Shown: positions 1-44,446 of the stretch, in pieces
Position numbering within the stretch: the stretch's first letter is position 1
How the letters are laid out: every line of letters starts with the position of its first letter
DNA from: Erysipelotrichaceae bacterium
GTDB taxonomy: Bacteria > Bacillota_I > Bacilli_A > Erysipelotrichales > Erysipelotrichaceae
Length of the DNA: 44,446 bases
Assembly: GCA_021209625.1 (NCBI GenBank)
Contig: JAJOHZ010000003.1
Span: forward strand, 1 to 44,446
Direction: 5' to 3'
Notes under the pieces: model-generated
What the model was told of the DNA's origin: nothing
The model's database searches: none
Seen by the model: the letters and a program-made list of their open reading frames with translations, nothing else
Program-made: the position numbers and the translations under genes

Positions 1-29
1 TTGACATCAGGAATCTAAAAGGATATAAT
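1..29 (+). promoter_or_regulatory. Promoter of the asnA T-box transcript
   Basis: A consensus sigma-A-type promoter is visible: TTGACA at 1-6, a 17-base spacer and TATAAT at 24-29. It lies directly upstream of the T-box leader and should drive asnA. Confidence 0.85.
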
Positions 30-44
30 TCAAAAAATCGATGA

Positions 45-308
45 AGGAAAGAAGTAACCTACTATCAAGGTATCAGTGAGTTAGGAGAGTGAAAACTAAC
101 ACCAATTGGAGTAGATGAATAACATTCTGAAGATCCTTACTGAAACGTTGTGCGTAGGCTAAGGCGGGTGCATCCGTTAAAAATGCTAGACTTGCTAGAG
201 TCAAAAGAGACCAACAACATTGGTAATTTGGGTGGCACCGCGGATAAAACATGCTTATTCGTCCCATAGTAATCATCACTATGTGACTAATAGGCTTTTC
301 TTTTGGTC
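45..308 (+). promoter_or_regulatory. T-box riboswitch leader, Asn specifier
   Basis: The hallmark T-box sequence GGGTGGCACCGCGG sits at 230-243, followed by a CGTCCC strand (about 268-273) that completes the antiterminator. A competing terminator hairpin (about 268-292, arms around CATAGT and ACTATG) is followed by a T-rich tract before 308. The stem I region holds an AAC triplet at 121-123 in the position expected of the specifier codon, matching asparagine. T-box leaders bind uncharged tRNA and permit readthrough when it is scarce, so asparagine starvation should switch on asnA. The specifier assignment is by eye and less sure than the T-box call. Confidence 0.9.
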
Positions 309-328
309 TTTATGGAAAAGGAGACACC

Positions 329-1274
329 ATGAAAAACAAACATCAACTTATCAATGAATTAAAACAGGTATTTAGTCAAACGCTTTGCAATGTATTGAAT
401 TTGACTCGAGTTGAAGCTCCACTCTTTGTCTTAAGTGACAGTGGACTACAGGATGAACTTGATGGAAGACAATCATCCATTTCTTTTAATGTGTCGTCTG
501 GTAAGCAAGCTGAGATAGTGCATTCACTTGCTAAATGGAAACGTCTAGCATTAAAAGCGTTATGGATACAAGGTGTATGAAGGAATTCTTACAGATATGA
601 AAGCCATTCGAACAGGCGAAATACTTGACTCTCTTCACTCTTACTATGTTGATCAATGGGACTGGGAGAAAGTAATTGATGTGGAAGATAGAAATATTGA
701 CTATCTCAAAAAGATTGTCAATCAAATCTATCAATCTATTCTAGACACTGTGACGTGGATGCAGTTTCAAGGCTATGAAGTACCAAATTTACCGAAAAAA
801 GTGCTGTTCATTAGTTCAGAAGAACTACTTCAACGCTATCCTTTACTAACATCCAAACAACGTGAAAATGAGATATGTAAAGAATTTGGTGCTGTATTCA
901 TACTTGGTATTGGAGCGAAACTAAGTGATGGTTTTATTCATGATGAGCGAAGTCCTGATTATGATGACTGGTCACTTAATGGTGATTTACTTGTCTATTC
1001 AAATTTACTTAAACAAGCTGTTGAACTATCCTCTATGGGGATCAGAGTCAATAAGCATTCTCTACTCCAACAGTTAACAACATCCAACACACTCAATAGA
1101 ATCGATAAGCCTTATCATCAAATGATTCTAAATGAACAACTACCTTACACCATTGGGGGAGGAATAGGGCAATCCAGATTGTGTATGTTTCTGCTTCAAC
1201 AACAGCATATTGGACAAGTTCAATGTTCATATTGGGAAGAAACCACTTATGATCAATATGAAGATATATTGTAG
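329..1274 (+). CDS. asnA: Aspartate-ammonia ligase AsnA (interrupted by an apparent 1-base insertion)
   Basis: This is the ammonia-dependent asparagine synthetase, which makes asparagine from aspartate, ammonia and ATP in the cytoplasm. The N-terminal piece (329-580) carries the conserved NLTRVEAPLFV and IVHSLAKWKR segments; the C-terminal piece carries YVDQWDWEKVI near its start and the GGGIGQSRLCM motif near its end. The two lie in different frames. Dropping one A from the AAAA run at 553-556 gives a continuous LKRYGY-VYEGILTDM junction and a protein of about 314 residues, close to the usual 330. The Asn T-box immediately upstream supports the assignment. Start ATG 329 follows AAAGGAGA. The frameshift is probably a consensus error, because the rest of both parts is well conserved. 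Confidence 0.9.
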
Positions 1275-1336
1275 ATTGATGAACTATCCATACTTTTTTA
1301 GTAGGGTAAGAAAGTTATAAGGATAAGTATTAAAAC

Positions 1337-1360
1337 ATGTGATTCTTATGTGAATCACAT
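1337..1360 (+). repeat. Perfect 9-bp inverted repeat upstream of the two-component system
   Basis: ATGTGATTC at 1337-1345 and GAATCACAT at 1352-1360 are perfect reverse complements separated by six bases. It lies between asnA and its terminator, about 80 bases before the response regulator start. It could be an operator or an RNA hairpin; no T-tract follows, so it is not a terminator by itself. Confidence 0.6.
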
Positions 1361-1381
1361 AATTCGATGGATAGTCAATGC

Positions 1382-1406
1382 AGAACGCGACTAAGCGTTC
1401 TTTTTT
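1382..1406 (+). terminator. Intrinsic terminator after asnA
   Basis: AGAACGC (1382-1388) pairs with GCGTTCT (1395-1401) and is followed by a run of T, a standard Rho-independent terminator. Confidence 0.8.
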
Positions 1407-1441
1407 GTGTTAAAATAGCATCAATAAAGGATGGTGATGAT

Positions 1442-2098
1442 ATGAAGCATATCATTGGATTAGTTGAAGATGAAAAAGATCTTGGTGAACTTGTCAAAAG
1501 CTATCTAGAACGAGAAGGGTATCAAGTTAATGTGTATATGACCTATCAAGCAGGATTAGCCCATGTGGCTGATGATGTTTCCATGTGGATATTGGATATC
1601 ATGCTTGATGAGAAGAGTGGGTTTGATTTATTAGAGAAAATTCGCTTTAATAAACCTTCCATTCCTGTCATTTTTATGTCTGCTCGTGATCAAGAGTTTG
1701 ATCGCATTATTGGTTTGGAAAAAGGATCAGATGATTATATCACCAAACCGTTTTCACCCAAAGAGCTTGTGTTACGGGTCAATAATGTATTAAAACGAGT
1801 GTATAAAGAAGGGTTCTCAATCTTAGAGATTGATGGTTATGTTGTGGATGAAAACCAACGTAAAGTGTTCTCTAATCAAATGGATTTAGAGTTAACCACT
1901 AAAGAATTTGATTTACTGATCTTGTTTGTAAGAAACAAAGGGGTTGCGTTCTCACGTGAGCAAATCCTCAATAAAGTGTGGGAAACCAATTACTATGGCT
2001 CTGATCGTGTGGTTGATGACACCATGAGACGCTTACGAAAGAAATGTCCTAACCTAACGATCGCAACAATCTATGGTTATGGATACCGTTGGGGATAA
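1442..2098 (+). CDS. OmpR/PhoB-family response regulator
   Basis: This 218-residue DNA-binding response regulator has an N-terminal receiver domain (about 1-115) and a C-terminal winged-helix domain (about 125-218). Visible receiver residues are the acidic pair in LVEDEKD, phospho-acceptor Asp52 in WILDIML, and the KPF lysine near residue 101. The wHTH shows the typical ELTTKEFDLL and VDDTMRRLRKK segments. ATG 1442 is chosen because AAGGATGG precedes it; upstream codons in the same frame overlap the terminator. The partner kinase starts three bases after its stop. The stimulus and targets cannot be read from the sequence. Confidence 0.92.
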   Translation: MKHIIGLVEDEKDLGELVKSYLEREGYQVNVYMTYQAGLAHVADDVSMWILDIMLDEKSGFDLLEKIRFNKPSIPVIFMSARDQEFDRIIGLEKGSDDYITKPFSPKELVLRVNNVLKRVYKEGFSILEIDGYVVDENQRKVFSNQMDLELTTKEFDLLILFVRNKGVAFSREQILNKVWETNYYGSDRVVDDTMRRLRKKCPNLTIATIYGYGYRWG

Positions 2099-2101
2099 GT
2101 T

Positions 2102-3421
2102 ATGTTTCGACGATTCTATAAACGATTATCATTAGCTCAACAACTTTTAGGGGTAATGTTAATCTTTATTACAGTGTTTTCAATCTTATTCTTATCCATT
2201 CTTTCACTTAACATTGATGCGTTTGTCCGCAATCAGATGTATGGTATTATCAAACGTACTCAAAACAACATCATTTACAACTATCGACTCTCGTTAAGAG
2301 AAGAACTTTTGTATGGGGCTAATGACCCTAACATCATTCACGTCATCTTTACTCATAATGGTGATGTGATTACTTCCAATAATTTACCTCTAATTTCTAA
2401 TACTTTATTTACAGAAATCAAGGATTTTGCGCTTTCTCAAACGACAGGAACACAAGATTATATCTCCCATTCCGATCATCGTAAGTTGCTTTATACCATT
2501 ACTCGTATCGATCCAGACACGGCCATCATGACGGCCATCTCTAACAATTATCGCGACGAATTTAAAACATCACTCTTAAATAATACTGTTAATATTTTGG
2601 TAACAGTGACAGGCATATTATTTTTACTACTAATGGCTTGGGTTGCTACCATCATCCGACCACTTAATCAAATTCGATCGTATGTGGAAAAGCGACGATT
2701 AGGTCAAGATGTTCAACTTAATGTGGACCGCGAGGATGAAATTGGCGATTTAGCCAAAGCTTTAGTGGCCATGAATATTGAAGTGAAACGGGCGTATGAA
2801 CAAAAAGAAGAAATGATTCACAACATCTCTCATGATTTAAAAACACCTATCGCAACCATACGTTCCTACTCAGAAAGTATTTTAGATGGTGTTTATCCTT
2901 ATGACACATTAGAAAAAAGTGTTGATGTCATCCTTCAACATGCCAACCGCTTAGAAGCTAAAGTCAAAGGATTACTGACCCTTAATCGAGTTGATTATGT
3001 GTCGAAAGATCCGACCATGATGGTAAGCATAGATATGAAGAAAGTGGTGGAAGAAGCTATCCTTTCCATGAAAGTCATTCGACCTAACATTAATATTGAA
3101 ATGAACATTGAAAATCATACTTTCTTTGGGATTGAAGAACCTTGGAGAATACTGTGTGAGAATTTGATTGATAATGCCTTAAGGTATGCACAAACAAAGA
3201 TTGTGATTAAGGTGAAGGGCAAAACCTTAGAAGTATTCAATGATGGTGAACCCATTGAAGCAGAGCGTATTCATCGTTTGTTTATTCCTTATGAAAAAGG
3301 TAAGAATGGTAATTTTGGTCTGGGATTAGCGATTGTAAAGAAGATTGCGAATACCTTCAATTGTACTGTGAGTGCTAAAAATCATAAGGAAGGAGTAAGC
3401 TTCATCGTGAAGGGGAATTAG
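2102..3421 (+). CDS. Membrane sensor histidine kinase
   Basis: This 439-residue protein has a first membrane segment at about 13-36, an extracytoplasmic domain of roughly 125 residues, a second membrane segment at about 164-187, and a HAMP linker (about 188-237). The phospho-acceptor His is near residue 243 in HNISHDLKTPI, the N box is NLIDNALRYA near 353, and the ATP-binding G boxes are NDGEP and GLGLAIVKKIA near 405. It therefore should autophosphorylate and pass phosphate to Asp52 of the regulator encoded just upstream. The two genes form an operon. The sensor domain is not one I recognise, so the ligand is unknown. Confidence 0.92.
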   Translation: MFRRFYKRLSLAQQLLGVMLIFITVFSILFLSILSLNIDAFVRNQMYGIIKRTQNNIIYNYRLSLREELLYGANDPNIIHVIFTHNGDVITSNNLPLISNTLFTEIKDFALSQTTGTQDYISHSDHRKLLYTITRIDPDTAIMTAISNNYRDEFKTSLLNNTVNILVTVTGILFLLLMAWVATIIRPLNQIRSYVEKRRLGQDVQLNVDREDEIGDLAKALVAMNIEVKRAYEQKEEMIHNISHDLKTPIATIRSYSESILDGVYPYDTLEKSVDVILQHANRLEAKVKGLLTLNRVDYVSKDPTMMVSIDMKKVVEEAILSMKVIRPNINIEMNIENHTFFGIEEPWRILCENLIDNALRYAQTKIVIKVKGKTLEVFNDGEPIEAERIHRLFIPYEKGKNGNFGLGLAIVKKIANTFNCTVSAKNHKEGVSFIVKGN

Positions 3422-3459
3422 GAATACTTTTTTAAAAACATGTGTAGAACCATAACTTT

Positions 3460-3489
3460 TTGTTAATATAATAAATGAACTGATATAAT
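3460..3489 (+). promoter_or_regulatory. Promoter of the zinc-ribbon gene
   Basis: TTGTTA at 3460-3465 and TATAAT at 3484-3489 are separated by 18 bases, with an extended TG two bases before the -10 box. This is a plausible sigma-A promoter for the short gene at 3513. Confidence 0.6.
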
Positions 3490-3512
3490 GATGAAAAGTA
3501 GGGGGAAATACA

Positions 3513-3719
3513 ATGAAGTGTCCGTATTGTAATCAAGATATGATTCTAGGGTATATCTACGGGGATAGATATGCTTTGAAATGGTCAAGTCAAAAGCTTT
3601 TCTTAGGGTTATGGGTTCAAAATGCAATAAAACTAGGTAACTTTGATGATCATTTTTCCAGACCACGAGTAGAGACTTACTCTTGTGATCCATGCAAGAA
3701 AATGATCATCAATAACTAA
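3513..3719 (+). CDS. Small zinc-ribbon protein (DUF6487-like)
   Basis: This 68-residue protein begins with a CPYC pair (Cys3, Cys6) and ends with a CDPC pair near residues 58-61, a layout that should bind one zinc ion. The start follows AGGGGGA at a good distance. It resembles short zinc-ribbon proteins of the DUF6487 type found in Bacillota; function is not established. It has its own promoter and shares a bidirectional terminator with the convergent SPFH gene. Confidence 0.75.
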   Translation: MKCPYCNQDMILGYIYGDRYALKWSSQKLFLGLWVQNAIKLGNFDDHFSRPRVETYSCDPCKKMIINN

Positions 3720-3756
3720 ATCATTGACTTGTGGTTCACTGTTTTACAAGATAAAA

Positions 3757-3783
3757 AAACATCCTTTTTTGCAAGGATGTTTT
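3757..3783. terminator. Bidirectional intrinsic terminator
   Basis: AAACATCCTT and AAGGATGTTT form a 10-bp stem flanked by A and T runs on the two sides, so it can end both the zinc-ribbon transcript (+) and the SPFH operon (-). Confidence 0.8.
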
Positions 3784-3786
3784 CAG

Positions 3787-4698
3787 TTATCTCTTGTCGC
3801 CTCCGAGTAATGCTTGAGCGCTAGTAAGAAGTCCAGCCATATCTTGAATGTTTGAAGGAATGATAATCTTAGTTGCTTGTCCATTAGCTACTCTTTCAAA
3901 TGTTTCAAATCCACGAAGTGTGATGTAAGCTTGGTCTGGAGCAGCATTCTTGAGGAGTTCAACCCCTTTAGCTTGAGCTTCGTAGACACGTTCAATGGCT
4001 TCAGCTTCCCCTTCAGCTTCGCGAATTAAGGATTGCTTCTTCGCTTCAGCACGTAGGATTGCAGATTCTTTTTCCCCTTCAGCAATAAGAATTGCAGAAC
4101 GTTTTTCCCCTTCAGCAATTAAGATGGAAGAACGGCGTTCACGCTCAGCTCTCATTTGTTTTTCCATGGCATCTTGAATATCACGTGGAGGTTGAATGTT
4201 CTTCACTTCCACACGGTTAACTTTAATACCCCAAGCATCAGTGGCTTCATCAAGAATACTTCTCATCTTAGAGTTAATGATTTCACGTGAAGTTAAGGAT
4301 TCATCAAGTTCAAGTTCCCCGATGATATTACGTAGGGTTGTAGCAGTTAAGTTTTCAATCGCTCCAATAGGATTAATAACCCCATAAACATACAGTTTAG
4401 GATCTAGAATTGAGAAGTAAACCACTGTATCAATCATCATGGTCACGTTATCTTTCGTGATAACAGGTTGTGGAGCAAAATCTTTCACGTATTCTTTTAA
4501 AGTTACACGTGCAGCTACACGATCAAGAATTGGAATAATGAAATGTAAACCTTGGTAAAGTGTACGATCATAGGCTCCTAAACGTTCAACAACAAGCGAG
4601 AATGATTGAGGTACAACACGGACGGTGTAGGATAAAATGATAATAGCAACAATCAATAAAGCGACTAATAAGATTAAAAATGGTAAAGCTTCAGGCAT
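3787..4698 (-). CDS. SPFH/Band 7 membrane protein (QmcA/HflC-like)
   Basis: This 303-residue protein has one N-terminal membrane segment (about 5-26) followed by an SPFH (prohibitin homology) domain (about 30-190) and a long charged helical tail. The tail contains near-repeats around SAILIAEGEK and SAILRAEAKK (about 190-235), typical of the coiled coil by which SPFH proteins oligomerise into membrane rings. It ends without a second membrane span. It is the last gene of a three-gene minus-strand operon after an NfeD-like gene, the classical pairing for bacterial membrane-domain organisers linked to envelope quality control. Start ATG at 4698 follows GGAAAGGAAA. Confidence 0.93.
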   Translation of the reverse strand: MPEALPFLILLVALLIVAIIILSYTVRVVPQSFSLVVERLGAYDRTLYQGLHFIIPILDRVAARVTLKEYVKDFAPQPVITKDNVTMMIDTVVYFSILDPKLYVYGVINPIGAIENLTATTLRNIIGELELDESLTSREIINSKMRSILDEATDAWGIKVNRVEVKNIQPPRDIQDAMEKQMRAERERRSSILIAEGEKRSAILIAEGEKESAILRAEAKKQSLIREAEGEAEAIERVYEAQAKGVELLKNAAPDQAYITLRGFETFERVANGQATKIIIPSNIQDMAGLLTSAQALLGGDKR

Positions 4699-4712
4699 AC
4701 GTATTTCCTTTC

Positions 4713-5141
4713 CTAGCTTACTGCTTTAACAATAAGCTTCGCTCCTTCTAAAGCAACGACTTCAACTAAAACACCTTGTTCAATAGGCTCTTTATCAATG
4801 GATTGAACACTCCATACTGAACCAAACACTTTGACTTGTCCCCAACTGGTTGATGTGATAGGGACGAGTAGTGTTGCTCTTGCGCCAATCACACGATCTT
4901 GGTTGGTAGGGACGGTATTTCCTCTAAAATACTCTGAAGCAAGAGGTCTAATCGCAAGCAGTGATGCTACAGAGACCACAAGAAACATAATGAATTGCAA
5001 AGCAATGTTTCCGCCTAACCAAAGTACAATAAGAGCAACTAACGATCCTAAAGAAAACCAAATTGAAACCAAAGTTCCTGCTGTTTCTACCTCAATAAGA
5101 AGGGTAGCAATTAATAGTATCATCCAAATCCAAAGTTCCAT
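4713..5141 (-). CDS. NfeD-family membrane protein (short form)
   Basis: This 142-residue protein has about three or four membrane helices in residues 1-70 and a C-terminal soluble OB-fold-like domain (about 80-142), with the conserved pattern around GARATLLVPI and GQVKVFGSVWS. This matches short NfeD proteins (NfeD1b/YbbK-like), which lack the ClpP-like protease domain and partner with SPFH proteins. The SPFH gene follows 14 bases downstream. Start ATG at 5141 follows a full AAGGAGGTG site. Confidence 0.9.
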   Translation of the reverse strand: MELWIWMILLIATLLIEVETAGTLVSIWFSLGSLVALIVLWLGGNIALQFIMFLVVSVASLLAIRPLASEYFRGNTVPTNQDRVIGARATLLVPITSTSWGQVKVFGSVWSVQSIDKEPIEQGVLVEVVALEGAKLIVKAVS

Positions 5142-5155
5142 AATGCGTCACCTCC

Positions 5156-5524
5156 TTAAGGGTGTATTTGTGTGAGATCAATAATGAGCATCTGATTCTT
5201 TGCATCATAGTTGGCCAAGAAACGTTGACCACTAAGCGGTTGTTTAATCAAAGCACTAATATCATCACACACCAACTTATTACTAATTCTACCATATCCC
5301 TTGCCAATTGACACCTTGTGGAGCTGTTCAAGTGGAACAAGTTTTAAATCCACTTCTCTCTTACTCACAGGCTTTATCGCAACTTTAAGCGCATCCTTAT
5401 TAAAGCCGATTGTGACGTAGCGAACCTCACTGAAGTGTGAGGCTGCCGAGGCATTAAGCGTAATATTGGTGGGGTAAACTCTTACAATTAAAGCATGAGC
5501 ATTCCCGGTAACCCATTCAAACAT
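5156..5524 (-). CDS. Conserved-looking small protein, unknown function
   Basis: I do not recognise this 122-residue protein. It has no signal peptide, membrane segment or metal motif; it looks soluble with a mixed alpha/beta pattern. It is the first gene of the minus-strand operon with NfeD-like and SPFH genes, 14 bases before the NfeD start, so a role connected with that membrane system is possible but only by context. AAGGAGG at the right distance supports ATG 5524, and a good promoter lies just upstream. Confidence 0.75.
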   Translation of the reverse strand: MFEWVTGNAHALIVRVYPTNITLNASAASHFSEVRYVTIGFNKDALKVAIKPVSKREVDLKLVPLEQLHKVSIGKGYGRISNKLVCDDISALIKQPLSGQRFLANYDAKNQMLIIDLTQIHP

Positions 5525-5545
5525 AGCATTAACCTCCTTGTCATC

Positions 5546-5574
5546 ATTATATTATTTTTCTTACAATACTTCAA
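5546..5574 (-). promoter_or_regulatory. Promoter of the unknown-NfeD-SPFH operon
   Basis: On the minus strand TTGAAG (5574-5569) and TATAAT (5551-5546) are 17 bases apart, upstream of the gene at 5524. Confidence 0.7.
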
Positions 5575-5594
5575 TATCTTTATTATGGTAAAGA

Positions 5595-5628
5595 TGATAA
5601 AGTGAATGAAATTAGGTATAATAAGACC
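5595..5628 (+). promoter_or_regulatory. Promoter giving a probable leaderless start for the alpha/beta hydrolase
   Basis: TATAAT lies at 5617-5622 and the ATG begins at 5629, so transcription should start at or next to the start codon. No ribosome binding site is present. The -35 element (TGATAA, 5595-5600) is weak. Confidence 0.6.
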
Positions 5629-6384
5629 ATGAATGAGATATTTACCTTTAAAAACCAAGACATTCACTATCGATATCATCAAAAGTCAGACACCACACTG
5701 GTGTTTTTGCACGGTTGGGGTCAATCCATGATCATGATGGAACCGATTGAAATGTCTTTTCAACCCCATTTTTCAACGTTAAACCTTGACTTTCCAGGAT
5801 TTGGACTAAGTGCTCCACTCAATGATGTGTGGAGTATTACTGACTATGCGGATGGGATTGAAGCACTGCTTAACCATTTAAATGTTCAAAACCCCGTGTT
5901 TGTGGCACACTCCTTTGGAGCAAGAGTTGCCCTCATCTTAGCCTCTCGTCTTCAACCAAAGCAAATGATATTAACAGGAGCAGCAGGTTTAAAACCAAGA
6001 TTGTCGCTAGGAACCCATCTTAAGATAAGAACTTATAAACTACTAAAGATTGGACTTCGTTTGCCTTTTGTTGGAAAACATTTACTTCCTTTAAAAACCT
6101 TCTTTGGAAGTGAAGATTATAAACAAACCACAGGGGCGTTAAGACAAACCTTTGTGAAGGTAGTGAATGAGGACTTATCTCCTTTACTAAAGCAGATCAC
6201 AACATCGACGTTGCTTATTTGGGGAGATAAGGATGATGCGACTCCACTTTGGATGGGAAAAACCATGGAGAAGCACATGAAGGACGCAGCCTTGATCATC
6301 TATGAAGACGATGATCATTATGCTTACTATCATCAATTAAAACGAACCATCAAAATCATTGAAGCATTTGTACAACAGAAATGA
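5629..6384 (+). CDS. Alpha/beta-fold hydrolase
   Basis: This 251-residue protein has the alpha/beta hydrolase pattern: an HGWG oxyanion-hole motif near residue 25, a nucleophile elbow AHSFGA with Ser near 98, Asp in WGDKDDATP near 201, and His in DDHYAYY near 230. The first Gly of the usual GxSxG elbow is Ala. It is a cytoplasmic hydrolase of unknown substrate, similar to many small esterase-like proteins. The ATG at 5629 is preferred over an upstream GTG because the -10 box would lie inside the longer reading frame. Its stop overlaps the beginning of the MurF reading frame. Confidence 0.85.
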   Translation: MNEIFTFKNQDIHYRYHQKSDTTLVFLHGWGQSMIMMEPIEMSFQPHFSTLNLDFPGFGLSAPLNDVWSITDYADGIEALLNHLNVQNPVFVAHSFGARVALILASRLQPKQMILTGAAGLKPRLSLGTHLKIRTYKLLKIGLRLPFVGKHLLPLKTFFGSEDYKQTTGALRQTFVKVVNEDLSPLLKQITTSTLLIWGDKDDATPLWMGKTMEKHMKDAALIIYEDDDHYAYYHQLKRTIKIIEAFVQQK

Positions 6385-6392
6385 GGGATATT

Positions 6393-7979
6393 ATGACATT
6401 AGAAACCATTCTATTGATTCTTGTGATGGCATTAGCATTATGGCCAAGAATGAAGCATGCTCTTCATATGTTTCAACAAAATCGTTATGAACACCCTCGC
6501 TATATTCCTTGGGTGCTTCAAAGTAAGACCACATGGTCCTTGTTCTTTTCTTCACTGCTCATGGGCGTGGTGATTATTTTAAGTGTCATCATTGAGATTC
6601 CTTATGTCAGTATCGGGTTATATCTTGGATTGTTTGCCTTGTATTGGGTCTTTAAATCAAAAACCAAGCATGTCAAGCCACTTGTCATCACTGCCCGTGT
6701 CACGCGTCAAATCGTTGTGTTTTATGTCTTGATTATTCTTGTCTTGGCATCCATTACACTGATTTCATTAGAAGCCTCGTTTAGAAATCTATTCCTTGGA
6801 TTAACCCTACTTGTGATGCATGTTTTAATTCATTTCATGATGATGATTGTAGGGTATTTGACCGCTCCTTTAGAAAAAATGGTTCATGCTCATTTCATGC
6901 GCATGACACGCAAAATCCTTAAACAACATTCCCGTCTCATTACCATTGGAATTACAGGGAGTTATGGTAAAACCACATCAAAGAACATCATGCATGAAGT
7001 ATTGAGTTCTTCATTTTACACCCTCATGACACCAGCTTCTTTCAATACCCCTATGGGCATCACCAAAACGGTAAGAGAATTACTCAAACCCATACATCAA
7101 GTGTTTGTGTGTGAAATGGGAGCAGACAAGGTGAATGAAATCCATGTGTTAATGAACATGGTTAAACCACAGTTTGGGATTGTGACCGAAGTCGGTCCAC
7201 AACATTTAGATACCTTTAAAACTCAAGACAATATACTCAAAGAAAAAATGAAGATGATTGAAGAACTTCCTTTAAGTGGGTGTGGCTTTATCAACTATGA
7301 CAATGAACTCATTCGCTCTTATCACATTAAGAGTAAAGTTCCCGTCGTAAAGGTTGGATTGGAACATCCAGAGTGTGATTATCGTGGTGAAAACATTGTG
7401 ATCACCAATCGTGGATGCCAGTTCGATGTGGTTACTAAGGATGGGTTACGTCAACCTTTAGAGACAAAGCTGCTTGGAAGACACAATGTCATGAATATTC
7501 TTTTTGCGGTTGCGGTTGCACGACACCTGCAAGTGGATTGGGATGATATTGCAAAGGCCATCAAACAACTTAAACCTGTCTCCCATCGTTTAGAACCAAA
7601 AGTCATGTTTGGGTTGAATGTGATTGACAATGCCTACAATTCTAATCCTCAAAGTGCGAAGCATTCGCTTGAAGTGCTTAAAATGATGCCAGGAATACGC
7701 TTTTTAATTACTCCTGGTATGGTTGAGTTAGGTGAGAAGACCGATCAATATAATGAGACCTTTGGCGCAAACATGATTAACCATGTGGATGAGGTCATTC
7801 TCATTGGAAAGAATCGATCACTTCCTATTCAAAAAGGCCTCATGAACAGTGGTTTTGATATGAACCATGTTCATGTGGTGAACTCCACTTCTGAAGCTTT
7901 TGAATTGATTAAGAAAAAGGCAACCCCTGCCGACAGTATCCTTATTGAAAATGATTTACCAGACGCATTCATTCATTAA
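6393..7979 (+). CDS. murF: MurF-type Mur ligase with N-terminal membrane domain
   Basis: The C-terminal part (about 180-528) is a Mur ligase: the ATP-binding loop GITGSYGKTTSK, a FNTPMG segment, an EMGADK segment, GRHNVMNILFA, SHRLEPK, and the DNAYNSNPQSA motif characteristic of MurF. MurF adds D-Ala-D-Ala to the UDP-MurNAc-tripeptide. The Ddl gene that makes D-Ala-D-Ala lies one gene downstream, supporting this role. Unusually, residues 1-170 contain about five membrane helices in place of the normal N-terminal UDP-MurNAc-binding domain. ATG 6393 follows GAGGG; an in-frame ATG at 6381 lacks a site. A distinct Mur ligase substrate cannot be excluded. Confidence 0.85.
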   Translation: MTLETILLILVMALALWPRMKHALHMFQQNRYEHPRYIPWVLQSKTTWSLFFSSLLMGVVIILSVIIEIPYVSIGLYLGLFALYWVFKSKTKHVKPLVITARVTRQIVVFYVLIILVLASITLISLEASFRNLFLGLTLLVMHVLIHFMMMIVGYLTAPLEKMVHAHFMRMTRKILKQHSRLITIGITGSYGKTTSKNIMHEVLSSSFYTLMTPASFNTPMGITKTVRELLKPIHQVFVCEMGADKVNEIHVLMNMVKPQFGIVTEVGPQHLDTFKTQDNILKEKMKMIEELPLSGCGFINYDNELIRSYHIKSKVPVVKVGLEHPECDYRGENIVITNRGCQFDVVTKDGLRQPLETKLLGRHNVMNILFAVAVARHLQVDWDDIAKAIKQLKPVSHRLEPKVMFGLNVIDNAYNSNPQSAKHSLEVLKMMPGIRFLITPGMVELGEKTDQYNETFGANMINHVDEVILIGKNRSLPIQKGLMNSGFDMNHVHVVNSTSEAFELIKKKATPADSILIENDLPDAFIH

Positions 7980-7992
7980 TGCGTCTTTTTTT
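7961..7992 (+). terminator. Intrinsic terminator overlapping the murF stop
   Basis: AGACGCATT (7961-7969) pairs with AATGCGTCT (7978-7986) and is followed by eight or more T. The 3' arm overlaps the stop codon. Confidence 0.8.
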
Positions 7993-8043
7993 TTAAGTGC
8001 AACATCTCATGGTTTGGAGTATAATGTGAAAGAGAGAAAAACC

Positions 8044-8646
8044 ATGACACTTGAACAATTCGTAATAAAAGTGCTAGGAATCGCAAAGATAGGAAAGAAA
8101 TTTTCTAAAGATCCTTATGCCTTAGAAAACTATGAAGAACTCCATGACTTAGGCCAACAGATGGCATCCACATTAATGCCACCTCAAGAAGCGTGTACAT
8201 TGTTTGAAAGAGATGTTTATCCAACGCCTAATCTTTCAGTGCGTGTATTAATTACCGATGAATTGAACCAAGTATTGTTTGTGAGAGAGAAACAAGATGG
8301 TTATTGGTCTGTGCCTGGAGGATGGGTTGATTTGTTTCAAAGTGTTGAACAAGCAGCAAAAGCAGAAGCTTTACAAGAAGCGGGCGTGATGATTAGGATT
8401 CATCGTGTCTTATCTTTGTTTCAACGAGAACGACATAAAGATTATCCTACCTTACTCTCAGAAACATGTGTTTACTTTCACGCAAGCATTGAATCAGGCG
8501 ATCCTCACCCAGGATTTGAAACATTAGAAACCCAATGGGTTAATATTGAAGAAGCTTTACCGCAGTTATCACGCAAAAACTCAAAAGAAGAACTAATGAT
8601 TGCTTGGTCATGTTTAAAACAAGGTGATCAAGTTTATTTTGAATAA
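8044..8646 (+). CDS. Nudix hydrolase with N-terminal helical domain (YjhB-like)
   Basis: This 200-residue protein has an N-terminal helical region (about 1-65) like the Nudix_N domain, then a Nudix fold. The Nudix box begins at PGGWVDLFQS and ends AEALQEAGV. Two consensus positions differ (Q for the first Glu and A for Arg), but the two glutamates that normally coordinate metal at the end are kept; similar departures occur in the YjhB group. Substrate is probably a nucleoside diphosphate derivative, not determinable here. A TATAAT at 8020-8025 gives it its own promoter after the murF terminator. The ATG at 8044 follows AGAGAGA. Confidence 0.85.
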   Translation: MTLEQFVIKVLGIAKIGKKFSKDPYALENYEELHDLGQQMASTLMPPQEACTLFERDVYPTPNLSVRVLITDELNQVLFVREKQDGYWSVPGGWVDLFQSVEQAAKAEALQEAGVMIRIHRVLSLFQRERHKDYPTLLSETCVYFHASIESGDPHPGFETLETQWVNIEEALPQLSRKNSKEELMIAWSCLKQGDQVYFE

Positions 8647-8658
8647 ATAGGAGAGTGT

Positions 8659-9825
8659 ATGAAACTAAATATTGGAGTTTTTTTTGGAGGTGCTTCAGTG
8701 GAGCACGATATCTCCATTCTATCAGCGATGCAAGCAATGGCTGCACTTAATCGTGAACGTTACGATGTATACCCACTTTATTTGAATAAAGCGGGGATTT
8801 TGGTGAGTGGAAATGCATTAAGTGATGTAAAGACATTTAAGTCTTCTTCCTTAGTGAACAAGAAATCCATTCCAATCACATTAGTAAAAGAAAATCAAAG
8901 TGTTGTTTTACGCTATTTAAAAGGATGGAAGAAACCTGTTCGATTGGATGTCATCTTACCTGTGGTGCATGGCACCAACAGTGAAGATGGTAGTGTTGCA
9001 GGTTATCTTAATGTGATTGGAGCTGTGTATGGTGGAAGTGATGTGATTGCTTCAGCCATTGGACAAGATAAAGTTATTTTCAAACACATTCTTGAAAACT
9101 CCAAACTTCCAATTGTGCCTTGGTTTTGGTTTTATGGTAAAGATGTTGTAGCGTCACAAGTGTCCATCTTAACTCAAGCTAAGCAAATCGGATATCCTTT
9201 AATCATTAAACCTTCAAACCTTGGAAGTTCAGTAGGCATTGAGTTGGTTAAGAATGAAGCCGATCTTTTTAGTGCAATTGAGCGTACAAGTCAATTTGAT
9301 GAAAAGATTGTCATTGAAAAAGCCATCACTCATTTAAGGGAAGTGAATTGTTCTGTATTAAATATCAAAGGCAAACACACCGCTTCAGTGCTTGAAGAAG
9401 TAAGCAAAAGTGATGAGATTCTTTCTTTTACCGATAAATATCAACGTGGTGGTAAAGGCAAACACAGTGGTCCAAGCAAGGGGATGGCCTCATTGGATCG
9501 TCTTATTCCAGCCCCCATTGACGATGCATTAACCAAACACATTCAAGACTTAGCCACCACCTGCGCTCGTTTACTCAATGTGGGTGGGGTCGTGCGTATT
9601 GACTTTTTAATTGATACTCAATCCAATCAGGTCTATTTAAATGAGATTAACACCATCCCTGGGTCGTTATCCTTTTACTTATGGAAAGAAAGTGGGATTG
9701 ATTTTGAGAGTTTGATGGACATCCTGATACAAGGTGCTATTGAGCGTGAACAACGAAAAGAACATTTAGTTCATACGTTTGAATCTTCTGTTTTAGAAGG
9801 ATTTAAAGGAAGTAAAAAAACATGA
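8659..9825 (+). CDS. ddl: D-alanine-D-alanine ligase
   Basis: This 388-residue ATP-grasp enzyme joins two D-Ala for peptidoglycan synthesis. Visible family features are GGASVEHDISI at the N-terminus, VLPVVHGTNSEDGS, the ATP-grasp segment PLIIKPSNLGSSVGI, and the C-terminal metal and substrate motif RIDFLID followed by NEINTIPGS. The start at 8659 follows AGGAGAG at a good distance, 12 bases after the Nudix stop. It is close to murF, whose product uses the dipeptide. At 388 residues it is at the long end of the family. Confidence 0.95.
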   Translation: MKLNIGVFFGGASVEHDISILSAMQAMAALNRERYDVYPLYLNKAGILVSGNALSDVKTFKSSSLVNKKSIPITLVKENQSVVLRYLKGWKKPVRLDVILPVVHGTNSEDGSVAGYLNVIGAVYGGSDVIASAIGQDKVIFKHILENSKLPIVPWFWFYGKDVVASQVSILTQAKQIGYPLIIKPSNLGSSVGIELVKNEADLFSAIERTSQFDEKIVIEKAITHLREVNCSVLNIKGKHTASVLEEVSKSDEILSFTDKYQRGGKGKHSGPSKGMASLDRLIPAPIDDALTKHIQDLATTCARLLNVGGVVRIDFLIDTQSNQVYLNEINTIPGSLSFYLWKESGIDFESLMDILIQGAIEREQRKEHLVHTFESSVLEGFKGSKKT

Positions 9826-9840
9826 TCAATTAGGAGGTGA

Positions 9841-11208
9841 ATGATGGATTTATTGAACCTAACACTCTCAGAGTTTCGATTTCTCATAGAGACAAAACGA
9901 GTTAAAGAGTTAAGAATCGTCTTTGAAGAATGGCATCCTGCGGATATCGCAGACATGTTGACGTACCTGAGTTTAGAAGAAATCTTATTCTTATTTAAGA
10001 CCATCAATAAAGAACAAACCTCCCAAGTGTTTTCCTATTGTACCATTGAAACTCAAGAACGATTGATTGAGGCTTTTTCTGGTCCACAGATTAAATCAAT
10101 CCTTGAACACGTTGAATTTGATGATGTCGTGGACTTTTTAGAAGAACTACCTGACAATCTAGTGAGAAAAGTGCTTCAAAATGCTTCTGAAAGTCAAAGA
10201 CAAGAAATCAACATCTTACTATCTTATCATCCGAATTCAGCAGGTGCGCTCATTACCACCAAATATGTTGAAATCAATGAAGATGATACTTTAAAGGATG
10301 CAATCAATAAAGTACGTTCTCAAGGTAAGGGTGCTGCAAGTATTCAAACCTGTTTTGTGGTGAATCAAAACGATAGACTCATTGGTACAGCGCGTTTAAA
10401 AGACATGATGACCAATCCTGAAGATGAACTGGTTTCTGAAATCATGGAAACAGATGTCATTAGTGTTAATACTAAAGATGATCGTGAAGAAGTGGTTAAA
10501 GTCTTCTCTAAATATGATTTATCAGTGGTTCCTGTGGTGAATGATCAATTCTGTTTAGTTGGTATCATTACGGTAGATGATGTCATTGACGTCATTGAAG
10601 AAGAAGCGACAGAGGACATTCAAAAGATGGCTGCGATTAATCCACTCGAAGGATCATACCTACAAACCAGTGTGATGGATATGTTTAAGTCGCGTATACC
10701 ATGGTTATTGGTGCTGATGATTTCTGCTACCCTTACAGGACTGGTGATGGAAGCGTATGCTCACATCACTGTGGCTTTAACCAGTTTAGTGATGTTTATC
10801 CCTATGTTGATGGATACAGCAGGCAATGCAGGTTCACAAGCTTCCGCAATGGTCATCCGTGGGATTGCGATTGATCATCTTGATATCAAAGATTTCTTTG
10901 TGGTGTTATGGAAAGAAATGAAAGCTTCCGTAATCACTGGTGTTATATTGTTTGTGGTCAATGTCCTTCGCATTGTGATTTTTTCTCCTTCATTGGGTTG
11001 GGGTATCGCCATACTTGTTTCCGTTGCCATCTTCTTTACCATTGTATTAGCCAATCTCATTGGAGGTTCTTTACCATTAGTGGCTTTATTGATTAAGGTT
11101 GACCCTGCCGCCATGGCGGGGCCTGTGATTACCACATTAGTGGATGTGGTTGCACTCATCATTTACTTCAATATGGCTGCCTTTTACTTAGGGAGGGTGC
11201 TCACATGA
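9841..11208 (+). CDS. mgtE: Magnesium transporter MgtE (first copy)
   Basis: This 455-residue protein has the MgtE layout: an N-terminal helical superhelix (about 1-130), two CBS domains (about 135-255) that sense cytoplasmic magnesium, a linking helix, and about five membrane helices (about 285-455) forming the pore. The signature DTAGNAGSQASAMVIRGIA is present, as is the pore segment KVDPAAMAGP. AGGAGGTGA directly precedes the start; an ATG three bases further (9844) is an equal alternative. Sixteen bases separate it from ddl. The second copy starts four bases before its stop, so the two are translationally coupled. Confidence 0.93.
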   Translation: MMDLLNLTLSEFRFLIETKRVKELRIVFEEWHPADIADMLTYLSLEEILFLFKTINKEQTSQVFSYCTIETQERLIEAFSGPQIKSILEHVEFDDVVDFLEELPDNLVRKVLQNASESQRQEINILLSYHPNSAGALITTKYVEINEDDTLKDAINKVRSQGKGAASIQTCFVVNQNDRLIGTARLKDMMTNPEDELVSEIMETDVISVNTKDDREEVVKVFSKYDLSVVPVVNDQFCLVGIITVDDVIDVIEEEATEDIQKMAAINPLEGSYLQTSVMDMFKSRIPWLLVLMISATLTGLVMEAYAHITVALTSLVMFIPMLMDTAGNAGSQASAMVIRGIAIDHLDIKDFFVVLWKEMKASVITGVILFVVNVLRIVIFSPSLGWGIAILVSVAIFFTIVLANLIGGSLPLVALLIKVDPAAMAGPVITTLVDVVALIIYFNMAAFYLGRVLT

Positions 11209-12562
11209 TTGATTTCAACCAATGTAATCCAGAACTGCTCTCACAACTCATTGAAGGAAGACAAGTCAAGAATCTAAGAGAACTCTTTGATGAAATGAAC
11301 ATTGTCGACTTAGCCGAAATTGTTGCGGAGTTAAGTGTTGAAGAGATTTTGTTTTTGTTTAAAACATTAAGAAAAGACATCAGCGCACAACTATTTACGT
11401 ATCTTCCTAATGAAGTGAAAGCAGCCATGATTTCATCCTTCACTTCAGGTCAAATCAAATCAATGATTGAAACCTTGTATACCGATGACTTGGTGGACTT
11501 CCTTCAAGATCTTCCTGCCAATGTGATTCGTCAAATATTAAAAGAAGCGGATCATGAACAACGTTCTGAGATTAATCTTTTATTAAGTTTTCCATCTTAT
11601 AGTGCAGGAAGCTTAATGTCTTTAGACTTTGTGGAACTCAAGGCCGAAGACAGTGTGAAACAAGCCATCGTAAAGATTAAGAGACAAGGTAAAGATGCTG
11701 AAACCATTCAAGTGTGTTTTGTGGTGGACGAGTTAAGAAACTTAGTGGGGTCAGTTTCCCTGAGAACAATCTTGTTTGAAGATGATGATGTTTTGATGAA
11801 AGACATCATGGACATTGATGTGATTTATGCAACTGTTTATGATGATCAAGAACGAGTTGCAAAACTGATGCAACGCTATGACTTAACGGTATGCCCAGTT
11901 GTGAATGATGAGTTAAGACTCATTGGGATAGTCACCATTGATGACATGCTTGACGTCTTAGAAGATGAAGTCACAGAAGATATTCAAAAGATGGCGGCGA
12001 TCATTCCTTTGGATGGGTCGTATCTAGAAAACTCATTACATGACATTGTCAAGTCTCGCATTGCGTGGTTGCTGGTGTTGATGGTGAGTGCAACCCTTAC
12101 AGGAAGCATCATTGGTGGCTTTGAGCAACAGATTGAACTTCTTCCTGCATTATCCTTTTTTATACCAATGATCATGTCAACCTCAGGTAATGCGGTTCTC
12201 AAGCTTCTGCCATGGTTATTCGTGGGATTGTGGTGGATCAGCTGGATACTAAAGATGTCTTTAAAGTCTTGAGTAAAGAACTCTTGGTGGCTTTACTGAG
12301 TGGATCCGTTATCTTTGCAGCGAACATGATTCGGGTATTAGTGTTCATGCCTTCATCTGATTTGTCAGTTCATTTTGTGGTTTCAATGACGTTGTTTCTC
12401 ATGATGATAATCTCAAAGATGGTAGGGGGGTTATTGCCTCTTCTTGCGAAGAAGTTTAACCAAGACCCTGCAGCCATGGCAGCGCCCCTCATCACCACCA
12501 TCGTGGATGCGTTAGCCATGCTCATCTACTTTTCATTAGCATTGCTTTGGTTAGGACTTTAA
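11205..12562 (+). CDS. mgtE: Magnesium transporter MgtE (second copy, interrupted by an apparent 1-base deletion)
   Basis: A paralogue of the preceding gene with the same N-domain, CBS pair and transmembrane region. The reading frame breaks in the pore signature: after SGNA the sequence GCGGTTCTCAAGC yields NAVLKLL, while adding one G to the GG at about 12190 restores NAGSQASAMVIRGI and continues to the stop at 12562. The corrected length of about 452 matches the first copy (455). A lost G in GGG is the simplest explanation. The start ATGA overlaps the stop of the first copy. Two tandem copies suggest heteromers or a recent duplication, although the proteins are already clearly divergent. Confidence 0.88.
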
Positions 12563-12574
12563 GACAGATTTTGG

Positions 12575-12580
12575 TATAAT
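12575..12580 (+). promoter_or_regulatory. -10 box of deoD promoter
   Basis: TATAAT lies 25 bases before the deoD start; the candidate -35 (TTAGGA, 12551) is weak and overlaps the end of the second mgtE. Confidence 0.5.
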
Positions 12581-12605
12581 GGTATCGTAATAAGGAGATT
12601 TAACT

Positions 12606-13316
12606 ATGAGTACACCCCATAACCATGCGAAATTAGGCGATATTGCGAAGACGGTTTTAATGCCAGGAGATCCACTACGTGCCCAATTCATTGCGGAGAC
12701 ATTCTTAGAAGATGTCGTTATGTTTAATAATGTAAGAAACATGTATGGGTTCACAGGAACCTATCAAGGCCATAAGATTTCTGTCATGGGTTCAGGCATG
12801 GGAATGCCTTCTATCGGAATCTATTCTTATGAACTTTATACCGTGTATGGTGTTGAAAACATCATTCGTATTGGATCGGCAGGTTCATATCATAAGGATG
12901 TGAAAGTCTATGATGTCATCTTAGCTGACAGTGCTTGGTCAGAAAGTTCATTTGCGAAGACAGCATTCAATGTTGAGGATACTGTCCTGTTCCCATCCCC
13001 AACGTTAAATCAAGCGTTACTCAGCGCCGCAAAGCATTTAAACATTCATGTAAAGTTAGGACGCATTCATTCATCCGATGTCTTCTATCGTGATTCAGGT
13101 GTGAGCTTTGAAACGATTGCCTCTGAAACAGGTAGCATGTGTGTTGAGATGGAATCCTTCGCTTTGTTTGCGAATGCCAACAAACTCGGAAAACATGCCG
13201 CATGCTTAGTGACCATTTCTGACTCATTGGTGACCCATGAAGCCACAACACCACAAGAAAGACAAGAATCATTCACTAAGATGATGCAAGTTGCGCTAGA
13301 AATGGCTAAACTATGA
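12606..13316 (+). CDS. deoD: Purine-nucleoside phosphorylase, DeoD type
   Basis: This 236-residue protein matches the hexameric DeoD purine nucleoside phosphorylase, which splits purine (deoxy)nucleosides with phosphate to base and pentose-1-phosphate for salvage. Visible motifs are VLMPGDPLRA near the N-terminus, MGSGMGMPS, IRIGSAGS, and the nucleoside-binding CVEMESFALF followed by TISDS with the catalytic Asp. Length equals that of the family. AAGGAG precedes ATG 12606. A 63-residue gene overlaps its stop by four bases. Confidence 0.95.
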   Translation: MSTPHNHAKLGDIAKTVLMPGDPLRAQFIAETFLEDVVMFNNVRNMYGFTGTYQGHKISVMGSGMGMPSIGIYSYELYTVYGVENIIRIGSAGSYHKDVKVYDVILADSAWSESSFAKTAFNVEDTVLFPSPTLNQALLSAAKHLNIHVKLGRIHSSDVFYRDSGVSFETIASETGSMCVEMESFALFANANKLGKHAACLVTISDSLVTHEATTPQERQESFTKMMQVALEMAKL

Positions 13317-13504
13317 AACACATTCTCTTTGTGAAAGGGATTAAAACACAAGAAGATGTAAGAAAAATCACAGAAGCCCTCAATGATACTCAACTTCAAT
13401 TTGAAGTCTCTTTAACCAATCAAGCAGTCATTATTCATGGTCGTAATGATTTGGTAAGAGTGGCTAAGATTGCCTTACTAGAAGCAGGATATATCGTCGA
13501 TTAA
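13313..13504 (+). CDS. Small HMA-fold-like protein
   Basis: This 63-residue protein shows the alternating beta-alpha-beta pattern of heavy-metal-associated/ferredoxin-like domains, ending in LLEAGYIVD, but it lacks the CxxC metal motif, so metal binding is doubtful. It overlaps deoD by four bases (ATGA) and precedes a strong terminator, so it is the last gene of the deoD transcript. Function is unknown. Confidence 0.75.
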   Translation: MKHILFVKGIKTQEDVRKITEALNDTQLQFEVSLTNQAVIIHGRNDLVRVAKIALLEAGYIVD

Positions 13505-13533
13505 CCTTAAAGTCAACACTTTAAGGTTTTTTA
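13503..13533 (+). terminator. Intrinsic terminator of the deoD operon
   Basis: AACCTTAAAGT (13503-13513) pairs perfectly with ACTTTAAGGTT (13518-13528), followed by T residues. Confidence 0.88.
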
Positions 13534-13616
13534 ATGAGCATTGTTATTCGTGATTGAGTTCAAGGATTCACAAGCGTATAATGAAATTAACAATCAATAG
13601 AATTAAGGAGAAACAC

Positions 13617-14561
13617 ATGAGCCAACCATCATCAGCTCAACCTACTTCAAAGAAGAAGAATCGTCTGTTTATCCTCGTAGCGATGATCATTCTCATTCTT
13701 ATTTTATTGTTCAGTTTAAGTATGTGTGGAAAAGGACCATCCACACAAAACCAAGGCGATCCACTGGTTTTTGACGATCCTGTGTTCGAACAAGCCGTTA
13801 AAACATCCCTAAATAAAGGATCCAATGATTCAGTGTATGCTAGTGATTTGAGTGAGATTAAGACACTGCACATCATGGCGGACACATTGTTGATGTATAA
13901 AGCAGGCGAAGAAATGAAAAGACTGGTGTTCTTTTATGGTACGGCAGTAGAAATCGATGATGTACGTCAAGAAATACAAGGCACACTTACATCATTAGCC
14001 GATTTGAAGTATTTTCCTAACTTAGAAATCCTTTATGTGGCATTTCAAAAAAACATAGACTTCACGACAGTTAAAGACATTTCGAAGGTACATATGTTGT
14101 ATCTTTATGGTAACGATCAAGACACGATAGACTTTGTAGCTAATTCAAGTAATCTTGTGACACTTCATGTCAATCATCATCAAATTGAGAACTTGGATGC
14201 ACTTAAAGATTCATTAAAACTAAAACGTCTTACGGTAGCATACGGGCCACTAAAAGACATTACAGGAATCAAAGATGCGGTACTCTTAGAACGTCTTGAT
14301 TTTTCAGAAAATCAGCTCACTGACATCAGTGCGTTAGAAAAACTAGTCTTAATCAAAGATCTTTATTTAAGGGTCAATAACATCAGTGATATCACTGTCG
14401 TTTCTAATCTAAAAGAACTTAACTTCTTAGGTTTAAGTCAAAATAACATTTCAGATGTATCTCCAATCGCATCGCTTGAAAAACTCACACGCATCATGCT
14501 TGCGGACAATCCAGTCAGCAACATGGAAACCATTTCTAAATACGAAGATATTATTGAATAA
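13617..14561 (+). CDS. Leucine-rich-repeat protein with N-terminal membrane anchor
   Basis: This 314-residue protein has a short lysine-rich cytoplasmic end (KKKNR), one membrane segment (about 19-40) and an extracellular part. Residues about 130-310 contain 22-residue leucine-rich repeats of the internalin type, seen as recurrent LxxLxxLxLxxNxIxDIxxL patterns such as LDFSENQLTDISAL and LGLSQNNISDVSPI. No LPXTG sorting signal is present, so anchoring is by the N-terminal helix. A role in surface protein-protein contacts is likely; the partner is unknown. AAGGAG precedes ATG 13617, with TATAAT at 13577. Confidence 0.85.
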   Translation: MSQPSSAQPTSKKKNRLFILVAMIILILILLFSLSMCGKGPSTQNQGDPLVFDDPVFEQAVKTSLNKGSNDSVYASDLSEIKTLHIMADTLLMYKAGEEMKRLVFFYGTAVEIDDVRQEIQGTLTSLADLKYFPNLEILYVAFQKNIDFTTVKDISKVHMLYLYGNDQDTIDFVANSSNLVTLHVNHHQIENLDALKDSLKLKRLTVAYGPLKDITGIKDAVLLERLDFSENQLTDISALEKLVLIKDLYLRVNNISDITVVSNLKELNFLGLSQNNISDVSPIASLEKLTRIMLADNPVSNMETISKYEDIIE

Positions 14562-14573
14562 ACTAACTTCATC

Positions 14574-14613
14574 AAGGCTTCCTTAAGGCCATTCAAGGAA
14601 GCCTTCTTTTTTA
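14574..14613 (+). terminator. Intrinsic terminator after the LRR gene
   Basis: AAGGCTTCCTT (14574-14584) pairs with AAGGAAGCCTT (14595-14605), followed by a T-rich tract. Confidence 0.88.
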
Positions 14614-14647
14614 TCATCAAAACATCCATTTTTGAAGCATTTAGGAC

Positions 14648-14676
14648 TTGATAAAACATTTTGGGTATGTTAGTAT
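14648..14676 (+). promoter_or_regulatory. Promoter of the tRNA cluster
   Basis: TTGATA (14648-14653) and TAGTAT (14671-14676) are separated by 17 bases, 30 bases before the first tRNA. Confidence 0.65.
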
Positions 14677-14705
14677 TTAAAAGCGCTAAGTTGCTCAGCA
14701 GCAGT

Positions 14706-14796
14706 GGAGATGTACTCAAGAGGCTGAAGAGGTGCCCCTGCTAAGGGTATAGGTCGGGAAACTGGCGCGAGGGTTCAAATCCCTCCATCTCCGCCA
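14706..14796 (+). tRNA. tRNA-Ser (GCT)
   Basis: A class II tRNA with long variable arm. The acceptor arm GGAGATG pairs with the CATCTCC before GCCA. The anticodon loop is CTGCTAA, anticodon GCT, reading AGC/AGU serine codons. The T-loop GGTTCAAAT is present and CCA is encoded. Confidence 0.95.
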
Positions 14797-14821
14797 TTTT
14801 TACAAATAGATATTAATATAC

Positions 14822-14897
14822 GGTCCAGTGGTGTAGCGGTTAACATGCCTCCCTGTCACGGAGGAGATCGCGGGTTCGATCCCCGTCTGGACCGCCA
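14822..14897 (+). tRNA. tRNA-Asp (GTC)
   Basis: The acceptor GGTCCAG pairs with CTGGACC, the anticodon stem CCTCC/GGAGG encloses CTGTCAC with anticodon GTC, and the T-loop is GGTTCGATC. CCA is encoded. 76 bases. Confidence 0.96.
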
Positions 14898-14904
14898 TTT
14901 CTTT

Positions 14905-14978
14905 GCAGGTGTAGTTCAGTGGTAGAACACGACCTTGCCAAGGTTGAAGCGGGGGTTCAATTCCCCTCACCTGCTCCA
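14905..14978 (+). tRNA. tRNA-Gly (GCC)
   Basis: The acceptor GCAGGTG pairs with CACCTGC, followed by T and encoded CCA. The anticodon loop TTGCCAA carries GCC. T-loop GGTTCAATT. 74 bases. It is separated by only seven bases from tRNA-Asp, so the three tRNAs form one transcript. Confidence 0.95.
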
Positions 14979-14989
14979 GAATCAAATTT

Positions 14990-15012
14990 GAGTCCTTAAG
15001 GGGCTTTTTTTG
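14990..15012 (+). terminator. Terminator of the tRNA cluster
   Basis: A short AGTCC/GGGCT stem (14991-15005, two G-U-type pairs allowed) is followed by seven T. Confidence 0.65.
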
Positions 15013-15090
15013 TGTTTTGATGAATTCATATTCTGCTTGTTTAGATTCAATTCCAGTGATAGACTGAACTTGACAAAAGAAGGTATCAAG

Positions 15091-15543
15091 ATGAGAGCGA
15101 AAAAACGTTATATTGTAGTTGTGTTAATGATGTTCATCATTGGATGTTCTCCTTACAAACAGTTTAATCCTTTTAATTCGTATTCAAAAGTCACTTCAAT
15201 CACTGTGTCTGAATACAAACCATTGTATTCCAGTACTTTGCCTGACTTAATCAATACAGTGACATCCTTGCAGGATGTCAAAGAGATAATGTCAATCATC
15301 AACCGTTCTTATGATAAAAATGAAACCATTAGTAATGAAGCCATTTTTTCAAATCCAAACTTGTTTGATTTTCAGTTAGGTTTTGAAGGAGAAAATCTTC
15401 CATTTACACAGCTCTTAATAAAAATTGCAGATGAGAAAGTGACCATCACTACTCTCATCTTCTCAAGTGGGAATGAGCAACATATCAAATTATATGAACT
15501 TCAAGCGAAAGATGTAGAAGAGTTTAAAGGATATCTTCAATGA
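15091..15543 (+). CDS. Predicted lipoprotein, unknown function
   Basis: The 150-residue product starts with a positively charged lipoprotein signal peptide and a lipobox ending in IIGC, with the lipidated Cys near residue 19. The mature part (about 130 residues) is soluble and not one I recognise. ATG 15091 follows AGAAGG. It stands alone between the tRNA cluster and murB. Confidence 0.75.
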   Translation: MRAKKRYIVVVLMMFIIGCSPYKQFNPFNSYSKVTSITVSEYKPLYSSTLPDLINTVTSLQDVKEIMSIINRSYDKNETISNEAIFSNPNLFDFQLGFEGENLPFTQLLIKIADEKVTITTLIFSSGNEQHIKLYELQAKDVEEFKGYLQ

Positions 15544-15765
15544 TTGAATCTTTGATTTAGTTGTAGTCTGATGACCACAACTAATGATTAATATAGGATT
15601 CATTGAAATTATGGTACATTAAGACCCACCATGTTCTTTCCACACTCTTCACATCCTTAGCCCATAAGGTAAGTTCATTTTGATCATTCCCCTTGGCTTA
15701 ATGGACAAAGAGGGTTGTATTTTAAGACTTTTTTCTTTATGATACCTTAGTGAAGGTAAACTACT
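15544..15765 (+). other. Intergenic stretch before murB
   Basis: About 220 bases with no convincing gene. It holds an imperfect hairpin at 15559-15586 (TTAGTTGT and ACAACTAA arms), possibly the end of the lipoprotein transcript although a T-tract is missing. A murB ribosome binding site (GAAGG) lies just before 15766. Confidence 0.5.
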
Positions 15766-16640
15766 ATGAATATTCTTATCCAAAACAATATATCTCTTAA
15801 ACGATTTAACACATTACGCTTAGATTCCACATGTGATTATGCGATTACACCACTTAACATACAAGGCGTCATTGAAGCCATCCAACTGACACAAGACAAA
15901 CGTCGTGTGATTTTAGGCAATGGTTCCAATGTCCTTTTAACGCAAGAACATTATGATGATTCGACTGCATTTATTCTTATGCACCGTTTGGATGATCTTG
16001 ATATTCAAGACAATGAGATTGTGGTAGAAGCTGGAAGAACACTTCATGACTTAGCGTGGTTCACCATGGATAATGAAGTGGAAGGCTATGCTTTTTGTGA
16101 AGATATCCCAGGTACTGTAGGTGGAGCTTTACTCATGAATGCAGGTCAATGGGAATACACCATTTCCCAATATGTCAATTGGGTTGAAGTGGTGCATTGT
16201 GATGATGCACGTCTTGAGCGCATTTATCCACAAGAAGGTTTCTTTGGGTATCGTCATTCTGGATTTAACACCATGAATGCGATCATTGTTCGCTCAGGGT
16301 TATCCATTACCCATGGTAACTACAATGATATCTTTGAAAAATCATGTACTACAAACGTGAACGTTATATGAAACAACCTCGTAACTATCCTAATGCGGGA
16401 AGTGTGTTTAAACGCCCTTATAAGAATGGGGAATCCTTGTATGTGTGGAAACTCTTTGATGCGACATCACTTCGTGGTCATCAAATTGGAGGAGCACAAA
16501 TTTCAGAAAAACATCCAGGGTTTATTGTGAATGTGGACAATGCCACTTCCACGGATTGTGTCAACTTGATTAAAGAGGCCCAAAAACGGGTTAAAGAAGC
16601 ATTTGATGTTGATTTAGAACTTGAATGGAGAATCATCTAA
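15766..16640 (+). CDS. murB: UDP-N-acetylenolpyruvoylglucosamine reductase MurB (interrupted by an apparent 1-base deletion)
   Basis: MurB reduces UDP-GlcNAc-enolpyruvate to UDP-MurNAc with FAD and NADPH. The N-terminal piece has the FAD-binding LGNGSNVLL and DIPGTVGGALLMNAG motifs and FGYRHSGF; the second piece has KQPRNYPNAGSVFKRP and, near its end, the catalytic-Glu region SEKHPGFIVN. The frames differ: restoring one A in the AAAAA run at about 16337-16341 gives FEKIMYYKRERYMKQP and an uninterrupted product of about 291 residues, the normal length. An essential gene is unlikely to be dead, so consensus error is favoured. Start at 15766 follows GAAGGTAAAC. Confidence 0.92.
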
Positions 16641-16661
16641 CTGTCTTAGGACAGTTTTCTT
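16639..16661 (+). terminator. Intrinsic terminator after murB
   Basis: AACTGTC (16639-16645) pairs with GACAGTT (16650-16656) around a TTAG loop, then a T-rich tract. Confidence 0.82.
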
Positions 16662-16739
16662 TTGGGCACAACACAGCACCCTTAATCTAAGTTATGTTAG
16701 GATATGTTTAAGCAACTTAAGTAAGAATGGGTTGATGTT

Positions 16740-17174
16740 ATGAACTTAAACATGTTTCAAAACAAAGAATGGAGAAAACGTATGCTTGTGACCTTTTTAG
16801 TGGCTTTTGCGGTTTTTATGATCATTGATTTGATTTGGTTGGGTGTCATTGCTGCTCCTTTTTATCGCAATCAGATTGGCTTTTTGATGGCAAAGAAAGT
16901 GAACTGGGGTGCAGCTGTCCTGTTTTATCTTATCTTCATTGCAGGTATGGTCATCTTTGTGATTGATCCAGCCCTACAAGCTCAATCATTCACCTCGGCT
17001 TTAGTGATGGGGGCTTTGTTTGGTTTAGTCACCTATGCTACCTATGATTTAACTAATTTGGCCACTCTAGAAGGATGGCCACTTACCTTGGTGATTGTGG
17101 ATCTTCTATGGGGAATGTCTTTAAGTGTACTTGTTAGTAGCATCACTTATCTTATCATCAACGCCTTCTTCTAG
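16740..17174 (+). CDS. DUF2177 family membrane protein
   Basis: This 144-residue protein has four membrane helices: about 15-38, 55-72, 80-100 and 115-140. The segments DLIWLGVIAAPFYR and YATYDLTNLATLEGWPL are characteristic of the DUF2177 family of inner-membrane proteins, whose function is unknown. Its terminator hairpin overlaps the stop codon. It is flanked by terminators on both sides, so probably monocistronic. Confidence 0.88.
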   Translation: MNLNMFQNKEWRKRMLVTFLVAFAVFMIIDLIWLGVIAAPFYRNQIGFLMAKKVNWGAAVLFYLIFIAGMVIFVIDPALQAQSFTSALVMGALFGLVTYATYDLTNLATLEGWPLTLVIVDLLWGMSLSVLVSSITYLIINAFF

Positions 17175-17182
17175 AAGGCTTT
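17163..17182 (+). terminator. Intrinsic terminator after DUF2177 gene
   Basis: GCCTTC (17163-17168) pairs with GAAGGC (17174-17179), followed by TTTT. The stop codon lies in the loop. Confidence 0.75.
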
Positions 17183-17234
17183 TCTCATGGTCAAAAGTGA
17201 GAAAATGCGATACAATAACAAGCGAGGTAAACTT

Positions 17235-18635
17235 ATGAGAATGAATGATATTGGCGTCATCGGCATGGCCGTGATGGGTAAAAACTTAGCATTAAACTTT
17301 GCAGATCAAGGCTTTAAAGTGGCCATTTATAATCGTACAACGCAAGTGAGTCGTGATGTGGTGAATGAAAACCCACACCAAGATCTTTCGCTTCATGAAA
17401 CATTAGAAGGATTTGTGCATTCCCTCATTCAACCACGAAAGATCTTAATCATGGTACAAGCAGGCAGTGCGGTTGATAAAGTGATTGATCAACTGCTCCC
17501 ACTTCTAAGTGTTGGAGATATTGTGATGGATGGAGGTAACTCCTTTTATCTGGACACTCAAACCCGTTATGAAAGACTTAAACCTTTAGGATTTCATTTC
17601 TTAGGTGTGGGTGTTTCTGGTGGAGAAGAGGGAGCTCGTTTTGGTCCAGCCATCATGCCTTCAGGAGATAAAGAAGCGTATGACTTAGTACAACCTTACC
17701 TTGATAAGATCGCTGCGGTAGCCTATGGTGAAGCATGTGCATCTTATGTTGGTAAAGATGGTTCAGGTCATTTTGTCAAGATGGTGCATAATGGGATTGA
17801 ATATGGTGACATGCAACTGATTGCGGAAGCGTATACCATCCTCAAACAGGGATTTAATGCTTCTATCCCAACCATGCAATCCATTTTTAAAACATGGAAT
17901 GAAAAAGATTTATCATCCTACTTAATTGAAATCACAGCTCAAATCTTAAGTGTTAAAGATCAACATAGCGATCACTATTTAGTGGAAATGATTGAAGACG
18001 TTGCCCATCAAAAAGGCACAGGAAAATGGACAGCCAATGCATCCTTAGAATTCAATGTGGATGCTTCAGTGCTCACCTCAGCCGTGTTTGCACGTTTCAT
18101 GTCTGAAATCAAAGATAAACGACTCAGTGCATCACAACGTTTTCATAAACCTATAAGTAATGCATCCTTAAGTGATGAATGGGTAGCCAAACTTGAAAAT
18201 GCGTTGTATGTAGCGAAACTCATGAGTTATGCGCAAGGATTTGAATTGCTTACGCAAGCCAATGAACGCTATGAATGGAATTTGAACTTTGGTTCTATTG
18301 CGAAGGGATGGCGTGCAGGATGCATCATTCGTGCACAGTTCTTAAACAAAATTGCCCAAGCCTATGAGGTAAATTCTTCATTGGATCATTTACTTTTTGA
18401 TGAGTACTTTGCTTCTGTCGTGAACTCTCATATTCAAGATTTACGTGATGTGGTGGTGTTCGCCACTCAACATGCGTTAGCGATGCCAACCTTCATGAAT
18501 GCTTTAGCTTACTTTGATGGATTAACTACGCCAATGAGTGGAGCAAACCTAATTCAAGCTCAACGTGATTTCTTTGGTGCACATACATTTAAACGTTTGG
18601 ATCGTGAAGGAAGTTTCCATGATGAATGGAAATAA
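17235..18635 (+). CDS. gnd: 6-phosphogluconate dehydrogenase, decarboxylating
   Basis: This 466-residue enzyme converts 6-phosphogluconate to ribulose-5-phosphate, CO2 and NADPH. The NADP-binding fold begins GVIGMAVMGKNLALN; the substrate-binding GVSGGEEGARFGPAIMPSG and KMVHNGIEYGDMQ with catalytic Lys follow, and GTGKWT is present. Length is normal. ATG 17235 follows GCGAGGT. zwf begins inside its last codons, so the two oxidative pentose phosphate enzymes are translationally coupled. TACAAT at 17211 may be its -10 box. Confidence 0.96.
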   Translation: MRMNDIGVIGMAVMGKNLALNFADQGFKVAIYNRTTQVSRDVVNENPHQDLSLHETLEGFVHSLIQPRKILIMVQAGSAVDKVIDQLLPLLSVGDIVMDGGNSFYLDTQTRYERLKPLGFHFLGVGVSGGEEGARFGPAIMPSGDKEAYDLVQPYLDKIAAVAYGEACASYVGKDGSGHFVKMVHNGIEYGDMQLIAEAYTILKQGFNASIPTMQSIFKTWNEKDLSSYLIEITAQILSVKDQHSDHYLVEMIEDVAHQKGTGKWTANASLEFNVDASVLTSAVFARFMSEIKDKRLSASQRFHKPISNASLSDEWVAKLENALYVAKLMSYAQGFELLTQANERYEWNLNFGSIAKGWRAGCIIRAQFLNKIAQAYEVNSSLDHLLFDEYFASVVNSHIQDLRDVVVFATQHALAMPTFMNALAYFDGLTTPMSGANLIQAQRDFFGAHTFKRLDREGSFHDEWK

Positions 18636-20029
18636 AACGACGTTCTTTACATTGTTTGGGGCAACAGGGGATTTAACCTATCGTAAGTTAATCCCTGCGT
18701 TATACAATCTTCATTCACTTGATCATCTAGATCAAGGTTTTAAGATATTGGCCATTGGTCGTAGAGACTACACCACTCAAGACTACCATGACCTATTACG
18801 ACCTTGGTGTGAGAAGTTTGTACGCACCGGGTTTAATGAGCGTGTCTTTGATGCTTTTCTTTCTCGTATAGAGTATGTACAAATGCGCTTAGACGAACCA
18901 GAAGATTATGGGGTATTGAAAGCCATTTTATGAGACATGCCCACAATCTCAACATCTGTATTATCTTGCGGTGGCTTCGTCTTACTTTGATGTGATTGCG
19001 TCAAATTTAGTTCAAAGTGGATGCACTTCATTTGCTTCCACTAAGCAGTGTTTAATTGAAAAACCGTTTGGCACATCTTTTGATAGTGCTTTAGAACTGA
19101 ACAATACGTTGCTTCGTTTCTTTAAAGAAGAAGAAATCTATCGTATTGATCATTACTTAGGTAAGGAAATGATTCAAAACTTGTTAGCCATTCGCTTTGA
19201 AAACCCAATACTGACTCCACTATGGAATGACTCCATGATTGATTCGATTGTGGTTAGAGCGCTTGAAGAAGTGGGTGTGGAATCCAGAGGTCAATATTAT
19301 GATCATTTTGGAGCCATTAAAGATATGGTGCAAAATCATCTTTTTCAAATCGTGTCTTTACTATTGATGAAACCTTCCAATAACTTGGATGAGCGTATTG
19401 CACACCAAAACGAAATCATTGAGCATTTAGAACTCTATCATCAATCCAAAGAGGACATTGTTTTGGGCCAATATGAAGCCAACTCAACACTTAAGGAAAA
19501 GATGAAAGGGTATCGTGAAGAAGAACATGTGGATCCTCAATCCACAACGGAGACCTTTGTGTCACTTCGTACTCGAATCAATCTTCCTGAATACAAAAAC
19601 ATTAAAGTGATTCTTCAAACAGGGAAAAGAACGCATATGCGATCCACTGAGGTCATTGTGAACTTTAAAGGGCATGGACCTAGACCCAATCAACTGATCA
19701 TTAAGATTGCACCTGATGAAGGGGTTTACTTAAGAATGAACATCAAGAAACCTGGACAAAGTCATGATGTGGAAACCATCATGATGGAGTATTGTCAGTC
19801 TTGTGTGTATGAGAATCGCTTGAATACGCCTGAAGCCTATGAGCGCCTACTTAAAGCAGGCATTGGTTTAGATCGTGCTTTGTTTACACCTTGGGAGATG
19901 GTGGCCTCCAGTTGGAAAGTGGTGGATGAATGGCTTAGCTTTATTTCTAAAGAAGCGGTACCCCTTTATTTCTATCCAGCTCAAACGTATGGACCAACCC
20001 AAGTTTTGGAGCATTTTCATGAAGAATAA
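18619..20029 (+). CDS. zwf: Glucose-6-phosphate 1-dehydrogenase (interrupted by an apparent 1-base insertion)
   Basis: Zwf oxidises glucose-6-phosphate to 6-phosphogluconolactone with NADP. The N-terminal piece has the cofactor motif LFGATGDLTYRKL; the C-terminal piece has EKPFG and the active-site RIDHYLGKE. The frame breaks at about 18929: removing one T from the TTTT run gives KAIYETCPQSQHLYYLAVASS and a protein of about 469 residues, near the usual 480-490. ATG 18619 follows GAAGGAAG and overlaps gnd by 17 bases. No 6-phosphogluconolactonase gene is seen in this window. Confidence 0.92.
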
Positions 20030-20810
20030 AATCGTATTGATCTATGATTTTGATAAGACCTTAACCCGTCAAGACATGCAAGAGTATGGATTACTGCAAG
20101 ATTTAGGGTATATCCAACCTGAAGCGTTTTGGCGTGAAGTGAAAGAGTACACCTCATTTCATCAAATGGATCCTGTCCTTGGGTACATGTATAAGCTCAT
20201 GGAGGTAGCTTCACAAAGAGGTAAGCCTTTAACGTATGATTATCTTAAATCCTTCGGTTCAACCATTGAGTTTGTTCCTGGAGTGTTTGAATGGTTTCAC
20301 ACACTGCATCAATTATCAAAAGCTTTAGACATCACGATTGAACATGTAATTATCTCCAGTGGTTTAACGGCTATGATTGAAGGATCAGCGATTGCTCCAT
20401 ACTTAACTCACACCTATGGATGTGATTATGTGTATAATGAAAGAGGAGAAGCCTATTGGGTGAAGATTGCTAATAACTACACCATGAAGACCCAATTCAT
20501 TGCTCGAATTCACAAGGAAGCGCACGATTTAAGTGATCATGTGTTGGTGAATGAGAAATCATCACAGCGTCCTGTTCCTTATTCTCACATGATTTATTTG
20601 GGAGATGGATTCAGTGATGTGGCTTCGATGCGCATGATTCATGAGCAAGGTGGTTTAACCTTAGCACTGTATCATGGTGAAGATAAACAACTGGCGCAAG
20701 CCTTAATGCAGGATGGACGAGTTCATGGTGCCTATGAAGCCAATTATCATGTGGAGTCCGCGTTATACCAAAAAGTCGCCTCCTATATTTCTTACTTAAG
20801 CATGCCATAA
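20019..20810 (+). CDS. HAD-superfamily hydrolase (phosphoserine-phosphatase-like)
   Basis: This 263-residue protein has HAD motif I YDFDKTLT with the nucleophilic Asp near residue 8, motif II in IISSG, and motif III/IV in YLGDGFSDVASM. The large alpha-helical cap after motif I places it near the IB subfamily. The substrate is unknown. ATG 20019 overlaps the end of zwf by 11 bases, so it is made together with gnd and zwf; a sugar-phosphate-related substrate is a context-only guess. Confidence 0.85.
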   Translation: MKNKIVLIYDFDKTLTRQDMQEYGLLQDLGYIQPEAFWREVKEYTSFHQMDPVLGYMYKLMEVASQRGKPLTYDYLKSFGSTIEFVPGVFEWFHTLHQLSKALDITIEHVIISSGLTAMIEGSAIAPYLTHTYGCDYVYNERGEAYWVKIANNYTMKTQFIARIHKEAHDLSDHVLVNEKSSQRPVPYSHMIYLGDGFSDVASMRMIHEQGGLTLALYHGEDKQLAQALMQDGRVHGAYEANYHVESALYQKVASYISYLSMP

Positions 20811-20871
20811 TGGGCATACCAATTGAACTTAATGCATGAAGTCCTTACAATGACACAAGAAAGAGGAAGAT

Positions 20872-21468
20872 ATGAAACCAGTACACAACACGATTAACAC
20901 ACGTCGTTCTATGACGCAACTTAAGAAAAGTGAAGGCTTTGATCAGGCTCTTGTGTCTTCAACCATTCAAGATGTATTAAAGCATACCCCATCTGCCTTT
21001 AACTCACAAAGCAGTGGAGCACTCGTTATTTATGGAGAAACCCATGAAGCGTTTTGGGAAGAAGTCAGAGCAGGAGTGTTACCCCTTGTTTCTGATGAAA
21101 AGGCTCAAGTAAGAACTAACAACAAAATCAATGGATTTAAAGCGGGGGATGGCACAGTCATCTTCTTAGAAAATCAAACCATCACTCAAAGCTTAAGGGA
21201 GCGTTTCCCATTGTATGCCTCATCAGTGGATTTATGGGCAGATCAAGGTCAAGGTTTTGTGCAATACGGTGTTTGGTTAGCGCTGCATGAACTTGGCTTT
21301 GGGGTTTCTTTACAACACTACAATCCACTCATTGATGATTACATCTATGATGTCTTAGGAGTTGAACGTCACTTTAAAATAGTGGGTCAGATGCCTTTTG
21401 GGGCCATCAATGGACAACCCAACAACAAATCCTTTGTTCCAATGACACAACGTTTCTTTGAAAAGTAA
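20872..21468 (+). CDS. Nitroreductase family protein
   Basis: This 198-residue FMN-dependent oxidoreductase resembles the short oxygen-insensitive nitroreductase-like group: RRSMTQL near the N-terminus contacts FMN phosphate, HTPSAFNSQSS follows, and GVWLALHELGFGVSLQHYNP is the family C-terminal helix region. It should use NAD(P)H to reduce quinone- or nitro-type acceptors, probably in redox stress defence. AAGAGGAAG precedes the ATG. Confidence 0.88.
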   Translation: MKPVHNTINTRRSMTQLKKSEGFDQALVSSTIQDVLKHTPSAFNSQSSGALVIYGETHEAFWEEVRAGVLPLVSDEKAQVRTNNKINGFKAGDGTVIFLENQTITQSLRERFPLYASSVDLWADQGQGFVQYGVWLALHELGFGVSLQHYNPLIDDYIYDVLGVERHFKIVGQMPFGAINGQPNNKSFVPMTQRFFEK

Positions 21469-21488
21469 TGCTTCGGCATTCTTTTTTT
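21467..21488 (+). terminator. Intrinsic terminator with UUCG loop
   Basis: AATGC (21467-21471) and GCATT (21476-21480) enclose a TTCG tetraloop, followed by seven T. Confidence 0.78.
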
Positions 21489-21502
21489 ATTCCTCGCTCT
21501 TT

Positions 21503-21529
21503 TTAGCACTTATCAGTTGACAGTGCTAA
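21503..21529 (+). promoter_or_regulatory. CIRCE operator 1 (HrcA site) overlapping the hsp20 -35 box
   Basis: TTAGCACTT, nine bases, then CAGTGCTAA: a CIRCE element with only the innermost position of each arm differing from consensus. The -35 TTGACA (21517-21522) lies inside it, so HrcA binding would block RNA polymerase. Confidence 0.85.
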
Positions 21530-21544
21530 AATATTGAGTATAAT
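21517..21544 (+). promoter_or_regulatory. hsp20 promoter
   Basis: TTGACA at 21517-21522 and TATAAT at 21539-21544, 16 bases apart; both hexamers are consensus. Confidence 0.88.
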
Positions 21545-21557
21545 AAAAGTGTAAGAA

Positions 21558-21584
21558 TTAGCACTCTATTATCTCAAGTGCTAA
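21558..21584 (+). promoter_or_regulatory. CIRCE operator 2 (HrcA site) in the hsp20 leader
   Basis: TTAGCACTC, nine bases, then AAGTGCTAA: one mismatch from the CIRCE consensus. It lies between the promoter and the ribosome binding site, adding a second HrcA block. Confidence 0.88.
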
Positions 21585-21597
21585 AAGGAGGAACATT

Positions 21598-22015
21598 ATG
21601 GTTAGATTTAATCTTGCAACTCGTCCAACAACTTCTCTACTAGATTCATTCTTCATGGATGATTTCTTTAATGATCGCTTTACATCCTATGCATCTTTTG
21701 CGGGAGTGGATGTCATCAAGAATGATAATGGTTATGAGCTTCATGTGGATTTACCTGGTGTGAAGAAAGAAGACATTATCATTGACATGAAAGATGATAT
21801 CTTAAGCATCAAAGTCAACACTGAAGAAGAAAAAGAAACGAAAGAGAAGAACTATGTGATTCGTCAACGTGCTTCACGCTCATTCTCTCGCTCATTTAAG
21901 GTAGCAGGGGTTCAAGAAGACAACATTCTTGCCTCTTATGAGAATGGGGTACTTACTCTCAACTTACCTTTTAAAGAAAAAAGTTGAAGTCTCACGTAAA
22001 ATTGAAGTGAAATAA
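21598..22015 (+). CDS. hsp20: Hsp20/alpha-crystallin small heat shock protein (C-terminus out of frame by an apparent 1-base insertion)
   Basis: A small ATP-independent holdase chaperone. The alpha-crystallin domain spans about 35-128, with DLPGVKKEDIIIDMKD and ILASYENGVLTLNLP. As given the frame stops at 21987; removing one A from the six-A run at 21977-21982 extends it through VEVSRKIEVK to a stop at 22013-22015, about 138 residues, the normal family length. That stop falls exactly at the start of the terminator hairpin, which supports the correction. Expression should be HrcA-repressed through two CIRCE sites. AAAGGAGG precedes ATG 21598. Confidence 0.9.
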
Positions 22016-22040
22016 GGGCAAAAACATTGCCCTTGTTTTA
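22014..22040 (+). terminator. Intrinsic terminator after hsp20
   Basis: AAGGGCA (22014-22020) pairs with TGCCCTT (22028-22034), followed by GTTTTA. Confidence 0.72.
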
Positions 22041-22064
22041 TAATAGAATAAAGGAGATGTCCTT

Positions 22065-22601
22065 ATGAAAGTTAAACTGCCCCGATTTAATAAGAATACT
22101 CGTCAGCTGGTATTGTATCGAGGAATGCGTTATTTTGAAGAAGAACGCATGAAAGAAATCTCATCTCATGATCATACCCATGTGTATGAAGTGAAGGGAG
22201 AAGTGAACAAATACGAAGTCGTGATTAATGTGGCGGAAGATGATACCATTGTCTTTTCATCATGCACATGTCCCTATGAAGATGGAGGATATTGTAAACA
22301 TCAGGTGGCAGCTTACTTTGATATTTTAAACAAACAGGGACGTTTGCATTTGGATGAATACAAGGATGCGCTAACACTGAAAGAAAAGCATCCAGCCAAG
22401 CCTGTACCACAAGGATGGAGTAAAGAAGACTACATTGAACTTCAAAAATTCAATGTCTCCAACTACATGAGCACCTTCACTAAAGAAGAACTCATGGCCC
22501 TTATGGTGGCTTACATGAAACAAGATATGAAACTCTTTATGTATTTGTTCCATCATTACATGGTGGAAGAAGAGAAGAATAAAATCAAAGGATTGAACTA
22601 A
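22065..22601 (+). CDS. SWIM zinc-finger protein
   Basis: This 178-residue protein carries a SWIM motif, CxC followed by CxH (SCTCPYEDGGYCKH, about residues 66-79), which binds zinc and is often involved in nucleic-acid or protein contacts. The remainder is charged and helical; there is no helicase domain, although SWIM domains often precede SNF2 helicases in Bacillota. AAGGAGATG precedes the ATG. It is flanked by terminators, so monocistronic. Function is unknown. Confidence 0.85.
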   Translation: MKVKLPRFNKNTRQLVLYRGMRYFEEERMKEISSHDHTHVYEVKGEVNKYEVVINVAEDDTIVFSSCTCPYEDGGYCKHQVAAYFDILNKQGRLHLDEYKDALTLKEKHPAKPVPQGWSKEDYIELQKFNVSNYMSTFTKEELMALMVAYMKQDMKLFMYLFHHYMVEEEKNKIKGLN

Positions 22602-22614
22602 CAATCCTTTTTTT
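22588..22614 (+). terminator. Intrinsic terminator after the SWIM gene
   Basis: AAGGATTG (22588-22595) pairs with CAATCCTT (22602-22609), followed by T; it overlaps the stop codon. Confidence 0.82.
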
Positions 22615-22693
22615 AATTGAAATTGGTAGAATGTTTGACTTATTAAAGAAGTCTTGTTATAATTTTCACAAGTAAACTAAGGGAGGGTTGTTT

Positions 22694-22993
22694 ATGGAAC
22701 GTTTTAAAGTCAAGTGGTGTAAACCAATTTGTTACGTCCTAGTACCAACATTCATACTGCTCCACGTTTTAAGGTTTGTGATTGATGATTTGAACTTATT
22801 TGATAATGATGTGTTTGGGGGATTCAGTATTAACGCACTTCTGGGTCAATGGATATTTCCAATGTGTTTGGGGTGCTTAGTCGGTTTTATTCTTATTTTC
22901 TTAGTCCTTGTGATAGTGAGAAAACACAATCAAAGCAATTATAATAAACTTATCATGATTTATGACTTTTTAAGAGAGGCTAGGTTAATCTAG
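22694..22993 (+). CDS. Small two-helix membrane protein, unknown
   Basis: This 99-residue protein has two membrane segments, about residues 15-33 and 55-78, and a short charged C-terminus. I do not recognise a family. GGGAGGG precedes the ATG at 22694; a TTG six bases upstream is possible but too close to that site. It ends just before its own terminator. Confidence 0.65.
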   Translation: MERFKVKWCKPICYVLVPTFILLHVLRFVIDDLNLFDNDVFGGFSINALLGQWIFPMCLGCLVGFILIFLVLVIVRKHNQSNYNKLIMIYDFLREARLI

Positions 22994-23001
22994 CTTTTTT
23001 T
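22979..23001 (+). terminator. Intrinsic terminator
   Basis: GCTAG (22980-22984) pairs with CTAGC (22990-22994) and is followed by seven T; it overlaps the end of the small membrane protein gene. Confidence 0.68.
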
Positions 23002-23002
23002 C

Positions 23003-23031
23003 ATGACATCACTGAGTTGCTTTGATACAAT
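23003..23031 (+). promoter_or_regulatory. manA promoter giving a probable leaderless start
   Basis: ATGACA (23003-23008), 17 bases, TACAAT (23026-23031). The manA ATG at 23038 is six bases past the -10 box, at the expected transcription start, and no ribosome binding site can fit. Confidence 0.75.
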
Positions 23032-23037
23032 AGAACT

Positions 23038-23991
23038 ATGGAAAACATTCTCAAAGTAAAACCGCATTTTAAAGAAAAGATTTGGGGTGGATCACGCCTT
23101 AATGATCGTTTTAATTTTGATTCACCGTATGAAAAGACAGGTGAGTGTTGGGCTGTCTCAGGAATCAGCGAAGGAGAAACAACGATTGAAGGTGGAACTT
23201 GTGATGGACAATCACTCAATGATGTCTATAAGAAGCATCCAGCATGGTTTGGTTTCTGTGACCATGACACTTTTCCTATCTTAGTTAAAATCATTGATGT
23301 GCAAGATGACTTAAGCATTCAAGTGCATCCTAATGATCATGATGCGCAAGCCATGGGGTATAAACATGGTAAGGCAGAAGCATGGTATATTCTAGAAGCC
23401 ACAGATCGCTCTGAAGTGGTGTTAGGACATACATGTTCAACACGTGAGGAACTAGAATATTGTTTGAATCATCCTACCGATCATGAATGGTTGAATCGAT
23501 TCAACATTCGTTCAAATCAATTCTATTATTTACCTGGTGGAACTATTCATGGTAAATGTGCTCATACCCTCTTGTATGAAATCGAACAAAACTCAGACAT
23601 TGGATTTAGAATCTATGACTATAAACGTTTAGACCAAACCAATCAACCACGTCCTCTTCATCGTAAAGAAGCATTATCCAGTATTAAAATCCCAGATATC
23701 ACACGTGAAGTAGCACCAACAAAAATCATCACTTCCACAATGAAACACACTTCTTTCCTTAAGAGTGAACACTTCATTGTGGAACATGCGATCATTGATG
23801 AAGACACTCATTTTGATCATGATTCACCCTTCACCATCATTGGATTCTTATCTGATGGAGGACTCAATGGGGTTGAATATAAGGCAGGGGATCATGTGAT
23901 TGTCCTCAATCACTGTAAAGCATTCTCCCTCACTTCTGGAAGTGAAGTGATGCTTATTCATATGCCTAAAACAAAGGAGGATGTTGTTTGA
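23038..23991 (+). CDS. manA: Mannose-6-phosphate isomerase, class I
   Basis: This 317-residue enzyme interconverts mannose-6-phosphate and fructose-6-phosphate. It has the cupin fold with zinc-binding residues in SIQVHPND (Gln, His), the Glu in GKAEAWYIL and the His in PGGTIHG. The length matches the short Bacillota type. The ATG appears leaderless. The gene for a ROK-family fructokinase overlaps its stop by four bases, so the pair feeds mannose and fructose into glycolysis. Confidence 0.95.
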   Translation: MENILKVKPHFKEKIWGGSRLNDRFNFDSPYEKTGECWAVSGISEGETTIEGGTCDGQSLNDVYKKHPAWFGFCDHDTFPILVKIIDVQDDLSIQVHPNDHDAQAMGYKHGKAEAWYILEATDRSEVVLGHTCSTREELEYCLNHPTDHEWLNRFNIRSNQFYYLPGGTIHGKCAHTLLYEIEQNSDIGFRIYDYKRLDQTNQPRPLHRKEALSSIKIPDITREVAPTKIITSTMKHTSFLKSEHFIVEHAIIDEDTHFDHDSPFTIIGFLSDGGLNGVEYKAGDHVIVLNHCKAFSLTSGSEVMLIHMPKTKEDVV

Positions 23992-24842
23992 TAGGTTGCA
24001 TTGAAGCTGGTGGAACCAAATTTGTTTGTGGATGTGTGGATGAACATTTGAACATTCATCATCGTGTTTCCATTCCTACCACCTCACCTGAAGAAACCAT
24101 GGCTTTGGTTTTAGATTACTTCAAAGATAAAGAGGTAACAGCCATAGGGATTGCGAGTTTTGGACCTTTGGATCTTAACTTAGAATCAAAAACGTATGGT
24201 TACTTAACCACAACTCCAAAACCTTACTGGGCTTGGACCGACATTGTTGGGACACTCAAACAACTGAAAGATGTACCAATCATGATTGATACCGATGTGA
24301 ATGCGGCAGCGTTAGCGGAAGCTAAAGTTGGGGCAGCACAAGGATGTGATCATGTGGTGTACTTTACTGTTGGCACAGGACTTGGGGGTGGAGTACTGAT
24401 TCATAACCAATTGGTTCATGGACTTATGCATCCAGAATTTGGACACATTGGAGTCAAGCATCATCCTAAAGATGATTTCAAAGGGGCGTGTATCTATCAT
24501 CATGATTGCTTAGAAGGCATGGCTTCTGGATTTGCGATGGAGAAACGCTGGGGTGTCAAAGGTCACACCTTACCTCAAGATCATCTTGCATGGGACATCG
24601 AAGCTTATTATTTAGCTCAAGCGTGTGTGAATGCGTTGATGGTGGTCTCTCCACAAAAGATTGTGTTTGGTGGTGGAGTCATGCATCAAGAGCATTTACT
24701 GCCTAAAGTACGCGAGCACTTTAAAGTATTAGTGAACAATTATGTGGTCTCTGATCACTTGAAAGATTTGGATCAATACATTGTGGCTGCTGGATGTGGC
24801 GATGATACAGGATTACTTGGAGCTTATTTCTTAACGCAATGA
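23988..24842 (+). CDS. ROK-family fructokinase
   Basis: This 284-residue ROK sugar kinase has the N-terminal phosphate motif EAGGTKFVCG, catalytic Asp in IDTDVNAAALAE, GTGLGGGV, and a zinc-binding cluster H...CxxHxDCLEG (about residues 160-178). The CLEG form is typical of fructokinase/mannokinase (ScrK, GmuE-like). The start is TTG 23988, overlapping the manA stop; AAAGGAGG lies seven bases before it, which makes the TTG convincing. A terminator follows. Confidence 0.92.
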   Translation: MIGCIEAGGTKFVCGCVDEHLNIHHRVSIPTTSPEETMALVLDYFKDKEVTAIGIASFGPLDLNLESKTYGYLTTTPKPYWAWTDIVGTLKQLKDVPIMIDTDVNAAALAEAKVGAAQGCDHVVYFTVGTGLGGGVLIHNQLVHGLMHPEFGHIGVKHHPKDDFKGACIYHHDCLEGMASGFAMEKRWGVKGHTLPQDHLAWDIEAYYLAQACVNALMVVSPQKIVFGGGVMHQEHLLPKVREHFKVLVNNYVVSDHLKDLDQYIVAAGCGDDTGLLGAYFLTQ

Positions 24843-24868
24843 TCACCCTTAGGGGTGATTTTCTTTGT
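24842..24868 (+). terminator. Intrinsic terminator after the fructokinase gene
   Basis: ATCACCCTT and AGGGGTGAT form a stem followed by TTTTCTTT. Confidence 0.78.
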
Positions 24869-24935
24869 TTAGAACACATTACTTTATTTTTGTAAGAAAG
24901 ATGGGTATAATAAGGACTCGAAAGTGAGGACCAAG

Positions 24936-25541
24936 ATGAAAGTCTTTAAAAATAAAAAAATATATACCTATCCAGAAATGTTTCGTACCATGGTCTGTTT
25001 CTTCAATGGTCTTCGTTTCATCAAGCAAGCGAAGCAAGCAAAGATGATTAACAAACCCTTTGTGGAGCGAATCATGTTGGGTGTAACTGAAGTTAATGGA
25101 TGTACATTGTGTTCCTATCAACATACTGGTGTTGCGCTAAGAGCGGGATTAAGTCGTGATGAAATCCGTGCTTTATTGGATGGAGAACTTTCCACAATCA
25201 AAGATGAAGAAATTGTAGGCGTATTGTTTGGAAAACATGTGGCTGATCAAAGAGGCTTGTTTGATAAAGAAGCGTATGATCGCATGGTTAAAGAATATGG
25301 TGATGTGCGCTCTTTAGGCGTCTTGGGTGCAGTTAGAATTATCATGTTCACCAATATTATTGGAATCATGGGAGGTGTCTTGTATGACACAATCACCTTT
25401 AAAAATAAGAAACTAGGATTGTTCATCCATGAACTTGTAAGACTTCCCTTGTTTGTGATTATGTTACCCTTCGCGTTCTTAACCTTCATTCTACTTCAAT
25501 TTTCAAATAATCCTCGTTTAGTGTTAGGATATAAAGTGTAA
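24936..25541 (+). CDS. Carboxymuconolactone decarboxylase/AhpD-like protein with hydrophobic C-terminus
   Basis: This 201-residue protein has the AhpD-type redox motif CTLCSYQH (Cys-x-x-Cys with His three residues on) near residues 53-60, in the usual helical CMD domain. After about residue 130 it has two hydrophobic stretches (about 130-150 and 168-190) that look like membrane helices, unusual for cytoplasmic AhpD proteins. It may act as a membrane-associated peroxide-linked or disulfide reductase; substrate unknown. ATG 24936 follows GTGAGGA, with TATAAT at 24906. Confidence 0.85.
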   Translation: MKVFKNKKIYTYPEMFRTMVCFFNGLRFIKQAKQAKMINKPFVERIMLGVTEVNGCTLCSYQHTGVALRAGLSRDEIRALLDGELSTIKDEEIVGVLFGKHVADQRGLFDKEAYDRMVKEYGDVRSLGVLGAVRIIMFTNIIGIMGGVLYDTITFKNKKLGLFIHELVRLPLFVIMLPFAFLTFILLQFSNNPRLVLGYKV

Positions 25542-25544
25542 TCA

Positions 25545-25569
25545 AAAAGGTGCAGTGATGCACCTTTTG
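25545..25569. terminator. Bidirectional terminator
   Basis: AAAAGGTGCA and TGCACCTTTT form a perfect 10-bp stem between convergent genes (AhpD-like + and ZIP -). Confidence 0.82.
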
Positions 25570-25571
25570 TG

Positions 25572-26370
25572 TTAAAGCAGAAGTAAACTTAATGCCATGA
25601 CAGCCATACCACTGACAAGTCCATAAATGGAAAGATGATGTTGGCCGTATTTTTCTGAGGATGGAAGCAACTCATCCAGGGATATAAAGACCATGATTCC
25701 CGCCACACCCGCAAACAATACTCCTAAGACCACATCATTGAGGAATGGCATTAGGATGAGATAACCTACGATTGCTCCAATGGGTTCTGATAACCCAGAG
25801 AGGAAAGAATAGAAGAATGCTTTTCTCTTTGATCCTGTTGCATAGTAAATAGGAACAGAGACCGCAATTCCTTCGGGTATATTATGTAAAGCAATCGCAA
25901 TGGCGATTGGAATGGCTAAACTGGGTTCTTTGAGTGCAACTACAAATGTGGCCAATCCTTCAGGAAAGTTATGGATGGCGATAGCTAATGCGGTGAATAA
26001 TCCCATACGCATGAGATTACCTTTTTTAAGACTTTCATTTTCAGTCATCTTCTACACTGTGTAGTTCATGAGGGTTTTCAGCTTTTGGGATGAGTCTGTC
26101 AATGATTGCAATCAATAACATACCACCAAAAAAGGAAATAACATTCACCCATGATCCTAAGGTTTCACCTAAGGCAAGTACTAAACTGGCTTCTGCTTTA
26201 AAGAAGATTTCAACCATGGAGACATATATCATGACCCCTGCTGAAAAGCCAAGTGAAACGGATAGAAATTTCGTGTTAGTGGTTTTCGCAAAGAAGGCTA
26301 TGGTGCTACCAATACCTGTGCTTAAACCAGCAAACAACGTTATTAAAAACGCAAATAAAACATTATTCAT
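25572..26370 (-). CDS. zupT: ZIP-family zinc transporter (interrupted by an apparent 1-base insertion)
   Basis: A ZupT-like importer of zinc and other divalent metals with about eight membrane helices. The N-terminal piece (to 26041) holds the first three; the C-terminal piece has the metal-site helices HNFPEG and HNIPEG. They overlap in different frames around 26041-26048. Removing one base there gives [15 protein letters not shown] and a product of 265 residues, the usual length. Start ATG 26370 follows AAAGGTAG. It lies 16 bases after the stop of the unknown membrane protein gene, so both share a minus-strand operon. Confidence 0.9.
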
Positions 26371-26386
26371 AAAGCTACCTTTCTAA

Positions 26387-27652
26387 TTATTCGATTTCAA
26401 CATTCACACGTCCTACTACGTAGGAGTGAGGCATAGTGTATTGTTCTTCACAAAATTCATATACTAAATTCGGAGTTAATACTCCTTTAAATGGAAGTGT
26501 ATTCCAAAGCGATGTCTTCAAAACGAACCTTAAAAAACTGACACCGGATAGGATCAATGGATGAGCACTTCTGAAAGGTTCGAAATTGATTGCTCGAAGC
26601 TCACATCCTTGCGATAGCATGCGTTTACTTTGTAGAAAGCTTTTCTTCTTCTTGATAAGTGAAATATCATAAGGGGAAGAGAATGTCATGAGTTTGGTGA
26701 GTTGTTCTTCGATGTTTGTGGCATGTTTTTCAGATATGAGCAACGTAAAGCGTGTCACCTTGTGTTTATATTTAAAGCCAAAGCGATGAGTAAAGTCTTC
26801 TTCATTGCTTGTGATGAGCACGCCTTGTTTTTGCCAAGGAAACATTGCATTAATTCGAGGTAAAACAATCACATGATAAATCTTTCCTCTAAAACCAACA
26901 TAAACATATGAATGTCTGATTTCTTGTTTATCATTCATCACAAAGTAAACATGAAGTCTCTCTGAAAGTTGTGTCATTGAAGCAAAGTTAGACACTGTTC
27001 TTTGATCAGAAAGTAACCATTCATTCAACGTATGGATCATGAATGAAGGAAGCATCCGTGACAAAAACAACGGTAAATGCAGTCGTGTCGTGTGAATATT
27101 TTGATGATCCTTCATCATCTTTTTAATGACGAGGTGTCGATACGTTTGCAAGAAACTTGATCCTAGCATGAATAATAACACAAACCATGATTGGAGTAAA
27201 TCACTTTGATAGGGGTTAAAGAATAAGACTAAACCATAAGGTAAAGCAAAAAGCACATCCAATACAAACATGCGCATGATTTTAAATTGGTTTTGTCTGA
27301 GACGAAGATAGCCCAGTATTCTAAGAGTTAAATGAGATAATATCCATAATCCTATTAACTGATCTAAACTGATGGATTTTTGATTCATCCATACTAAAAA
27401 AGTAAAGATGAGGGAAATTAATCCTCCAAGTTTGACCAATCGTTGATGATATAGTGGAGTCGACATCACCGAAACTAAAGTAAATCGTGTAAAAGCCCAA
27501 AAGAAAAAAGATATGCTTAATAGAAGTCTAAACCAAAAGGTTTCTTGAAGAAATAACACATGAAGTAGTGCAGCACTAACCCAAGCTATGATGGATATCA
27601 TGCTAAGTTTAGAATAGTTTTTCATGTTAAGGTAAGTTGATAGTGATTTCAT
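26387..27652 (-). CDS. Multi-pass membrane protein with soluble C-terminal domain, unknown
   Basis: This 421-residue protein has about six hydrophobic helices in residues 15-190 and a soluble domain of roughly 200 residues after that. I do not recognise a family. The soluble part contains RHSYVYVGFRGKIYHV and, near its end, LVYEFCEE, faintly like the His and Cys segments of permuted papain-like (YiiX-type) domains; this is a weak guess. The start ATG 27652 lies six bases after TATAAT, so it seems leaderless. It is cotranscribed with the ZIP transporter. Confidence 0.7.
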   Translation of the reverse strand: MKSLSTYLNMKNYSKLSMISIIAWVSAALLHVLFLQETFWFRLLLSISFFFWAFTRFTLVSVMSTPLYHQRLVKLGGLISLIFTFLVWMNQKSISLDQLIGLWILSHLTLRILGYLRLRQNQFKIMRMFVLDVLFALPYGLVLFFNPYQSDLLQSWFVLLFMLGSSFLQTYRHLVIKKMMKDHQNIHTTRLHLPLFLSRMLPSFMIHTLNEWLLSDQRTVSNFASMTQLSERLHVYFVMNDKQEIRHSYVYVGFRGKIYHVIVLPRINAMFPWQKQGVLITSNEEDFTHRFGFKYKHKVTRFTLLISEKHATNIEEQLTKLMTFSSPYDISLIKKKKSFLQSKRMLSQGCELRAINFEPFRSAHPLILSGVSFLRFVLKTSLWNTLPFKGVLTPNLVYEFCEEQYTMPHSYVVGRVNVEIE

Positions 27653-27658
27653 AGTCCT

Positions 27659-27686
27659 ATTATACACCACCTTATTTGTGATTCAA
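27659..27686 (-). promoter_or_regulatory. Promoter giving a probable leaderless start for the unknown membrane protein
   Basis: On the minus strand TTGAAT (27686-27681) and TATAAT (27664-27659) are 16 bases apart; the ATG is at 27652. Confidence 0.7.
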
Positions 27687-27694
27687 TGACAACA

Positions 27695-27714
27695 TTAGTT
27701 GCGAAAGCAACTAA
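27695..27714. promoter_or_regulatory. Palindromic operator candidate
   Basis: TTAGTTGC and GCAACTAA are perfect 8-base arms around GAAA. The palindrome covers the -35 box of the HAD-pepF promoter and lies just upstream of the divergent promoter, a likely repressor site. Confidence 0.6.
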
Positions 27715-27726
27715 AAAAGATACAAT
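27699..27726 (+). promoter_or_regulatory. Promoter of the HAD-pepF operon
   Basis: TTGCGA (27699-27704), 16 bases, TACAAT (27721-27726). Confidence 0.65.
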
Positions 27727-27746
27727 ACAACACAAGTGAGGTAAAC

Positions 27747-28469
27747 ATGAAGGCTATTTTATTTGATTTAGATGGGACGTTGCTCCCGATTGATATGGAT
27801 GATTTTGAAACGATTTATTTCAAAGGACTATCCTCTCATTTCATGGATTGGATGGATCCGCAGGAGTTTGCTCAGAAGTTGTGGAAAGCAACAACTGCCA
27901 TGGTGATGTCCACGGATGATCGCACCAATGAAGAAGTGTTTTATGAGGCTTTTACTCCTTTAATTGGGGAACATCGCATCCGTGAAGCTACACAACGCTT
28001 TGAATTGTTTTATAAGGGTGGATTCTCTAAGCTAAAAGAAGCCATGAAACCCACTCACAGTTGGAAACACATTCTTACAGAACTTAAAGATAAAGGATAT
28101 GCTCTGGTGTGTGCCACAAACCCCTTGTTTCCACAAATCGCAACACAACAACGCTTATCATGGATTGGATTGGATTTGCATGACTTTGATTTAGTGACGA
28201 CGTTTGAAACCTCTCGATCATGTAAACCCCAACTTAAATACTATCAAGATATCTTTAATCACATCCAAGTCCAACCCCATGAAGCCATCATGATTGGTAA
28301 TGATACCCTTGAGGACACCATTGTGTCTCAGTTGGGGACTCAAACGTATTTGGTTGTAGATCATAAAAAAGAAAACTCAAGAGGGTCTATTCCTTCAACC
28401 TATGAAGGAAGTGCTCATGATTGCATGACTTTCTTACAACAACTACCCCCATTAGGAGAAACACAATGA
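27747..28469 (+). CDS. HAD-superfamily hydrolase
   Basis: This 240-residue protein has motif I LFDLDGTLLPID with nucleophile Asp near residue 8, a helical cap, motif II near ATNPLF, and motif III/IV in CKPQLKYY and MIGNDTLEDT. It is a HAD-family phosphatase of unknown substrate. ATG 27747 follows GTGAGGT. Its stop overlaps the pepF start (ATGA), so the two are coupled. Confidence 0.88.
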   Translation: MKAILFDLDGTLLPIDMDDFETIYFKGLSSHFMDWMDPQEFAQKLWKATTAMVMSTDDRTNEEVFYEAFTPLIGEHRIREATQRFELFYKGGFSKLKEAMKPTHSWKHILTELKDKGYALVCATNPLFPQIATQQRLSWIGLDLHDFDLVTTFETSRSCKPQLKYYQDIFNHIQVQPHEAIMIGNDTLEDTIVSQLGTQTYLVVDHKKENSRGSIPSTYEGSAHDCMTFLQQLPPLGETQ

Positions 28470-30228
28470 ACACCTGGGATTTAACGGATTTATATCCAAG
28501 TTTAGATGATGCATCGTTTATTAATGACTTTGAAGTGGTTAAAACAGAGATTAATACCTTTGAACAATGGTCCAATACTTTAGATTCATTGACTGATTTA
28601 GAGGTGTGTGAAAGCTATATTCAGCAATCCATTAAACTATCCACTTTAATCTCTCGCTTAGGCGCATTTGCATCCTTAACTTCCGCAACCGATGCTTCCA
28701 ACAGTAGTGCTCTTAATGCGCTTAATCAAATTCAACTTCTTTCAACAAAGACAGTGACAGGTCAAGTGGCATTTATTCATCGCTTAAAAACCATAGATAA
28801 TTTAATGGCTTTAATTGATTCGTCAGAACTCTTAAAAGAACATGCGTTTGTGTTAGAGACCATGAAGCAACAAGCTAATCATGTTTTATCGGCTCAGGAA
28901 GAACTCATTATCTCTAAAATGAGCATTAATGGTTCCACGGCTTGGAGTAATCTACAAAACAAGATTACGTCAACACTCAGTGTGGAAGTGAACTTACCTG
29001 AAGGGGTTAAAACTTTACCTCTTCCAGCAGTACGTAATTTAGCTTACAGCAGTGATGCACAGGTACGTAAAGCAGGTTATGATGCGGAAATGAAAGCATA
29101 TGCACGCATTGAAGACAGTTCAGCTGCGGCTTTAATGGTATTAAAGGGGAAGTGCTTACTTTAAATGAACTTAAAGGCTATGAAGGTGTCCTATCTGAAA
29201 CACTCATTAAATCTAGAATGAGTGAGAAAACACTTGAAGCAATGCTAAAGGCCATTGAAAAGACACTACCGGAGTTTAGACGATATCTAAAACATAAGGC
29301 AAAACTATTGGGCCATGAGTCTTCCTTACCTTTCTATGATATGTTTGCACCAATCAACACCAATACCTTAACGTATACCTATAACGAAGCAAGTGATTTT
29401 GTTGTGAAGCAGTTTAGAACTTTCTCCGATGAATTGGCTGATTTTACCACCCACGCAATTAGACACAACTGGATTGATGTTGAGCCACGCAGTGGCAAAC
29501 GTGGGGGAGCGTTCTGCTCAAATCTTCATCCAATCAAGCAAAGTCGAGTACTTCTTAACTTTGATGGTTCTTTCTCAAACTTAACCACCTTAGCTCATGA
29601 ACTTGGGCATGCTTATCATGGTCATTGTCTAAAGGATGAAACCATTCTAAACGCTCGTTATCCAATGCCTATTGCGGAAACAGCATCCATCTTCTGTGAA
29701 ACCATCGTGGTGAATGCAGCATTAAAAGAAGCTGACAAAGAGAATGCGATTGCGATACTTGAAGCCAGTATTTCTGATGCGACACAAGTCATTGTGGATA
29801 TTTACTCACGTTACTTGTTTGAAACATCCTTATTTAAGGCCAGAGAAAAACAAGTGCTTGATTCCAAACAATTACAAGAACTAATGCTTAAAGCTCAAAG
29901 GGAAGCTTATGGTGATGGCCTTGATCAAACTCAACTTCATCCATACATGTGGTTGAATAAACCTCATTATTATTCTGCAGGACTTAATTTCTATAACTTT
30001 CCTTATGCGTTTGGGTTATTGTTTTCCAAGGGTTTATATGCTCAATATTTGAAAGAAGGAGAATCCTTTGTTCCTAAGTACAATGAGTTACTTAAAGCAA
30101 CTGGAAAACACAACATTAAAGATGTGGCAGCAATGGCACAAGTGGACAGTGAAGATGTTTCCTTCTATGAAGCATCACTGCAACTGGTTGTTGAAGACAT
30201 CCAAAAATTCATTGAATTAACCTCTTAG
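28466..30228 (+). CDS. pepF: Oligoendopeptidase F, M3 family (interrupted by an apparent 1-base deletion)
   Basis: A cytoplasmic zinc metallopeptidase that cleaves short peptides. The N-terminal piece has the usual start MNTWDLTDLYPSLDD; the C-terminal piece has the active site LAHELGHAYHG (HExxH) and a downstream Glu in PIAETASIF. Restoring one A at about 29134 (TTTAAATGG) turns LMVLKGKCLL into LNGIKGEVLTLNELKGYE and gives about 587 residues, the family length. AGGAGAAAC precedes ATG 28466, which overlaps the HAD gene by four bases. Confidence 0.93.
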
Positions 30229-30239
30229 AGGTTTTTTCT
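30219..30239 (+). terminator. Intrinsic terminator after pepF
   Basis: AACCTC (30219-30224) pairs with GAGGTT (30228-30233), followed by a T-rich tract. It overlaps the stop codon. Confidence 0.75.
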
Positions 30240-30257
30240 TTTGTCTGAGTTTTTATG

Positions 30258-30273
30258 TGATATAATGTGAGCA
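30258..30273 (+). promoter_or_regulatory. Extended -10 promoter giving a probable leaderless start
   Basis: TGATATAAT (TATAAT at 30261-30266 with extended TG) lies seven bases before ATG 30274. No ribosome binding site is present. Confidence 0.62.
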
Positions 30274-30918
30274 ATGAAGCAACGTTCACAACCATCCAAC
30301 TATGAAAAAATCGCTTTTGATATTGCTTCTCGCATTGTGAGTGGCGATCTTTTAGTGGGCAGTAAAATCTCTGGAAGAACCAAAATGTCTAGTGAATACA
30401 ATGTTTCCTCAGAGACGATTCGTAAAGCCCTAAAACTCTTAGAACTGGCTTATGTGGTTCGAGTTCATCCTCATTCGGGGGTGGTAATAGAAGACAGTCA
30501 ACATGCCATCAACTATCTTAATCAACGTAAAGCATTCATGAGTGTTGAATCACTTAAAGATGAACTTCATGATTTATTGGCGCAAAAAAAGACCATTGAT
30601 CAAAAAATTGAAGTTGTTATGCAGGAACTCATGATGGCAATGGATCGATTTGGTTTCTCAGATCCTCTTCATCGCAGTGACTTTACAGTATCAAAGTATC
30701 ATACCTTTGTGAATACAAGCATCAAATCCTTAGCCTTATACCAAAAAACACAAGCTACCATCATTGCGATTAAGCGAGGGAATGAGTTGATTACCTCTCC
30801 AGGTCCTGATGCGATATTGATGGAGAAAGATAAAGTGATGGTCATCATTCCAAAAGAAAGAATGCATGATTTAACTCAATTCTTGGCTTCATCCTTAGAA
30901 TCAGATAAGGAGTCCTAA
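30274..30918 (+). CDS. busR: GntR-type regulator with C-terminal RCK_C domain (BusR-like)
   Basis: The 214-residue protein has a GntR winged helix (about 1-70, with SSETIRKALKLLELAYVVRVHPHSG), a coiled-coil segment (about 85-125) and an RCK_C/TrkA-C domain (about 130-205, with GNELITSPGPDAILMEKDKVMVI). This order is that of BusR, the c-di-AMP-binding repressor of osmolyte uptake in lactococci and streptococci. By family knowledge it should bind c-di-AMP through the RCK_C domain; the target genes here are not adjacent transport genes. The next gene starts two bases after its stop. Confidence 0.82.
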   Translation: MKQRSQPSNYEKIAFDIASRIVSGDLLVGSKISGRTKMSSEYNVSSETIRKALKLLELAYVVRVHPHSGVVIEDSQHAINYLNQRKAFMSVESLKDELHDLLAQKKTIDQKIEVVMQELMMAMDRFGFSDPLHRSDFTVSKYHTFVNTSIKSLALYQKTQATIIAIKRGNELITSPGPDAILMEKDKVMVIIPKERMHDLTQFLASSLESDKES

Positions 30919-30919
30919 T

Positions 30920-31456
30920 ATGAAGGTTTATATTTTATTTTCACGAACAGGAACATGGTTATCACGCATACTTGGGCTTTTTGGAGGATTTAAATACATG
31001 CACTCTAGCATTAGCTTTGATCCTACTCTTAAAGAAATGTACTCTTTTGGACGGATTAAACCTCATAATCCATTGATTGGAGGGTTTGTTAAAGAGAGTT
31101 TATATGAAGGGGTGTATACGTTCTCATCAAAAAATTCATGTCTTGTCTACTCTACAGTTATCACTGAAGATCAAGCAAAGCAACTTAAAGATGAAATAAA
31201 ACGTTTTGAAATGTCATCCAGTGCTTACCACTATAATTTTCTAGGGTTATTCTTCATTCCCTTTCGAATAAAGGTTCAGCGCAAACATCATTATTTCTGT
31301 TCACAGTTCATCTCAGAATTATTCATTAAAATAGCAATCATTGATCAAAACATCAAGTCCTATTGGACCAGTCCTAAAGATTTAATTCACTTATTGGATT
31401 TAACCCTTGAATACGAAGGATTAATCAAAGATTATCCGTATAGACCTAAGAAATAG
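30920..31456 (+). CDS. Permuted papain-like (YiiX/NlpC-P60-related) protein
   Basis: The 178-residue protein shows a His in KYMHSSISFD (about residue 30), followed by YSFGR and GGFVKE, and a Cys in YFCSQFI (about residue 122), the order of permuted papain-fold hydrolases common in Bacillota. No signal peptide is seen. AAGGAG overlaps the end of the BusR-like gene, so the two are cotranscribed. Substrate is unknown; amidase or peptidase action on cell-wall or lipid substrates is a family-level guess. Confidence 0.8.
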   Translation: MKVYILFSRTGTWLSRILGLFGGFKYMHSSISFDPTLKEMYSFGRIKPHNPLIGGFVKESLYEGVYTFSSKNSCLVYSTVITEDQAKQLKDEIKRFEMSSSAYHYNFLGLFFIPFRIKVQRKHHYFCSQFISELFIKIAIIDQNIKSYWTSPKDLIHLLDLTLEYEGLIKDYPYRPKK

Positions 31457-31520
31457 TTGACAGATTTTTAACACAAAAGAAGTTGATTTAAGATACACTT
31501 AACTAAAGGAGAAGATGTGT

Positions 31521-32750
31521 ATGAAATTCAATAAGTCAGAATTAAGTTGGATCCTCTATGATGTAGCCAACTCAGCCTTTATTCTCATCGTTACCGCAAC
31601 GATTCCAGTTTATTTTAGAGCACTAGCGGAATCAGCTGGAGTCAATACCGCCAATGTGACAGCTCTGTTTTCAACCGCAACCACCATTGCCGTGCTTTCT
31701 TTAGCACTCATTTCTCCAGTTTTAGGTGCTATTGCGGATTATCATGGTATGAAAAAGAAATTGTTTGTGGGATTCTTAATCATGGGTCTAGCGGGGGCAT
31801 CCTCATTAGCAGTGGTAACCCAATGGCAAGCATTTCTTATTCTTTTCATCTTAGCGAGAATTGGATACAGTGCATGTAATGTCTTTTACGATTCCATGCT
31901 CATTGATGTGACCACCGATGAAAAAATGGATAGTTTATCATCCCATGGCTATGCTTGGGGTTATGTGGGCTCAACAGTCCCTTTCATTTTAGGGATTGCG
32001 TTAATCTTAACGACACCATTTGGATTAACCACAGGCCAAGCTACCCAAATTTCATTCATCATCACAGCGTTATGGTGGGGATTACTCACTCTACCATTAT
32101 TAAAGAATGTCAAACAAACCTACAGCTTACCAGCTCAACCAAAGGTCATTTCATCTTCATTTAAACGTGTTGGGATTACCTTTAAAAAGATTACCGAAAA
32201 TAAGCCACTCTTCTATTTCATCATTGGTTATTTCTTATACATCAATGGAGTATACACCATCATGTCACAAGCCACCAACTTTGGTGGTGAAGTAGGGATT
32301 GATCAAACTCAAATGATCATTGCGCTATTGGTAACACAGTTTGTGGCCTTCCCATTTGCGATCATTGCGGGCAAACTCGCAAGCAAGTATGGACCACTTA
32401 AACTCATTAAAGTCTACATGTTGATTTATACACTCGTTACCATCCTAGGATACAATTTAAGCACTGCCGCTGAGTTTTGGATGTTAGCCATCATCGTTGG
32501 TATGGCACAAGGGGGAATTCAATCCTTGTCTCGTTCATACTTTGGTCGTTTGATTCCTAAAGAAGAATCCAATGAATACTTTGGCTTCTTCGATATTTTT
32601 GGTAAGTTCTCTGATGGGATTGGCCCACTCTTCTTAACCGCTGCCGTGTTAATCACTGGTAGTGCTCGTTTAGGGATCTTAGGTCTTATCTTGTTCTTCG
32701 TCTTAGGCTTCTTCTTCATCAATAAAGTGGATCAACTTACAAGCAAATGA
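31521..32750 (+). CDS. MFS transporter, UMF1 family
   Basis: This protein of about 409 residues has about twelve membrane helices. The opening SWILYDVANSAFILIV and the later GMAQGGIQSLSRSYFGRLIP are diagnostic of the UMF1 (Atg22-like) group of major facilitators. The substrate is unknown. An ATG six bases upstream (31515) is also possible; AAAGGAG at 31505 fits 31521 better. A TTGACA at 31458 may be part of a promoter. Confidence 0.88.
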   Translation: MKFNKSELSWILYDVANSAFILIVTATIPVYFRALAESAGVNTANVTALFSTATTIAVLSLALISPVLGAIADYHGMKKKLFVGFLIMGLAGASSLAVVTQWQAFLILFILARIGYSACNVFYDSMLIDVTTDEKMDSLSSHGYAWGYVGSTVPFILGIALILTTPFGLTTGQATQISFIITALWWGLLTLPLLKNVKQTYSLPAQPKVISSSFKRVGITFKKITENKPLFYFIIGYFLYINGVYTIMSQATNFGGEVGIDQTQMIIALLVTQFVAFPFAIIAGKLASKYGPLKLIKVYMLIYTLVTILGYNLSTAAEFWMLAIIVGMAQGGIQSLSRSYFGRLIPKEESNEYFGFFDIFGKFSDGIGPLFLTAAVLITGSARLGILGLILFFVLGFFFINKVDQLTSK

Positions 32751-32799
32751 CTTAAACTTATCCATCGAAAGGTGGATAATGTTTTTATAAGGAGGAATT

Positions 32800-33611
32800 A
32801 TGTTTCCCTATCATCAACTCACTCAACCTGTACCCACTCAAATTCATCTGAATGTGAAGAATTTACCACTCATGATGAAGTTTTATGAAAAGACGTTAGG
32901 TTTGTCTCTGCATAAAAGCAGTGAAGAGTCTGCTGTCTTTGGATCTTCACATCAATCATTTTTGGTTTTACACTCCACACCTTCCTATCTTAGCGCAGCT
33001 TCAACAGAGAGTCGACTGTATCACTTTGCGATACTGGTAAAAGAAGCAAGTCAATTAGCCCATGTGTTGCAACATCTTGTGAGTGAGCGCTATCCTATTG
33101 ATGGAGCTTCTGATCATCAAATTTCTCATGCGGTGTATTTAACCGATCCAGAAGGCAATGGTATTGAACTTGCCTATGATCGTGACCAACAATTTTGGCC
33201 ACATTTAAACGATGGTCTGTTGGATGGACAAGCCATGATCAAACCATTTGATGCGGATTTATACCTTAACATGGATTACAATCATGATTTGCCTTGGCAT
33301 CATGATGCGATCTTAGGGCATGTGCACTTTTATGCTCATGACTTAAATAAGACACTGCACTTTATGGTTGAAAGCATGAACTATCAACTCACCATGAACC
33401 TCAACCAACAAGCCCTCTTCTTTTCAGTGTTAAAGTATCATATCACTTAGGATTTAATCGATGGGGTAACTTTAAAACACCTTTAGGAGAAAACAAACTA
33501 GGAATAAGAAAATTGGTGTTTGAATCATCTGAACTAGGTGAATCACAAACACTTATAGATCCTAATGGATTCACATTTGAATTAGTGAAGATAGAAAAAG
33601 AACGGGGTTGA
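32800..33611 (+). CDS. VOC-family dioxygenase (CatE-like, interrupted by an apparent 1-base deletion)
   Basis: This protein has two glyoxalase/extradiol dioxygenase modules. The first (about 10-125) has QIHLNVKNLPLMMKFYEKTLGL and LTDPEGNGIELAYDR; the second starts at GHVHFYAHDL. The frame breaks at about 33440: adding one C in CATCAT gives KYHHHLGFNRWGNFKTP, matching the family motif GYHHHIG-N-W, and continues to FELVKIEKERG. Corrected length is about 270, close to CatE. It should bind Fe2+ or another divalent metal; substrate unknown. AAGGAGGAA precedes ATG 32800. Confidence 0.85.
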
Positions 33612-33630
33612 ACCCGTTCTTCTTTTTTAG
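33602..33630. terminator. Bidirectional terminator
   Basis: GAACGGG and CCCGTTC arms (about 33600-33619) with T on the plus side and T on the minus side end both the VOC gene and the helicase gene. Confidence 0.78.
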
Positions 33631-35174
33631 TTGACTGAGATAAAGATGTTTTGTTTAGGAAGCATTCTCTTTAGACGTTTGATTTGTCCAAAATCAACGC
33701 TTGAAGCAATGTTGATGATGGTTGAATCGGATTCAACATGAATGTCTCCAATATAACGTTGGTGAATACCACACAAGTCAGTTGCGGATTTCACTAGTTT
33801 GCTTGGGTTAACACCATGTTTGCGACCAACATTAAGGGTGTATGTTTTGAAGTTACCTTCACGAGCTTGTTTAAGTGGTTTTAATGCTTTGAACTTTTGG
33901 TTTCCAACGATGTGGGATAACAGTTCAGCCACCAAGGCTTCAGGATGCTCATAGTTTACTAGAAGTGCTTGAGCTAAATCAAGCATATCTGGTTTAATGT
34001 CTGAAGATTGAAGTTTATCCATGATGGAAGAAGTGACTAGGAAGTCAAGTTCTTCTTGTGTAGGATAAGGCATTGTGGCCACATTTAATTTATGAGTTTG
34101 AACTAAGCGTAACCAAGAACGACGTTGTTTAGGAGACACCAATGTAATGGCAGTTCCTTGAGCGCTCGCACGACCTGTACGTCCAATACGGTGAATGTAG
34201 TATTCATCATCTTGAGGTAAGTCATAGTTGATCACCATGTCTAGGTTGTTGACGTCAATTCCACGAGCAGCAACATCCGTTGCGATCATGATTTTGATGT
34301 GGCCTAATTTGAACTTAGCCATAATGGATGTACGCATGTCTTGTTTCATGTCACCATGTAACGCAGCCACACTGAAACCAGCTTGATTCAAGACATCGTT
34401 AAGATCATCCACCATTTTTTTAGTGTTCGCAAACACGATGGCTTGATTAGGTTTGTACATGCTTAACACTTGAGTGAGTAATTCATCTTTGTGTTCGCTT
34501 TGTACTTCATAAAGTAGCTGTTGAATGTTTGAAACAGTACGAGTATCCTTAGCAATTTGAATGTGTTTAGGTTTAACTTGGTATTGTTTTGTGATATCAA
34601 GAATGACCTTAGGCATGGTTGCTGAGAACAATGCGGTTTGACGCTCTTTTGGAAGTTCTTTAAGAATGTCTTCCAGTTCTTCTTTAAACCCCATTTGAAG
34701 CATTTCATCAGCTTCATCTAAGACTAAGAAACGAGTTTGTTCAAAACGCAGTGTTTTACGTCGCATATGATCAAGAATTCGTCCTGGAGTTCCAACCACA
34801 ATATCGACTCCGCCTTTAAGTTGGAAGATTTGAGTTGAAATTGGTTGTCCACCATAAATGGTGACCGTCTTGATGTTTTCCATATATTTAGAGAACATGC
34901 GGATTTGAGTGGTAATCTGAATGGCCAATTCACGGGTTGGACATAAGATTAGTGCCTGAGGCAGTCTCTTCTCGCTAGTTCTTTGAAGCATGGATAAGAT
35001 TGGTAGCACGAAGGCTGCAGTCTTTCCAGTTCCTGTATGTGATTGTCCAATGATGTCTAAACCATCTAACATCGATGGGATAGCTTGAGCTTGGATGTCT
35101 GTGGTTTCTGTGAATTGCGCGTCCTCGATGGCGCGTAATATGTTTGTATGCAAAGCTAATTGATTAAAATTCAT
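33627..35174 (-). CDS. DEAD-box RNA helicase with DbpA C-terminal domain
   Basis: The 515-residue protein has a Q motif, Walker A HTGTGKT, PTRELA, DEAD (VLDEADEML), SAT, and HRIGRTGR, followed by a C-terminal DbpA-type RNA-binding domain (about 445-515). It resembles CshA/DbpA-type ATP-dependent helicases that act on rRNA and mRNA. ATG 35174 is preferred; upstream in-frame codons lie in the promoter region. The ribosome binding site is weak (AAAAGAGA). It is divergent from the leader-ankyrin-EF-G unit. Confidence 0.93.
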   Translation of the reverse strand: MNFNQLALHTNILRAIEDAQFTETTDIQAQAIPSMLDGLDIIGQSHTGTGKTAAFVLPILSMLQRTSEKRLPQALILCPTRELAIQITTQIRMFSKYMENIKTVTIYGGQPISTQIFQLKGGVDIVVGTPGRILDHMRRKTLRFEQTRFLVLDEADEMLQMGFKEELEDILKELPKERQTALFSATMPKVILDITKQYQVKPKHIQIAKDTRTVSNIQQLLYEVQSEHKDELLTQVLSMYKPNQAIVFANTKKMVDDLNDVLNQAGFSVAALHGDMKQDMRTSIMAKFKLGHIKIMIATDVAARGIDVNNLDMVINYDLPQDDEYYIHRIGRTGRASAQGTAITLVSPKQRRSWLRLVQTHKLNVATMPYPTQEELDFLVTSSIMDKLQSSDIKPDMLDLAQALLVNYEHPEALVAELLSHIVGNQKFKALKPLKQAREGNFKTYTLNVGRKHGVNPSKLVKSATDLCGIHQRYIGDIHVESDSTIINIASSVDFGQIKRLKRMLPKQNIFISVN

Positions 35175-35268
35175 AGTTTCTCTTTTCCGTGAATAAACAC
35201 TTTGAGTAGTATAGCACACAAGGGGGGGTACTGATGCAAGAACTTTTACCAAATAAGTATGAAAACAC

Positions 35269-35296
35269 TTGAAATGTGTGTGTAATCGTTTACAAT
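35269..35296 (+). promoter_or_regulatory. Promoter of the leader-ankyrin-EF-G unit
   Basis: TTGAAA (35269-35274), 16 bases, TACAAT (35291-35296). Confidence 0.72.
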
Positions 35297-35325
35297 ATAG
35301 TTAAAGCAGAAAGGCGGTGATGTCC

Positions 35326-35415
35326 ATGAGACGGGTCTTCGACATAGAAACTCTTTCTCTTGTGGCAAAAATCGTACGCCTGCACAATAAAGACAACACT
35401 TTTAAGATGGACTAG
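35326..35415 (+). CDS. 29-codon leader peptide ORF
   Basis: This ORF encodes a 29-residue peptide beginning MRRVFDIETL and ending TFKMD. AAGGCGGTG, one mismatch from the ideal site, lies six bases before the ATG. Its TAG stop (35413-35415) lies in the loop of the terminator at 35404-35432. Nothing membrane-like or signal-like is seen. In-frame ATG 35320 is an alternative start but too close to the ribosome binding site. It is either a translated leader peptide or a tiny protein gene. Confidence 0.6.
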   Translation: MRRVFDIETLSLVAKIVRLHNKDNTFKMD

Positions 35416-35432
35416 GAATGTCCATCTTTTTT
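35404..35432 (+). terminator. Intrinsic terminator / candidate attenuator before the ankyrin gene
   Basis: AAGATGGAC (35404-35412) pairs perfectly with GTCCATCTT (35420-35428) around a seven-base loop, followed by T. The ankyrin ribosome binding site begins 17 bases later, too near for a promoter of its own. An upstream GTCCAT (35322-35327) can pair with ATGGAC in the 5' arm as a competing structure. Confidence 0.82.
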
Positions 35433-35461
35433 GTTAAGTTTGAACTATAGGAGGTAAACAC

Positions 35462-36130
35462 ATGGATCAAACCAACAAATTATTCTTCGACGCTGCAGCC
35501 AATGGCGACATTAGCACAGTCAGTGCCATGGTTTCTAAGGGAGCCGATGTCAATGTGGTGAATGGTGAAGGGCGTAGTGCACTCATGCGTAGTGCTAAGC
35601 GAGGACATGAAAATGTCGTTATTTTCTTGCTTAGTCATGGAGCGAATGTGAATGCGAAGGATGTGAATGGCAAGACTGCGATTATGGGTGCTGCTAAGAA
35701 GGGTCATCTTGATATCGTTCGACGTCTTACTGATTTGGGAGCGGATGTGAATGCTGCCGACAATAAAGGTCGTACTGCTTTAATGCGTGCTGCATTTTTA
35801 GGTCAACTCAATGTGGTGGATTATCTCATTAAAAAGGGAGCAAACGTGAACACTCAAGATGAAATGGGACGTTCTGCTCTCATGGAAGCTTGCCTTGCTT
35901 ATAAAGGGGAAGTGATTCGTACACTTATTGAAAACAAAGCGGATGTTAATTTACAAGATAAAATTGGTTGTACAGCATTAATGAGAGCGAGCTACTCAGG
36001 GTATGTTGAGTTAGTGACGTACTTGCTTGATCATGGAGCAGATAAAGAATTATTGGACCATGATGGCAATAAAGCGATTCATTATGTAAGAGAACACAGT
36101 TTTGCGGAATTAAAACCGCTATTGAAATAA
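35462..36130 (+). CDS. Ankyrin-repeat protein
   Basis: The 222-residue protein consists almost wholly of six ankyrin repeats of about 33 residues, each with the DxxGRTALMxAA pattern and GADVN-type turn. It has no signal peptide or membrane segment, so it is a cytoplasmic protein-binding scaffold. AGGAGG precedes ATG 35462. The EF-G-like gene starts nine bases after its stop. The pairing suggests its partner may be the translation machinery, but that is inferred from context only. Confidence 0.9.
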   Translation: MDQTNKLFFDAAANGDISTVSAMVSKGADVNVVNGEGRSALMRSAKRGHENVVIFLLSHGANVNAKDVNGKTAIMGAAKKGHLDIVRRLTDLGADVNAADNKGRTALMRAAFLGQLNVVDYLIKKGANVNTQDEMGRSALMEACLAYKGEVIRTLIENKADVNLQDKIGCTALMRASYSGYVELVTYLLDHGADKELLDHDGNKAIHYVREHSFAELKPLLK

Positions 36131-36139
36131 GGAGAACGT

Positions 36140-38214
36140 ATGAGAGACTATCAATCATTTGAAGTAAGAAATGTGGTCACCTTAGGCCATTCAGGATCTG
36201 GTAAAACAACGTTAGTTGAAAGTATGCTTCTGCATACCAAAGCGATTGATCGCATTGGTAAAGCCGTGGATGGAAACTCAGTCTTAGATTATGATGCGGA
36301 AGAAGTTAAGCGTGGGGTCTCTGTCTTTACATCACTTGCCCCTATTGAAGTAAGAAACACTAAAATCAACATGTTGGATACTCCAGGGTATTTGGACTAC
36401 GTTGGAGAAGCAACTGCAGGATTAGCTGTTGCGGATAACGCATTAATTGTGGTTAGTGCGAAAGATGGTGTTCAAAGTGGAACACTGAATGGATATAAGA
36501 AAGCGAAAGAAAGAAAACTTCCAACCATCTTTTTTGTCAGTAAACTGGATGAAGATAATACGTCCTTTGATACAACCTATAATCAACTACGTGAAGCGTT
36601 TGGTAAAGCCGTCATCGCTTTTGAACTTCCTATCATGGAAGAGGGGCACATTGTTGGATCGATTAATGTATTAAAGAATAAAGCATGGTTCATCAATGAT
36701 CGTGAGAATGCTAAACCGGTTCCTGAAGCGTATGTGTCTAGAGTCAACGAGCTCAAAGAACAAATTTCTGAAGCTGTTGCGATGGCTGATGATGCTTTGA
36801 TGGAAAAATTCTTTGAAGGGGAAACTTTCAGTGATGCGGAAATCTTAAAGGGTATTCGTCTTGGAGTACGAAGTGGAGAAATCTTGCCTGTGTATTCAGG
36901 GTCTGCAGTGAAAGTGATTGGTGTTGAAAGACTGCTTGAGCTCATTGTGGATTACTTCCCTACGTATGCTGAAAAGGAGTGGTTGAAGCCAAGGATGAAA
37001 AAGGCAATCTTGTTCAACTTCAAACCTCAGAAAGTGAAACCTTCAGTGCTAAAGTGTTTAAAACCATCATTGACCCATTTGTTGGAAGAATTTCCTTCAT
37101 TAAAGTCATGAGTGGAGTATTAACCACTGATTCAACCGTTCATAACACACAAAAAGACAAAGCAGAAAAAGTCAACCAATTGTTCCTCATTAAAGGGAAG
37201 AACCAAATTGGGGTAGGAAAATTGTTTGCAGGGGACATTGGAGCGATTGTTAAACTTCAAAACACAGAGACCAATGATACCTTATGTGCCAAAACTAGAA
37301 TTGTCAGCTTTGAGCCAATTGAATTTGTCCAACCGATGCTTGGAGTTGCTTTATGGCCAAAAACCAAACTAGATGAAGACAAGCTATCCACATCACTTCA
37401 AAGACTCCTTGAAGAAGATCCAACCTTGCGCATGGAAAAGAATGCAGAAACACATGAGCTCGTACTTTATGGTGTGGGTGATCAACACATTGATGTTATT
37501 ATCTCAAAGCTTAAAGCGAAGTATAAAGTTGAAGTTGATCTTACTGAGCCTAAAGTGCCTTATCGTGAAACCATTCTTGGTACCGTTACTGCAGAAGGAA
37601 AACACAAGAAACAATCAGGTGGAGCAGGACAATTTGGGCATGTCTTCATCACATTTGAACCAAGTGAATCCTCAGAAATGGTCTTTGAAGAAAAAGTCTT
37701 TGGTGGAGCAGTACCAAAACAGTACTTCCCAGCAGTTGAAGCGGGACTAAGAGAAGCCATGGTCCGTGGTGTCTTAGCAGGCTACAAGGTTGTCGGTGTA
37801 AAAGCGACACTCATTGATGGAAAATACCATGAAGTTGATTCTAAGGAAATTGCCTTCAAACAAGCAGCTAAGTTAGCGTATCGCTCAGGTATGCCACAAG
37901 CCAAGCCTGTACTTCTTGAACCAATCGTAAAAGTGGCGGTGACAGTGCCTGAAGAATATACTGGAACAGTGATTGGTGATTTAAACAAACGTCGTGGGAT
38001 TATTCTTGGTATGGAGATGATTTCGGATAATGAACAACTCGTTAGTGCGGAAGTTCCTATGACTGAAATGATGCGCTATCCAACTGAACTACGTAGTTTC
38101 ACTCAAGGACGAGGCAGTTTCGTACAAGAATTTGATCGTTACGAAGTAGCACCTCCACCGATTGCTCAAAAGGTCATTGAATCAGCTGTTAAACAAGCAG
38201 AAGAAGACGAATAA
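36140..38214 (+). CDS. EF-G-like translation factor paralogue (interrupted by an apparent 1-base deletion)
   Basis: A ribosome-associated GTPase related to EF-G. The G domain has GHSGSGKTT (G1), KRGVSVFTS (switch), DTPG (G3) and SKLD in place of NKxD (G4). The C-terminal part has EF-G domains IV and V, with QSGGAGQFGHV and GVVEAKDEKGNL at the repaired junction. Adding one A to the AAAA run at 36972-36975 gives YAEKGVVEAKD and about 691 residues, the EF-G length. KRG rather than ERGITI places it in the EF-G2/FusA2-like group of unclear function rather than the essential factor. It lies in an operon with the ankyrin gene. Confidence 0.88.
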
Positions 38215-38220
38215 TCAACA

Positions 38221-38247
38221 AAGAACTGGGATAACCAGTTCTTTTCT
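38221..38247 (+). terminator. Intrinsic terminator after the EF-G-like gene
   Basis: AAGAACTGG (38221-38229) pairs with CCAGTTCTT (38235-38243), followed by TTCTTTT. Confidence 0.82.
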
Positions 38248-38263
38248 TTTAGACATAAAAAAA

Positions 38264-38288
38264 CTCTTAGGAATTTCCTAAGAGCTTA
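38264..38288 (-). terminator. Intrinsic terminator of sodA
   Basis: On the minus strand CTCTTAGGA and TCCTAAGAG arms are followed by a run of T (38266-38260). Confidence 0.82.
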
Positions 38289-38292
38289 ATCA

Positions 38293-38907
38293 TTATAATG
38301 CTGCTTCGTAGTTTCTAGCAACAACGTCCCAGTTAACCACATTGAACCAGGTGGTTAAGTAGTCAGGACGACGGTTTTGGAATTTGAGATAGTATGCGTG
38401 TTCCCAAACATCCACGCCTAGAATTGGAGTTAAACCATCAGTGATCGGATTATCTTGATTGGCTGTAGAAACCACTTTAAGTGCTTTGTTTGCATCGACA
38501 ACGAGCCAAGCCCAACCAGATCCAAATCGAGTTTTACCTGCAGTTGCAATGGCCTCTTTAAGAGCTTCAACACTTCCAAAGGTGGATGTGATGGCTTCCA
38601 ATAGTTTTCCACTAGGTGTACTTGCTCCTCCTGGAGTCATGACTTCCCAGAAATGGGTGTGATTTAAATGTCCACCACCATTGTTTCTTACTGCTCCACG
38701 AATGTCTTCAGGAACTGAATTCAATTCTTTAACTAAATCAACTAAGGACTTATCAAAGAGGGATGGATGTTTATCAAGGGCAGCATTGAGGTTATCAACG
38801 TAAGCTTGATGATGTTTTGAATGATGGATGGTCATGGTTTGCGTATCGATGTGTGGTTCAAGAGCTTCGTAACCATACCCTAACGCTGGTAATGTGTGTT
38901 TTGTCAT
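38293..38907 (-). CDS. sodA: Superoxide dismutase (Fe/Mn)
   Basis: The 204-residue enzyme converts superoxide to hydrogen peroxide. Metal ligands are visible: His in [10 protein letters not shown] (near residue 26), His in HLNHTHFWE (near 80), Asp in [11 protein letters not shown] and its His (near 164-168). ATG 38907 follows AAGGAGAAACACA. The candidate promoter lies just upstream. It lies 67 bases downstream of the M32 carboxypeptidase gene on the same strand. Confidence 0.96.
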
Positions 38908-38974
38908 TGTGTTTCTCCTTATGGTATATATTAAGATTAACACCCCTCATCACATTTTTCAAATCATGTGATGT

Positions 38975-40456
38975 TTAGAGTGAATAAAGTTTGGAATACT
39001 TTTCAATCAAACCATTCACGTAAGCGGAAGCAGAGAAGGACTCACCACAAACACGTTGAATGAGGTCCTTACCATTGTACAGTCCACCATATTGATGGAT
39101 ATTCTCTTTAAGCCATGCTTTGATTTGTTTGAAGTCTTGGTTAAGTAAAGCCTCCTCAACATTGAAAGAAGCATTCATGGCTTCAAAGAACATGGCTCCA
39201 TAAGCACTGCCTAAAGCATAGGTTGGAAAGTAACCAAAAGCAGCACCACTCCAATGCACATCTTGAAGAACACCATGATCATCACTGGTCACATCTAGAT
39301 TGAGATAAGCTTTGAATTTTTCATTCCAAGCTGAAGGAAGATCATCCACGCTTAAACTTCCATCAAATAAGGCTTTTTCAAGTTCATAACGTAACATGAT
39401 GTGTAATGGATAAGTCAGTTCATCTGCTTCAACGCGAATGAAAGATTGCTCAACATAGTTAATGCCAAAGATGAATTCATCAAAGGAAACATCTTTTAAA
39501 GCACTGATGATGGATTGCACATGGGTGTAATGAGGTTGCCAGAAAGCTCTAGTTTTACCAATAAGGTTTTCAAGGAGTCGTGATTGAGATTCATGGAGAC
39601 CATAAGTCATGGATTGAGCAATGGTCATGCCTTCAAACTCTGGATTCACTTGACCATTGTAAGTGGCATGTCCCACTTCATGTATGAAAGCAAAAATACT
39701 GGAAGTCATTTGATTGGTTAAATATCGCACAGTCACACGATTATCATAAGCGCTAAAATGAGATGAAAATGGATGAACACTCTTGGCAATTGCACCTGTT
39801 TCAAGGGAATAATCCAACACTGGAGCTAAGTAATCAATGAGTTTCTTTTGTTCATCTTCACTGACGGTAGCACTCAAGAAGGCAGGTGCAGGTCGATTGG
39901 ATGAAAGCACTTTTTGAATGAAAGGAACAAGTTTGCTTCTCACTTCATCAAAGAAAGCATCATAATCCACACTTCTCATACCTTCTTCAAAATCATCAAG
40001 TAATTGCTCATACACAGGAAGCGTTGATTCACGATAAGAAACGATCTCTTTTACCATCTCAATCAGTTTGGCTAGATAGGGTTTAAATAAACTATATTCG
40101 TTTTTGGATTTAGCTTCTTCCCAAATGTGTTCTGCTTCACTTTGCAGTGACACAAATTCAATGTACTTGTCTTTAGGAACATTGACCACATCTAAGACGT
40201 TCTTTAATGATTGTTTGATTTCTTTGCGTTGCACATCGGTCAACTCTTCATTTAAAGCATCTTTCATGGTTTGAATGGTTTGCTCATCAATCATGATGGA
40301 AAACATTTCTCCAGAGAGGATGCCCATCATTTGAGCACGATAGGAAGCTCCCTTTTTAGGAGCAACAGTTGCACCATCCCAATGTAGGGTGGCTAAGGCT
40401 AAATTATAGGCCGCGATTTTGGTGCGGAGTTGACGATACGTTTCATAAGCTGACAT
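38975..40456 (-). CDS. M32-family (Taq-type) carboxypeptidase
   Basis: This 493-residue metallocarboxypeptidase has the HExxH motif in FIHEVGHATYN (near residue 255) with a downstream Glu in HESQSRLLEN, as in thermostable carboxypeptidase Taq. It removes C-terminal residues from peptides in the cytoplasm, zinc- or cobalt-dependent by family. Length is normal. AAAGGAGAA precedes ATG 40456. Confidence 0.93.
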   Translation of the reverse strand: MSAYETYRQLRTKIAAYNLALATLHWDGATVAPKKGASYRAQMMGILSGEMFSIMIDEQTIQTMKDALNEELTDVQRKEIKQSLKNVLDVVNVPKDKYIEFVSLQSEAEHIWEEAKSKNEYSLFKPYLAKLIEMVKEIVSYRESTLPVYEQLLDDFEEGMRSVDYDAFFDEVRSKLVPFIQKVLSSNRPAPAFLSATVSEDEQKKLIDYLAPVLDYSLETGAIAKSVHPFSSHFSAYDNRVTVRYLTNQMTSSIFAFIHEVGHATYNGQVNPEFEGMTIAQSMTYGLHESQSRLLENLIGKTRAFWQPHYTHVQSIISALKDVSFDEFIFGINYVEQSFIRVEADELTYPLHIMLRYELEKALFDGSLSVDDLPSAWNEKFKAYLNLDVTSDDHGVLQDVHWSGAAFGYFPTYALGSAYGAMFFEAMNASFNVEEALLNQDFKQIKAWLKENIHQYGGLYNGKDLIQRVCGESFSASAYVNGLIEKYSKLYSL

Positions 40457-40554
40457 AATTATTCTCCTTTAATGGTCTCATTGTACCACAATCCTCTTTT
40501 CATATTGTATAATAACAACAAGACCAAATCGGTTGATTCAAGAAAGGAAGCTTT

Positions 40555-41028
40555 ATGCAAAACATAGAAGCCTTACTTTTACAACGAGGTGTTACAAAAG
40601 AAGATATCATTGATTGTGTGTATTTTCTTCAAGCACAATACTTCGATCATTTAGATAAAAGTCGCATCACTTATTATGTGGATAGTGTGCTTAATAAACG
40701 CGAAGTCCAACAAGCCATTGCGACAGGTATCGCGATTGATATGGCCACAGAAGCCAGAGCATTTGGAAGTGATGAACTTCAAGAGATCATCTTAAATGAT
40801 GAAGGTCTCTATGGGGTGGATGAGGTGTTAGCTTATGGGATATGCAATCTTTATGGATCCATTGCGTTAACTAACTTCGGGTACATTGATAAGATAAAGC
40901 CAGGGATCATTGGAAAACTCAATGATGATCACACCACCCAGTGTAATACGTTTTTAGATGATATTGTAGGAGCAGTTGCGGCAGCAGCGGCATCCAAGTT
41001 AGCACATGACAGGGAGAATTTAGTATGA
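40555..41028 (+). CDS. pgpA: Phosphatidylglycerophosphatase A-family protein (YutG-like)
   Basis: The 157-residue protein matches PgpA-family proteins of Bacillota, with GVDEVLAYGICNLYGSIALTNFG and the metal-binding FLDDIVGA near the end. By family it dephosphorylates phosphatidylglycerophosphate for phospholipid synthesis, although the short soluble form may have another substrate. AAAGGAAG precedes the ATG; TATAAT lies at 40508. The thioredoxin-like gene overlaps its stop by four bases. Confidence 0.82.
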   Translation: MQNIEALLLQRGVTKEDIIDCVYFLQAQYFDHLDKSRITYYVDSVLNKREVQQAIATGIAIDMATEARAFGSDELQEIILNDEGLYGVDEVLAYGICNLYGSIALTNFGYIDKIKPGIIGKLNDDHTTQCNTFLDDIVGAVAAAAASKLAHDRENLV

Positions 41029-41429
41029 AAAAACTATTAGCATTACTCGTCTTAGCACTCATTTTAGTAGGATGTGCTTCCTCTGGTTTTAAAGCCACAC
41101 CGGCTAAAGAAGTGAGTGAAAGACTCGTCAATTTAGAAGATGTGATCGTTGTGTTTGGTCAATCCACATGCGCAGCATGTACTGAATATAAAGTGGTATT
41201 AGAAGAAGTAATGAAGAATTATCCAGACCTACCGTTAGTGTATGTGGAAACAGATAAAGACAACCGCAGTGATGTGTCTGCACTTGTGCAAGCTTATTTA
41301 CCTAATGCAACGGTAACCCCAATCACGTATTTCTTCATTGATGGAACATTAGTGGGTCAAGAAACAGGTGCATTTAGATATTCTCAACTTAAAGGGTTTT
41401 TAACGGATAAAGGATTCATTAGCGAGTAA
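41025..41429 (+). CDS. Thioredoxin-like lipoprotein
   Basis: The 134-residue protein has a lipoprotein signal with lipobox LVGC (Cys near 17), then a thioredoxin fold with redox motif CAAC (near residues 46-49) and cis-Pro in TPIT. It is thus an extracytoplasmic thiol-disulfide protein anchored to the membrane, like bacteriocin-accessory and TlpA-type proteins. It overlaps the preceding and following genes by a few bases, so it is in an operon. Confidence 0.87.
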   Translation: MKKLLALLVLALILVGCASSGFKATPAKEVSERLVNLEDVIVVFGQSTCAACTEYKVVLEEVMKNYPDLPLVYVETDKDNRSDVSALVQAYLPNATVTPITYFFIDGTLVGQETGAFRYSQLKGFLTDKGFISE

Positions 41430-42103
41430 TGTTTGATAAGAAGGATTGGCAAGCTGCATTAGTACAATGCGGAATCAATAAAGGAGATAACCTGATTATT
41501 AGCGGGACTCTTTTAAATGATGATTTAACCATTGATGGCTGGCCAACCATTCTTGATGCTTGCTTAGGCATGGTGGGCATAGAAGGTACCATCATGACCA
41601 TTGTTCAGAATCAACGAAGTGAGCCACTTCATCACGATCATACTCTTTCCAAGGATCAAAGAGAAAAACTCATTAAAGCATGGAGTCAGTCTTCTTACCC
41701 TTTGATCACGGCTTCGCCACTTGAGAATGCGTTTTTCTTTCATGATGAAGTAAGAAGTATTGTTCACCCAGGATATCGTTTTTATGCGATTGGTAAGTAT
41801 GCTCCATTCATGGTACGTAAAGTATCCAAGCATTTTCCGCTTCATGATGATGGACCTTTACAAGCCGCCATTAAACTTAAAACTAAGTGTCTGCATTTTG
41901 GGGATGAAGAACCATGGTTAATGGAATCGTTTCATGCTACTGCGATTCAAGTGAATCAAGGGGTGCATCATATCGATGGTATTGCTCGTTGGGAACTTTT
42001 TTTAGACAAAGAAGCCAGTGAAGTGAGTGTTCCTTATCAAGCATGGACACTCAATGAAGAAAAGGTGCGTTACTATGAATTTAATCAACATCCAAGTCAT
42101 TGA
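41429..42103 (+). CDS. Divergent AAC(3)-family acetyltransferase-like protein
   Basis: The 224-residue protein has the Antibiotic_NAT (AAC(3)/YokD) fold signals: CGINKGDNLIISGTL at the N-terminus, GIEGTIMTIV, the RSIVHPGYRFYAIGKYA segment (HP near residue 113), and LHFGDEEPW. It is about 40 residues shorter than typical AAC(3) enzymes and many positions are unusual, so aminoglycoside acetylation cannot be assumed. Its 3' end overlaps the GNAT gene by 29 bases. Start overlaps the preceding stop by one base. Confidence 0.75.
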   Translation: MFDKKDWQAALVQCGINKGDNLIISGTLLNDDLTIDGWPTILDACLGMVGIEGTIMTIVQNQRSEPLHHDHTLSKDQREKLIKAWSQSSYPLITASPLENAFFFHDEVRSIVHPGYRFYAIGKYAPFMVRKVSKHFPLHDDGPLQAAIKLKTKCLHFGDEEPWLMESFHATAIQVNQGVHHIDGIARWELFLDKEASEVSVPYQAWTLNEEKVRYYEFNQHPSH

Positions 42104-42503
42104 AGGTAAGGCAGCATTAGAGTACACAGGTCCTCTTCGTGTTGAAGTCTTCGAAAAAGAACAAGGTTTCGTGGATGAATTTGATGAACTTGATGAAGTC
42201 AGTGTTCATGTGATGCTTGAACTTGACAACTCGATCATAGCGAGTGGAAGGATGTATGAAGAATATCCTCATCAATACCATTTAGGTCGCATTGTGGTGA
42301 AACGCTCCTATCGCTCTCAGGGACATGGGAAAAGTGTTGTGGAGACACTCGTTAATCTAGCAAAAGAAAAAGGAGCCCACCAATGTGTGCTCTCATCTCA
42401 AACCCATGCTTGTGCATTTTATGAATCATGTGGCTTTATCAAGGAAGGTGATGTTTATCTTGAACAAGGCCAACCTCATCAATGGATGATATATAATATA
42501 TAA
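42075..42503 (+). CDS. GNAT N-acetyltransferase, ElaA-like
   Basis: The 142-residue protein has the acetyl-CoA-binding motif RIVVKRSYRSQGHGKSVVE (near residues 75-90), with R-x-x-G-x-G, and the segment CAFYESCGF near the end. The opening LRVEVFEKEQGFVDEFDELDE matches the ElaA group. Acceptor is unknown. ATG 42075 follows AAAGGTG and overlaps the AAC(3)-like gene. Confidence 0.87.
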   Translation: MNLINIQVIEGKAALEYTGPLRVEVFEKEQGFVDEFDELDEVSVHVMLELDNSIIASGRMYEEYPHQYHLGRIVVKRSYRSQGHGKSVVETLVNLAKEKGAHQCVLSSQTHACAFYESCGFIKEGDVYLEQGQPHQWMIYNI

Positions 42504-42505
42504 GA

Positions 42506-42530
42506 GAAGAAGCACGTCCGTGCTTCTTTA
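42506..42530. terminator. Bidirectional terminator
   Basis: AAGAAGCAC and GTGCTTCTT form a 9-bp stem (42507-42528) between the convergent GNAT and fRMsr genes. Confidence 0.82.
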
Positions 42531-43016
42531 TTGTTTTTCTAATTTTAATTCAATCAATCTAACAATGGCTTGAAATGCTTTTTCTTCCATCTCATCAAAA
42601 CGATTAAAATGAAACGAATCGATATCAAGCACTCCAACAGCTTCATTATGGACAAGAATAGGAATGACTAGCTCTGAATTGGAGGCACTATCACACGCAA
42701 TATGACCTTCAAATTGATGCACATCAGGCACGTTTTGAAGTGATTTCGTTGCAAATGCAGTTCCACACACACCCGAGCCTACCTTAATGCGTGTGCAAGC
42801 CAGTTTACCTTGAAATGGACCTAAAACCAGTTCACCTTTTTTGTAAAGATAGAATCCAACCCAATTCAATCCTTCCACAAGGTCCATGATAATGGCGGAG
42901 ATGTTAGCGTAGTTTGCGATTTCATCTTCCTCATCGCTGATGACAGATTCAACTTGTGTGACAAGCAAATCATATAATTCTTGGCGATCGTGTGGTTTTT
43001 GTGTTGGAACGTACAT
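42528..43016 (-). CDS. msrC: Free methionine-(R)-sulfoxide reductase (GAF-domain fRMsr)
   Basis: The 162-residue GAF protein reduces free methionine-R-sulfoxide with thioredoxin. Conserved family segments are NWVGFYLYKKGELVLGPFQG, the cysteine-bearing KLACTRIKVGSGVCGTA (two Cys near 84 and 94) and the third Cys in GHIACDSASNSE (near 118). Length is normal. It completes an oxidative-stress theme with SodA and the thioredoxin-like protein. The weak site AAGAGGATAC lies upstream of ATG 43016. Confidence 0.93.
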   Translation of the reverse strand: MYVPTQKPHDRQELYDLLVTQVESVISDEEDEIANYANISAIIMDLVEGLNWVGFYLYKKGELVLGPFQGKLACTRIKVGSGVCGTAFATKSLQNVPDVHQFEGHIACDSASNSELVIPILVHNEAVGVLDIDSFHFNRFDEMEEKAFQAIVRLIELKLEKQ

Positions 43017-43065
43017 CTTTGTATCCTCTTTCTTTTCAATTATTATACACTATGGTACACTCTTT

Positions 43066-43150
43066 GTGTGAAACAGGGGAGCCGCAAGGCTGAGAACGTC
43101 ATCAAACCCTATCACCTGATCTAGATAATGCTAGCGTAGGGAGTTTCAAC
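43066..43150 (+). promoter_or_regulatory. TPP riboswitch (THI element)
   Basis: GGGGAGCC...GGCTGAGA (43077-43094), then the CACCTGATCTAGATAATGCTAGCGTAGGGA segment (given as positions 43113-43142), are hallmarks of the thiamin pyrophosphate aptamer. The P1 stem TGAAAC (43069) pairs with GTTTCA (43143). Downstream CCTC (43156-43159) can pair with the GAGG ribosome binding site (43165-43168), suggesting translational control. Confidence 0.95.
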
Positions 43151-43173
43151 CTGCGCCTCACATGGAGGTGTAC

Positions 43174-43659
43174 ATGAAAACAAAAGATCTAGTTAAGCTT
43201 TCCTTCTACCTATCCTTGTTTTTTGTCTTGGATGTGGTTTCAAATTCATTCAACTTATTCAGAATGCCGCAAGGTGGTGTTCTTGGACTAGGTGTCATTG
43301 CTTTAATGATTGCCGCTTATGATATGGGATGGAAAAAAGGATTACTTGTTTCCTTAGTTTCCATTATTTTACAAAACTTTGTGAATCCACTCTATGTCGT
43401 GGCTTTCCCACAACTCTTCTTAGATTATATCTTTGCCTTCGGAGTGTATGGGCTTGCGCCTCTCTTTGGTCCTGTGTGGCTAGGGGTTGTCATTGTCAAT
43501 GTCGCTCGCTTCATCTCACACGTGTTATCAGGTGTGTTATACTTTGAAGCAGGGTGGTTTGCTTCCATGAGTTACAATGCGTTTTATATGGTGCCAACAC
43601 TCATAGTGTCACTGCTGATTATTCCTATATTAATATATCGCTTACGTTTAAAGAAATAG
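43174..43659 (+). CDS. thiT: Thiamine transporter S component ThiT
   Basis: The 161-residue protein has about six membrane helices and the ThiT-type thiamine-binding segment SYNAFYMVPT near its end, with GWFASMSYN. It is the substrate-binding S component of an ECF vitamin importer; the shared ECF genes are not in this window. The TPP riboswitch directly upstream confirms thiamine. GGAGGTG precedes ATG 43174. Confidence 0.92.
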   Translation: MKTKDLVKLSFYLSLFFVLDVVSNSFNLFRMPQGGVLGLGVIALMIAAYDMGWKKGLLVSLVSIILQNFVNPLYVVAFPQLFLDYIFAFGVYGLAPLFGPVWLGVVIVNVARFISHVLSGVLYFEAGWFASMSYNAFYMVPTLIVSLLIIPILIYRLRLKK

Positions 43660-43672
43660 AAGGAGAAGTAAC

Positions 43673-44210
43673 ATGCAACTCGATGTTGGACAAACAATCT
43701 ACATTCAAAGTTATAAGTATGATGGCAGTCTACATCGAACATGGTCAAAAGCGACTGTCCTAGATGTTCAAGAACACATGATTGTAGTGATGACGTACAA
43801 AACATGGGTTATTGAATCGGATGGACGACGTTGGTTTACCAAAGAACCTGCAGTCTGCTTCTTCTATCCAAATGAATGGTACAACATAATTGACGATTGA
43901 TTCGCAAAACCGGGATTTATTATTATTGCAGTTGCAACACCAGTGTTATAATGATGGTGAGGCACTCAAAAATATTGATTTAGACTTGGATGTGAAAGTT
44001 TTCCCAGATGGCACTCATACCATTCTTGATGAAGACGAGTTTGAACTTCATCAACTTGCAATGGATTATTCCCAAGATGTCATCGATATCTCTAAAGCAG
44101 CCTTGAATCAAATTATAGAGCTCATCAAACACAATAAGGAACCATTCAACAAGCAAACAGTGTATGAATATTTAGATCAATACACAAAAAATCATAAGGT
44201 GTCCACCTAA
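43673..44210 (+). CDS. ntdp: DUF402-family nucleoside tri/diphosphatase (interrupted by two apparent 1-base deletions)
   Basis: DUF402 proteins of the YgaC/Ntdp type hydrolyse nucleoside tri- and diphosphates with divalent metal. The N-terminal piece has IQSYKYDGSLHRTW and GRRWFTKEPAVCFF; the C-terminal piece has DGEALKNIDLDLDVKVFPDG and ILDEDEFELH. The join needs an A restored at about 43896 (giving IIDDMIRKTGIYYYC) and a T at about 43950 (giving NTSVYNDGEALKNI). The result is about 179 residues, the normal length. AAGGAGAAG precedes ATG 43673. Confidence 0.87.
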
Positions 44211-44229
44211 ACAGTGGGCACTTTGTTTA
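44196..44229 (+). terminator. Terminator after the DUF402 gene
   Basis: AAGGTGTCCAC and GTGGGCACTTT form an 11-bp stem with two G-U pairs, followed by GTTTATT. Confidence 0.68.
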
Positions 44230-44284
44230 TTGATGAGCAACATAAAATTTCTTCAAAAAAAGTGAAAATAACGCAAAAAATGAG

Positions 44285-44313
44285 TTGACTTTAATATCCC
44301 CCTTTGATATTAT
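44285..44313 (+). promoter_or_regulatory. rRNA operon promoter
   Basis: TTGACT (44285-44290), 17 bases, TATTAT (44308-44313), with several A-tracts just upstream resembling an UP element. It is placed 130 bases before the window edge. Confidence 0.82.
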
Positions 44314-44319
44314 AGTAAG

Positions 44320-44446
44320 GCACCTAAGCGGCGCAAAACATGGATCTTTGAAAACTAAATAGGAAACAACAAGTACAAACTTGACTGATTAGCGAGAGTT
44401 AATCAGAATGTCAAAATAAGTAAAAATAAATCTCTGTCAAAGAGAT
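44320..44446 (+). other. Leader of an rRNA operon (16S gene beyond the edge)
   Basis: GATCTTTGAAAACTAAATA at 44343-44361 is the sequence typically found before 16S rRNA in Bacillota, near the boxA antitermination signal. A hairpin with CTGATTA/TAATCAG arms follows (44384-44405), then ATCTCT/AGAGAT at the window end, possibly part of the 16S processing stem. The mature 16S does not start within the window. Confidence 0.8.

Follow-up and report, generated by a model that had tools for sequence, protein, structure and literature searches.

The locus investigated here raises the question of how a MurF-type ligase whose N-terminus consists of membrane helices recognizes its substrate, and whether it serves as the MurF of its host. 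MurF is an essential enzyme that is treated as soluble in textbooks, and inhibitor work has been built on soluble structures. The DNA analyzed, referred to hereafter as the window, is a stretch of 44,446 nucleotides on contig JAJOHZ010000003.1 of an Erysipelotrichaceae bacterium (assembly GCA_021209625.1). Judging from the sequences compared in this study, the ligase is rather likely to represent the D-Ala-D-Ala-adding MurF of the host, integrated into the membrane next to MraY, and to recognize its substrate by a rebuilt site on the membrane side. The ligase itself is real, conserved, and functionally important.

Domain Architecture of the Membrane-Type Ligase

The ligase gene is located at positions 6393 to 7979 on the forward strand and encodes a protein of 528 aa, as deduced from the open reading frame (ORF) list, Pfam and NCBIfam matches, an AlphaFold2 model, and structure matches obtained with Foldseek and VIA. 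Its reading frame is intact, being open from the ATG at 6393 to the stop codon at 7979; an alternative in-frame ATG at 6381 would yield 532 aa and a 4-base overlap with the stop codon of the upstream gene. The ATP-binding and C-terminal Mur domains, which the preliminary description had called clear, were both recovered by Pfam (Mur_ligase_M, residues 187–376, 3.4e-41; Mur_ligase_C, residues 398–518, 2.8e-10). Ahead of residue 187, no credible family match was obtained in Pfam or NCBIfam, and the canonical UDP-binding domain was not found. The NCBIfam model for murF (TIGR01143) reached 223.8 of the 288.6 bits required by its cut-off, the alignment covering profile positions 68–403 of 418. For the full-length protein, the AlphaFold2 model reached a pLDDT of 93.8 and a pTM of 0.90 and placed the first Mur strand at residue 183. 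The top matches among solved structures were MurF structures in both Foldseek and VIA, with a VIA Z of 40.7 (4.5 Å over 376 residues) for Thermotoga maritima MurF (3zl8).

In place of the N-terminal domain that holds UDP-MurNAc, residues 1–178 (positions 6393 to 6926, forward strand) constitute a membrane domain with five predicted transmembrane helices, as derived from the AlphaFold2 model, hydropathy, and the distribution of lysine and arginine. Hydropathy analysis yielded five windows (residues 2–20, 49–67, 69–87, 107–125, and 135–153), whereas the model contains helices at residues 3–15 and 17–29 (3–29, broken at 16), 34–43, 47–67, 70–89, 101–124, 128–144, and 146–177. The earlier proposal of about five membrane helices within roughly 170 residues, replacing the UDP-MurNAc-binding domain, thus agrees with both approaches, and the helices were modelled confidently in the full-length protein as well as in the membrane domain alone (pLDDT 90.8, pTM 0.84). 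Lysine and arginine residues together number three in segment 30–46, three in segment 90–100, six in segment 157–182, and zero in the two short outer loops. Based on the positive-inside rule, the N-terminus is predicted to lie outside and the three lysine- and arginine-rich segments in the cytoplasm, which would place the conserved motifs on the same side as the ligase domains.

Within an alignment of 84 sequences, residues Q28, Y32, T100, R102, R105, and E161 of the membrane part were invariant, and the conserved motifs read QQNxYxxR(Y/F)xxW, KPLVxTxRVxR, and PxE. The dN/dS values of the membrane part were 0.07, 0.10, and 0.14 for three of four within-genus pairs, dS being saturated in the fourth; for the ligase part, values of 0.02 and 0.05 were obtained for two of the four pairs and none for the other two. 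Comparisons of the membrane domain with known folds and families returned little: Pfam gave no match for the domain of the window, a Foldseek search of the PDB yielded nothing at E ≤ 0.001 (the best match had 1.1), and the best VIA comparison with 80 chains reached a Z of 5.2 (4.2 Å over 82 residues). These structure comparisons point neither to a novel fold nor to an established one. UbiA was matched by 4 of 59 membrane domains (best 1.6e-4), and the other weak Pfam matches were scattered; they were not read as signs of relationship.

Residues of the Ligase Core

To characterize the catalytic part, 81 membrane-type sequences were compared with 25 canonical MurF sequences. The ATP-binding domain features the P-loop TGSYGKTT at residues 188–195 (positions 6954 to 6977, forward strand), and residues G189, S190, G192, K193, T194, E241, H271, K285, N368, R399, D412, and N418 are common to the window ligase and the 25 canonical enzymes. 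Domain 3 is different. The alignment places TPG at residues 440–442 (positions 7710 to 7718, forward strand), where canonical MurF has L-x-D; TPG occurs in 81/81 membrane-type sequences, and the canonical D at 442 in 25/25. At position 454, asparagine was found in 78 of the 81 membrane-type sequences and histidine in all 25 canonical ones. The family-specific C-terminal motif ENDLPD (residues 519–524; positions 7947 to 7964, forward strand) corresponds to K-(G/A)-S in canonical MurF, with E519 in 79/81 and N520 and D521 in 81/81 membrane-type sequences compared to K in 25/25 canonical ones. In summary, the ligase possesses the ATP/Mg residues and the central domain fold of canonical MurF and lacks both K-(G/A)-S and L-x-D.

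In Mur ligases, the UDP-MurNAc end is held by domain 1, and the region of domain 3 that carries these motifs receives the incoming amino acid or dipeptide. The loss of the UDP-binding domain, together with TPG and ENDLPD in domain 3, therefore suggests that recognition was rebuilt at both substrate ends. Since the dipeptide-side motifs differ strongly from the canonical ones, the acceptor could differ as well.

Relatives and Phylogeny

Relatives were collected as the best 80 of 570 confirmed matches in a scan of named genomes, a selection that favors close relatives. All 80 are proteins of 492–559 aa with two to five hydropathy helices before the P-loop. They include Erysipelotrichaceae (Holdemania and Amedibacillus dolichus), Bacilli (Geomicrobium, Pseudalkalibacillus, Aquibacillus, Sinobaca, and Gracilibacillus), Clostridia (Sporosalibacterium and many metagenome-assembled genomes (MAGs)), and two Synergistaceae MAGs; a few MAGs among the 80 loci bear the titles of other groups, as judged by title only. 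No member of the Campylobacterota was present among these best 80 of 570 relatives. Four out of five congeners of the window's organism share the architecture at 77–97% identity over the full length, and the fifth (G001) carries the ligase in two contig-end pieces with 60% and 47% identity.

The phylogenetic tree comprised 44 rows: 28 membrane-type sequences (of 81), 13 canonical ones (of 25), and three very long-branched outgroups. One branch (93/94) set the membrane-type rows apart, and another (100/99) the canonical rows. In five further genomes assigned to family f14 (G220, G302, G327, G345, and G351), MurF-like ORFs of 482–501 aa were observed that align with the murF profile from position 64 or 65 onward; they gave no match to the membrane-domain profile at 1e-5 and are perhaps a still more divergent membrane type.

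Replacement of the Canonical murF Gene

A second, normal murF had been proposed as an item to search for. None was found in the window's own genome, in which MurE, MurC, FolC, and a MurT-like ORF accompany the membrane ligase (names from sequence reading). Since this genome is only 60% complete, the absence proves little by itself; complete relatives, too, mostly lack a normal murF above the cut-off.

The two types excluded each other in the phylum of genome G365 (Pseudalkalibacillus), for which 249 genomes with a requested completeness of at least 95% were analyzed, murF being counted as canonical above the TIGR01143 cut-off. Canonical murF was present in 230 genomes, the membrane type in 15, both in 0, and neither in 4 (hypergeometric p = 9e-21, relatedness ignored). 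At a looser limit, the 14 membrane-type genomes of this phylum other than G365 again contained no canonical murF above the cut-off (0/14) and encoded one MurF-like ORF each, 522–566 aa in length. In the Geomicrobium, Pseudalkalibacillus, Aquibacillus, Sinobaca, and Gracilibacillus genomes, the membrane type is the sole MurF and the module ddl, described below, the sole Ddl.

Among 344 genomes of the window's own phylum, 60 carried the membrane type and 29 carried canonical murF, including 6 with both; the 261 genomes with neither presumably belong in many cases to wall-less lineages. Canonical murF above the cut-off was thus missing in 54 of the 60 membrane-type genomes. Five of these 54 (G120, G179, G238, G253, and G342) carry an extra MurF-like protein of 457–481 aa that aligns with profile positions 35/37–406 below the cut-off, and in G346 a fragment at the end of a contig aligns with murF positions 163–418. 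Within the window's own family (25 genomes), 17 genomes have the membrane type, 9 the canonical one, 2 both, and 1 neither; the sister family has canonical murF only (16/16 genomes). For 18 genomes reached via the loci, a further partial murF match was found in G377 (profile positions 1–206, 181 bits) and a MurF of 917 aa, 1.2 bits under the cut-off, in G379, while G372 was without a murF match at 1e-40. Judged by gene content, the membrane type stands in for canonical MurF in most genomes that possess it.

The gene for the subsequent enzyme, mraY, was present in 13 out of 15 membrane-type genomes checked. At the match limit of 1e-20, it was missed in the 60%-complete genome of the window and in G011, a single 3.9 Mb contig from the same family with a membrane-type MurF, which may use a strongly diverged MraY or form lipid I with a different enzyme. 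In four Bacilli genomes having the membrane type only, MraY scored 387–410 bits; in G364, it is split over two frames. Two other members of the window's family (G021 and G287; 2.3 Mb, 98–99% complete) yielded neither a murF nor an mraY match at the limits used; possibly, they lack a wall although their family is walled, or a problem of genetic code or binning is involved.

Genomic Context: A Three-Gene Module

The ligase gene is part of a module with the order alpha/beta hydrolase, membrane-type murF, and ddl. The first gene (positions 5602 to 6384, forward strand, probable ATG near 5629) was identified by NCBIfam, its best match being the EstV family lipase model (1.1e-41; 143 bits, below the cut-off of 300); EstV is the HP0739 protein of Helicobacter pylori. 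A hydrolase gene is located directly upstream of the ligase in 74 of the 80 loci (best 80 of 570); when only the 75 loci whose flanks exceed 600 bp are counted, the figure is 71. Residues H95, S96, G98, S162, D164, G200, D203, and H231 are invariant in 75 aligned hydrolases. Because the catalytic residues S96, D203, and H231 are kept in all 75, the hydrolase is probably an active esterase-type enzyme; its role might, as a guess, be the housekeeping of D-Ala esters or dipeptides.

The ddl gene had been described as being two genes away from the ligase, and it is indeed found downstream at positions 8659 to 9825 (forward strand), separated by a single NUDIX-type ORF (positions 7945 to 8646, forward strand, probable ATG near 8044), the latter assigned on weak NUDIX-family matches. 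An ORF at this place occurs in the window's genus and a few others. A NUDIX-type gene directly 3' of the ligase was observed in loci L066, L068, L075, and L095, the contig of L066 stopping before ddl. In 65 of the 80 loci (best 80 of 570), and in 64 of the 75 whose flanks exceed 600 bp, ddl follows the ligase directly; it lies slightly further downstream in L068, L070, L075, L076, and L095, as in the window. In all five genomes with both types that were searched for ddl (G019, G024, G363, G368, and G378), either murF lies next to a ddl of its own, and in genome G000 the module ddl was the only ddl found.

The module Ddl, identified by NCBIfam and 388 aa long in the window, is of the long form (median 397 aa). 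Across 71 aligned Ddl sequences, E15 is present in 71, S190 in 70, K260 in 68, Y261 in 69, R313 in 68, and N331 in 68. It scored 281.8 bits with NF002528 (cut-off 262) and also passed the cut-off of TIGR01205, whereas the models for Van-type ligases remained far below theirs (VanG 188.4/495, D_ala_D_lac 158.1/550, D_ala_D_ser 153/520; likewise VanA, VanC, and VanI). An identity as Van-type ligase was rejected on these grounds. Erysipelothrix and C. innocuum are vancomycin-resistant; a link of the module to D-Ala-D-Ser or vancomycin is not supported by the ddl models.

Two neighboring genes for mgtE-type magnesium transporters follow directly 3' of ddl (positions 9841 to 12562). Elsewhere in the window, the murB gene (positions 15766 to 16371) encodes only 201 aa, and a MurB-like C-terminus continues in another frame at about 16371 to 16700, reflecting either an assembly frameshift or a broken gene. 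Four additional genes are split over frames (the second mgtE, 11205 to 12562; a G6PD-like gene, 18600 to 20029; a PepF-like gene, 28421 to 30228; and an EF-G-like gene, 36140 to 38214), which points to frameshift errors in the metagenome assembly.

Proposed Function and Alternative Explanations

A walled bacterium with MurE and MraY needs a MurF, and in most carriers the membrane type is the only candidate; we infer its D-Ala-D-Ala-adding role from this situation. The preliminary description had offered two possibilities for the substrate, namely recognition reorganized at the membrane or action on a lipid-linked or different precursor. Given the lost domain and the conserved membrane module in its place, recognition must have been reorganized. 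Because the membrane type is the sole MurF of most carriers, it is unlikely to serve a side pathway with a different precursor. The membrane domain would keep the ligase close to the inner surface of the membrane; the cytoplasmic side of this domain, which is conserved and positively charged, may have become the part that recognizes UDP-MurNAc-tripeptide at its diphosphate/MurNAc end. D-Ala-D-Ala would be supplied by the adjoining Ddl and bound via the altered domain-3 motifs TPG and ENDLPD, and the product would be formed next to MraY. An argument for a UDP-linked substrate is that MraY of the four membrane-type-only Bacilli genomes looks ordinary. Several observations speak against the MurF reading: the score below the murF cut-off, the strongly altered dipeptide-side motifs, the 6 of 60 genomes with both types, the five others with an extra MurF-like protein, and G011 with its membrane type but no mraY match at 1e-20.

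The same MraY scores weigh against a different order of steps, which appears unlikely yet worth considering: MraY would load the tripeptide precursor on undecaprenyl phosphate, and the membrane ligase would then add D-Ala-D-Ala to lipid I or lipid II, its arginine/threonine face binding the lipid pyrophosphate. However, MraY may need no change for this order, and the complete loss of the UDP-binding domain, the conserved membrane domain with invariant T100, R102, R105, and E161 instead, and the absence of the canonical dipeptide motifs would all fit. MurT, a Mur ligase without a UDP-binding domain, works on lipid II, an analogy that favors a lipid-linked substrate. That later wall steps accept tripeptide is suggested by MurF-starved Staphylococcus aureus, as excerpts of the respective study give a tripeptide content of 19.9% in the wall of an uninduced conditional MurF mutant (PMC9603463). 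If the dipeptide were added on the lipid carrier in such a large set of Bacillota, the textbook pathway would be reordered. It is more doubtful that the membrane domain is an anchor only, positioning MurF in the elongation machinery, as has been proposed for H. pylori MurF with Csd5 and CcmA, without a part in substrate binding, while the two remaining domains suffice for recognition. H. pylori MurF, which is an inner-membrane protein co-purifying with Csd5, CcmA, and Csd7 according to passages of the corresponding papers (PMC9448923, PMC9507126, PMC7012605), lends this idea some plausibility, but simple anchoring would not require six residues that never vary between Erysipelotrichaceae and Synergistaceae, the conserved residues are situated in segments predicted to be cytoplasmic, and nothing would have replaced the lost UDP-binding domain.

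Reading the ligase as a paralogue with another job (a different dipeptide or amino acid, resistance, or polymer synthesis, comparable to van clusters with murF) is very improbable. The exchanged domain-3 motifs, the module's own long Ddl and hydrolase, and the genomes harboring both types would be in line with it, and it may apply to these two-type genomes. As a general explanation, it is largely refuted by the membrane type being the only MurF in most carriers; moreover, the module Ddl passes NF002528 and TIGR01205 far from the Van-ligase cut-offs, and the membrane type was not found on the plasmids or viruses searched. Two scans of viral contigs gave no relative of the membrane ligase; among plasmids, 79 records matched, each over less than 80% of the query, and all 30 matches listed start at residue 147 or later. 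With no viral relative and no near-full-length plasmid match, a mobile element or resistance cassette was dismissed as the source. That the protein arose by frameshift-mediated fusion in the metagenome assembly is practically negligible, despite the frameshifted appearance of several other window genes: the same architecture recurs in 80/80 loci (best 80 of 570), isolates included, and in four of the five congeners. These relatives rule out a chance fusion, and together with the six invariant residues of the membrane part they also dispose of the earlier caveat that a separate gene had been joined by an indel.

Significance and Comparison with Known Systems

The three-gene module with EstV-like hydrolase and long ddl, the dipeptide-side motif changes, and a published remark on H. 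pylori MurF extend the preliminary description. Four points are new in this study, namely the breadth in Bacillota, the way in which the membrane type takes over from canonical murF, the three-gene module, and the altered motifs; the architecture has a precedent in H. pylori MurF. Searches of an open-access library, outside of which most subscription papers lie, returned none of these four points, and they gave no paper on membrane MurF by phrase, on a Campylobacter transmembrane MurF with Ddl, or on precursor pools. Many gut and salt-loving bacteria would depend on a membrane MurF that no longer carries the UDP-binding domain or the dipeptide motifs of canonical MurF, and inhibitors directed at the UDP site may fail on it. 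With the membrane-type MurF, one may ask whether wall precursors are completed at the membrane, and the order of UDP- and lipid-linked steps becomes directly testable.

Canonical MurF (TIGR01143; 4cvk, 4qf5, 3zl8, and 1gg4) and the window ligase have the central ATP-binding and C-terminal folds, the P-loop, and the Mg/ATP residues in common, and a common role is suggested by the replacement pattern. They differ in that canonical MurF possesses the N-terminal UDP-binding domain, whereas the window ligase features five membrane helices, TPG, N454, ENDLPD, and a sub-cut-off score. MurT, which is not known to have membrane helices, resembles the ligase in structure (VIA match 9sqj, Z 28.7, 3.4 Å over 334), but the MurT model gave only 38.9 bits for the window ligase compared to a cut-off of 800, and the MurT-like ORF of the window's genome, followed by a GatD-like ORF, is separate from it. 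In the vanI cluster of Desulfitobacterium, murF adjoins a D-Ala-D-X ligase (PMC4229326). This cluster has a Van ligase, while the window module has a Ddl, and the passages available from that paper describe no membrane-type murF and mention no membrane helices, for which reason it was not accepted as a precedent.

Further counterparts come from Campylobacterota. H. pylori MurF (HP0740) is described in passages of PMC9448923, citing Blair et al. 2018, as an inner membrane protein with four N-terminal transmembrane domains, and it complexes with Csd5 and CcmA according to parts of PMC9507126 and PMC7012605. N-terminal transmembrane domains preceding the Mur core are likewise present in the window ligase, with five predicted helices versus the four reported, the two proteins being compared by description. 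In Campylobacter jejuni, the genes for Ddl (Cj0798c), a hydrolase (Cj0796c), and MurF (Cj0795c) adjoin, and deletion of Cj0796c failed, so that this gene is possibly essential, as stated in sections of PMC5530802. The window ligase likewise adjoins an alpha/beta hydrolase and ddl, and, as compared by description, the Campylobacterota module is probably the same as the one found here in Bacillota.
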